50,902 bases of DNA from an uncultured Mycoplasmatota bacterium (GTDB lineage: Bacteria; Bacillota_I; Bacilli_A; RF39; UBA660). The notes beneath the pieces are model-generated. The model did no database searches and was not told where the DNA came from. It saw nothing but the letters and a program-made list of their open reading frames with translations. The stretch spans positions 1 to 50,902 of the forward strand of contig CANSFI010000011.1 in the NCBI GenBank assembly GCA_947646095.1, written 5' to 3'. Positions 1 to 50,902 of the stretch are shown piece after piece (position 1 is the stretch's first letter; each line of letters begins with the position of its first letter). The translations under genes and the position numbers were made by a program.

Positions 1-1012
1 AAAAATGGAAAAAATCATATAGTAAAATCACCACCTGTATTAATAGATAATACCGCCCCTTCTATTTCATATGAAGAAGATTCTAATTTATACTATAGTC
101 TTACCGAAAATGAAGGAACTATCGTTAATATAAATGATTCTCATAGTGGTATAAAAACAGCACAATATGTATGGAGTCGTTCTAATAAACAAACTCCTAA
201 TAATTTCCCTAATAATTTTTCTAATGGACAAAAAATATCAAAAGCAGCAAATTCAAAAGCTTTTTATCTTTGGATAAAGGTATGTGATCAAGTAGATAAT
301 TGCTCTATTTCTGTATCAAAACCATTCGTAGGAACTTTAATTCATCCTAATACAGTAAATAACGATCGACCTCGCCTTACAACATGTGGAACATTTGATG
401 GAAATGAAATTGCCATTTATAATTATATTTTAGAATCTAGGATTTCTAATGCTCAAACAAAAAGAGAAAAAGTTGTTGCTGCTGCAAGATTTCTAGCAAT
501 AGAATTTCCCTATAGAATTGTATATTACATGAACGATATTATCGCTAAATATCCAACCCAGGGGCATTATTATCAAAAAGGATTATATTTAAATTCTTCT
601 AATGGGTGGGGGTGTTCAATTAAAAAAGAAAAAGACTTTTCTTCATTAAATTTTATAACAGGTAATTTTTATCCAAATGGATTAGACTGTTCTGGTTTTA
701 TAACATGGGCATTTTATAATGGGGGGAATTAATATTAATGATCGTTATTCAGATACTTTTCCAAGCCTTGGCACTTTAATTTCTGTTTCTAGTGCATCTT
801 CTACGCAATTAAAAATTGGAGATGTTCTATGGAAAAAAGGACATATAGGAATTGTTATTGAAAAAAATCAAAATCAAATATTAGTTGCTGAAGAAAAAGG
901 AAATGCTAATAATGGGGGTATTTTTGTAACAATTTATAAAAACTTTGAAGATTTCAAAACAAATACACCTTTTACAGATATTATTTCTATGGACCAACTA
1001 TATTCAAAATAA
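1..1012 (+). pseudogene. Secreted NlpC/P60-type cysteine peptidase with upstream Ig-like domain; 5' truncated by window edge and frameshifted at a G6 run (721-726)
   Basis: Frame 1 is open from base 1 to 732, reaching LDCSGFITWAFYNGG (NlpC/P60 Cys motif); frame 2 continues GININDRYSD...WKKGHIGIVIEK (His motif) to 1012. Confidence 0.8.
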
Positions 1013-1146
1013 ATTATTCACTTAAACATATAATATATTAATATAAATTTAATAATTAAAAAATGTTTTGCAAACTTTAATTTAATTTATCTATTTATAA
1101 ATAGACTTATATAATACAATTTGATACAATATTAATGGAGGTTATT

Positions 1147-1839
1147 ATGAAAAATAATTATAAAAAAACTTTAATTGGATTAGGTGTATTTTTGCTTTAT
1201 TTTTTTGTTTCAGAATTTCAAGGATTACCATTTTGGCTTTTAAATATTGATACTGAAACAATTCCCCAAATAATTAAAATCATTTATGTTTGCTGTGTTC
1301 AATTACTACTTATTGGAACAATTATTTTTATTTATAGAAAAGATATAAAAAGAGACATTACTGATTTAAAAGAAAATCATCAAGATTATTTTAAAACTTA
1401 TTTTAAATATTGGTTTGTTGCGATAGGATTAATGATGCTTTCTAATTTTATTATTTTAATGTTTAAACCTGATGCAATTGCTGGTAATGAAGAAGCAATA
1501 AGGGATATGTTCCATTCTATGCCAATATATACCTTTGTTTCGGCTGTTATCTTTGCTCCTATTCTTGAAGAATTAGTATTTAGAAAATCATTTAGATATA
1601 TGTTTAATAGTAATATAATGTTTATAATTATGTCAGGATTCATATTTGGTGCTTTTCATGTAGTTGGTAGTTTTGAATCATTGTTTGATTTATTATATGT
1701 ATTTCCATATTCAGTACCAGGTTTAGTATTTGCATATGTCCTTTCTAAATCTGATAATATATTTGTTCCAATAGGGTTACACTTTTTCCACAATGGAATA
1801 TTAATGGCTCTACAAACATTTATAATGTTATTTAGTTAA
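1147..1839 (+). CDS. CPBP family intramembrane metalloprotease (CAAX/Abi)
   Basis: EELVFRKSFRYMF and FGAFHVVGS motifs, multiple TM segments; GGAGG SD upstream of ATG 1147 (the track start at 1135 overlaps the SD). Confidence 0.85.
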   Translation: MKNNYKKTLIGLGVFLLYFFVSEFQGLPFWLLNIDTETIPQIIKIIYVCCVQLLLIGTIIFIYRKDIKRDITDLKENHQDYFKTYFKYWFVAIGLMMLSNFIILMFKPDAIAGNEEAIRDMFHSMPIYTFVSAVIFAPILEELVFRKSFRYMFNSNIMFIIMSGFIFGAFHVVGSFESLFDLLYVFPYSVPGLVFAYVLSKSDNIFVPIGLHFFHNGILMALQTFIMLFS

Positions 1840-1840
1840 A

Positions 1841-1869
1841 AAAAATCAATTATTTTAATTGATTTTTTT
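1841..1869. terminator. Bidirectional rho-independent terminator between CPBP and rny
   Basis: AAAAATCAATTATTTTAATTGATTTTTTT inverted repeat with A/T tails between convergent genes. Confidence 0.75.
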
Positions 1870-1870
1870 A

Positions 1871-3424
1871 TTATTTAGCTTCTTCTAAAGCTCTAGTTTC
1901 TCTAATGACTACAACTTTAATAGTTCCAGGATATTGCATTTCCTCTTCTATTTTATTTTTGACATCTCGAGCTATTTTATAACTTCCTAAATCATCAATT
2001 TCCTCTGGTTTTACTATTACACGAAGTTCACGCCCTGCTTGAAGAGCATATGTATTAGAAACACCTTCCATTTTATTAGCAATATTTTCTAGTTCTTGCA
2101 ATCTTTGAACATAGTTTTCTAATGAATCATTTCTAGCTCCTGGACGTGATGCAGAAAGTACATCAGCAATTGATACTAAAACTGATATAATACTAGTAGC
2201 CTCTGCATCTCCATGGTGTGATTCTATAGCATTAATTACTATATCATTTTCATGGTATTTTCTAGCAAGATCTCTACCTAAATCAACATGACTACCTTCT
2301 ACTTCATGATCAATAGCTTTTCCTATATCATGAAATAATCCAGCCCTTTTAGCTAAGGCAACATTTTCTCCTATTTCTGCTGCCATTATTCCAGCTAGAT
2401 GACCAACTTCAATAGAATGCTTTAAAGCATTTTGTCCAAAACTAGTTCTAAAATGAAGTTTTCCTAATGTTTCTACTAATTCAGGTTCTACCTTAGTTAC
2501 TCCTAATTCAAATAATGCTTCTTCTCCAAATTCTAAGATTTTTTGATGCATTTCTTTAACTGTTTTATCATAAATTTCTTCAATTCTAGAAGGATGAATT
2601 CTTCCATCTTTTATTAAATTATCCAATGTTACATGAGCTATTTCACGACGTAGAGGATCAAAACTAGAAATAACTATTGCTTCAGGAGTATCGTCAATAA
2701 TTAAATCGACACCTGTAACAGCTTCAATTGCTCTAATATTACGTCCTTCTCGACCAATTATTCTACCTTTCATATCATCGTTAGGTAAGCTAACAACTGT
2801 AACTGTTTGCTCGTTAGATACATCACCAGCATATTTTTGCATAGTAGAAACTAACATTGATTTAGCTTTTTTATCAACTTCTAATTTAGCTTCTGTTTCT
2901 CGCTCCTTAATATAAGAAGCTATTTCTAAATTCATCATTTCTTCTACTTTTTTAAGTACTAATTCACGAGCTTGATTTTTAGAATATCCTGCAATATTTT
3001 CAAGTAAAGTGATTTGTTCTTTTTTTATTTCTTCCACTTTTTCTTGCTCTTTTTGAATTTCTTTTTGTTTATTAATTATACTATTTTCTTTTTCTTCTAA
3101 CATTTGTTCACGATTTTGAAGAGTTTGATCTCTCCTATCTATGTTTCCTTCACGCACAAGTAAACGTTCCTCAGATTCTTTTATTTCATTTTTCTTTTCT
3201 TTTACTTCTTTTTCGATATCATTCTTTATTTTATAGGCTTCTTCCTTAGCCTCTAGTAAATAATCTCTTTTTATTTTATCTGCTTCTTTTTTAGCCTTTT
3301 CTAATATTTGTTCAGCTTTTTTATTTGAAGCTATTCCCCTAATATAATTAACAATAAACATTAAAATTATTCCTATAAAAATTCCAACTAAAACAAGTAA
3401 AATGGAGAAAATAACATTATTCAT
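1871..3424 (-). CDS. rny: Ribonuclease Y
   Basis: N-terminal TM, long coiled coil, KH motif [17 protein letters not shown] domain [12 protein letters not shown]; adjacent to recA. Confidence 0.97.
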
Positions 3425-3535
3425 ATAGTTACCTCCATCTTTCTATCTTTTTAAAGTGAAATACAATTATCCACTCTATTATAATTGTAATAGTTCTAAC
3501 AAAATAAGTCAAGTAAAATAGAAGTGTCTAAAATT

Positions 3536-3566
3536 AAAAAACATGTATTTTCATTTAAACATGTTT
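3536..3566 (-). terminator. recA rho-independent terminator
   Basis: Minus strand AAACATGT...ACATGTTTTTT just after the recA stop. Confidence 0.65.
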
Positions 3567-3580
3567 AATTTATTAAGATA

Positions 3581-4615
3581 TTATTTTTCTTCTTTTGATT
3601 TTTCGTTAATCTGTTTTTTATCACTAATTTCATAAAAATTGCGCACTTTTTGATCTAACTCTGCTTTTAATTTAGGATTATTTTTAAGGAATTCTTTAAC
3701 ATTTTCTTTACCTTGACCAATTTTTTCACCATTATAAGAATACCAAGCTCCACTCTTGTCTAAAATATTTGCTTCACTAGCTAAATCTACTATTTCTCCT
3801 TCAACAGAAACACCTTCACCATACATTATATCCACAACACAACTTTTAAATGGTGGAGCCATTTTATTTTTAACAACTTTAATTGATGTTTTATTTCCTA
3901 TAATATCAGTTCCATTTTTAATTTGTTCCGATCTTCTTATTTCTAAACGAATTGAAGAATAGAATTTTAAAGCTCTTCCACCAGGTGTAGTTTCAGGATT
4001 GCCAAACATAACTCCAACTTTTTCACGCAATTGATTTATAAATATTGCGATAGTGTTTGTTTTACTAATAACTCCTGATAATTTTCTTAAAGCTTGACTC
4101 ATTAGTCTTGCTTGTAATCCAACATGTGAATCACCCATTTCTCCCTCAATTTCTGCCTGTGGAACTAGTGCTGCTACAGAATCAATTACTACAACACTAA
4201 TCGCTCCACTACGAACTAATGCTTCACATATTTCTAAAGCTTGTTCTCCATTATCAGGTTGTGATAACAATAAATCATTTATATTTACTCCTAATTTAGA
4301 TGCATATTGTGGATCTAGTGAATGTTCTGCATCGATAAAAGCTACTCTTCCACCTTTTTTTTGTGCCTCAGCGATAGCATGTAATGCAAATGTGGTTTTA
4401 CCACTTGATTCTGGTCCATATATTTCAATAATTCTTCCTTTAGGATATCCTCCTATACCTAAAGCAATATCTAAACTTAATGAACCACTTGATATAACAT
4501 CTATTTCACGATGTTCATTATCACCTAGTTTCATAACAGAACCTTTACCAAATTGTTTTTCTATATCTAATAAAACCTGATCCAATGTTTTATCATTAGT
4601 TGTTGATTTAACCAT
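3581..4615 (-). CDS. recA: Recombinase RecA
   Basis: Walker [39 protein letters not shown]. Confidence 0.99.
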
Positions 4616-4678
4616 TTATATTCCTCCTAACATAATATCATTCTACACTATCTATTTTACTTTGTCAATACTTTTTTC

Positions 4679-4690
4679 GAACATTTGTTC
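4679..4690. promoter_or_regulatory. LexA/DinR-type SOS box upstream of recA
   Basis: GAACATTTGTTC, matching GAAC-N4-GTTC, ~65 bp upstream of the recA start. Confidence 0.75.
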
Positions 4691-4744
4691 TTAAAAATTT
4701 GTATGTAATTTTTTCCACTTTTTTTAAATTTGGTTAAACAAAAA

Positions 4745-4769
4745 GAAAAAAATAGATCTTGGATCTATT
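4745..4769 (-). terminator. pgsA terminator overlapping its stop codon
   Basis: Minus strand AATAGATCCAAGATCTATTTTTTTC. Confidence 0.7.
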
Positions 4770-5355
4770 CAAATATATATTTTTTATTTAATTGATAATA
4801 TTGAATTCCTGAAATTATAGACATAATAGCTGCTATTATAAGTAAAAAATCTGATACTTTAAAATTAAATAACTCAAATGGTAAATTATAAAATAAAGTT
4901 AATACAATTCCTACCATTAAACAAGCTGTTTTAATTTTACCGCTTTTTATAGCCGCTACTACTTTCCCTTTATTACCAGCTACCATTTTAATTGAATTAA
5001 CAACTGTATCTCTTAAAATAACGATTACTGGAATAATTGGATGAACAAAACCACTAGCTGATAAAATAATTAAAACTGAGTTAACTAAAACTTTATCAGC
5101 AATTGCATCAATCATTTTTCCAAAATCAGTAACCATATCATATTTACGAGCAATATAACCATCAAGAAAATCGGTTAAAGAAGCTATTATAAATAATATT
5201 CCAGATATTATATATTTTATATCTACAACAATTGATTCATTTACATAAAATTTATATAAGCTAATTCCCATAGCATCGAATGGAATTAAAAGTATTGCAA
5301 TTATTAAAATTGATAATGCTATTCTAAGCATTGTTAATTTATTTGGTAAATTCAT
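4765..5355 (-). CDS. pgsA: CDP-diacylglycerol--glycerol-3-phosphate 3-phosphatidyltransferase
   Basis: CDP-alcohol phosphotransferase motif LTDFLDGYIARKYDMVTDFGKMIDAIADK. Confidence 0.95.
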   Translation of the reverse strand: MNLPNKLTMLRIALSILIIAILLIPFDAMGISLYKFYVNESIVVDIKYIISGILFIIASLTDFLDGYIARKYDMVTDFGKMIDAIADKVLVNSVLIILSASGFVHPIIPVIVILRDTVVNSIKMVAGNKGKVVAAIKSGKIKTACLMVGIVLTLFYNLPFELFNFKVSDFLLIIAAIMSIISGIQYYQLNKKYIFE

Positions 5356-5363
5356 AAATCCTC

Positions 5364-5834
5364 CTAGTCAACATAATATCCTATAGATGGTTGATCATTT
5401 TTATTATCTTTTTTTAATGTATTTGCTATAAAATAAATAATGATTACTAATAAAATAACAAATAAAATGATAAAAACAAATTTAGGTATATGTTTTGTTT
5501 CTTTATATTCAATTGTATATGGTGATGATATTTTAGGTTTTTCTGATTTTATTTCTTTTTTAGCTTTCTTTATATCATCAATAGATAATTTAGAAGTATA
5601 ATCAAATAAATATTCATTAAACTCATCAACCATATCCTCATAACTAAGCCCTAGGTATTTAGCATACTCACGTATAAAATATTTTACTGAAAATACATCT
5701 TTAAAAGTTTCCATATCTCCTGTTTCTATAGCTTCAACTTGTGATGGTAATACTTTTAAATCCTCTGATGCCTCCTCAATTGAAATACCAATATTTTCAC
5801 GTGCTTCTTTTAACTTTTCTCCTATTTCTTTCAA
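5364..5834 (-). CDS. RodZ/YmfM-like HTH membrane protein; start probably TTG at 5834
   Basis: IGEKLKEARENIGISIEEASEDLKV HTH, TM segment VFIILFVILLVIIIYFI, located before pgsA. The track start at 5909 would lie inside RNase P RNA. Confidence 0.8.
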   Translation of the reverse strand: MKEIGEKLKEARENIGISIEEASEDLKVLPSQVEAIETGDMETFKDVFSVKYFIREYAKYLGLSYEDMVDEFNEYLFDYTSKLSIDDIKKAKKEIKSEKPKISSPYTIEYKETKHIPKFVFIILFVILLVIIIYFIANTLKKDNKNDQPSIGYYVD

Positions 5835-5857
5835 GTTATAAACACCATCTTTCAAAA

Positions 5858-6217
5858 AATAATATTTTATAAGCCATGTTCTGTACCTAATATAATAGGC
5901 GACAAACATTTATCTATTGCTTTTAAAGCAATCCCATAAAAGATTCTGATTCTCTTTTACTAGGTTCCCCTACCAAAATTTGGGTTTCTCACTCGTGGGG
6001 TTTACCGCGTTCCATACTATTTATTTCTAAATAGATCGTCTCTATGGCACTTTATGCCTATAACCATATCATATGACTTAGGTTAATTGGCGCCGTTAGT
6101 TAAAAACTACTACAGGTTATTTTTTCCCTGTACACGAACACTAAAGTCATCACAGACTTTGTGAGCATGGACTTTCCTCTACATTATTATAAATGCAGCG
6201 TTTGTCAAAATATTATT
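5858..6217 (-). ncRNA. rnpB: RNase P RNA, B-type
   Basis: Minus strand contains GAGGAAAGTCCATGCTCAC, AAACCCAAATTTTGGTAGGGGAACC and ACAGAACATGGCTTATAA; P1 helix AATAATATTTT/AAAATATTATT and P2 GACAAAC/GTTTGTC close it. Adjacent to gpsB. Confidence 0.97.
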
Positions 6218-6539
6218 CTTTTCCATATATAATTTTTTCAAGGTTAGAAATCCTTCTTAATAAATCAGCATTGTTACTATCACTTGATCCAGTTCCTTCT
6301 TTTAAGGCATCAAGTTGTGTTCTAAGTCTTCTTATTTCTTGTTTTAAACGAATATTATCTTCAATTATTTCTTTTTTATCTGCTTCTGTTTCTTTAATTA
6401 TACGAGCAAATTCTTCATAATCACGAATAATAACATCCAAATATTTATCTACTTCTTGTGGTCTATACCCTCTAGTATCAATTTTAAATTCTTTTTCTAA
6501 TATATCTTTACTAGTAAGTAAGATCCTTTCATGATACAT
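6213..6539 (-). CDS. gpsB: Cell division protein GpsB (DivIVA domain)
   Basis: ILEKEFKIDTRGYRPQEVDKYLDVIIRDYEEF; AGAGGTG SD 6 nt before ATG 6539. Confidence 0.92.
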   Translation of the reverse strand: MYHERILLTSKDILEKEFKIDTRGYRPQEVDKYLDVIIRDYEEFARIIKETEADKKEIIEDNIRLKQEIRRLRTQLDALKEGTGSSDSNNADLLRRISNLEKIIYGKE

Positions 6540-6630
6540 AAGCAACACCTCTTTAAATTCTGATTATAATTATCTCAGAAAAATACATGTTTGTCAATTG
6601 CAGTTTTAGTCTATTTTTTTACAAAAAAAA

Positions 6631-6720
6631 CTATTCTTTATTTCTTAAAGTTGATAGTTTTATATATCTTATATCTTCAATCATTTCATTAAATATATTT
6701 TCGATATGATGTCTATTCAT
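6631..6720 (-). CDS. Small ORF, 29 aa: MNRHHIENIFNEMIEDIRYIKLSTLRNKE
   Basis: SD GAGGTGA ahead of ATG; ends in a terminator-like hairpin AAACTAT...ATAGTTTTTTTT. Not in the ORF track (too short). Confidence 0.5.
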   Translation of the reverse strand: MNRHHIENIFNEMIEDIRYIKLSTLRNKE

Positions 6721-6885
6721 ATATTCACCTCGATTATACTTTAGCACATTTAAATATTTAAATGTTGCATTTCGACAAAAGTAGTTAAAACTTTGATTAT
6801 AATAACAATTTGTGACATTTTATTAATAATTATAAATTTTATAGAAAAAAAAATAAAATTATAGTATAATTATATAGGTGATGAT

Positions 6886-7452
6886 ATGCGTTATCCTTCT
6901 GGCATAAATAAAACTTACAAGAATAATATTCATTATGACAATCGTGGTATGAATTTAGAAAGTGATTTAAATGCAACTAATGAATACTATCGCATTCATG
7001 ATATTGCTGTTATATATAAAAAGCCGACATCAATTACTATTGTTAAAGTTGATTATCCATCTAGGTATGAAGCTGTTATTAAAGAAGCATATTTTAGAAC
7101 TCCATCAACTACTGATTATAATGGCATCTATAAAAAAAAATATATTGATTTTGAAGCTAAAGAAACTAAATTAAATTCTTTTCCGTTAAACAATATTCAC
7201 AATCATCAAATAGAACATTTAAAAAAAATCATTTTTCATGGTGGTATCGGTTTTATTATAGTTAAGTTTACTAAAGTTAATAAAATTTTCTTACTTACAG
7301 CAGACAAATTTATTAATTATATTGAAAACAATTCTAAAAAATCTATTCCAATTACTTTTTTTGAACAGCATGGATATTTAATTAAATTAAATTATAACCC
7401 ACGTATAGATTATTTAAAAGTTATTGATGAAATTTATTTTAAAGGAGATTAG
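6886..7452 (+). CDS. recU: Holliday junction resolvase RecU
   Basis: RYPSGI start, NRGMNLESDLNATNEYY, DYNGIYKKKYIDFEAKETK; followed by PBP1 as in Bacilli. Confidence 0.95.
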   Translation: MRYPSGINKTYKNNIHYDNRGMNLESDLNATNEYYRIHDIAVIYKKPTSITIVKVDYPSRYEAVIKEAYFRTPSTTDYNGIYKKKYIDFEAKETKLNSFPLNNIHNHQIEHLKKIIFHGGIGFIIVKFTKVNKIFLLTADKFINYIENNSKKSIPITFFEQHGYLIKLNYNPRIDYLKVIDEIYFKGD

Positions 7453-7453
7453 T

Positions 7454-10429
7454 ATGAAAAAAATATTAAATAAAATCAGAAAATTTATTGTTCAAAATAA
7501 ATCCAATTGCTTATTAGGTTTAATTAGTTTAGTAGCATTTATTATTGGTGGTTTAGCTATTAATTTTATTACATCTTTTATAATAATAGCTATTATCGAT
7601 ACTTTCTTATTTGGGTTCCCATTATTTTTAAAAAGAAAACCTAAAAAGAAAAATATTAATAGTACTAAAACAAATAATAATACTAAAAGTATTAATAATA
7701 AAAAAACAAGTAATAATACTAAAAAGAGCAATGATAAAACCAAAAAGAAAAAAAAGAAGAGAAAATGGTTAAAAATACTACTAATTTTGTTCTTTATTGG
7801 CTGTATGTTAGCGATGATTTCTTTATGTGTTTTCTTCTCTATAATTGTCAAAAATGCTCCTGAGTTTGATCCCGATCAATTATATAAAAAGGAATCTAGT
7901 ATTTTATATGATAACGAGGGAAAAGAGTTTCAAAAATTAGGAAGTCAAAATCGTGAAAAAATTTCTTATGATGAATTACCTGAAGTATTAATTAATGCTA
8001 TTATAGCAACAGAAGATTCAAGATTTTTTCAACATAATGGATTTGACCTTCCAAGGTTTGTAAAAGCTTCTATAGGTCAATTGAGTGGCAATGGATCTGC
8101 TGGTGGAGCTAGTACTCTTACAATGCAAGTTATAAAAAATACTTATACAGGTTTTGAAGATAAAGGTCTTAAAGGTATCATGCGTAAATTTACTGATATT
8201 TATATGGCAATATTTAAACTAGAAAAAAAATATACTAAAGAAGAAATTTTAGAATTTTATGTTAACTCTTACTACATGGGTGGAGGAGCTTGGGGAGTTG
8301 AACAAGCTTCGATAACTTATTTTGGAAAACAAGCTAAAGATTTAACTTTACCTGAAGCTTCTCTAATTGCTGGATTATTCCAGTCTCCAAACACTTATAA
8401 TCCTTTCAACAATCCTGAGGCTGCTACTAAACGTCGTTCTACTGTTTTAAAATTAATGGAACGTCACGGTTATATAACTAAAGAAGAAAGAGAAGCAGCT
8501 GAGGCTATCTCTATTGAAAGTTTACTAACTGAGAAAAAAACAGAAGAAGTTAAATATCAATCATTTGTAGATATTGTTGTAGCAGAAGTAAAAGAAAAAA
8601 CAGGAAATAATCCATACACTGTTCCAATGGAAATATATACTACTATGGATAGGAAAAAACAAGATTATATCAATGATATTATGAATGGAACTAAGTGGAA
8701 ATGGGAAAATGATAAAGTTCAAACAGGTATTTCTGTATTAAATACGAAAACTGGTGAAATAGTAGCAATTGGGGCTGGTCGTGATAGTAGTAGTGACGAT
8801 AGAATTGATTTTGCTTCTGGTATTAAAAGACAAATAGGTTCTACTGCTAAACCATTATATGATTATGGCCCTGCTATTGAATACAATAATTGGTCAACTT
8901 ACAATCTTCTAGGTGATGAACAATATACTTATACTAATGGACCTGAAATATTTAACTGGGATGGGGGATATCAAGGTTTAATTACAGCTCGTACTGCTTT
9001 AGCTGGTTCTCGTAATATTCCAGCATTAAAAACTTTCCAACAAGTTTCTAATAAAAATATTAAAACATTTGTAACTAATTTAGGATTATCTCCTGAAATT
9101 GAAAGCAATATGATTCATGAAGCTCACTCTATTGGTGGTTATAATGGAGAATCTCCGCTTACTATGAGTGCTGCATATGCTGCATTTGCTAATGGTGGAT
9201 ATTATAACGAACCAAGAAGTTATACTAAAATTATCTATCGTGAAACTGGTGAAGAAATTGAAAATAAACTTAACAAAAAAAGAGCGATGAGTGAAGAAAC
9301 TGCTTATATGATAAATGATATGTTAATTACAACTTCTACTCAAGCTTTAGGATATTATGCTAATGTTAATGGTTATAAGTTTGCTGCTAAAACAGGAACA
9401 TCGAATTTTACAGATGAAATAAAAAGAAATAAAAACTTGCCTGATGATGCTATTAATGATTATTGGGTTGTAGGAATGACTGATGAATATTCAATTGGTG
9501 TTTGGTATGGATATAATACTGCTTCTAGAGAATATCATAATACTTTTGGTACTATGAATCATGCTAATATGTTTAATACAGTTGCTAAAGGCATGTTCAC
9601 TAGAAGTACTAATGTTAAAAAACCAAATGGAGTTATAGAAGTAACAATTGAAAAGGAATCTAATCCTGCACAATTACCAAGCGCATATACTCCAGATGAT
9701 ATGAAAATTACTGAATTATTTAAATCTGGTGCTGAGCCTAAAGAAGTTTCTACTCGTTTTTCTGGGTTAGATAATCCTACTAATGCTAGTGGATCTTATG
9801 CTGGAGGTGAAGTAACCCTAAATTGGAGTGAAATTAAAACACCTGATGCGTTAAATAAAGATAAGTTACTTGCTCTAGCTAAACTATCATTTACTAATGC
9901 TGGATATCAAGAATCTTATGTCAATTCTAGACTAAGTTACAATAACAATGTTCTTGGGTCTTTAGGATATGATATATATATTAAAAATAGTTCAGGCAAT
10001 TTAACTTATGTTGGTACATCTACAAAAAATAGTTTTGCTTACACTGTATCTTCAACCGCACAACCTATTACTTTTGTTATAAAAACTGCTTATTCTAAAT
10101 TTAAAAGTAATGCTAGTACAGGGGTTGAAGTAACTGTTAATTTTAATGGTAGTGATCCAATTCTATCTGCAAATTTAAATGGTGATAAAACTGTAAATAA
10201 AAATCGAGGAGAAATTTATACTGATGAAGGGATTACTGTTTATGATAATTTAGTTGATGTTACAAATCAAGCTAGTATTAGTATTATTGTTAAAGATAGC
10301 AGCAATAAAACAATTGGAAATAAAATAAGTAATATCGACTTTAATGTTGCTGATACTTATACTGTTTCTTATATTATTAAATATCATTCTTTAACAAAAA
10401 CTTTAACTAGAACTATAATAATTCAATAA
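7454..10429 (+). CDS. Class A penicillin-binding protein (PBP1) with C-terminal FN3/Ig-like domains
   Basis: Transglycosylase motifs EDSRFFQHNGFD, GGASTLTMQVIKN; transpeptidase GSTAKPL, SRN, KTGTSN; SD AAAGGAG before ATG 7454. Confidence 0.95.
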   Translation: MKKILNKIRKFIVQNKSNCLLGLISLVAFIIGGLAINFITSFIIIAIIDTFLFGFPLFLKRKPKKKNINSTKTNNNTKSINNKKTSNNTKKSNDKTKKKKKKRKWLKILLILFFIGCMLAMISLCVFFSIIVKNAPEFDPDQLYKKESSILYDNEGKEFQKLGSQNREKISYDELPEVLINAIIATEDSRFFQHNGFDLPRFVKASIGQLSGNGSAGGASTLTMQVIKNTYTGFEDKGLKGIMRKFTDIYMAIFKLEKKYTKEEILEFYVNSYYMGGGAWGVEQASITYFGKQAKDLTLPEASLIAGLFQSPNTYNPFNNPEAATKRRSTVLKLMERHGYITKEEREAAEAISIESLLTEKKTEEVKYQSFVDIVVAEVKEKTGNNPYTVPMEIYTTMDRKKQDYINDIMNGTKWKWENDKVQTGISVLNTKTGEIVAIGAGRDSSSDDRIDFASGIKRQIGSTAKPLYDYGPAIEYNNWSTYNLLGDEQYTYTNGPEIFNWDGGYQGLITARTALAGSRNIPALKTFQQVSNKNIKTFVTNLGLSPEIESNMIHEAHSIGGYNGESPLTMSAAYAAFANGGYYNEPRSYTKIIYRETGEEIENKLNKKRAMSEETAYMINDMLITTSTQALGYYANVNGYKFAAKTGTSNFTDEIKRNKNLPDDAINDYWVVGMTDEYSIGVWYGYNTASREYHNTFGTMNHANMFNTVAKGMFTRSTNVKKPNGVIEVTIEKESNPAQLPSAYTPDDMKITELFKSGAEPKEVSTRFSGLDNPTNASGSYAGGEVTLNWSEIKTPDALNKDKLLALAKLSFTNAGYQESYVNSRLSYNNNVLGSLGYDIYIKNSSGNLTYVGTSTKNSFAYTVSSTAQPITFVIKTAYSKFKSNASTGVEVTVNFNGSDPILSANLNGDKTVNKNRGEIYTDEGITVYDNLVDVTNQASISIIVKDSSNKTIGNKISNIDFNVADTYTVSYIIKYHSLTKTLTRTIIIQ

Positions 10430-10430
10430 T

Positions 10431-10462
10431 AAAAATCGAAGAATTTAAACTTCGATTTTTTT
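10431..10462. terminator. Bidirectional terminator between PBP1 and nth
   Basis: AAAAATCGAAGAATTTAAACTTCGATTTTTTT. Confidence 0.85.
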
Positions 10463-10479
10463 ATAATTTTGTTATGTTG

Positions 10480-11106
10480 TTACTTATTTTTATTATGATA
10501 TTTACACATATTTTTTAGCTCACAATTTACACAGTCAGGATTTATAGCCTTACAGTAATATCTCCCAAATAAAACTAATTGGTGATGCATTCTAGCAAGT
10601 TTTTCTTTAGGTATTTTTTTAGTAAGCTTTTGTTCTATTTTTAAAACATCATCTGTTTCTTTAGCTAAGCCTAATCTTTTACTAACTCTAGAAACATGGG
10701 TATCTACAGCTATACATGGTTCATTATATAGATTACTAAGAACTACATTAGTTGTTTTTCTACCAACTCCACTTAAACTTTCTAAAAACTCTCTATCATT
10801 TGGAACAATACTATCTGCATCACCTATTAATCTAGTAGCTATGTCTTTAATATTTTGAGCTTTTTTATGAAATGTTCCTATTGGTCTAATAATATCTATT
10901 AAATCATTGATATCGGCTTCTTTTAAATCTTGTAATGTAGGATATTTTTTAAATAAAATATCTGTTACCATATTAACTCTTTTATCAGTTGTTTGGGCAC
11001 TTAGCATTACAGCTATTAAAAGCTCATAATCTTTTGTATAATTTAGTTCACAAATAGCATTAGGAATAATTCTATCCAAGTAATTTATAATTTCATTCAT
11101 TGTCAT
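10480..11106 (-). CDS. nth: Endonuclease III
   Basis: LSAQTTDKRVN, LSGVGRKTTNVVL, VDTHVSRVSKRLGL, C-terminal 4Fe-4S cysteines (CKAINPDCVNCELKNMC). Confidence 0.97.
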   Translation of the reverse strand: MTMNEIINYLDRIIPNAICELNYTKDYELLIAVMLSAQTTDKRVNMVTDILFKKYPTLQDLKEADINDLIDIIRPIGTFHKKAQNIKDIATRLIGDADSIVPNDREFLESLSGVGRKTTNVVLSNLYNEPCIAVDTHVSRVSKRLGLAKETDDVLKIEQKLTKKIPKEKLARMHHQLVLFGRYYCKAINPDCVNCELKNMCKYHNKNK

Positions 11107-11734
11107 TCAACCAATCATAATCAAACATTTCTATGTTTTTATTTTTTTTCTTATTGAAACTTTGTTTATCAATTTCTACATCTTTACTTGTTTGTATTCC
11201 TTTTTTCTTCCATTCATGTAGTATTTTATCAATATATCTTAAATTAGAAACACCATTATAAGTAGCTTCTTTTAAAGCAGAAATAATAAGTTCATCTGTA
11301 AACCCTATATCAAGCCAAGCATTAATTATTTCGTATTCCATAGGAGAAATTGTTCTACCAAATTCATTTTCAAATATTGTAAATAAATTAGTACTATCTT
11401 CTTTTGTTTCTTCTTTATTAATTAAAATAAAACTTAATTTCTGATATAATTTATCTATACATATTGTCTCTGAACATATATTGTTATCTTTTTCTACTTT
11501 TATTTCTAATAAATCTTTTTCTACAAGATTATTAATTGTTTTTAACAAATCTTTACTATTAACGTTTAGTTCTAAAGACATCTTTTTTAAATTAAAACAG
11601 GAACTTGTATTTATTAAGTAAATAAGTAAAATTAATTCTTCTTCTGTTATATCTATTTTTTTGTAGTTAAAAAATAATATCTTTGGTACTATTAAATCTC
11701 TATCTTTTATAATATCTGTTATCTTTTCAAGCAT
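11093..11734 (-). CDS. dnaD: DnaD domain replication protein
   Basis: FENEFGRTISPMEYEIINAWLD...LRYIDKILHEWKKKGI; AAGGTGATAGA SD before ATG 11734; upstream of nth. Confidence 0.88.
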   Translation of the reverse strand: MLEKITDIIKDRDLIVPKILFFNYKKIDITEEELILLIYLINTSSCFNLKKMSLELNVNSKDLLKTINNLVEKDLLEIKVEKDNNICSETICIDKLYQKLSFILINKEETKEDSTNLFTIFENEFGRTISPMEYEIINAWLDIGFTDELIISALKEATYNGVSNLRYIDKILHEWKKKGIQTSKDVEIDKQSFNKKKNKNIEMFDYDWLNDNE

Positions 11735-11810
11735 TCTATCACCTTGGATAATATTATACAATAAATAATTTTAATTTACAATTATTATAGATACTATTAT
11801 TACTTATATT

Positions 11811-12725
11811 TTAAACTTGTTTTTGTAAAATATTTATTTCATCAATACTAAGTTTAGTTATTTCTGATATTAGTTTAATATTCATACCTTTTTTTAACAT
11901 ATTCATGACTATTTCCTTAGTATTTTGTTCAATTCCTTGTTCAATACCTTCTCTTTTAGCTTCATCTTTTAAAGCCCATTCTTTATCATATGCCTCTAAT
12001 ATTTTCTTATCTTTACTCGTATTCAAAGCATCTTTTACATATTCTTCCACTATATTCAGATCCTTTCCTAACTTCAGTGCGTTTTTTACACTTGGTACTA
12101 CTAAAGCCAAAAGATATCTTTCTTTATCTATTAAGCTTTCTATACCATCAGTATACCATTTTTTAATTAAGTTTGGTAGATATATCTGAAATATTATCAA
12201 TTTTTCATTTAGGATTTTTCCTTCATCATCCTTAAACATATAAACTTCTTCTATATTATCATTGTTTACAAATGCAAAACTGTTTATATTAAACTGAATT
12301 ATTTGAATATATTTTCCTTTTCCTCTTTCTTTATTTTGTGAGTACAAATGAAATGCATAATCCAAATTTCGTTCCATTATCTCTTTACTGCTATTATTAT
12401 TAACTTCAATATTTAAATAAGTGTTTCCTATTCTTCCTACAAAATCACTTCTATATCCTACATCTTTTTCATAACACTTATCTAATTCATTGGATTCTAA
12501 ATGAAAACTTTCTAATAATTTTTCTAATTCAACATCAAGATAATAACTAAAAAGTTGACATGGATATTTTAACCTACTGCTATTTTGAATCATAGTTTTA
12601 AACATTGGATCAAATATTATTGAGAACTTTTCTTCTTTTCCTAATTTTTTATAGTTTCCCAAGTTCAATTTATGAACCTCTTTTGAATATACAGTATTCA
12701 TATTATAATTTCTTAAATTTACCAT
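11811..12725 (-). CDS. Rpn family / PD-(D/E)XK nuclease family transposase-like protein
   Basis: FDPMFKTMIQN, YRSDFVGRIGNTYLNIEVNN, NLDYAFHLYSQ; EGIEQGIEQ C-terminal pattern typical of the family. Confidence 0.8.
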   Translation of the reverse strand: MVNLRNYNMNTVYSKEVHKLNLGNYKKLGKEEKFSIIFDPMFKTMIQNSSRLKYPCQLFSYYLDVELEKLLESFHLESNELDKCYEKDVGYRSDFVGRIGNTYLNIEVNNNSSKEIMERNLDYAFHLYSQNKERGKGKYIQIIQFNINSFAFVNNDNIEEVYMFKDDEGKILNEKLIIFQIYLPNLIKKWYTDGIESLIDKERYLLALVVPSVKNALKLGKDLNIVEEYVKDALNTSKDKKILEAYDKEWALKDEAKREGIEQGIEQNTKEIVMNMLKKGMNIKLISEITKLSIDEINILQKQV

Positions 12726-12955
12726 TTATATTCTCCTTCTTTTATTGACTATAACATATATAAACAAACAATAAAAATGGTAATTTTTAAGTATCTAAAT
12801 ACATTTAATCTACAAATTTTTAATATTATCATAATATTTTTCAAATATTTTTACCAATGTTTTATATACAATTTTAAAATATAACAAATTTTATTAGCTT
12901 TAAATTTATTGTAAACCTTAAAACTAATAATTTTATATAAATTTAAAATAATATA

Positions 12956-12990
12956 TAAAAAGATAAATTCCATTAATGGTTATTTATCTA
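12956..12990 (-). terminator. prmC terminator
   Basis: Minus strand GATAAATAACCATTAATGGAATTTATCTTTTT. Confidence 0.55.
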
Positions 12991-13699
12991 TAAATACAAA
13001 TATAAAACGATCGCGGTTTTGCAAATCTTTTTCAAGACGTACTTTAGAATTAGGTATATAATTTTTAACTAATTCTTTTATTTTTTTACCTTGACTCTCA
13101 CCTATTTCAAAACATATTATTGATTTTTGTTTCAAATAATTACAAATATTTTTTAGTATTTCCTCATAATAATAAAGACCATTATTATCAGCATATAATG
13201 CTATATTAGGTTCATTGTTTTTTACTATATCCATAATAGGTTCATTATGAGCAATATATGGTGGATTACTAATAATTAAATCATATTTTTTATTTACATT
13301 GGAAAATAAATCACTGTAGAAAAAGTTAACATTAGAATGATTATTTTTACCATTTTCTTTAGCTAATTCTAAAGCTGCTTTAGATATATCTAAAGCTTCT
13401 ACTTTGCTATTTTCCAAATTTTTATCTAATGTTATAGCAATACACCCACTACCTGTTCCTATATCTAGAATATCTATTTCTTTATCAAAATATTCTAAGG
13501 CATAATCTATAGTTTTTTCTACTAACTGTTCTGTTTCAAATCTTGGTATTAAAACATTATAATTGACTAAAAAATTTAATCCATAAAAGTCTACATTACC
13601 AACTATATATTGTACAGGAATACCTTTTTTTAATAATTCTAAACCTCCCTCTAATTTAGAAGAATCTAAATATTTTTTTAAATATTCATAGTCTTTCAT
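12980..13699 (-). CDS. prmC: Peptide chain release factor N5-glutamine methyltransferase
   Basis: IPVQYIVGNVDFYGLNFLVN, LDIGTGSGCIAITL, ISNPPYI. Confidence 0.93.
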   Translation of the reverse strand: MKDYEYLKKYLDSSKLEGGLELLKKGIPVQYIVGNVDFYGLNFLVNYNVLIPRFETEQLVEKTIDYALEYFDKEIDILDIGTGSGCIAITLDKNLENSKVEALDISKAALELAKENGKNNHSNVNFFYSDLFSNVNKKYDLIISNPPYIAHNEPIMDIVKNNEPNIALYADNNGLYYYEEILKNICNYLKQKSIICFEIGESQGKKIKELVKNYIPNSKVRLEKDLQNRDRFIFVFIDK

Positions 13700-13740
13700 A
13701 TTACCACCTACTTAATTATACCATGCAATTTAAAATAGTT

Positions 13741-15471
13741 TTATTTCGAATCTTCAGATAAATACAATTTTTTGTATACTTCACTTTTATTTAATAATTC
13801 TTTATGTGTTCCTGAAGATACTAGTTTACCTTTATCTATAACATTAATAATATCAGCATCTATAATTGTTGATAAACGATGTGCGACTATAATAACTGTA
13901 TGATCTTTTACTAAATTGTCAATAGTTTTCTTTATAAATTCTTGTGATTCATTATCTAAAGCAGATGTTGCTTCATCAAATAATATTACTTTAGTATTAA
14001 TTAATAATGTTCTAGCGATTGCTAAGCGTTGTTTTTGACCACCACTTAAATTAACACCACCTTCACCAATTATAGTATTATACTGATTTGGAAGTGACAT
14101 AATATAATCATCTATATAAGCTTTTTTACAACATACTCTTATCTCATCAATAGTTATACTATCCTTAACTAATCTAAAATTATCTAGTATTGATAAATTA
14201 AATAAAAATGGTGATTGTCTAATAATAGATATAGTGTTTCTTAATGACTGTTCTGCCAATTCTTTAATATTAACACCATCAATTAATATTTCTCCTTCTG
14301 TAATATCAAAATAGCGAAGTAATAAATTAAATATTGTGGATTTTCCATTACCACTTCTTCCAACTATAGCTATCTTTTTATTTGGTTTTATTTCAAGATT
14401 TAAATTATTTAAAGTATTTTCTTCATCTGTTGAATATCTAAAACTTACATTATTAAAGTTTATTTGACCTACTACATTTTCTAATGTTTTTTCACCAAAT
14501 TTTTCATCATTATATAAACGATTATTAATAATTTCATCTATTCTTTTTAATGAAACAGTTACTTTATTATAACTAACACCAAAATCAGATATACTTTCAA
14601 CTACTTCGTCAACACGCCATATATACATTTCCATCATTATAAAAACACTATATTCTATTTTTCCGTTTATAAAGAAATATCCACATGTAAATAGAATAAT
14701 AAATTGTAAAATAAAATACACTAAATTATTTAAACTATAATAGAATATTTCATATGTTCTTATTTTTCTATTATCTTTAAATAATTTATCTAAAAATAAA
14801 AATATATTTTTTTCAACATTTTGTTTAATTCCTAAAGCTTTTATTTCTCTTATTCCAGTAATATTCTCAGTTGCTGCTTTAACATAGTTATCAGATTGTT
14901 CTTTTATTTTTTCTTGTGTTTTCTTTATTTTTGGAAAAAACTTATATGAAATTAATCCCATTATAATACCAAATATAATTATTTCTATACCAAGAATTAA
15001 GGAAATAGAGAATGCAAGTATTATTACTATAATTACTACTAAGGATTTACATATTAATCTAATTAATTTAGAAAGCAAATCCATTACTCTTTCAGTATCG
15101 TTATATAAACGATTAATAAATTCACCTACACCTATTTCTTCAAATGCTTGGGCTGGCAAATTATCTATTTTTCTATATAAATCTTTACTAACATTTTTCA
15201 TAAATTTAGTTTCTAAATAATTATATATTTTATCTCTTGGTACTTGTAATATAGAATAAAACAGTATATATAAACCTTCCCAAAGAGCTAAATATTTAAT
15301 GAATTTTACTATATTCTTTAATATTAAAAATTCTAATGCTTTTCCCCAAAAATAGGCTGCCATTAAAACTGGTAAATAAGTTAAAATAACTAATACAATA
15401 TAAATAAATAGTTTTAATTTATCATCTTTTAAATAATGCCATATTATTTTGAAACTAACTACTTTTTTCAT
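13741..15471 (-). CDS. ABC transporter, fused permease/ATP-binding protein
   Basis: Six-TM region plus Walker A GRSGNGKST, signature LSGGQKQRLAIARTLL, Walker B VILFDEATSALD. Confidence 0.93.
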   Translation of the reverse strand: MKKVVSFKIIWHYLKDDKLKLFIYIVLVILTYLPVLMAAYFWGKALEFLILKNIVKFIKYLALWEGLYILFYSILQVPRDKIYNYLETKFMKNVSKDLYRKIDNLPAQAFEEIGVGEFINRLYNDTERVMDLLSKLIRLICKSLVVIIVIILAFSISLILGIEIIIFGIIMGLISYKFFPKIKKTQEKIKEQSDNYVKAATENITGIREIKALGIKQNVEKNIFLFLDKLFKDNRKIRTYEIFYYSLNNLVYFILQFIILFTCGYFFINGKIEYSVFIMMEMYIWRVDEVVESISDFGVSYNKVTVSLKRIDEIINNRLYNDEKFGEKTLENVVGQINFNNVSFRYSTDEENTLNNLNLEIKPNKKIAIVGRSGNGKSTIFNLLLRYFDITEGEILIDGVNIKELAEQSLRNTISIIRQSPFLFNLSILDNFRLVKDSITIDEIRVCCKKAYIDDYIMSLPNQYNTIIGEGGVNLSGGQKQRLAIARTLLINTKVILFDEATSALDNESQEFIKKTIDNLVKDHTVIIVAHRLSTIIDADIINVIDKGKLVSSGTHKELLNKSEVYKKLYLSEDSK

Positions 15472-15600
15472 ACTTCACCTACTAACTAATAATTTAAGTC
15501 CTATTTAAGGATAACATTATAATATTTACTATTCAATAATTTTATATAAATTTTTATTATAAAAAGATATTTTTAAAATTTTTGGATTACTTAACTTTTG

Positions 15601-16272
15601 TTAAAAATTTCTATCATAATAAATTATATTTTCCTCATTACCTACTAAAGATAAAGCATAATTATATAAACTATCTTCTTTTGCTTTATCATCATTTATT
15701 AATTTTATATTGTCTATATTTGTTAAAAGACAAGTCCCATCTTTAAATTTTAGTTGTATTTTATCATCTTCATCATAATCTGTCCAAGTATCTAATTCTA
15801 CTATAATTGCGGTATTATCTGATAAAATAATAGCTTTGTTATATGTATAATTTAAATCTAAAATATCTTTATTCCATAAATCATCAGAGGTATTAATATA
15901 AACCCCTTGCATTTCATTATAATCTTTTACCTTTTCTTCATCATTACCAGCAAGCATTAATGCATAATTATATATTGAATTTGAACTATTAGTTTTTATT
16001 AACTCAGTTTGATGTGTACTTGTTAGTACCTTTAATCCATCTTCAGTAATAAATTGTTCTTGGTCACCAGAATAATCAGCATATGTTTCAATTGCAACTA
16101 TAGAAACATATCCATTATTTGGTTCTATTGCAACATTAAATGATTTATCAAAATCAAACATTTGCTTATTTCCACATCCAGTCATAGTACTTAATGTGAT
16201 TGCCCCTGCCAAAATTAAAGAAACTCCTTTTTTTGTAATTTTAAATTTCTTATTTTCATAATTAACTAACAT
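15601..16272 (-). CDS. Putative lipoprotein with internal duplication; start probably 16272
   Basis: Lipobox-like ITLSTMTGCGNKQ; two related halves ending SIYNYALMLAGNDEE / SLYNYALSLVGNEEN. Confidence 0.6.
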   Translation of the reverse strand: MLVNYENKKFKITKKGVSLILAGAITLSTMTGCGNKQMFDFDKSFNVAIEPNNGYVSIVAIETYADYSGDQEQFITEDGLKVLTSTHQTELIKTNSSNSIYNYALMLAGNDEEKVKDYNEMQGVYINTSDDLWNKDILDLNYTYNKAIILSDNTAIIVELDTWTDYDEDDKIQLKFKDGTCLLTNIDNIKLINDDKAKEDSLYNYALSLVGNEENIIYYDRNF

Positions 16273-16285
16273 TCCTTTCTTTCGT

Positions 16286-16305
16286 CCTTTCAGTCCTCTG
16301 AAAGG
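16286..16305 (-). promoter_or_regulatory. Perfect 8-bp hairpin in the lipoprotein 5' leader with AGGA loop
   Basis: Minus strand CCTTTCAG-AGGA-CTGAAAGG, ~14 nt upstream of the proposed ATG. Confidence 0.45.
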
Positions 16306-16348
16306 CACAAATTGGATTGAAAAAATTTGACTTTTTTGCATTTTTGTT

Positions 16349-16574
16349 TATAATAACAGTTCGTTGCAGGTACACTACAGAGCACGGCGAGGTGAGTGGT
16401 GTTAAAGTATAACTTTAAACCCGTATAATTATATGTGTCGATTATTCCTGGTGTACAAATGAGTGTTGCCTTTATTGAGCACGGAACCTTATCTATGTTA
16501 AAACATTAATCGTTTTTTAGTTTAGGAATTTTCAGTCAATGCCTCAACAAACTATTATTTGAATTGTTATTATA
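16349..16574 (-). ncRNA. Candidate structured RNA or long structured 5' leader, ~200 nt; family not identified
   Basis: No ORF; ends pair (TATAATAACA/TGTTATTATA, GTTTGTTG/CAACGAAC, AGG-CATT/AGTG-CCT); two pairs are G-U only on the minus strand; TATAAT at 16574-16569 (minus). Confidence 0.45.
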
Positions 16575-16835
16575 CATCTTAAATTTTGCGTTTTTTCACA
16601 AAATATTTTTTGCGTTCTTATTTAGTCAATATTTTTTTCAACCTTAAAACCTCACTTTAAAATCATGTATAATATTTTAACATAAATATATTAAAAATAA
16701 AAATTATTGAATCAAATTTAATCATTTCAATAATTTTCTTAGATTATATAACATTTTCATTTATAGAATCAAATTATTTTTTTAATCTTTGATAAATTAA
16801 TTATCTATTTTTTGGTCATTTATAATATGTATTTA

Positions 16836-17090
16836 TTATAGTCTGTTATTATCTCTATTTTTCAGTATTTTAAATACCTTTTGTTCTTGATCTGTTAAGT
16901 TATCTTTAAATTCTAATTCTTTTTCTAATATATCTATTTTATAAATTCCAATTTGGTTTGTTAGTTTCTTACAGTTAAAACAATATGATCTTTTTGTACA
17001 AAGGTTTCTATTATTATATTTTGTTATAATGGGTAATACATTACCGCATTTAGGACATATATAATGAATTAAAATTCCCACCTTATTCAC
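16836..17090 (-). CDS. Small zinc-ribbon protein
   Basis: CPKCGN...CTKRSYCFNCKK; overlaps the prfA stop. Confidence 0.6.
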   Translation of the reverse strand: MNKVGILIHYICPKCGNVLPIITKYNNRNLCTKRSYCFNCKKLTNQIGIYKIDILEKELEFKDNLTDQEQKVFKILKNRDNNRL

Positions 17091-18147
17091 CTCTTAATTT
17101 TCTAGCCTGATCTTCTGTTATTAAGGCTTCTATAACTTTACCTAAATCACCTTCCATAACTCTATCTAAGGTATTAATTGTAAAACCTATTCTATGATCA
17201 GTAACTCTATTTTGTGGATAATTATATGTTCTTATTTTCTCACTTCTATCTCCAGTTCCAATTTTGCTTTTTCTAACTTCTCCTAATTCTTCTTCTCTTT
17301 GTCTAGTTCTTAAATCAAATAGTCTTGTTTGAAGAATTTTAATGGCTTTTTCTTTATTTTTAATTTGTGAACGTTCAGTTTGTGAATAAACTACTATACC
17401 TGTAGGCATATGAGTAAGTCTTACAGCTGAATCAGTTGTATTAACTCCTTGACCACCACAACCACTACTTCTAGTTATATCAATTCTAACTTCACTCATA
17501 TCAAGTTCAAAATCTACTTCTTCAGCTTCTGGCATTACTAAAACTGTCGCGGTAGATGTATGTACTCTTCCTTGGGTTTCTGTTGATGGAACTCTCTGAA
17601 CTCGATGAGCACCACTCTCATATTTAAGCTTAGAATAAACATTTTCTCCTTTTACTAAAAAACTAACTAATGAATATCCTCCTGCTTCACTACTTTCAGC
17701 TTCCATTTCTTCTATTTTCCAACCTTCATTTTCGGCATATTTAATATACATTCGATATAAATCACCTGCGAATATATTACCTTCATCTCCACCAGCTGCT
17801 CCACGAATTTCTACTATAACATTCTTACCATCATTAGGATCTTTTGGAAGTAATATAATTTCAATGTCTTTTTCCATTTTCTTTCTTTGGTTTTCTAATT
17901 CTTCTAATTCTTCTTTAGCAAATTCACCAAGTTCTAAATCTTTAGATAATTCCTTGGCATCACTTATATCTGCTAATAATTTTTTGTATTCTTGATAAAT
18001 ATTATAGGCATCTCTAAGCATTGCTTGTTCTTTAGTAATTTCTAAAGTTTTTTTAATATTAGATATTATTTCTTGATCCATAAGCTTTTCATTTAACTCA
18101 TTATATTTATCTTCAATTACTTGTAATCTTTCTAACATAGGATTCAC
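17083..18147 (-). CDS. prfA: Peptide chain release factor 1
   Basis: GSGGQ-type motif SSGCGGQGVNTTDSAVRLTH, RVQRVPSTETQGRVHTS (PxT motif of RF1). Confidence 0.97.
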   Translation of the reverse strand: MNPMLERLQVIEDKYNELNEKLMDQEIISNIKKTLEITKEQAMLRDAYNIYQEYKKLLADISDAKELSKDLELGEFAKEELEELENQRKKMEKDIEIILLPKDPNDGKNVIVEIRGAAGGDEGNIFAGDLYRMYIKYAENEGWKIEEMEAESSEAGGYSLVSFLVKGENVYSKLKYESGAHRVQRVPSTETQGRVHTSTATVLVMPEAEEVDFELDMSEVRIDITRSSGCGGQGVNTTDSAVRLTHMPTGIVVYSQTERSQIKNKEKAIKILQTRLFDLRTRQREEELGEVRKSKIGTGDRSEKIRTYNYPQNRVTDHRIGFTINTLDRVMEGDLGKVIEALITEDQARKLRGE

Positions 18148-18191
18148 CCTTTCAAAACATATAAATTATACTATAATTATATTACAATTTC

Positions 18192-18225
18192 AATGTTTTA
18201 ATCAAAAAAGAAGATTTATATATCT
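18192..18225 (-). terminator. rpoE terminator overlapping its stop
   Basis: Minus strand GAAGATATATAAATCTTCTTTTTT. Confidence 0.65.
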
Positions 18226-18647
18226 TCTTCTGGTTCTTCTTCATCTACTATAGCTAAATCATCAATATCATCTTTATCATCTAAATCCTCGTCTATATTG
18301 ATATCGTCAATACTTTCCTCTTCTATTTGCTCTATTACTTCATCTTCATCTGGTTCTTCTTCAATATCTTCTTCATCATCATCAATAACTAAAGGTATTG
18401 AATGATTATCTTTTAAATCCCATTCTGCTGAGTCTAAAAAAACAAATCTTTTATCAGTAGTAAGCGATGTATAAAACTCTCCTATTTTGTTTGTATACTC
18501 TTCATCACTATATTCTAATAAATCACATATAGTTTTAAATATAGTTGGAGTATTCATTGGTTTTTTATTTTCTTTTAAAATCATATCTGTTAAATCAGTA
18601 TATGATAACAATTCTAATTCTTCTTTAGGTATTTTTTTCAATTCCAT
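18216..18647 (-). CDS. rpoE: DNA-directed RNA polymerase delta subunit
   Basis: N-terminal HARE-HTH-like fold sequence, DKRFVFLDSAEWDLKD, acidic C-terminal tail. Confidence 0.9.
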   Translation of the reverse strand: MELKKIPKEELELLSYTDLTDMILKENKKPMNTPTIFKTICDLLEYSDEEYTNKIGEFYTSLTTDKRFVFLDSAEWDLKDNHSIPLVIDDDEEDIEEEPDEDEVIEQIEEESIDDINIDEDLDDKDDIDDLAIVDEEEPEEDI

Positions 18648-18743
18648 AAAGTTCCTCCTACATTCATGGTCAGATTTAATTCTACCACATATTTCTACCT
18701 TGTCAAGACTTTTTTATAGTTTATGATATACATTACATATCTA

Positions 18744-20435
18744 TTACATAATTGAAGGTATTTCAATAACTAATAAATTTAGCATTTCTTTAATAACTTT
18801 ATTAGATAGTTCTAAAATATATAACCAATCATTTTTATTAGTTTTATCTTCCATATTACTTATATAATTATTTTGATAAAAAATATTACAAACTACACAT
18901 AAATTATATACATAATCTGCTATATAATGAGGTTTTCTTTCATTGAATGCTGATTCAATAACATTACTAAATTCTATTATTTTTATTCTTAAATCACGGT
19001 CATATTTATTATATATATTATTTGTTAAAGTGTTACTAATTTCTTGACTTTTTAATATTTTATTAAAACGAAGATAGGTATATAAAACATAAGGTCCTGT
19101 TTTTCCTGTAACATCTGAGAATTTATTTAAATCAAATATATAATCTTTCTCACGAGAGTTTTGTAAATCAGCAAATTTTAAAATGGCATTTACTATTTTA
19201 TCAATATCTTCATTACTCATATCTTTGTTAGATTCTTTTTTACTAATAAATAATTCTTTAGCATTTTTAAATAAATTTTCTAATTTAGGAGTTTCTCCAC
19301 TACGTGTTTTATATGGTTTTCCATCACTACCATTAACAGTACCATAACCTAGATGTTCTAAAGAAGAATATGGCATAATATCAGCTTTGTCACTTGCTCT
19401 AAAAACTTGTTCAAAATGAAGTGCTTGTCTATTATCAACTATATATAGAATATGATTAGGATTATAAAGTTTTTTACGACCTAAAATAGTAGCTAAATCT
19501 GTTGAAGCATAAAGGTAGGCTCCATTACTTTTTTGAAATAAAAGAGGTGGTATTTCTTTTTTATCATCTGTTTTAGATACATCTATAATAAGGGCCCCTT
19601 CACTAGTAGTAATTAAATCTTTACTATCAAAGATATTTTTTAATTCATCTAAATATTTATATGCATCACTTTCTCCTAACCACAAATCGAAATTAGCCCC
19701 TAAAAAATCATAGTTTTTTTTAATATCTTTAATGGATACTTCCAATATTTTTTTCCACAATTTATGATATTCTAAATCTCCATCTTGAAGTTTTTTAGTA
19801 ATTTGTGCACATTTATCTTTTATATCTTCATTTTCTTTACATAAAGAACTCATTTCAGGATAAATTTTATCTAAATATTTAATATCTATTTCATTAATAT
19901 CTTTATTATCTCCTAAAATTCCATATATAACTTGACCAATTTGTAATCCATAATCTCCAAGATGTACATCACTTATTGTTTTATGCCCTAAAAATCTAAT
20001 TATTCTAGCTATACTTTCTCCTACTAAAATAGTTCTCATATGACCTACATGAAGTGGTTTTGCGACATTCGCACCACCAAAATCTAAAATAAATGTTTCT
20101 TTTTCTTGTTTAGGTAATAATGCTTTAAAATCACTTTTAAGAATTTTAATATATTTATTAATAATAGTATTACTAACTTTTATATTAATAAATCCAGGTA
20201 ATACAAATGTTACTTCATCAAAATAATCATTAAAATTTTCTAAATCGTTTAAATTTTTTACTATTTTTTCTCCTATTTCGAGTGGACTTTGATGATAAGT
20301 TTTAGCTAAAGTAAAAGCATTGTCACATTGAAAATCACATAAATCTATTCTATTTGATTTAATAACTTTTGCTTTTATATCATATCCCAATTTATTAAAT
20401 ACTTTTGTTAAAACTAATTCTAATTCATTTATCAT
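18744..20435 (-). CDS. argS: Arginyl-tRNA synthetase
   Basis: GGANVAKPLHVGHMRTILVGE, DVHLGDYGLQIG, anticodon-binding C-terminus. Confidence 0.97.
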   Translation of the reverse strand: MINELELVLTKVFNKLGYDIKAKVIKSNRIDLCDFQCDNAFTLAKTYHQSPLEIGEKIVKNLNDLENFNDYFDEVTFVLPGFINIKVSNTIINKYIKILKSDFKALLPKQEKETFILDFGGANVAKPLHVGHMRTILVGESIARIIRFLGHKTISDVHLGDYGLQIGQVIYGILGDNKDINEIDIKYLDKIYPEMSSLCKENEDIKDKCAQITKKLQDGDLEYHKLWKKILEVSIKDIKKNYDFLGANFDLWLGESDAYKYLDELKNIFDSKDLITTSEGALIIDVSKTDDKKEIPPLLFQKSNGAYLYASTDLATILGRKKLYNPNHILYIVDNRQALHFEQVFRASDKADIMPYSSLEHLGYGTVNGSDGKPYKTRSGETPKLENLFKNAKELFISKKESNKDMSNEDIDKIVNAILKFADLQNSREKDYIFDLNKFSDVTGKTGPYVLYTYLRFNKILKSQEISNTLTNNIYNKYDRDLRIKIIEFSNVIESAFNERKPHYIADYVYNLCVVCNIFYQNNYISNMEDKTNKNDWLYILELSNKVIKEMLNLLVIEIPSIM

Positions 20436-20803
20436 TTTATTTCCTCCAATTCTAATATAAATTCAATTACTTGTTTTTCATTATTATCAAAAATCAAAGT
20501 ATATTCTGTTTCTATTTCATTACTTTTAATAAGTAATTTGTTGGTTTCAATATTTAAATTTACTAATCCTATGTTATTTATATTATAATATCCTTTGGTA
20601 ATTTTATCCAAAGATAGATGTAAAGATATCGTATAATCATCACATTTTCTTTCAAGATTTAATTCATTATTATTGATTTCAATTACTGAAGTTATATTAT
20701 TATCTTTATATTTAATTTTATTATCTGTTTTAATACCTATAAACTTACTTTCAAGTATTTGATTATCTGTTTTATTTTTTAATTTAATATTTACTTTTGC
20801 CAT
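20432..20803 (-). CDS. DUF1934-like beta-barrel protein
   Basis: Position directly upstream of argS with 4-nt overlap, as ywiB neighbours argS in Bacillus; weak sequence recognition. Confidence 0.5.
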   Translation of the reverse strand: MAKVNIKLKNKTDNQILESKFIGIKTDNKIKYKDNNITSVIEINNNELNLERKCDDYTISLHLSLDKITKGYYNINNIGLVNLNIETNKLLIKSNEIETEYTLIFDNNEKQVIEFILELEEIK

Positions 20804-20866
20804 TTAATCACCAAACTCACTTGTATGTAATTATAGCATATTCAAAAAAAAAAAACATCTACAAAA

Positions 20867-20911
20867 CAGGTAATAAATTACAAATTAATTATTATTTTAA
20901 TTTATTACCTG
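20867..20911. other. Perfect 14-bp inverted repeat in divergent intergenic region
   Basis: CAGGTAATAAATTA (20867-20880) / TAATTTATTACCTG (20898-20911). Confidence 0.7.
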
Positions 20912-21175
20912 TGTTTATATAACTTTTTTAATTCTTATATAAATATAATTTTTTTATTTCCAACTTTGGTGTATAAAATAATTATATTTTCAAATGTTGA
21001 TTTTCACTTTTTACACTTATATTCTAAAAAAATAGAATTTAATTTTTGTATAGTTTAAAGTACAAAAAAAAGACTACTTTTTCAGAAATCTTTTTATAAC
21101 TAATTCTTTTTTAACTAAATAGCTTATATTTTAACTTTTTTTTGCAATACTAATTAAAGATGAGGAAGTGTTAAA

Positions 21176-23137
21176 ATGAAAAAGTTTAAGAAATTTATTA
21201 AATTTAGTTTTGGCATGTTATTAATAATTTTTCTAATCTATAGTGGAATTTATTTATATGCTAAGGTAACACCTAAACTATCTATAAATTCAGCTAATAG
21301 TTTTTATTTATACGATTCTAATAATGAATTATATTCTGGAAATAATGATAATTGGATTAATTTAAATGAAATATCTGATCATTTAATTAATGCTACTATA
21401 TCAATAGAAGATAAAAATTTTTATAGTCATCAAGGTTTTGATTTTTTAAGAATTCTGAAAGCTCTTTTTGTTAATATTAAAAATAGAAAAAATCTTCAGG
21501 GAGCATCTACTATTTCACAACAATACGCCAAAAATTTATTTTTAGACTTTGGGAAAACATGGGAAAGAAAAATTGAAGAAGCTTGGCTTACTGTAAGATT
21601 AGAATCTCATTATGATAAAAAAGAAATACTAGAGGGATATTTAAATACTATTAACTATGGTGGTATATTTGGTATTGAAAATGCTTCTAAATACTATTTT
21701 GGAAAAAGTTCTAAAGATTTAACTTTAGCTGAGGCTTCTATGCTTGCTGGAATTCCTAAATCACCTAGTAATTATTCTCCATTAGTAAATGAACAAAAGG
21801 CTAAAGAAAGACAATATTTAATTTTAAAATCAATGGTTAAAAATAAATTTATTAGTCAATCTGATATGAATGAAGCATATGATGAAAAGTTAGAATATAT
21901 AGGTAAAAATGATGATTCAAAATCTTCTACTCTTATGTATTATCAAGATGCTGTAATGGATGAACTTAAAACAATTAAATCAATACCAAGTTCATTTTTA
22001 TCTACAGGCGGACTTAAAATATATACAAATTTGGATATGAATGCCCAACTTTCTATGGAAAAAAATATGAACAAATATTTAGATGAAAATAACTCTATTC
22101 AAATGGCATCAATAATGATTAAACCTGAAAACGGAGAAATTATTGCTTTAACTGGTGGTAGAGATTATTCTAAAAGCCAATTTAATAGAGCTATTAGTGC
22201 TAAAAGACAAATTGGGTCTACTATTAAGCCTTTCTTATATTATGCTGCTTTAGAAAATGGTTTTACACCTTCAACTACTTTTACAAGTTCTAAAACAACT
22301 TTTGCTTTTTCTGAAAATAAAACTTATAGTCCTCAAAACTTTGGAGATACTTATGCTGATAAACCAATAAGTATGGCTGCTGCTTTAGCTTATTCTGATA
22401 ATATATATGCTGTTAAAACACATCTGTTTTTAGGTGAAGAAACACTTGTAAATATGGCTAAAAGAGTAGGCATAGATACTCCTTTAGAACCACTTCCTTC
22501 TCTTGCTTTAGGCAGCCAAGAACTTAATTTAATGGAAATGATTAAAGCTTATTCTACTTTAGCTAATGAAGGATATAAAATAACTCCACATTTAATTAAA
22601 AAGGTAGAAGATATTAATGGTAATATTTTATATGAATTTAAAGAAGTAAATGAAAATGTTTTAAATAAAAGTATTGTTTATGTATTAAATGAAATGTTAA
22701 GTAATTGCTATTCTTCTAATTTTATTGATTATACTTATCCCACATGTATTAATATAGCTGCCAAAGTAAGTAAAAAGTATTCTATTAAAACAGGTAGTAC
22801 TGATACCGATAATTTAGTATTTGGTTATAATAAAGATATTTTAATGGGTATTTGGACTGGTTATGATGATAATAAATTAACTAATGTTAATGATGGTAAT
22901 AATATTAAAAATGTTTGGATAGATACTGTTGAAGAGTATTTAAAAGATAAGGATACTAAATGGTATACTATGCCTAATAATGTTGTTGGATCTTTAGTAA
23001 ATCCTGTCAGTGGTAAATTAACAAATAATAATGATTCTAAAAAAATTATGTTGTATTATATTAAAGGTACAGAACCTAGTATGGATAATCAAGAATTAGA
23101 TAATTTAATTCCAACTATAAAAGAAGATCAAAATTGA
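21176..23137 (+). CDS. Second class A penicillin-binding protein
   Basis: EDKNFYSHQGFD, GASTISQQYAKNLFL, GSTIKPFLYY, SDN, KTGSTDTDN. Confidence 0.95.
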   Translation: MKKFKKFIKFSFGMLLIIFLIYSGIYLYAKVTPKLSINSANSFYLYDSNNELYSGNNDNWINLNEISDHLINATISIEDKNFYSHQGFDFLRILKALFVNIKNRKNLQGASTISQQYAKNLFLDFGKTWERKIEEAWLTVRLESHYDKKEILEGYLNTINYGGIFGIENASKYYFGKSSKDLTLAEASMLAGIPKSPSNYSPLVNEQKAKERQYLILKSMVKNKFISQSDMNEAYDEKLEYIGKNDDSKSSTLMYYQDAVMDELKTIKSIPSSFLSTGGLKIYTNLDMNAQLSMEKNMNKYLDENNSIQMASIMIKPENGEIIALTGGRDYSKSQFNRAISAKRQIGSTIKPFLYYAALENGFTPSTTFTSSKTTFAFSENKTYSPQNFGDTYADKPISMAAALAYSDNIYAVKTHLFLGEETLVNMAKRVGIDTPLEPLPSLALGSQELNLMEMIKAYSTLANEGYKITPHLIKKVEDINGNILYEFKEVNENVLNKSIVYVLNEMLSNCYSSNFIDYTYPTCINIAAKVSKKYSIKTGSTDTDNLVFGYNKDILMGIWTGYDDNKLTNVNDGNNIKNVWIDTVEEYLKDKDTKWYTMPNNVVGSLVNPVSGKLTNNNDSKKIMLYYIKGTEPSMDNQELDNLIPTIKEDQN

Positions 23138-23145
23138 TCCTCTTT

Positions 23146-24846
23146 TTAATATAATTCTGAACCATAAATAATAGAAGAAATCTTATTTATAAAGTTTACA
23201 AGTGTTTCATTTTGCATTATGTTAGTTAAAATTTCATTTACTTCTTCTTCATTGATATCATCTATGTTAACACTATTTAAAGCATTTTCTATAAAATCTA
23301 TCTCTTCTTTTACTGTTCCATTCAAATCTTCTGTTACTTTTATATTAGCAATAGTTTTATTTTTTGTATCTATTTTTATATCTATGTTAGAATTACCTTT
23401 TATATTTTTATCATTTCTTTCAATATTTTGTACAAATTTCCCAGTTATTTTAAATTCATCTTCAATATTTTGAAATACAAAATCAAATGTATTAATGTTA
23501 CTATCATTATTTATTTTAATAATACCTTCTAAATCAAGTGATGGAATTGTGATTATAATTTTTGAATTATTATCATTTTCTTTTTCGTTTAGTAAAGTAA
23601 TGATTTCTTCTTGATTTTTAAAAATTGTAAATTCTTTTTGTTTATTTCCTTTTTGATAAGATAATTTGATATTGGATTGTAATTCATTTATATCTAAAAC
23701 GTACTTAATAGCTTCGTTATTAATTCCTTTAAAATAAATTGAAAAAACTAATTCTATATCTTCAGATTCTAATATAAAATCTTCTATAATTGAATTTATT
23801 TCATCTTTTACTTCTGATTCACTATTTTCACTATACTTAGAAATTATAGATAAAAATTCTTTATCTACCATTAGTTTTTCTAATACAGATATAATAGTTT
23901 TTTCTAAATTTTTATTATTAAGTGTATAATATATTTTTCTAACTTTTTCTTCTTTATTATCTATTTTTATTGTTTCTTTAGTTTCTTTAAAATCTTTTTT
24001 ATCTAATGAAGATAGTAAAGCATTTTTAATAGATTTTGTAAGTTTTTTTAAATCTTCTATAGTTACATTTGGATCTTCAAATAGACTATCTAGTTCTTCA
24101 TATGGAATATTTATATATTTAGAAAATAAATCTTTTAATTCTAAATATAGATTTTTTTCTTTTCCATACATATTTATTTTAATCATATCTTTTTTATCAT
24201 ATTGAATATTAGTTAACAAAGATAATCTTTTATTTTTATAATCTAATCCATACTTATATTTAAAATCCAATTTATTTACTTCCTCTAGTAATGTTTTGGC
24301 TTCTTTACCAATTAATTCTTCATCTATATCAGTTACTGTTAATTTTAAATTACCTGTTTGAATCATACTACTATTTTTAAAATCTTTATATAAATATTCA
24401 TTTAAATTTAAACTATCTGTTAATTCTACATATTCTTTGTTAATAGCTCTTAAAAAAAGATTTTTAGAATTATTAAATATAGAATATAAACTAATAATTG
24501 TAATAATTATTAATGTAATTATACCTAATATAATAAATATTTTTGTTTTTTTATTTTGTTTTTCTTTAGTATTTGATAATTGATTATAATTTTTTTCTAT
24601 TTGATTTTGGTCTATAAAAGTTGAGGGAAGTATTTCTCTATTTTCAATATTATCTGTTTTTGAATTTATTACACTTTCTTCTACTTGAAATTCACTTACA
24701 ATATTCTGATTTTCTTCAATTAAATTTGATTTTTCATTAGTTTCAATAACTATTCTTTCAGAATTATTTTCTATTTTTTCTTCCTGAGATTCAACTTTTT
24801 GATCATTTAAACCTTGTTCAAATAAATCTTTCTTTTCTTCATTCAT
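23146..24846 (-). CDS. Membrane-anchored protein of unknown function
   Basis: Acidic cytoplasmic N-terminus, one TM (KIFIILGIITLIIITIISLYSIF), long extracellular region. Confidence 0.6.
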   Translation of the reverse strand: MNEEKKDLFEQGLNDQKVESQEEKIENNSERIVIETNEKSNLIEENQNIVSEFQVEESVINSKTDNIENREILPSTFIDQNQIEKNYNQLSNTKEKQNKKTKIFIILGIITLIIITIISLYSIFNNSKNLFLRAINKEYVELTDSLNLNEYLYKDFKNSSMIQTGNLKLTVTDIDEELIGKEAKTLLEEVNKLDFKYKYGLDYKNKRLSLLTNIQYDKKDMIKINMYGKEKNLYLELKDLFSKYINIPYEELDSLFEDPNVTIEDLKKLTKSIKNALLSSLDKKDFKETKETIKIDNKEEKVRKIYYTLNNKNLEKTIISVLEKLMVDKEFLSIISKYSENSESEVKDEINSIIEDFILESEDIELVFSIYFKGINNEAIKYVLDINELQSNIKLSYQKGNKQKEFTIFKNQEEIITLLNEKENDNNSKIIITIPSLDLEGIIKINNDSNINTFDFVFQNIEDEFKITGKFVQNIERNDKNIKGNSNIDIKIDTKNKTIANIKVTEDLNGTVKEEIDFIENALNSVNIDDINEEEVNEILTNIMQNETLVNFINKISSIIYGSELY

Positions 24847-24939
24847 AATAAAATCCTCCTACAATAATATTATAACATTATATAATTTATTATCCAATAA
24901 ATATATTAAGTTAAAGCACTTATAATAGATTTTTAATAA

Positions 24940-26214
24940 TTAATCATTATTTAAATCAATAAAAAGGGATTGAACAAATACATTACTTATAATTTCTGTT
25001 TCGTTTTTTATTATCTTATTTTTTTTAATAATATCTTCTACTAATAATAATCCATATCCATGTCCTTTTCCTTTAGTAGTAGTTCCAACTATATTTTTAG
25101 TTAAATCAATTGTCCCTTCAAATTCATTAGCAATCACTATTAATAATTGATTTTTTTCATTTTTAAAAATATTAATTTTAATTTCTTTATCAGGTAACTT
25201 TTCTACTGCTTCTTTAGCGTTATCAATAAAAACTCCAAGTATTTTTGAAATGGCAATTAATTGTTTATTATTAAATTGGTCTTCATTAATTTTTTTTACT
25301 TTTTTTCCAACTTCTAATTTTAAATCGACATTACTATTTTTAAATTCTAAATATTTATAATATAAAAAACCTCTAATCATGGTAATTGGTATATTAGAAA
25401 CTTCTTTTAAAAATGATTGGTCTATATTATTATTTTCTTCTAATAATGAATCTATATAATCAGATACTTTTTTATCTTTAACTAAAGTTTTAACCATTAA
25501 AAGTTGATTAATGTTTTCATGATTAGAAATTCTTTGTTGTTCTAAAAGATAATCATAGTTTTTTACTTTATTCAGTAGTTGTTTATAACTATCATTAAGT
25601 CTTTCGTAATTGTTTTGTTCTAATAATAAATTAATAAAAATAGTTAAAAATAAAATATTAGATATATAAAAAAATATAACTAAATAAATATGATTAATAT
25701 CTTGATTAATATACAAAAAATTAACTATAGACAGCATAAATAGAAAAAACGCTAAGACAATTATTTTTTTAGGTCTTTTATCTATTAAATAATTTCTTAA
25801 CTTTTTTACAACAGATAGTTTAATTAAATAATAAATTATTATTAATATTACTATATTAAATAGAAATGGTATATTTAAAGGTAAATTGATTTTTATAAAA
25901 GATAACATTAATACTAAAACACATTCTATAATAATTGATAGTAAAAAAATTAATAAAACACTAATGAATGAATCTATTATTGATTTATTAAATATTATAG
26001 TGGTTGTCACCATTAAAGATAAAATAAAAACTTGAGGTTTAAAAAAATGAATAGGTATAAAGTTTAATATAAATAATACGATAGATAAAATAACAATGCC
26101 AATATAGATTTTTAAACCATTCCAATTAATATTTACTTGTAGTAATTTAGATGATATAAATAAATATCCAAAAGACATTATAAATACTAAAATTATATCA
26201 AAAATATCTAGCAT
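24940..26214 (-). CDS. AgrC-like sensor histidine kinase (GHKL ATPase)
   Basis: Multi-TM N-terminus, LLEQQRISNHENINQL, FIDNAKEAVEK, GTTTKGKGHGYGLLLVEDI. Confidence 0.85.
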   Translation of the reverse strand: MLDIFDIILVFIMSFGYLFISSKLLQVNINWNGLKIYIGIVILSIVLFILNFIPIHFFKPQVFILSLMVTTTIIFNKSIIDSFISVLLIFLLSIIIECVLVLMLSFIKINLPLNIPFLFNIVILIIIYYLIKLSVVKKLRNYLIDKRPKKIIVLAFFLFMLSIVNFLYINQDINHIYLVIFFYISNILFLTIFINLLLEQNNYERLNDSYKQLLNKVKNYDYLLEQQRISNHENINQLLMVKTLVKDKKVSDYIDSLLEENNNIDQSFLKEVSNIPITMIRGFLYYKYLEFKNSNVDLKLEVGKKVKKINEDQFNNKQLIAISKILGVFIDNAKEAVEKLPDKEIKINIFKNEKNQLLIVIANEFEGTIDLTKNIVGTTTKGKGHGYGLLLVEDIIKKNKIIKNETEIISNVFVQSLFIDLNND

Positions 26215-26225
26215 ACTACTTCCTC

Positions 26226-27056
26226 CTATTTAGAATTAACTATTTTTTCTATTTCATTATATTTTTTGTTGTTGGTTTCTAATTGTATGATTTTGTTTTT
26301 TATTTTATAATTTTTAATCCAACTATAAACAGTTTGAGAATTTATATTATATTTTTTACTTAAATATTTTACTGAAATACCTTTTAAATAAGATGCAATA
26401 ATTTTATTTTTTAAATCATTAGAGTATACTTTATGACTTATAGATTCACTATAAACAATTATTTGATCATTTGAATAATATATTTTTTTTACAATGTATT
26501 TAGAATTTAGTGTAATTTCTTTAATACCATCTGTTTTTTTTGGATTAAATATAATTGAATAGTCATATTCTTGACCATTCTTTTTAATACAATTTATGAC
26601 TGTTTTATCATCTTTAGTATCTATTGATATTATTTCTTCTAAAGTAAGTGTTAAATGTTCATTATCACTATTAATCTCGATATTATTACTATTATTATTA
26701 TTTTCTATTAAACTTATTATAGATTTCTCTAATTTTAATTTATAATTATCTTCTTTATCAATTAAAACATAATTACTTAAACCATAAGAACGGATATCAA
26801 AATCTGTTTTTTTAGAGGTAAGTAGTATCAAACCATTTGGCTTATGTTTTCGATATATCTGTTGAATATCTTCTAATCTTTGATTGGATTCTAAATCAAA
26901 TATATAAATATTATAACTATTATCTATATTAATATCATCTATATCATCAATATTCATTTTTAAATCATAATTATCTTTATTTAAACAGTCTGAAATTATA
27001 TTTTCTACTTGATTTTTATATAATAAATCATCAGTAATTACATAAAACTTTATCAT
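26226..27056 (-). CDS. Response regulator: receiver + LytTR-like region + C-terminal transposase-type HTH
   Basis: ITDD/IFDLE/LTSKK receiver features; HKVYSNDLKNKIIASYLKGISVKYLSKKYNINSQTVYSWIKNYK resembles IS3 OrfA-type HTH; upstream of the AgrC-like kinase. Confidence 0.65.
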   Translation of the reverse strand: MIKFYVITDDLLYKNQVENIISDCLNKDNYDLKMNIDDIDDINIDNSYNIYIFDLESNQRLEDIQQIYRKHKPNGLILLTSKKTDFDIRSYGLSNYVLIDKEDNYKLKLEKSIISLIENNNNSNNIEINSDNEHLTLTLEEIISIDTKDDKTVINCIKKNGQEYDYSIIFNPKKTDGIKEITLNSKYIVKKIYYSNDQIIVYSESISHKVYSNDLKNKIIASYLKGISVKYLSKKYNINSQTVYSWIKNYKIKNKIIQLETNNKKYNEIEKIVNSK

Positions 27057-27121
27057 AAAATCCCTCTTTATCTAACACCATTTTATCATTTATACTTAAA
27101 ATTAAGCAAGAAAAAATACTT

Positions 27122-27832
27122 TTATTTTTTAAATATTTCATAAATGCTTGGAAGATTAAATTCTTGCTGATGAATTTCAATTTCATCTAATAACTTATAA
27201 ATATTAGTCACTGGTTTTTGTTTAGCTTTAAAATGTTCATTAATATTTGCTATTTCACTTAACTTATATGCTCTGGTGATAGCTTTTAAAATATCCCCAT
27301 GGTTATATAATTTATCAAATATTGATTTGTCATTTTTATGATATTTTCCTATATTATTTTTCTCAAATATTTCGTTTATTTTATTTATTAAATCAAATCT
27401 ATTTATAGAAACATCTATATAATTAAAGTGAAAATAAAACCATAATTCAATACATTCGTTTGAATAAAGGGGTATATAATCATTTTCATCACACATTTTG
27501 ATAGCTTTATTATAATCTTTATCATTAAAATCATCTTTATCAAAAACAACAAATATTTTTGAAAACCGAATATCTAGTTTTTCAGAACAAATAGTTATTT
27601 CCCTTTTTATTTTTTCCACTAAGTTTTTAGGATCTAAGGGAATTGCTTTTAATTCATATATTATTTTTTGATTAATAGGACAATATTTATTAACTTTATC
27701 AATCAATTCTCTTATATAATTTATTTCTGTTTCTAAAGCACCACAGACAATCAGCCATTTCCCACTACGTAAATTTCTTTTTTTACTAATCCTATATCTT
27801 CTTGAAATTCTTGGTACAATTGATGAATTCAT
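27122..27832 (-). CDS. RloB-like (AbiLii) Toprim-type protein
   Basis: LIVCGALETEINYI, IFVVFDKDDF, NECIELWFYFHF; downstream partner of an RloA-like ATPase. Confidence 0.85.
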   Translation of the reverse strand: MNSSIVPRISRRYRISKKRNLRSGKWLIVCGALETEINYIRELIDKVNKYCPINQKIIYELKAIPLDPKNLVEKIKREITICSEKLDIRFSKIFVVFDKDDFNDKDYNKAIKMCDENDYIPLYSNECIELWFYFHFNYIDVSINRFDLINKINEIFEKNNIGKYHKNDKSIFDKLYNHGDILKAITRAYKLSEIANINEHFKAKQKPVTNIYKLLDEIEIHQQEFNLPSIYEIFKK

Positions 27833-27834
27833 AT

Positions 27835-29014
27835 TTAATCCTTATTAATAAATGGTATAGCACCTAGTTCACCAGCTAAATATTTTTTTTCATAATTAGA
27901 ATCTATTCTAAGTTTATCAAAAATCAGATAAACTATATAATGAAGATTTTCCTATATTATCTTTTTCAACTAAAACTAATTGATCACGACGCATATCACA
28001 AGAATTAAATAGAAATGTTGAATGTGTAGTAAAAATTAACTGTGCATTTTTAGTGTTTATACTTTTATCATAAAATAATGAAACTATTTTTCTATATACA
28101 AGTGGATGAAATTTAGTATCTAATTCATCTATTAAAACTGTTCCTCCATCTAATAACCCCTTAAATAAATGAGGAATAGAATTAATAAATTTAAATGTTC
28201 CAAGGGATTCTTTATCTATATCAAAGAAGTATTTCTTATTATTAGATTCATGAATACAATAAATTTTATAATGATTAAAGTAATTATTATCTTTTTCTAT
28301 TTTTAAACCTACTATATTTGAATCTATATCTTGTAATAAGTTTTCAACTCTATTTTTTATATCTTCATTTTCTAATAACAATTTATAAGTTGTATTTTCT
28401 TTTTGACGACTATTAATAAACTTATCACTAATAGCTTCTATATTATTAAAGTAATCATATACATAACACCAAGGTGTTACTTTTCTTTTTCCTAAAATGG
28501 ATGCGAATAAAATATTATCATTTCGAACTATCTCAAATAATTTTTTTAATTTATTATCCACTGTATTAATTTTGTTATCTTTTATTTCAAAAATTAATTT
28601 ATTAACTGTAGATCTATTACTAAATTTTTTTCTATATAACCATTCTTCTTTTATTTTATTTTCTATAATTTTAAAACCGTATTGATATTCATATCCATCA
28701 TGTTCAATAAATATTTCAAATTCTGATGGTTCTAATTGGGCATTCTCATAAAATTTAAACGAAGAAATTACTGGCATTTCACTATCACTTATAGTTGGAG
28801 AATAAAGGATTAAATATCTCATGAAAAATATAGCATTTAATACACTTGTTTTGCCCGAGGCATTATTTCCATGGATTGCAACAGTTGACAAAATTTTAAT
28901 ATTATTTTTAACAATTAAATGATTATCTAAAGATAATTCTTTAGAAGCGGTCATATCAAAAATTGTTTCATCATAAAAAGATTTATAATTTTTAAAACGA
29001 AATTGTAATAACAT
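27835..29014 (-). CDS. RloA-like (AbiLi) AAA ATPase; C-terminus frameshifted at a T5 run
   Basis: FRFKNYKSFYDE, GNNASGKTSVLNAI, VLIDELDTKFHP; frame ends at 27917 but the canonical tail FDKLRIDSNYEKKYLAGELGAIPFINKD* lies in another frame, ending at 27835. Confidence 0.85.
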
Positions 29015-29053
29015 ACAGCACCTCCATATAGTCAAAGTATAACATTTAGTTAA

Positions 29054-29098
29054 AAAAAGTAAAGTTTAGGAGAAGTTTTCTCTTAAATTTACTTTTTA
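29054..29098 (-). terminator. pduL terminator
   Basis: Long imperfect stem AAAGTAAATTTAAGAGAA...TTCTCCTAAACTTTACTTTTTT on the minus strand. Confidence 0.5.
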
Positions 29099-29658
29099 AT
29101 TATTATTTCAGCTATATCATTAGGTTCAATTAAAAAAGCATTTGCATCATCTGTGTCTAAATGAGCTTCAAAATATGAATTATCTGCTACTCTTAATTTA
29201 ACATGATCTAAAATTCCACCTTTGCTTCCACCTATTTTAAGACTAACTTCATTAACCTCAAAACCTAATTCTTTATACATATTAGAAGTTATATGAATAT
29301 GTCTATCAGCAATTATACAACACTCATCTAAGGTTAAAGTTCCGTTAGGTCCAATAATGGTAACACTTTCACTACCTTTTAAATCTCCTGATTTTCTAAT
29401 AGGTGGATTTAATCCTAGTTTAAAAGCATCTGTTTTGGATATTTCTACTTGAGTATAAGGTCTAATGGGACCTAAAACTCTAACATTATCTATTATATCT
29501 TTATCTGTTTTTAAAGTTACTTTTTCTTTGCAAGCAAATTGTCCAGGTTGATTAATATCTTTTAAATGTGTTAAGTTATAATCTAAACCAAACAAAATAT
29601 CTAAATGTTCTTTTTTTAAATGAACATGCCTATTTGAAATACCTATATTAATATTCAT
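29089..29658 (-). CDS. pduL: Phosphate propanoyltransferase / PduL-type phosphotransacylase
   Basis: GISNRHVHLKKEHLDILFG, GPIRPYTQVEIS, IADRHIHIT. Confidence 0.95.
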   Translation of the reverse strand: MNINIGISNRHVHLKKEHLDILFGLDYNLTHLKDINQPGQFACKEKVTLKTDKDIIDNVRVLGPIRPYTQVEISKTDAFKLGLNPPIRKSGDLKGSESVTIIGPNGTLTLDECCIIADRHIHITSNMYKELGFEVNEVSLKIGGSKGGILDHVKLRVADNSYFEAHLDTDDANAFLIEPNDIAEIIIKK

Positions 29659-29757
29659 ATTATCACCTATTTAATTATATCAAAATTTAAAAAACTATTA
29701 AACAAATTAATCATAATTTGATAAAGTTATCATATTCTTTATCGAAAGGATGATTTT

Positions 29758-30114
29758 ATGAATAACAATTATAGTTCTAATGTATTTCCTGGTACACCTA
29801 TTTATTCTGGTAACATGCCAACTCCAAATCAAATGACACAAATGTCATATGACTTACCTATGGAACAATCTTATATCGAAAATATTCTAAGACTAAATAA
29901 AGGTAAACAAGTTAGAATTCATATGACTTTTCCTGATTCAACTGAATTTAGAGATCGTGAATTTGTAGGTATTATTGAACAATCTGGTAGAGATCATATT
30001 ATTATAAGTGAACCTTCTACTGGTAAATGGCAATTATTACTTATGATATATGTTGATTTTATTTCTTTTGATGAAAAAATCAATTATAGTCCAGAATTTG
30101 TTCCAAGTAATTGA
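29758..30114 (+). CDS. gerQ: Spore coat protein GerQ
   Basis: SYIENILRLNKGKQVRIHMTFPDS, FVGIIEQSGRDHIIISEPSTGKWQLLLMIYVDFI. Confidence 0.93.
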   Translation: MNNNYSSNVFPGTPIYSGNMPTPNQMTQMSYDLPMEQSYIENILRLNKGKQVRIHMTFPDSTEFRDREFVGIIEQSGRDHIIISEPSTGKWQLLLMIYVDFISFDEKINYSPEFVPSN

Positions 30115-30155
30115 AATTACAATTAATATTTGTTATAATGTAAATAGGTGATAGT

Positions 30156-30698
30156 ATGAATGTATTTGTTTATTCCTTAATAGTTTGCATTGTAATATGT
30201 TTAATGATGATATGGTATATAAATATCTATAATAGATATCAAAATTATATAATTAGAATAAATGAAGCTGAAGCTAATATAGACTCAACTTTAAGAAAAA
30301 GATTTGATCTTTTAAATAAATCAATTGGTATTATTAGTTCTAATACAGAAGAAAATGATGTTTTAAAGTCAATATCTAATTTAAGATCTAAAAAATTAAC
30401 TAATTTTGAATTAGATCGTAAATTATATGATGCTATTAATGAATTCAATAGATATAGAGAAGTACATCCTGATTTAAAAACTAATGAATCTTTTATGAAA
30501 ATAGAATTAAGTTTAAACGAAACTGAGGCAGAAATAGTAGCAGCAAGAAAATATTATAATGATATTATTACCGATTATAACAAATTAGTTGTAACTTTTC
30601 CATCTAATGTAGTTGCAAAAGTATCAAAATATAAAACACGTACATATTTTGATGGTAAAAACATGGAAGATGACATTGTCAATGATTTTAAATTATAA
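30156..30698 (+). CDS. LemA-like membrane protein
   Basis: N-terminal TM, NRYQNYIIRINEAEANIDSTLRKRFDLLNKSI. Confidence 0.75.
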   Translation: MNVFVYSLIVCIVICLMMIWYINIYNRYQNYIIRINEAEANIDSTLRKRFDLLNKSIGIISSNTEENDVLKSISNLRSKKLTNFELDRKLYDAINEFNRYREVHPDLKTNESFMKIELSLNETEAEIVAARKYYNDIITDYNKLVVTFPSNVVAKVSKYKTRTYFDGKNMEDDIVNDFKL

Positions 30699-30729
30699 AC
30701 TATTCAAACGAATAGTTTTATTTTTTTTG
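30697..30729 (+). terminator. Terminator after LemA-like gene
   Basis: AAACTATTCAAACGAATAGTTTTATTTTTTTT. Confidence 0.7.
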
Positions 30730-30752
30730 CATACATTTAAATGGGTGATAAT

Positions 30753-31544
30753 ATGGAGTATAAAATAGGAGATTTAGTAACTAGAAATTCATATGATAAT
30801 GACACCGTATTTATGATAGTGGATATTGATGATGATAGTAATAATTACTACTTAAAAGGGATTAATATAAGATTATATGCCGATAGTGAAAAAGAAGATT
30901 TAAAACTATATAATCGTGATAATGATATAGAAAATGAAAAACACTTTTTAGAAAGAATAAAAAATAATGTTGAATTAGATCGTAACGATTATTTTTATTT
31001 ACCAGGAAAAATTCTTCATATAGATGGAGATACTGATTATTTAAATAGATGTTTAAATTACTATAAAGACTCTAATTTACTTGCTGTTGGAATGATAGAA
31101 AAAGAAGAAAATATTCCTTATAAAATTACTGAATGGTTAGAGGAATACAATCCAAGTATTGTTGTAATTACTGGTCATGATGCCTACTATAAAAAAAAGG
31201 GGGATACTGATGATATAAAAGCTTATAAAAATAGTGAAAATTTTGTTAGTGCTGTTAAAGAGGCAAGAAAATTTGAAAAAAGTCATGATAAATTAATTAT
31301 TATAGCAGGTGCTTGTCAATCAGATTATGAAGAATTAATTAAAGCTGGCGCTAATTTTGCATCTAGTCCTAAAAGAATTAATATTCATGCTTTAGATCCT
31401 GCTATTATAGCATCCTATATGGCTTTATCTGATAGTAGTGAAGATATAGATTTAAAAAAAATACTTGAAAATACTAAATATGGAGCATCTGGTTTAGGAG
31501 GTATAAAAACTAAGGGAACTATGTATATAGGTTATCCTAGATAG
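30753..31544 (+). CDS. yabG: Sporulation-specific protease YabG
   Basis: MEYKIGDLVTRNSY, PGKILHIDGD, VVITGHDAYYKKKGD; GGGTGATA SD before ATG 30753. Confidence 0.92.
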   Translation: MEYKIGDLVTRNSYDNDTVFMIVDIDDDSNNYYLKGINIRLYADSEKEDLKLYNRDNDIENEKHFLERIKNNVELDRNDYFYLPGKILHIDGDTDYLNRCLNYYKDSNLLAVGMIEKEENIPYKITEWLEEYNPSIVVITGHDAYYKKKGDTDDIKAYKNSENFVSAVKEARKFEKSHDKLIIIAGACQSDYEELIKAGANFASSPKRINIHALDPAIIASYMALSDSSEDIDLKKILENTKYGASGLGGIKTKGTMYIGYPR

Positions 31545-31552
31545 GGGGATTT

Positions 31553-31771
31553 ATGACAATCGATAGTGTTCGTAAAGATTTAGAAAATCATATAGGTAAA
31601 AAAGTGGTGTTAAAATATAATTTAGGAAGAAATAAAGTGGAAAAATATCATGCTGTTATAAAGGAATTATATAATTATGTATTTTTAGTTGAATTAAATA
31701 ATAATTTTAATGAAGTGAAATCTTTTTCTTATTCTGATATAATTACTAAAACTATAAAAATAGATTATTAA
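31553..31771 (+). CDS. veg: Veg protein
   Basis: IDSVRKDLENHIGKKVVLKYNLGRNKVEKYHAVI; follows yabG. Confidence 0.9.
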   Translation: MTIDSVRKDLENHIGKKVVLKYNLGRNKVEKYHAVIKELYNYVFLVELNNNFNEVKSFSYSDIITKTIKIDY

Positions 31772-31857
31772 TTGACATAAATTTACATTTGTCTATTGCT
31801 TTTTAAATTTTATTAGTATATACTGAACTTGTAATATACTGAAGGGAGAGAAAACTT

Positions 31858-32115
31858 ATGAAAATTACAACAGTAAATGTACGCAAAGTAGAGAAAGAAG
31901 AATCTCGAATGAAAGGAATTGCATCAGTTTTAGTAGATGATTGTTTTGCCATTCATGATATTCGTATTATTGAAGGAGATAATGGTTTATTTATAGCTAT
32001 GCCAAGCCGTAAAACTGCAACAGGAGGATATAGGGATATTGCTCATCCAATTAATCCAGAAACTAGAAAAATGTTTGAAGATGCTATATTAGAAGCTTAT
32101 AAAAATGCAGAATAA
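31858..32115 (+). CDS. spoVG: Septation regulator SpoVG
   Basis: VLVDDCFAIHDIRIIEGDNGLFIAMPSRKTATGGYRDIAHPI. Confidence 0.97.
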   Translation: MKITTVNVRKVEKEESRMKGIASVLVDDCFAIHDIRIIEGDNGLFIAMPSRKTATGGYRDIAHPINPETRKMFEDAILEAYKNAE

Positions 32116-32137
32116 AACCAATTAGTTGGTTTTTTTT
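32113..32137 (+). terminator. spoVG terminator
   Basis: AAAACCAATTAGTTGGTTTTTTTT. Confidence 0.8.
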
Positions 32138-32183
32138 CATATTCAAAAATCAAAAACATATAATGTATTAGTGGAGGATGATT

Positions 32184-32474
32184 ATGGACAAGACTGATAC
32201 ATTAGCTTCTTTAAATCATAATATAACAATTAATGAAAGAAAAAATATTGTTATATCTGGTGTAAAGAAAATAGATAGCTTTGATAATGAAGAGTTTTTA
32301 ATGGAAACTACTATGGGATATATGGTAATTAAAGGAGCTGAATTAGAAATAGTGAAATTAGATACTTATCAAGGGAATGTTTCTATTAAAGGTAAAATAA
32401 ATAGTTTAACTTATATGGAAACAGCTTCAAAAAAAGAAAAAGAAGATGGAATATTTACTAAACTATTTAAATAA
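32184..32474 (+). CDS. yabP: Sporulation protein YabP
   Basis: HNITINERKNIVISGVKKIDSFDNEEFLMETTMGYMVIKG; GGAGGATGATT SD. Confidence 0.93.
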   Translation: MDKTDTLASLNHNITINERKNIVISGVKKIDSFDNEEFLMETTMGYMVIKGAELEIVKLDTYQGNVSIKGKINSLTYMETASKKEKEDGIFTKLFK

Positions 32475-32755
32475 TGAATTTAGAAATACAAATAAAATTA
32501 CTTCTTTTTTCTATTATTTTTGGAGCTTATCTATCTTTTATGATAGATATTAATCATAAGTATTTATATTACCCTAAAACGGTTTTCAAAATAATATTTA
32601 CCTTTATTTTTGTTTTTACTAATACTTTATTATATTTTTTAATTTTAAAAAAAATTAATGAAGGAATAATACATATATACTCAATTTTTTGTATAATTTT
32701 AGGTTTTTTTATAGAACATATTATAAGAAAAAAAGTTGTAAAGACTAAAAAATGA
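32474..32755 (+). CDS. yabQ: Spore cortex biosynthesis protein YabQ
   Basis: Multi-TM protein between yabP and divIC. Confidence 0.8.
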   Translation: MNLEIQIKLLLFSIIFGAYLSFMIDINHKYLYYPKTVFKIIFTFIFVFTNTLLYFLILKKINEGIIHIYSIFCIILGFFIEHIIRKKVVKTKK

Positions 32756-32780
32756 TGCTATAATTTTTATAGGTGATATT

Positions 32781-33197
32781 ATGGCTAAGAAAAAAATTGG
32801 TAAAAAATCAAAACGTCGTTTAGCTATATTTGCACCTTTATCACTCTTAATAATAATATCTTTTGTTTTTACTTTTATAAGTTATACCCTTAATATTACT
32901 AGACTTGCTAAAGAAGAAAAGGAATTAAAAGAAAAGTTAGCTACCTTAGAAGTGGAAGAAAAAGATTTAAATATTGAAATTAATAAATTAAAAGATCCTG
33001 AGTATATTGCTAAATATGCTCGCGAAAAATACTATTATTCTAAAGATGGAGAATATGTTATTAAATATTCTGAAAAAGATGAAGAAAAAAAGGATAATAA
33101 TGAAAAAAAAGATTATACTAATTATATAATAGGCTTTGGTATTTTTGCTTTATTAACAATTTTTATATTTATTTTGAGAAGAAAAAAAGATAAGTAA
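32781..33197 (+). CDS. divIC: Septum formation initiator DivIC/FtsB family, with extra C-terminal TM
   Basis: Single TM + coiled coil + KLKDPEYIAKYAREKYYYSKDGEYVI; additional C-terminal TM YIIGFGIFALLTIFIFIL-RRKKDK. Confidence 0.88.
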   Translation: MAKKKIGKKSKRRLAIFAPLSLLIIISFVFTFISYTLNITRLAKEEKELKEKLATLEVEEKDLNIEINKLKDPEYIAKYAREKYYYSKDGEYVIKYSEKDEEKKDNNEKKDYTNYIIGFGIFALLTIFIFILRRKKDK

Positions 33198-33206
33198 GGA
33201 TATTAG

Positions 33207-34435
33207 TACCTGTCAAGTACTCACTAAATAAAAATATTAATTAATTTGAATATTTAAGATGATATTGAACAGGTGATAAATATCCAAAATTCTTTTGAAT
33301 ACGTTCGTTGTTATACCAATGGACGTATTTTTTAATTTCTTCAGTAGCTTGTTTTCTAGTTAACTTATTAAATTGGCAAAGCCATTCATGTTTGAGTTGG
33401 AAAAACCAATTTTCTATAGGACAATTCTCCCAACAATGTCCACTGTGTAACATACTTCTTTTAAATCCTAATTTTTCTGCAAGTTCTACGTATTCATAAG
33501 CAAAATACACAGCACCTTGATCTGTATTCACTATTGCTCCTTTTTGTGGTTTTAAATCTTTATAACTTTCTTTTATTAAATTTATATCATTGTTATTAGA
33601 AGTAGAATGTGATACAATTTCTTTATTGAAGTAATCTTTAATAGTTGATAAATAAAATGTTTCATCACTACATTTTATATAGCTAACATCAGAAGAAAAC
33701 TTTTGACTTGGTTTTTCTGAATTAAAGTTACATTCAATTAGATATTGAGCCTTATTTTCAAGGCTCTTTTCTTTTGCTCTTGAAACCGATAACCCCTTCT
33801 TAGTACGTTTTACTGTTTCTAAATGTAAAATATGTTTATATCTTCTAATTAATTTGTGATTTAAAACTAATTTTAACTTATTTTCTATATGTTTCTTTAA
33901 CCTTATTGTTCCATAAATACCTTTAACATTTTATGCTCTTCTGATATAACGTCAGCAATTTCTTGTTTAAAATTATTAGCAATTGGTTTTCCAATCTTAC
34001 ACCACTTATAATAACTTCTTCTATTCACATTTAAAACATTACATATCCTTAATACAGGATATACAAATCTCAATCTATCAATTATTTGATATCTTTCTAT
34101 TTGTGTTGCTGAGAGTGGATTTCCATCAGAAGAGCATAGGATTTTTTAATATATCAATATCCTCCAATTCTGTCTGATATTTCTTTTTCCCTCGATTACC
34201 AGTTCCTAATCTTCCCTCATTATATTCCTAATTCCATCTACTTACTGTTCCCATACCAGAAATTCCATATTTATTATTCAGATATGAAATAGTAGCTCCA
34301 TTTTTAAATTCTTTTACAATCTTAACTTTTTGTTCTAAAGTCCTTTTTTTATGTTTTTCTATGAAAAAATACCTCCTTGATTCTTTCTAAATAAAATTTT
34401 ATCATTCTTTTTATTTAGTGTGAACCTTAAAGGTA
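33207..34435 (-). mobile_element. Degenerate IS3-family insertion sequence
   Basis: 28-nt imperfect terminal inverted repeats sharing TACCT...CACTAAATAAAAA (33207-33234 and 34408-34435) around OrfA-like and OrfB-like remnants. Confidence 0.85.
33241..34370 (-). pseudogene. IS3-family transposase OrfA/OrfB remnants
   Basis: OrfB frame reads GIYGTIRLKKH...DVSYIKCSDET...VNTDQGAV...HCWENCPIENWFFQLKHE from ~33925 down to 33241; OrfA remnant EKHKKRTLEQKVKIVKEFKNGATISYLNNKYGISGMGTVSRWN*EYNEG has an internal stop. Confidence 0.85.
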
Positions 34436-34456
34436 TTATAATCTAAGTTTATCTTT

Positions 34457-35341
34457 TTATTTGTAGTTATGCATACATATACTATCTATATTAGGTTTTA
34501 TTTGATTATGAAAGTCTAACATTAATATTTTATTTTTATCACATATTTTTTTAGTTTCTCTTATTGTTTCACTCATTTCATGTTTACTTATAAAATTACT
34601 ACGATCTTGAGTAATTATTGAACATAATAAATCTATTACTTCTTTTTTACTCATATGTTCATATCTCATAAGACTCCAAGGTTTAATATGACATTCTCCA
34701 TATGTACCATTTATATATATATCATATAAATTTGCTACTAAAAAATTATCTACTTTATATACAAATAATTGTACTGAATCATATATATAATAATTTCCAT
34801 TATACTTTATTAATAGTGATGCATGATCTCCCATACCATCCATTATTTTAGATCCAAAATATATTTTACCATCTGTAACATAAAAAGATGTTTGGATATC
34901 ATAAACTTCAAATTTAAAATATTTTAGAACTTTATTAAATATCTCTACCATATGTCTACAACAACCATAACCATTAATAACATCTAATCCAAAATAACCA
35001 TCTTTATCTAATATTATATTTTCATCTGCTGTTAATTCAAATTGATTGTTTCTAGAAATATAACCATTTAATATTAATTCTAATAAAATAACATAATAAC
35101 TTGTTGGATTATTTTTTAATCCTAATTCTTTTATAAATTTAGATATTTCTTCTATTATTTTATTATATTCCTTTATTAAATATTTATTATTTATTTCAAA
35201 TTCTTTTTGATTTTTATCGGTAAAAATAAGTACTTCTTTAAACATTTGTGATTCTAAACTTTTTTTATCAAAAAAAAGATAATTATCGATGTTGCCTAAA
35301 AATTTATTGTATCGTTCATATTTTTTATTAGAATCATCCAT
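34457..35341 (-). CDS. Hypothetical protein, transglutaminase/papain-like fold suspected
   Basis: GYGCCRHMVEIFNKVL ... GDHASLLIKYNGNYYIYDS gives ordered Cys/His/Asp. Confidence 0.5.
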   Translation of the reverse strand: MDDSNKKYERYNKFLGNIDNYLFFDKKSLESQMFKEVLIFTDKNQKEFEINNKYLIKEYNKIIEEISKFIKELGLKNNPTSYYVILLELILNGYISRNNQFELTADENIILDKDGYFGLDVINGYGCCRHMVEIFNKVLKYFKFEVYDIQTSFYVTDGKIYFGSKIMDGMGDHASLLIKYNGNYYIYDSVQLFVYKVDNFLVANLYDIYINGTYGECHIKPWSLMRYEHMSKKEVIDLLCSIITQDRSNFISKHEMSETIRETKKICDKNKILMLDFHNQIKPNIDSICMHNYK

Positions 35342-35432
35342 ACTTTAACCCCCAATTAGTTTTATATTATATATCTTTTTTATTAAATGTCAAATTACAA
35401 AAATTAAAATATTTACTTGCATAATAACTTTA

Positions 35433-36344
35433 CTATAAAATTATATATGGATTATCTTTACTTCCATCACCACTTATAATTTTCATTTCTTTTAAAACTA
35501 ATACTGGATATATATCCTTTAATTCATTACTATTCTCTAAATAAATATTACCATCATTATATACATAATAACTATTATCTTTATTATAATTAGATAACCA
35601 CATATTATGTGTTATAAAACTTTTAGAACAAATTAAATTATTATTTTTTATAGTACATTTTTTATTTAAGGTATTTAAATAGTCTTCTAATGATAATATG
35701 CCTATATAATTATTTGTTTTTTTATCGTTTATTTTTTCTATTTTATTATTTATATTTATTTCACTTATATCATAAGATTGTTCTAATAAATTATTCTGAT
35801 TATAGATATTTTTATTTAAAATTTCTAGATAATTATTTTTACTTATATTTTTAATAGGTTTATCTTTTACTATTTTTATTTTATTGCTTTCAAAACTTAA
35901 TATTCTAAAATATTCATTATTAAATAATATATAGTTATTAGCATTACCTTTATAGTAATAAATATTATCTTTTTTTACTAAACCATCTTTTTCTACTATT
36001 GGAATAATAGCATTATTTATTAATTCTAAATCTTGACATTTAGATTTAGAAAGTGCCACTTCATTTAATGATGGTATTTTAACTGAACAATAATCTTTAT
36101 AAGACAGAACTACTGTAACATTTTCTTTATCTATAAAAGCTTTACCTGTTCCTCTAGTTTTTATATTTTTAACTTTTTTATCGATATTAATTTGAGTTAA
36201 TTCTGAATAACTATTTTTTAAGATTTCACTTATTTTTAATGTTTCTTCTTTTAATTTTTTTAAGTTATATTCATTTATTTCTCTTAATAGTATTGGTATA
36301 ATTACTACTAAAGCTACTATAATTATAATTATTTTATTTTTCAT
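35433..36344 (-). CDS. Single-TM hypothetical protein adjacent to pseudopilin-like gene
   Basis: N-terminal TM and YKGNANNYILFNNEYFRILSFESNKIKIV repeat-domain pattern; same strand, downstream of the pseudopilin. Confidence 0.5.
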   Translation of the reverse strand: MKNKIIIIIVALVVIIPILLREINEYNLKKLKEETLKISEILKNSYSELTQINIDKKVKNIKTRGTGKAFIDKENVTVVLSYKDYCSVKIPSLNEVALSKSKCQDLELINNAIIPIVEKDGLVKKDNIYYYKGNANNYILFNNEYFRILSFESNKIKIVKDKPIKNISKNNYLEILNKNIYNQNNLLEQSYDISEININNKIEKINDKKTNNYIGILSLEDYLNTLNKKCTIKNNNLICSKSFITHNMWLSNYNKDNSYYVYNDGNIYLENSNELKDIYPVLVLKEMKIISGDGSKDNPYIIL

Positions 36345-36385
36345 AACACCACCTATTTTATTATACTATTAAGTTAATATAAAAG

Positions 36386-36414
36386 CAAAAACTGATAAAT
36401 TAATATCAGTTTTT
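36386..36414 (-). terminator. Terminator after pseudopilin-like gene
   Basis: Minus strand AAAACTGATATTAATTTATCAGTTTTT. Confidence 0.6.
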
Positions 36415-39400
36415 ATTTTTTAGGTACTTTAATTACTGGTCTAATACCACCCTTCGAAGGTGCAGTTGTAAAATCAAGACGTCCAGTATAATACATAACT
36501 AATGCATTTTGATTGCCTTCCATTGAAGCACTAGCAGATAACCAATAATATCTTTGTGATGAATCCAAATTATCATATAAATATGTTGAACAACTATTTG
36601 AACTCTTTGTACATCCTAATGTATTTGCCTCTGCATAAGTTAACATTCTTGCTCTGACATTTGTCCTTTTAATTGGTTGATATAATATTTTTCCCTGATA
36701 TGGATCTGCTTCATCGACTAATGTATAATCATATGCTTTTATATTGGTCCAATTACTCGTTCTACTTTCTAATTCTTTTAAAGCTGTCCTTGGTCCTACA
36801 TCTGCATAATAATGATTACTATCCCAATTTGTTCCACCAGCTTCCACATAATCTGGATACACGATCCAGTAAACATCTTGATTTCCTAGATTTCTATCCA
36901 TTATTAATTTTAATTCACTTCCTGTATCATTTATTACATAGAAATTATAATTTTCACTACTATTTACCTGAACATTAACTAATGTTCCATTTGAACATGT
37001 ACCAGTATTTATACAGTTATTTTGCGATTTCAATATACCATTTGCGTATCCTGAAACTTTAACTGTTACTTCTTTTGTTATATTAGATCCATCTGTAGTA
37101 GTTGCTTTTATCTTTGTAGTTCCAGCTTTTACTCCAGTTATTACTCCATTAGATACTGTTGCTATAGTAGTGTTATCACTAGTCCATTTAAGTGTTTTAT
37201 TGTAAGCAGTAGAAGGTGATACTGTTGCTGTTATATTTATTGTATCAGTTGGATATAATTCTACACTTGTTTTATCTAGTGAAATTGATGTTACAGATTG
37301 CCTTACTGTTGCTGAATATATTTTACTTGCTGCATTATTGTTTGTAGAAGAGGCTACATTTACTGTTATAGTAGATGTTCCACTTGCTACTCCATTTACT
37401 GTTACTGTTGTTCCACTTATAGAACAGGTTGCTACTGAAGTATTACTACTTGTACAACTTAATGTTCCTGTTGAATTACTTGCTGTAAATGTTATAGATT
37501 TTCCTGTATATACTATTCCTGATGTTGCTGATAAACTTACACTTCCATTTGCTTTATTAATTACAATATTTTTACTTCCTGTTACTGTTTTATATCCTTC
37601 TTTGGTTACTTGATAATATACTGTATATGTTCCTGTATTAGTGTATGTTGGACTACTTGTTAAATTATATGTTCCTTCACTTGTTCCATATTTTATTGTT
37701 GCTCCACTACTTGTGACAATTATTCCATGGGATGCTCCATCATATGTTCCTGTATAACCGTTTGCTGTTACACTTAAGATACCTTGTTCAGTAGTTGCTA
37801 CATAAGATGCTTGAGCTTCTTTATAATTTGTTGTAGCTGTTGATTTAATTGTTAGTGTTGCTGAGCCTTCTTTTGTTTTTGGTGTTACTGTTACTGTTGT
37901 TCCACTTATAGAACAAGTTGCTACACTTTCATCACTACTTGTACAACTTAATGTTCCTCCACTTTTATTTTCTGTTATTTTAAATGTTCCACTAGTTGGA
38001 TATGTATAACTTCCACTTGTTTCTGATAAAGTTACTTTTCCATCTGCTTTAGAAATTGTTACTGTTTTATTTCCCTTTATTGTTTTATATCCTTCTTTTG
38101 TTATTTGATAATATACTGTATATGTTCCAGCATTAGTGTATGTTGGACTACTATCTAAATTATATGTTCCTTCTACTGTTCCATATTTGATAGTCGCTCC
38201 ACTACTTAATACACTTATTCCATGTGATGAACCATCATATACTCCTGTATATCCATTCGCTGTTACACTTAATAGGCCTTGAGTAGTCATTGCTACATAT
38301 GATACTTGAGCTTCTTTATAATTGTTATTTCCTTGTGAGGTTATGGTTAATATAGCTGAGCCTTCTTTAGTTCCTGGGGTTACTGTTACTGTATTATTAT
38401 TTATTGAACAGGTTGCTACACTATTATCACTACTTGTACAATTTAATGTTCCATTACTTTTATTTTCTGTTATAGTAAATGTTCCACTTGTTGGATATGT
38501 ATAGTTCCCACTTGTCTCTGATAATATTATATTTCCTTCCGCCTTAGTAATTATAACATCCTTACTTGATGTAACTGTTTTATATCCTTCTTTACTTACT
38601 TGATAATATACTGTATATGTTCCTACATCTGCATATGTTGGACTTTCATTTAAATCATATGTTCCTGTTTTAGTTCCATATTTAATTGTTGTTCCTTCAC
38701 TTACTACTGTTATTCCATGAGGTTGTCCATCATATACTCCTTCATATCCATTCGCTGTTACACTAAATAAACTTTCTGCTGTAATTACTACATGTGAAGC
38801 TGTTGCTTCTGTATAACTACTTGTTTCAGAAGATTTTATTATAAGTGTTGTTGTTCCTTCTTTATTTTTTGGTGTTACTGTTACTATATTCCCACTTATT
38901 GAACATTCTGCTATAGTCTCATCACTTGATTTACAACTTAAGCTTCCTCCACTTATATTTTCTACTACTTCAAATGTTCCATTATTTGGATATTTATAAT
39001 TCCCACTATTACTTGATAGTTTGATGCTTCCTTGTTTTTTTATATTATCTTTATTACAACCACTAGTCTCTGCTTTTGCTTTACTATTTTGATAATTTAC
39101 TGTGTAATTATTTACACAGAATGTTCCACTTTCTACATTTCCATTTTTTAATGTATATAATCCTCCTGTTGGCGATGATCCCTTCATTTCTACTTTTATA
39201 TCATCTAAGGTATAATCATTTCCATCTTTATATACTTTATTTTCTAAATTTGATAAGGCTATTTCATTTTCTACTGCTTTTATATAATTATAGGTCGAAT
39301 CTTCTGCAGCTCCTTTTCTCACCTTTTCTATTATATTCATAATGACTGGTACTGTAATCAAAGCTATGATGGCAAGTATTATTATAACTGCTAAAAGTTC

Positions 39401-39427
39401 TATTAATGTAAATCCTTTTTTCTTCAT
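36413..39427 (-). CDS. Large surface protein: type IV pilin-like N-terminus, tandem Ig-like (MBG-type) repeats, Big_2 domain
   Basis: KKKGFTLIELLAVIIILAIIALITVPVIM prepilin signature; three 165-aa repeats; SVTSISLDKTSVELYPTDTINITATVSPSTAYNKTLKWTSDNTTIATV Big_2-like. Confidence 0.85.
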   Translation of the reverse strand: MKKKGFTLIELLAVIIILAIIALITVPVIMNIIEKVRKGAAEDSTYNYIKAVENEIALSNLENKVYKDGNDYTLDDIKVEMKGSSPTGGLYTLKNGNVESGTFCVNNYTVNYQNSKAKAETSGCNKDNIKKQGSIKLSSNSGNYKYPNNGTFEVVENISGGSLSCKSSDETIAECSISGNIVTVTPKNKEGTTTLIIKSSETSSYTEATASHVVITAESLFSVTANGYEGVYDGQPHGITVVSEGTTIKYGTKTGTYDLNESPTYADVGTYTVYYQVSKEGYKTVTSSKDVIITKAEGNIILSETSGNYTYPTSGTFTITENKSNGTLNCTSSDNSVATCSINNNTVTVTPGTKEGSAILTITSQGNNNYKEAQVSYVAMTTQGLLSVTANGYTGVYDGSSHGISVLSSGATIKYGTVEGTYNLDSSPTYTNAGTYTVYYQITKEGYKTIKGNKTVTISKADGKVTLSETSGSYTYPTSGTFKITENKSGGTLSCTSSDESVATCSISGTTVTVTPKTKEGSATLTIKSTATTNYKEAQASYVATTEQGILSVTANGYTGTYDGASHGIIVTSSGATIKYGTSEGTYNLTSSPTYTNTGTYTVYYQVTKEGYKTVTGSKNIVINKANGSVSLSATSGIVYTGKSITFTASNSTGTLSCTSSNTSVATCSISGTTVTVNGVASGTSTITVNVASSTNNNAASKIYSATVRQSVTSISLDKTSVELYPTDTINITATVSPSTAYNKTLKWTSDNTTIATVSNGVITGVKAGTTKIKATTTDGSNITKEVTVKVSGYANGILKSQNNCINTGTCSNGTLVNVQVNSSENYNFYVINDTGSELKLIMDRNLGNQDVYWIVYPDYVEAGGTNWDSNHYYADVGPRTALKELESRTSNWTNIKAYDYTLVDEADPYQGKILYQPIKRTNVRARMLTYAEANTLGCTKSSNSCSTYLYDNLDSSQRYYWLSASASMEGNQNALVMYYTGRLDFTTAPSKGGIRPVIKVPKK
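37547..39031 (-). repeat. Three tandem 495-bp (165-aa) coding repeats
   Basis: Units begin QGSIKL (aa 133), EGNIIL (298), DGKVTL (463); a fourth partial unit begins NGSVSL (628). Confidence 0.9.
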
Positions 39428-39469
39428 TATTTCACTCCCTTCTAAATAAAATACTGAATTATCAGTACT

Positions 39470-39841
39470 TTATTTTACAATACTATATTCGATCATAGCT
39501 GCTTTAGATAAATCTATATCTGTTTTTGTTTCTATTGTTAATGTAGAACCTACTTCTACTTTTTCTTTTACTTCATCTATTATTTCTTTGATTAGTTTTC
39601 CATTTTCATCCATTATTTTCATTGAAAATTTTGATCCATTGTATACTGAGTTTGTATTATTTATGATTGTTGTTTTTATTACTTTATCTTTTACTCCTAC
39701 ATTTACAAATTCTAATCCTTCAAAGTCCTGATTTTCTACTACATCTGGTTCGTTTATTTGAACTGGTTCTTTTTCTTTTTTACTGCATCCACATCCTGTT
39801 ACTAATCCTACTACTAATATTATTATTATTATTTTTTTCAT
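39470..39841 (-). CDS. Small lipoprotein
   Basis: Lipobox VVGLVTGCGC, Ig-like/FxLYD-type C-terminal region. Confidence 0.65.
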   Translation of the reverse strand: MKKIIIIILVVGLVTGCGCSKKEKEPVQINEPDVVENQDFEGLEFVNVGVKDKVIKTTIINNTNSVYNGSKFSMKIMDENGKLIKEIIDEVKEKVEVGSTLTIETKTDIDLSKAAMIEYSIVK

Positions 39842-39939
39842 TTAAATACCTTCCTTCTACTATATTAATTTTATCACATAAATTTATCCTTAACAATAAT
39901 TATACATAATTTTTAGTTAATAATTATTTTATAATATAA

Positions 39940-39975
39940 AAAGTAAATAAACATAAAATATTTATTTACTTTATA
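39940..39975 (-). terminator. ftsX terminator
   Basis: Minus strand AAAGTAAATAAATATTTTATGTTTATTTACTTTTT. Confidence 0.7.
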
Positions 39976-39977
39976 AA

Positions 39978-40877
39978 CTATATTTTTAAGTATTTTTTTA
40001 CTGCTCTCCAAGAACCAAACATACCTACTAATATACCTATTACTAATAATACTAGTGATACATAAAATATAAAAGGTTCTGGTTTTAATAATTTTATAAA
40101 TGGGGAAAATAATTGTCCATCAAAGTTATTATAGAGTGCTGAATAACCATAAGTAGTAATTATAATTGGGATAATTGCTCCAAGTATTCCTAAAATAAGC
40201 CCCTCAACCATAAATGGTATTTTAATATTAATATTAGATGCCCCTACTAAACGCATTATTTCTATTTCTCTTTTACGTGAAAAAATTGTTATTTTAATTG
40301 TGTTAGCTATTAAGAAAGCAGTTACTACTATTAATGCTATTACTATACCTATACTTACTTTTTTAACAATTTCAAATACAGAAACTAATTGTTCTACCAT
40401 TCCTTCTCCATATTTAACTGTACCAACATGATCTAATTTTTTTATTTTTTTAGCAACATCTCCTATTTGTTCAATGTTTTTAACTTTTACTTGAAAAGTT
40501 GATTGTAATGGAGAGGCTTCATCATCCCAAGATGACATTATATTGTTAAATACATCTGATGATTCCATCATTTCTTTAGCTATTTCCCCTTTAGATTGAT
40601 ATGTATATGTATCAACACCTTCTATTTTTTTTATTAAGTCTTCAACATCATCTTTTTCTTCAGGAGTTATATTAGTATCTAAAAATACTACTATAGTTAC
40701 ATCTTTTTCTACATTTTCTGCAAAATTATTAACATTATAGGAAAGAATAATTGATATTGATACTACAATTAGGGTTATTGTTATACATGAAATAGAAGCT
40801 AAAGAAAGAGAGAAATTTCTAAAAACACTTTTAAATGAATCTCTTATATTTCTACTAATTATTCTTAATGCCTTCAT
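39978..40877 (-). CDS. ftsX: Cell division ABC transporter permease FtsX
   Basis: Four-TM FtsX pattern, FSRKREIEIMRLVGASNINIKIPFMVEGLILGILGA; overlaps ftsE. Confidence 0.93.
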   Translation of the reverse strand: MKALRIISRNIRDSFKSVFRNFSLSLASISCITITLIVVSISIILSYNVNNFAENVEKDVTIVVFLDTNITPEEKDDVEDLIKKIEGVDTYTYQSKGEIAKEMMESSDVFNNIMSSWDDEASPLQSTFQVKVKNIEQIGDVAKKIKKLDHVGTVKYGEGMVEQLVSVFEIVKKVSIGIVIALIVVTAFLIANTIKITIFSRKREIEIMRLVGASNINIKIPFMVEGLILGILGAIIPIIITTYGYSALYNNFDGQLFSPFIKLLKPEPFIFYVSLVLLVIGILVGMFGSWRAVKKYLKI

Positions 40878-41559
40878 GTTTATATGTTCCTTTCTCATAA
40901 TCTTTTAAAATACGTCCTGAGTCTAATAAAATTGTTCTTTTCTTTAATTTATCAACTATTTCTCTATCGTGTGTAACCATAATTATAGTTGTTCCTAGTT
41001 TATTAATTTCTTCTAAAACATTCATGATTTCCATACTAGTATTTTCATCTAAATTTCCAGTTGGTTCATCACATATTAGAAGTTTTGGACCATTTACAAT
41101 TGCTCTTGCGATTGCAACTCTTTGCTGTTCCCCTCCTGATAATTGAGTAGGATAATGTTTAGCTTTATTTTTAAGACCTACTAAATCTAATACTTTAATA
41201 ACTTTAGAATATATTTCATTTTTAGGAAGTCCAAATATTTCTAGTGCAAAGGCAACATTTTCATATACTGTTAATTTAGGTAAAAGCTTGAAATCTTGAA
41301 AAACTACTCCTATTTGTCTTCTTAATTTATATACTTTGTTATTTCTTAATTTAACAACATTTTTACCACCAATAACAATACTTCCCTTATCAGGTTTTTC
41401 TTCACGATATAACATTTTTATTAAAGTTGATTTTCCACATCCTGTTGATCCTATAACAAAGACAAAGTCTCCTTTTTTAATATCTAAATTAAGATCATAA
41501 AGAGCTGTTACGCCATTTTTATATGTTTTTTTAACACCTCTTATTTGTATTAAATCCAT
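40855..41559 (-). CDS. ftsE: Cell division ATP-binding protein FtsE
   Basis: GSTGCGKSTLIKMLYREEKPDKG, LSGGEQQRVAIARAIVN, LLICDEPTGNLD. Confidence 0.95.
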   Translation of the reverse strand: MDLIQIRGVKKTYKNGVTALYDLNLDIKKGDFVFVIGSTGCGKSTLIKMLYREEKPDKGSIVIGGKNVVKLRNNKVYKLRRQIGVVFQDFKLLPKLTVYENVAFALEIFGLPKNEIYSKVIKVLDLVGLKNKAKHYPTQLSGGEQQRVAIARAIVNGPKLLICDEPTGNLDENTSMEIMNVLEEINKLGTTIIMVTHDREIVDKLKKRTILLDSGRILKDYEKGTYKHEGIKNN

Positions 41560-41573
41560 ATTACCACCTCTAT

Positions 41574-42467
41574 CTACAAACTCTCGTTATTAATAACTCC
41601 TCCAGATACTTCATAAGCATCTGTTACTAAGAAGAATGCTTTTGAGTCTATTTTTTTAATTCCTTCTTTTACTTTAAAATATTCTTTTGTTGGTATAATA
41701 CACATAATCATTTTCTGCATATTTCCAGTAAATCCTCCACGAGTTTCTAATACTGTCACACCATGACTTAAATGTTCTAAAATATATTTTTTTACTGCTG
41801 TTTCATGTTCTGTAATAATATAAAAAGCTTTTGATTGAGAAATACCTAAAATTACTTTATCTGTCATTATACTAATTACGTAAATTGAAACTACTGAATA
41901 TAGAAATTTTTGCCATCCAAAGAAAAACAAACTTGTAAATATTATTAAGCCATCTGTAAAAAACATAGCATTTCCAATTGACATTTTAAAGTATTTAGAA
42001 ACTATTTGATTTAAAATGTCAGTTCCTCCTGTTGTAAATCCAGATTTAAATATAAGTCCTATTCCAAATCCTGAAACTGCTGCTCCAAAGATTGCTATTA
42101 AAAAGGGCTCTGTATTACCTAAATCTACTAAGGGAATTACCCATTCTGTTAGTTTTACAAATAATGGATAAATAAGTGAACCTACTACCGAATTAGCTGT
42201 TTTTTCTTTTCCCATTAATATATAGCTTAAAATTAATAAAATAAGCGAACCAATTAATATAACAAGTGATGGATCTATTCCATATAGTTTTTTTAATATA
42301 ACTGCTAATCCACTAATTCCATAAACAATGTCATTAGGTAAAAGTAAAACATTAAATGCAATAGCGACTATAAGTATTCCTACTAAAAAAGAAGCATATC
42401 TTTGTAATTTATCTTGTTTATATATTTCTTTTATTATATCTATTTTTTCTTTATGAAATAATCCCAC
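41574..42467 (-). CDS. YitT family membrane protein
   Basis: GLIFKSGFTTGGTDILNQI, TVLETRGGFTGNMQKMIMCII. Confidence 0.88.
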   Translation of the reverse strand: MGLFHKEKIDIIKEIYKQDKLQRYASFLVGILIVAIAFNVLLLPNDIVYGISGLAVILKKLYGIDPSLVILIGSLILLILSYILMGKEKTANSVVGSLIYPLFVKLTEWVIPLVDLGNTEPFLIAIFGAAVSGFGIGLIFKSGFTTGGTDILNQIVSKYFKMSIGNAMFFTDGLIIFTSLFFFGWQKFLYSVVSIYVISIMTDKVILGISQSKAFYIITEHETAVKKYILEHLSHGVTVLETRGGFTGNMQKMIMCIIPTKEYFKVKEGIKKIDSKAFFLVTDAYEVSGGVINNESL

Positions 42468-42471
42468 AATA

Positions 42472-43570
42472 TCAACCTTTCATTAAATAATCATTTATAA
42501 ATATATCTATATCACCATCTAATACTTTTACTACATTACTTGTTTCTGTATTAGTTCTATGATCTTTTACCATTGAATATGGATGCATAATATAACTTCT
42601 TATTTGTGAGCCAAAATTAATATCAGAGTTTTCTCCTTTAATTTTTTTCATTTCTTGTTCTCTTTTTTCTAATTCTAATTGATATAGTTTATTTTTTAAA
42701 ACTTCCATTGCTTTTTCTTTGTTTTGTATTTGACTTCTTTCATTTTGACAAGTAACTACTATTTTAGTTGGAATATGGGTAATTCTAACTGCACTATCAG
42801 TAGTATTAACTCCTTGTCCACCACAACCACTAGATCTATATACATCAATTCTTAAGTCATTTTCATTTATTTCGACATTTACTTTATTATTATCAAATAA
42901 AGGACTAATATTAACTGATGCAAATGATGTATGTCTTCTATTATTAGAATCAAAAGGTGATAATCTAATTAATCTATGAACTCCTTTTTCACTTTTTAAA
43001 TATCCATAAGCATTAGTCCCTTTAACTAAAATTGTAACACTTTTTATTCCAGCTTCTTCTCCTGGTTGTTCATCAATTATTTCATATTTATAATTTTTAT
43101 GTTCAAAATATCTTTGATACATTCTATATAACATAAAAGCCCAATCACATGCTTCTGTTCCTCCTGCTCCTGAATGTATTTCGATTATAGCATTTTCATG
43201 ATCATATGGACCATTTAATAAAACAGTAACTTTTATTTCTTTATATTTTTCTTTTATTTCTTCTAATTCATTTTGAATTAATTCTTTTAAATTATCATCA
43301 TTTTCTTCTTTTAACATATCAATTAATTCTATATTAGAAATTATTTTATTTTTTAATTCAGATACAGTTAAAATGGTATTTTTTAAATCATTAAGTTCAT
43401 TTATCGTTTTTTCACTTTCTTTTTTATTATCCCAAAAATTAGGGTTATTCATTAAGTCTTCTAGTTCTTTAATACGTTCATTTTTTATATCTGGTTCAAA
43501 GTGACCTCCATAAATCATTTATTTTGTTTAAAGATTCATTATATGTATTATATAACTCTGTTAATTCCAT
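42472..43570 (-). CDS. prfB: Peptide chain release factor 2, expressed through a programmed +1 frameshift
   Basis: SPF motif RLSPFDSNNRRHTS, GCGGQGVNTTDSAVR; true start ATG at 43570, MELTELYNTYNESLNKINDLWRSL then in-frame TGA at 43498-43496 within GGAGGTCACTTTGA, shift into EPDIKNERI. Confidence 0.96.
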
Positions 43571-43665
43571 ATCATCACCATAATTAATTATATCATTTTT
43601 TTTTATTTTTTCCTAATGAATTTTATGGTAATAATTTTTTACATTATTCCAAAACAAAAAAAGCA

Positions 43666-43677
43666 GAACGAATGTTC
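43666..43677. promoter_or_regulatory. LexA/DinR-type SOS box upstream of small unannotated transcription unit
   Basis: GAACGAATGTTC (GAAC-N4-GTTC), followed by CTTAAAAAT as at the recA box. Confidence 0.6.
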
Positions 43678-43709
43678 TTAAAAATATTCAGATTATATTA
43701 GATTAATAG

Positions 43710-43958
43710 TATAATGTTTATGAATACATTTGAAATATCAGATGTTTTATCTTTCTTAGAAAAGAAAGGTGGTGGTTTTATGACAAAAAGAGAAAAAGTC
43801 TTTTTATCATAATCCTACTATTTTTTTAATTATATTTAAGCAATTATTTATATAAAAAATAAAAAGAACACCTGATTTCAACATAAGTTGATTTCAGATG
43901 CGTATCCAATTAAGGGATTACATCTGATTCAGAGAGTCAAACGTATCCTTTTTTATTT
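43710..43958 (+). other. Unannotated short transcription unit: -10 TATAAT, SD, tiny (frameshifted) ORF, structured 3' region
   Basis: TATAAT at 43710-43715; GAAAGGTGGTGGTTTTATG with ATG at 43780; ORF MTKREKVFLS*, neighbouring frames continue hydrophobic; terminator GGATTAC...GTATCCTTTTTT. Confidence 0.45.
43914..43957 (+). terminator. Terminator of the small unit
   Basis: GGATTAC-ATCTGATTCAGAGAGTCAAAC-GTATCCTTTTTT with inner CTGA/TCAG pairing. Confidence 0.5.
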
Positions 43959-44024
43959 TATGAAAAATCTCTCATCTATATACATGATATCGTTAATTTA
44001 ATTTTTTAGCAAGTAAAAATGTGA

Positions 44025-46052
44025 CTATTTTACATAATCACATTCACTACATTTAATTGTTTCTTTTTTCTTAACTAACATTTTTCCACAATTTGGGCAC
44101 ATTTCACCAGTTGGTATATCCCAATAAGCTGTTTTACAAGTAGGATAGTTATTACATCCATAGAATACTTTTCCTCTTTTACTTTTCTTTTCTATTATTT
44201 TTCCATCACAATTTGGACAATTAGTAATTTCAATTTCTTCTTTTGGTTCAGCTTTTATATATTTACATTCTGGAAAATTGCTACAAGCAACAAATTCTCC
44301 ATATCTTCCTTTTCTAATTACAAGTGGATGTCCACAATTTGGACAATCCTCTCCAACTTTTTCTAGCTCTTTTTTAGGCATAGCATTAAAAGCTGTTTCT
44401 ACTGCTGGTTCAAATTCTTTATAAAAATCATCTAAAACTTTATACCAAATAGTTTTACCTTCAGATATTTTATCTAAATCATTCTCCATATTAGCAGTAT
44501 ATTCAACATTGATTAAGTGGCTAAAATGTTCTTGTAATTTATCAGTAATTTCAATACCAATATCTGTTGGAATAAATTTCTTTTCAACAACATTTACATA
44601 ACCTCTAGTTCTAATAGTATCCATAGTTTTTGAATATGTACTAGGTCTACCAATTCCAAGTTCTTCCATCTCCTTGATTAATTTTGCCTCTGTATATCTA
44701 GCAGGTGGCTGAGTAAAATGTTGTTCTTTATTTATCTCATTTGAAACTATTACATTAGATTTATAAGTATCAAATGGTGGTAAAATAGATTCACTGGTAC
44801 TTTCATATTCCTTAAATACTTTTAGATAACCGTCAAATATAATAACCTGACCAGTTGCTTTAAATTGATAATTATTATTATCTAAAATAACGGTTGTATT
44901 TTCTGTTTTAGCAGCTACCATTAAAGATGCTAAAGCTCTATAATAAATCATTCGATATAATTTAAATTCATCATTTGATAAATACTTTTTAACTGATTCT
45001 GGTGTTCTATTGATATCAGTTGGTCTAATTGCTTCATGAGCATCTTGAACATTTTCTGTTTTTTTACTTTTCTTAACAACTCCTACATAATTACTACCAT
45101 ATTTAGCTTCAATAAATTTAAAAGTATTTCTAATAAATTCATCAGATAAACGAATAGAATCTGTACGCATATAAGTTATTAAACCAACTGTTTCATCTTC
45201 TAATTCAATACCTTCATATAGTTTTTGCGCAATACTCATAGTTTTTTTAGATGTCATTCCAAGTTTTGTAGAGGCTTCTTGTTGCATAGTACTAGTTGTA
45301 TAGGGAGCTTTAGAATTTTTTGATTTTTCCTTTTTATCAACATTTACTATTTTAAAGGCATTAGAAAGCTTATTTAATATTTCATTAGCTTCTATTTCAT
45401 TATTAATTTTAATATCTTTATTATTATAATTAAAAAGTTCTGCATCAAAATCTTTAAATACTGCACTTATTGTCCAATACTCTTCTGATATAAATTTTTC
45501 TATTTCTCTTTCTTTATCAACAATTAATTTTAAGGCTACACTTTGAACTCTTCCTGCTGAAGTACCATATGTTTTAGATTGAATTAATTTACTCAATCTA
45601 AACCCTATAATACGGTCTAATATTCTTCTTGTTTCTTGACTATTAACTAAATCTTGATCAATTTTACGAGCATGTTTAAACGCTTCTATGACAGCATTTT
45701 TAGTTATTTCATTAAAAACAACACGATCATAATTTTTATCATTTAAACCTAGAACATCATATAAATGCCAAGATATTGCTTCTCCTTCACGGTCAGGGTC
45801 GGTAGCAAGATAAACAAAATCTGATTTTTTTACTTCTTTTTTTAATTCATCAATTGTTTTTTTCTTACCTTTAATTGTTACATAATCGGGTTTAAAATTA
45901 TTTTCAACATCAACACCAAAACCAAATTTACCTTTAGTCGATAAATCTCTAACATGTCCTTTGCTAGAAACAACAGTATAATCTTTTCCTAAGTATTTTT
46001 CAATCGTTTTTGATTTGGCAGGTGATTCCACTATAACTAAATTATGTGCCAT
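44025..46052 (-). CDS. topA: DNA topoisomerase I
   Basis: LVIVESPAKSKTIEKYLG, YMRTDSIRLS active site, GIGRPSTYS, three C-terminal zinc ribbons. Confidence 0.98.
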   Translation of the reverse strand: MAHNLVIVESPAKSKTIEKYLGKDYTVVSSKGHVRDLSTKGKFGFGVDVENNFKPDYVTIKGKKKTIDELKKEVKKSDFVYLATDPDREGEAISWHLYDVLGLNDKNYDRVVFNEITKNAVIEAFKHARKIDQDLVNSQETRRILDRIIGFRLSKLIQSKTYGTSAGRVQSVALKLIVDKEREIEKFISEEYWTISAVFKDFDAELFNYNNKDIKINNEIEANEILNKLSNAFKIVNVDKKEKSKNSKAPYTTSTMQQEASTKLGMTSKKTMSIAQKLYEGIELEDETVGLITYMRTDSIRLSDEFIRNTFKFIEAKYGSNYVGVVKKSKKTENVQDAHEAIRPTDINRTPESVKKYLSNDEFKLYRMIYYRALASLMVAAKTENTTVILDNNNYQFKATGQVIIFDGYLKVFKEYESTSESILPPFDTYKSNVIVSNEINKEQHFTQPPARYTEAKLIKEMEELGIGRPSTYSKTMDTIRTRGYVNVVEKKFIPTDIGIEITDKLQEHFSHLINVEYTANMENDLDKISEGKTIWYKVLDDFYKEFEPAVETAFNAMPKKELEKVGEDCPNCGHPLVIRKGRYGEFVACSNFPECKYIKAEPKEEIEITNCPNCDGKIIEKKSKRGKVFYGCNNYPTCKTAYWDIPTGEMCPNCGKMLVKKKETIKCSECDYVK

Positions 46053-46139
46053 AAAAAGTCCTCCATTTCATATAAGTTATACACTAATATTTTTATATTG
46101 TCAATAATAATATACCATATAAATATTTAAAAACCTTTA

Positions 46140-47078
46140 TTATTTAAATGTTTTTCCACATTTACTTCCCCATACATCAATTAAATCTTTATTTTTATAT
46201 ATTTTTAATATTTCACAATTATTAGCACATCCATTGCATTCTAATCCTTTAGTTTTAAATTCAATGTTTTTTATATTTAAATTATAAATAGTATCTTTTT
46301 TATTATTCTTTGAAAGTATAGCAACTCCTAATGCTCCCATTAAATGACTATCTTTATCAACTGTTATTTTTTCATTTAATGTTTCTTCAAAATATTTTAA
46401 AACTCCTTTATTTTTACTAACTCCACCTTGAAATACAATAGGTCCTTTTATTTTTTTACCTTTACCAACATTATTTAAATAGTTTAGGACAACTGCTCTA
46501 CAAAGTCCTGCAATGATATCTTCTTTTAAATATCCAACCTGAGCTTTATGAACTAAATCTGATTCAGCAAACACTGTACAACGAGCTGCTATTTTAACAG
46601 GATTTTTAGATTTTAATGCATAATTTCCAAAATCTTCAACTTCAATTCCAAGTCTTTTTGCTTGACTTGATAAAAAAGAACCAGTTCCTGCAGCACATAA
46701 GGTATTCATAGCGTAATCAATTATAATACCATCTTCTATTAAAATTATTTTTGAATCCTGTCCACCTATTTCTAAAATTGTTTTTGTATTGGGATATTTA
46801 CTTAATGTCCCTATTGCGTGAGCAGTTATTTCATTTTTAACAACATTGGCATCTAATAATAATCCTATTAATTTTCTAGCACTTCCTGTTGTTCCAATTC
46901 CTTTTATTTTTAAATCATTTGGTAATTTAGATTTTAATATTTCTATTAACTTAGTAACTGCTTCTGTGGGATTCCCCTCAGTCCAAATGTATTCTGAAAC
47001 TAATATTTTATTATTTTCATCTATTATAACTCCTTTAGTTGAAATAGATCCTATATCAACTCCTAAATATCCATTCAT
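46140..47078 (-). CDS. Acyl-CoA dehydratase activase-like ATPase (BcrAD/BadFG family)
   Basis: GVDIGSISTKGVII, EIGGQDSKII, CAAGTGSFLSSQAKRLGI. Confidence 0.9.
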   Translation of the reverse strand: MNGYLGVDIGSISTKGVIIDENNKILVSEYIWTEGNPTEAVTKLIEILKSKLPNDLKIKGIGTTGSARKLIGLLLDANVVKNEITAHAIGTLSKYPNTKTILEIGGQDSKIILIEDGIIIDYAMNTLCAAGTGSFLSSQAKRLGIEVEDFGNYALKSKNPVKIAARCTVFAESDLVHKAQVGYLKEDIIAGLCRAVVLNYLNNVGKGKKIKGPIVFQGGVSKNKGVLKYFEETLNEKITVDKDSHLMGALGVAILSKNNKKDTIYNLNIKNIEFKTKGLECNGCANNCEILKIYKNKDLIDVWGSKCGKTFK

Positions 47079-48148
47079 TTGCTTCGCCTCATTTCTAACA
47101 TATCATAAAATGCTTCTAATCTTGTTTTAATTCCAACTTCTGATGTAGCAGCATCAAAACTGAAAAAAATTATAGGTATTTTATATTGGGCACATATTTT
47201 GCTTATAATTGGCATTGCTCCTATTTCAGGAGTACAAAAAGATGATTTAATATGAATTATTCCATCATATCCTTCTTCACATAGCATTCTAGTTCTACAT
47301 ATATTATCAGATGCATCAGCACCCATTTTATATTTAATATCCCTATTTTTCTTTAGCATTTTTTTAACTTCTTTACTTTTTCTAAACAAAAGATAATCAA
47401 CATTAGTAAATCTTGTTATTTCAATATTTTTAGAAGCTAATTCATATTCTAAAAAGTAATTAGCGAAAGGTTCCATTATTGTATATAGTTCACCAACAAT
47501 AGCTATTTTAATAGGATTATTAGGCTTATTTATTTTTAATTGTTTAAATTCATTTAAATATTTTTTATATTGTTTTTTTAAATCAAAATATCCTTTTATT
47601 TTAGAAAAACTTTTAAGCATTTTATTTTTTAATTTAATAAAGCTATTCTTTTTTACTTCAAAACCAATATTCTTTCTAATATAATCATCTATATTATCCA
47701 TATATTTGACCATTTTTTTAGTTATTAATAAATAATATAGGCTTTTAACGATATTTATTTTAGTAACTTTTTTTAACTCTTTATATATTTTTATAGGGTC
47801 AGTTATTCCAGCAGTTACTAAATTAATCAAAACTATATCATAACCTAAATCTTTTAGTATTTGTTTTTGTAATTCACTATAATAACCATATCTACACCCA
47901 CCACCTGCTTGAATCAAAACATTAGAACCTTTTTCTATACTTTCAATCATAGTACCTAATGTATATTTAAAAGGTGTACAAACAAAATCTGGACTATATT
48001 TACTTCCTATTTCAATTGTTTTAGTGGTTATTTTAGGAGCATCAATTATTTCTAACTTAGTAATATGACTTAGTAAATATTTAACAGGAACTTTATAATC
48101 TCCCATTTGGGGGAAAGATATTTTATACTCTTTGTTCAAGTATATCAA
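47075..48148 (-). CDS. 2-hydroxyacyl-CoA dehydratase-like protein (HgdB/COG3581-like)
   Basis: CTPFKYTLGTMIESIEKGSNVLIQAGGGCRYGYYSELQ; KTRLEAFYDML C-terminus. Confidence 0.75.
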   Translation of the reverse strand: MIYLNKEYKISFPQMGDYKVPVKYLLSHITKLEIIDAPKITTKTIEIGSKYSPDFVCTPFKYTLGTMIESIEKGSNVLIQAGGGCRYGYYSELQKQILKDLGYDIVLINLVTAGITDPIKIYKELKKVTKINIVKSLYYLLITKKMVKYMDNIDDYIRKNIGFEVKKNSFIKLKNKMLKSFSKIKGYFDLKKQYKKYLNEFKQLKINKPNNPIKIAIVGELYTIMEPFANYFLEYELASKNIEITRFTNVDYLLFRKSKEVKKMLKKNRDIKYKMGADASDNICRTRMLCEEGYDGIIHIKSSFCTPEIGAMPIISKICAQYKIPIIFFSFDAATSEVGIKTRLEAFYDMLEMRRSK

Positions 48149-49025
48149 TAAAACTTTCTAATCTAGTTTCTATTCCCGTTAAAGAATTTAAATCATCAAT
48201 TACTAAATTTATGTATGGTTTTCTTATTTTTCTAATTACTAATTCATTTACCAAAGAATCTGGTCCACAAGGAAACGATGATAAAAAAATAATACCATCT
48301 ATTTTATCTTCAATTTTTACTATAGAACCAATATTTTCTTTATTATAATACCAATATAAATTTGGACAATATTTATAACTTAAATTTAAAATTTCTTTTG
48401 TTTCAAAATTATTAGAAAAAATTACATTAATATTATTGTTTTCTAAATATTTTATTATTGGTTTTCCTATATATTCATCATTTATGTTGTAAGCATGTGC
48501 GACTAATAATAGTTTTAAACCTTTTTTATTTAATTTATTTTTGTTTATAGTTATTAAATTTTTATTATGTTTTTTGTTTTTTATTAATGCACTATCATAA
48601 GCATTTTTAATTTTAGAATTTGAAATATTAAATTTTTGACATATTTTTTTTAATCCAATATACATATTTTCTTTATTTGTATATTCAATATTTATATCTA
48701 AGGTAGGTATTGTAAATAAGTTAGTAACTAAATCATATAAACTTAAAAAATTAGTACAGGTTTGATTATATTTACCATAATTATCAATTCTCATAATTAA
48801 AAGATAGTCACATTTATCTTGTAAATATGCTATATGACCTAAAAAAACTTTTAATGATAAACACATTTCATCATTCGCATATTTCATTCCCTCATCAATA
48901 ATAATTCTATTAGTTTCAGGACTTACTACAACTTCAAAATTTAAGTACTCAAAAAAGTTTTTAAGGAAATAACCATCATAATAATAAAACAATCCTCTAG
49001 GTATTCCAATTTTTATCTTGTCCAT
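48123..49025 (-). CDS. 2-hydroxyacyl-CoA dehydratase-like / DUF2229-like protein (COG3580-like)
   Basis: IGIPRGLFYYYDGYFLKNFFEYLNFEVVVSPETNR, DEMCLSLKVFLGHI, SSFPCGPDSLVNELV. Confidence 0.8.
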   Translation of the reverse strand: MDKIKIGIPRGLFYYYDGYFLKNFFEYLNFEVVVSPETNRIIIDEGMKYANDEMCLSLKVFLGHIAYLQDKCDYLLIMRIDNYGKYNQTCTNFLSLYDLVTNLFTIPTLDINIEYTNKENMYIGLKKICQKFNISNSKIKNAYDSALIKNKKHNKNLITINKNKLNKKGLKLLLVAHAYNINDEYIGKPIIKYLENNNINVIFSNNFETKEILNLSYKYCPNLYWYYNKENIGSIVKIEDKIDGIIFLSSFPCGPDSLVNELVIRKIRKPYINLVIDDLNSLTGIETRLESFIDILEQRV

Positions 49026-49111
49026 CTTATCACCTATATAAATATATTTACTATTTTTTAAAATATGTATAATAAATTTAATAATGTGGAAAAATATTAA
49101 TGGGTGATTTT

Positions 49112-49273
49112 ATGAAAGATGATAAACAAACTATTAATTGTTCGGTTTATGATTGTAAACACTGTAATGTTGATGATAACAAGTGTGTTTTAAAAGAAAT
49201 TAAAGTAGCAAATTGTAATCATAATAATGATAAAGAAGCTACCATGTGTGATAGTTATAAGAAAAGAAAATAA
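49112..49273 (+). CDS. DUF1540-type small cysteine-rich protein, 53 aa
   Basis: MKDDKQTINCSVYDCKHCNVDDNKCVLKEIKVANCNHNNDKEATMCDSYKKRK; GGGTGATTTT SD. Missing from the ORF track. Confidence 0.88.
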   Translation: MKDDKQTINCSVYDCKHCNVDDNKCVLKEIKVANCNHNNDKEATMCDSYKKRK

Positions 49274-49299
49274 AGTAGCTTGAATTCTACTTTATTTTT
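49270..49299 (+). terminator. Terminator after DUF1540 gene
   Basis: ATAAAGTAGCTTGAATTCTACTTTATTTTT. Confidence 0.85.
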
Positions 49300-49594
49300 A
49301 TATAGTTTTATACTAAATAATATATCTTAAAACTAAATAGTTACTACAATTATAACCTTCAAATTAATTCTTTGGATAAATGAGCTATTTTCCATATAAA
49401 TTAAAAAATATCTATTTATATACTATTAATAATTTAGATTAATTACTGGAAATTCTTTATTTTAATGGCATTTTTGTTACATGATTATTTTCTAGTTTGA
49501 ATCATGGCTTAGATTATAAATAATTTTCTAAAAACCATAGTATTTATTTTAAATTCATGATATAATAATGTAATTTCCAAAGGAGAATGGTAAC

Positions 49595-50845
49595 ATGTAT
49601 ATTAAAGAACTAACAAGTGAAGAATTTAATAATTTTACGAATAATTTCCCATATAAATCTATATATCAAACTAGTGAATATGCATATATAATGAATCATC
49701 AAAAATATAATACAATGCTTATAGGCTTAATAGATAATAATACTATTTTAGCTGCTTCTTTAATAATGATAGAAAAAAGAAATAATTTTAAGTATGCATA
49801 TGCTCCTAGAGGTTTTTTAATAGATTATACTGATTATAATTTGTTGCGAGTGTTTACTTTTGAATTAAAAAAATTTTTAGGTAAAAAAGATATAGTAGCT
49901 GTTAAATTAAGCCCTATGATTTTCAAAAATATTTACAATAGTAAAAAATCTATTATTAAAACTAATGTTAATTTTGAAAATATATATAACAATTTAAAAA
50001 TGTTAGATTATTATCATTTTGGATTTAATAATTTTTTTGAAAGTCATAAACCAAGATTTGAAGCTATTCTAGATATCAAAAAAAATTATTTATTGTTATT
50101 TAAAGATATTAGAAAAGAATTTCGTACTAAAATTAGAAGTGCTGAAAAAAAAGGAATTCGTGTTATAAAAGGAAATGAAGAAGAATTAAATTATTTAATT
50201 AATCAAGTTAGTAAAAAATATCCTAGAGGTGAATCATACTTTAAAGATACTTATAATTATTTTAATAAAACTAATAAAGTGGATTATTATTATGCTAAAC
50301 TAGATACTAAAATATACTTAGAAGTAAGTAAAAAACAATTTGAACAAGAAGAAGCTAATAATAATAAAATAAATGCTGCTGTAATCAAAAATGCTGATAA
50401 AAATTCTTCTAAATTGCTTTCTAAAAAAATAGAGTCTGATAACTTGCTTTCTAAAGCTAAAGATCAATTAATTAAAGCTACAAATCTACTTAGAGATTAT
50501 CCAGAAGGTATTATTGTAGCTACTTCATTGATTGTTAAAAACAGTGATGAAATAGTATTATTTATGGATGGATTTAATAATGATTTTAAAAGTTTAAATG
50601 CTAAACATTTGCTTATATGGAAATTAATTGAAAAATATTCTAAATTAGGTTTTTGTAAATTTAATTTAGGTGGTATGTCTAATATAAATGTTGATAATTC
50701 AAAATACAATGGATTAAATGATTTTAAATTAAATTTTAATTCCAATGTTATAGAATATATAGGTGATTTAGAATTAATAACTAACAATCCTTTATATTTT
50801 ATGTATAGAAAATCAGCCCAATTAAAAAGAATGCTTAAAAAATAA
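49595..50845 (+). CDS. FemAB/MurM-type aminoacyltransferase
   Basis: FPYKSIYQTSEYAYIM, YAPRGFLIDY, RTKIRSAEKKGIRV, coiled-coil insertion, FCKFNLGGMSN. Confidence 0.9.
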   Translation: MYIKELTSEEFNNFTNNFPYKSIYQTSEYAYIMNHQKYNTMLIGLIDNNTILAASLIMIEKRNNFKYAYAPRGFLIDYTDYNLLRVFTFELKKFLGKKDIVAVKLSPMIFKNIYNSKKSIIKTNVNFENIYNNLKMLDYYHFGFNNFFESHKPRFEAILDIKKNYLLLFKDIRKEFRTKIRSAEKKGIRVIKGNEEELNYLINQVSKKYPRGESYFKDTYNYFNKTNKVDYYYAKLDTKIYLEVSKKQFEQEEANNNKINAAVIKNADKNSSKLLSKKIESDNLLSKAKDQLIKATNLLRDYPEGIIVATSLIVKNSDEIVLFMDGFNNDFKSLNAKHLLIWKLIEKYSKLGFCKFNLGGMSNINVDNSKYNGLNDFKLNFNSNVIEYIGDLELITNNPLYFMYRKSAQLKRMLKK

Positions 50846-50902
50846 GTATTGAGTGTGTATAGAAATCTGTGTAAATGATATCTATCCATGAACAGAGGTA
50901 AG

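Follow-up and report, generated by a model that had tools for sequence, protein, structure and literature searches.

In the txpA/RatA and bsrG/SR4 systems of B. subtilis, the mRNA of a hydrophobic peptide is overlapped at its 3' end by a convergent antisense RNA. The toxin mRNA of hok/sok is closed 5' to 3' and metastable, and in Fst/RNAII (par) convergent genes have a terminator-like hairpin region in common. The yonT/SR6 pair of B. subtilis follows the same scheme, SR6 being a convergent antisense RNA that overlaps the mRNA of a hydrophobic peptide at the 3' end (PMC5848175). In E. coli, tisB/istR-1 and dinQ/agrB encode LexA-controlled hydrophobic inner-membrane peptides of 27-29 aa, which are checked by antisense RNA (PMC8309996). 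Among open papers, the reviews that list SOS-inducible type I toxins name those of E. coli alone (dinQ, tisB, symE; PMC6563280, PMC8309996).

Within the window, i.e. the whole stretch of 50,902 nucleotides analysed, positions 43710-43992 make up one copy of a dispersed type I toxin-antitoxin-like unit. This is very probably a degenerate copy of a multi-copy, SOS-linked, antisense-controlled type I toxin-antitoxin family, whose toxicity, transcription and LexA binding are predicted from sequence. The family looks like a previously uncatalogued one of uncultured gut Bacilli, TisB-like in plan and unrelated in sequence. Like tisB/istR-1 and dinQ/agrB, it would join a LexA-linked hydrophobic peptide gene to an antisense RNA; unlike tisB and dinQ, to which no sequence relation is recognisable, it has LexA boxes of the Bacilli type, and its predicted antisense RNA starts at a promoter facing that of the mRNA and overlaps the 3' end of the latter. 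This antisense arrangement is that of txpA/RatA, bsrG/SR4 and yonT/SR6, from which (Hol_Tox and related) the family differs in its shorter peptides, its LexA boxes and its many chromosomal copies with no phage or plasmid record match. As in hok/sok the mRNA appears to be closed 5' to 3' and metastable, but the peptide is unrelated and the antisense RNA would target the 3' region. The convergent layout with its shared terminator-like hairpin region recalls Fst/RNAII, whereas neither an Fst_toxin match nor a plasmid match was found for the family. The features of the window copy are the following.

43666-43677, plus strand: LexA-like box GAACGAATGTTC, at about -56 relative to the predicted RNA start
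43687-43715, plus strand: sense promoter TTCAGA-17-TATAAT, with the -10 TATAAT at 43710-43715
43722-43957, plus strand: predicted toxin-type mRNA of about 236 nt, placed by the -10 position, the conserved 5' end and the U-tract
43722-43733, plus strand: closing helix P1, 5' arm
43737-43745, plus strand: helix P2, 5' arm
43766-43775, plus strand: strong Shine-Dalgarno AAGGTGGTGG
43780-43812, plus strand: disrupted toxin ORF MTKREKVFLS*, ATG 43780, 10 codons
43869-43900, plus strand: hairpin P4, which read on the minus strand is the antisense RNA's intrinsic terminator, followed there by TTTTTATTTTTT
43915-43957, plus strand: sense terminator hairpin and U-tract, arms also able to pair with the P1/P2 5' arms
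43920-43928, plus strand: helix P2, 3' arm
43937-43948, plus strand: closing helix P1, 3' arm
43852-43977, minus strand: predicted antisense antitoxin RNA of about 125 nt, with complementarity to the 3' region of the toxin mRNA
43984-44012, minus strand: antisense (antitoxin RNA) promoter TTGCTA-17-TATCAT, extended -10 TG lost in the window copy

The dyad, TATAAT, Shine-Dalgarno, ORF at ATG 43780, 3' structure and U-tract described in an earlier note on this DNA are all present. A 30 aa reading from an upstream in-frame ATG near 43720 was rejected, as it depends on a base unique to the window copy, directly after the -10 and not conserved. The window locus is a degenerate copy: its RNA parts are kept, its peptide frame is broken, and its LexA-like box is weak and misplaced relative to that of relatives (about -26). 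With frame and box in this state, toxin is probably not produced from the window copy, though antisense RNA may still be. An error of assembly might account for the broken ORF.

Homology, which begins at the -10 of the sense promoter, gives the strongest proof of a real feature. A paralogue in the same genome (73% identity) shares the stretch between -10 and terminator, and relatives have it at about 35 other sites, partly as tandem copies. The search of related genomes for the SD-ORF-3'UTR block that the earlier note had proposed was run and found dispersed homologues with an intact hydrophobic ORF; 26 full copies from 11 genomes form the aligned set. At least 4 of these 26 are broken (window, L040, L041, L057).

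Intact relatives encode peptides of 24-31 aa with a charged start followed by a hydrophobic helix. Intact copies have MTKRE-FSQFIIILLLFFIVITLLFK-like peptides, and further subfamilies (24-31 aa) have MTKKD, MSKKD/MNKKD, MKKKD, MKTKT and MRKKDE peptides. The basic-then-hydrophobic peptide that had been postulated for this locus is seen intact in these relatives and frameshifted in the window. Among 30 distinct MTKRE-group ORFs, pN/pS is 0.355 in frame vs 0.69 and 1.65 when the frame is shifted, and the codon-position entropies (0.62, 0.28 and 0.77) mark the second position as most conserved; the peptide frame is under purifying selection. The peptides have no convincing match in Pfam, NCBIfam, PHROGs or PADLOC and none in PDB. 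They do not match the family models of Hol_Tox (PF16935, TxpA/BsrG), which has no hit over cut-off in the window's genome either, or of Fst/Ldr (PF13955). Weak single-helix Pfam and SecE matches, far below cut-offs, were discarded as noise.

A convergent antisense RNA overlapping the mRNA 3' end is predicted from the opposite strand, where essentially all 26 copies carry, in the same register, TTGNNA, 17 bases and TATNAT, usually with an extended -10 TG. In 84 independent GTDB loci, selected on the transcript core alone, the promoter TTGNNA-17-TGNTATNAT is conserved in 86%, scoring 10 or more out of 13; at the same threshold the controls give 1.2% (upstream) and 0.5% (shuffled). A terminator of its own, formed by hairpin P4 and the T-run behind it, ends the predicted antisense RNA just past the toxin ORF. 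The 3' region is where the earlier note had suggested looking for such an RNA; promoter and terminator had both escaped it. Pairing of the window antisense RNA with its own mRNA reaches -174.7 kcal/mol, and with the paralogue mRNA -96.6 kcal/mol (shuffles about -35), so that partial action on the paralogue is conceivable. The two marks of a type I system, a hydrophobic peptide under coding selection and an overlapping antisense RNA gene, thus both appear to be present, and with the homologues they support, at sequence level, the type I toxin-like locus proposed earlier.

The same parts could instead belong to a non-toxic, SOS-controlled regulatory small membrane peptide, its dose tuned by the antisense RNA. 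The toxicity of the peptides is a prediction, there are many copies per genome, and small membrane peptides can act as regulators. This reading is nevertheless considered unlikely, as a short hydrophobic peptide, a tightly folded mRNA, a constitutive-looking antisense RNA and ORF decay (4/26) together form the usual type I toxin pattern.

The window transcript folds at -57.3 kcal/mol (z = -5.6), and 0/200 shuffles fold as well. Unguided RNAalifold pairs the 5' end of the mRNA with the terminator region through P1 and P2, and also finds hairpin P4. In the closing helix and hairpins 96.2% of cells are paired, slid controls reaching at most 39%, and double changes occur in 14/35 pairs vs 7.9 in shuffles, i.e. 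there is covariation. A local terminator hairpin with the same 3' arm is also kept (91.1%); since hairpin and 5'-3' pairing share this arm and both are kept, the data fit an mRNA that may switch between the terminator hairpin and an end-to-end closed form, the hairpin coming first. A rival pairing, of the 5' arm with hairpin P4, was rejected, for 89.6% of cells are paired yet covariation is no better than in shuffles.

The 5'-3' mRNA pairing put forward in the earlier note therefore holds in the form of conserved helices joining the 5' end to the 3' terminator region. Its particular version, in which CACCT pairs with the Shine-Dalgarno, is not a family feature: CACCT is present in the window and is not conserved, relatives having CATCT there. 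Folding for sequestration, also suggested in that note, shows the window Shine-Dalgarno strongly paired (unpaired probability 0.02), but the claim does not extend to the family, whose mean unpaired probability is 0.19 vs 0.23 in shuffles. Truncation folds removing either mRNA end did not release the Shine-Dalgarno. With accessibility hardly below shuffles and no release on truncation, a hok-like activation step is unsupported. Rfam contains no family matching at gathering score.

Dispersed, tandem and intergenic copies whose ends carry an inverted repeat are also what a MITE-type small mobile repeat would leave; the 12-bp GGATACATTTGA/TCAAATGTATCC ends would then be terminal inverted repeats, and the copies would have spread by transposition. 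Conservation, however, exceeds the repeat, taking in the -10 and LexA box upstream and about 60 nt of antisense promoter downstream; covariation extends to the inner helices P2 and P4; the ORF shows coding selection; and the flanks, on inspection, have no target-site duplication. A MITE is accordingly regarded as improbable, more so than the non-toxic regulator.

For the type I family, distribution was followed with a covariance model of the 3' half of the unit, which in the window matches the antisense RNA region at 43864-43992. The window's genome holds eight good matches, several of them to diverged subfamilies; besides the window copy and its 73%-identical paralogue it has about 6 diverged copies. 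In the same taxonomic family 279/388 genomes and 120/152 genera have a match, and in other families of the class about 1 of some 258 genomes. The single good match beyond the family (G553:C32:11733-11856, f5) possibly reflects horizontal transfer or contamination. Exact searching with the antisense core returned at least 112 stretches, all from uncultured Bacilli, Tenericutes or other MAGs, and none in viral contigs; the whole unit has no match in phage or plasmid records. Origin of the unit from a phage, plasmid or virus was rejected for want of matches in those records. Tandem units occur at L188, L210, L190, L200, L195 and G021:C15, sometimes with peptide subfamilies mixed side by side, and a diverged copy, L140 (G000:C1:60683-60806), directly adjoins tRNA-like sequence.

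Gene neighbours vary between copies and none is fixed. A cis-regulatory leader or terminator of prfB/topA in place of an independent unit, as the position in the topA-prfB gap and a minus-strand hairpin that by inspection would also terminate topA transcripts might indicate, is excluded almost entirely because copies adjoin pheT-like, thymidylate synthase-like, alcohol dehydrogenase-like, conjugation-like and many other unrelated genes (ORFs named by inspection), and prfB, with its gene start at 43570, has an ordinary programmed frameshift of its own. Conservation that tracked prfB leader function only, which the earlier note had named as a possible refutation, was checked and ruled out by the dispersed copies.

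The SOS link began from GAAC-N4-GTTC, which has 2 sites in the window (recA and the toxin locus) vs 0.2 expected by chance. Genome-wide the perfect dyad has 6 sites vs 5 for a backwards-pattern control; being no commoner than the control, the box alone is weak evidence and needs independent support. lexA is present in all f1 genomes searched, and f1 lexA promoters carry boxes such as RAACAAATGTTTGA. With a PWM built from lexA-promoter boxes alone (box threshold at least 8, random background 1.45%), lexA boxes score 12.2-22.4, and the LexA box of the recA promoter (4679-4690) scores 17.7 with the PWM from relatives' lexA promoters. Boxes scoring at least 8 occur in 13/26 toxin promoters. The best box lies at about -26, between -35 and -10, in 12/26 (scores 8.7-17.9, one at 6.4), and in a second set a score of 8 or more is reached at -25 to -27 in 24/68. 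About half of the copies are without a LexA box. The window box, scoring 8.1 at -56, neither overlaps the core promoter nor scores like the lexA and recA boxes; because of this position and a score below the lowest lexA box (12.2), SOS control of the window copy is doubtful. The SOS control first suspected here is thus well supported in many family members, and weakly so in the copy in which it was noticed.

Intact copies would transcribe, from a promoter over which a LexA box often lies, an mRNA of about 240 nt that encodes a single-helix membrane peptide of 24-31 aa and folds end to end, 5' arm with terminator region. An antisense RNA of about 125 nt, from the extended -10 promoter just downstream, would pair with the mRNA 3' region and may block the mRNA or trigger its decay. 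By analogy with TisB, DNA damage would inactivate LexA, the mRNA would come to exceed the antisense RNA, and the peptide would depolarise the membrane.

A broader reading, given even chances, is of a large superfamily, as yet without a name, of type I systems under LexA control in uncultured gut Bacilli. It would comprise at least 6 peptide subfamilies built on one antisense-RNA core, often with at least 8 loci per genome. SOS control would have arisen in it separately from E. coli TisB/DinQ, and a trigger like that of TisB would be combined with a closed mRNA as in hok and a 3' antisense RNA of the B. subtilis kind. Broken copies, that of the window among them, may persist as antitoxin-only loci acting on paralogues. 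If true, SOS-triggered membrane toxins would have an independent origin, and type I systems would be extended within a poorly studied gut lineage. Hundreds of natural variants are at hand for testing co-evolution of antisense RNA and mRNA folding.

Additional observations can be made within the window. The part of prfB at 43496-43570 (minus strand, start 43570) contains the usual programmed frameshift TGG AGG TCA CTT TGA; in the ORF list the gene is represented by its downstream part alone. A bacterial RNase P class B RNA lies at 5865-6213 (minus strand). Positions 36413-39427 (minus strand) encode a protein of 1004 aa with, judged by eye, a pilin-like start and Ig-like repeats.
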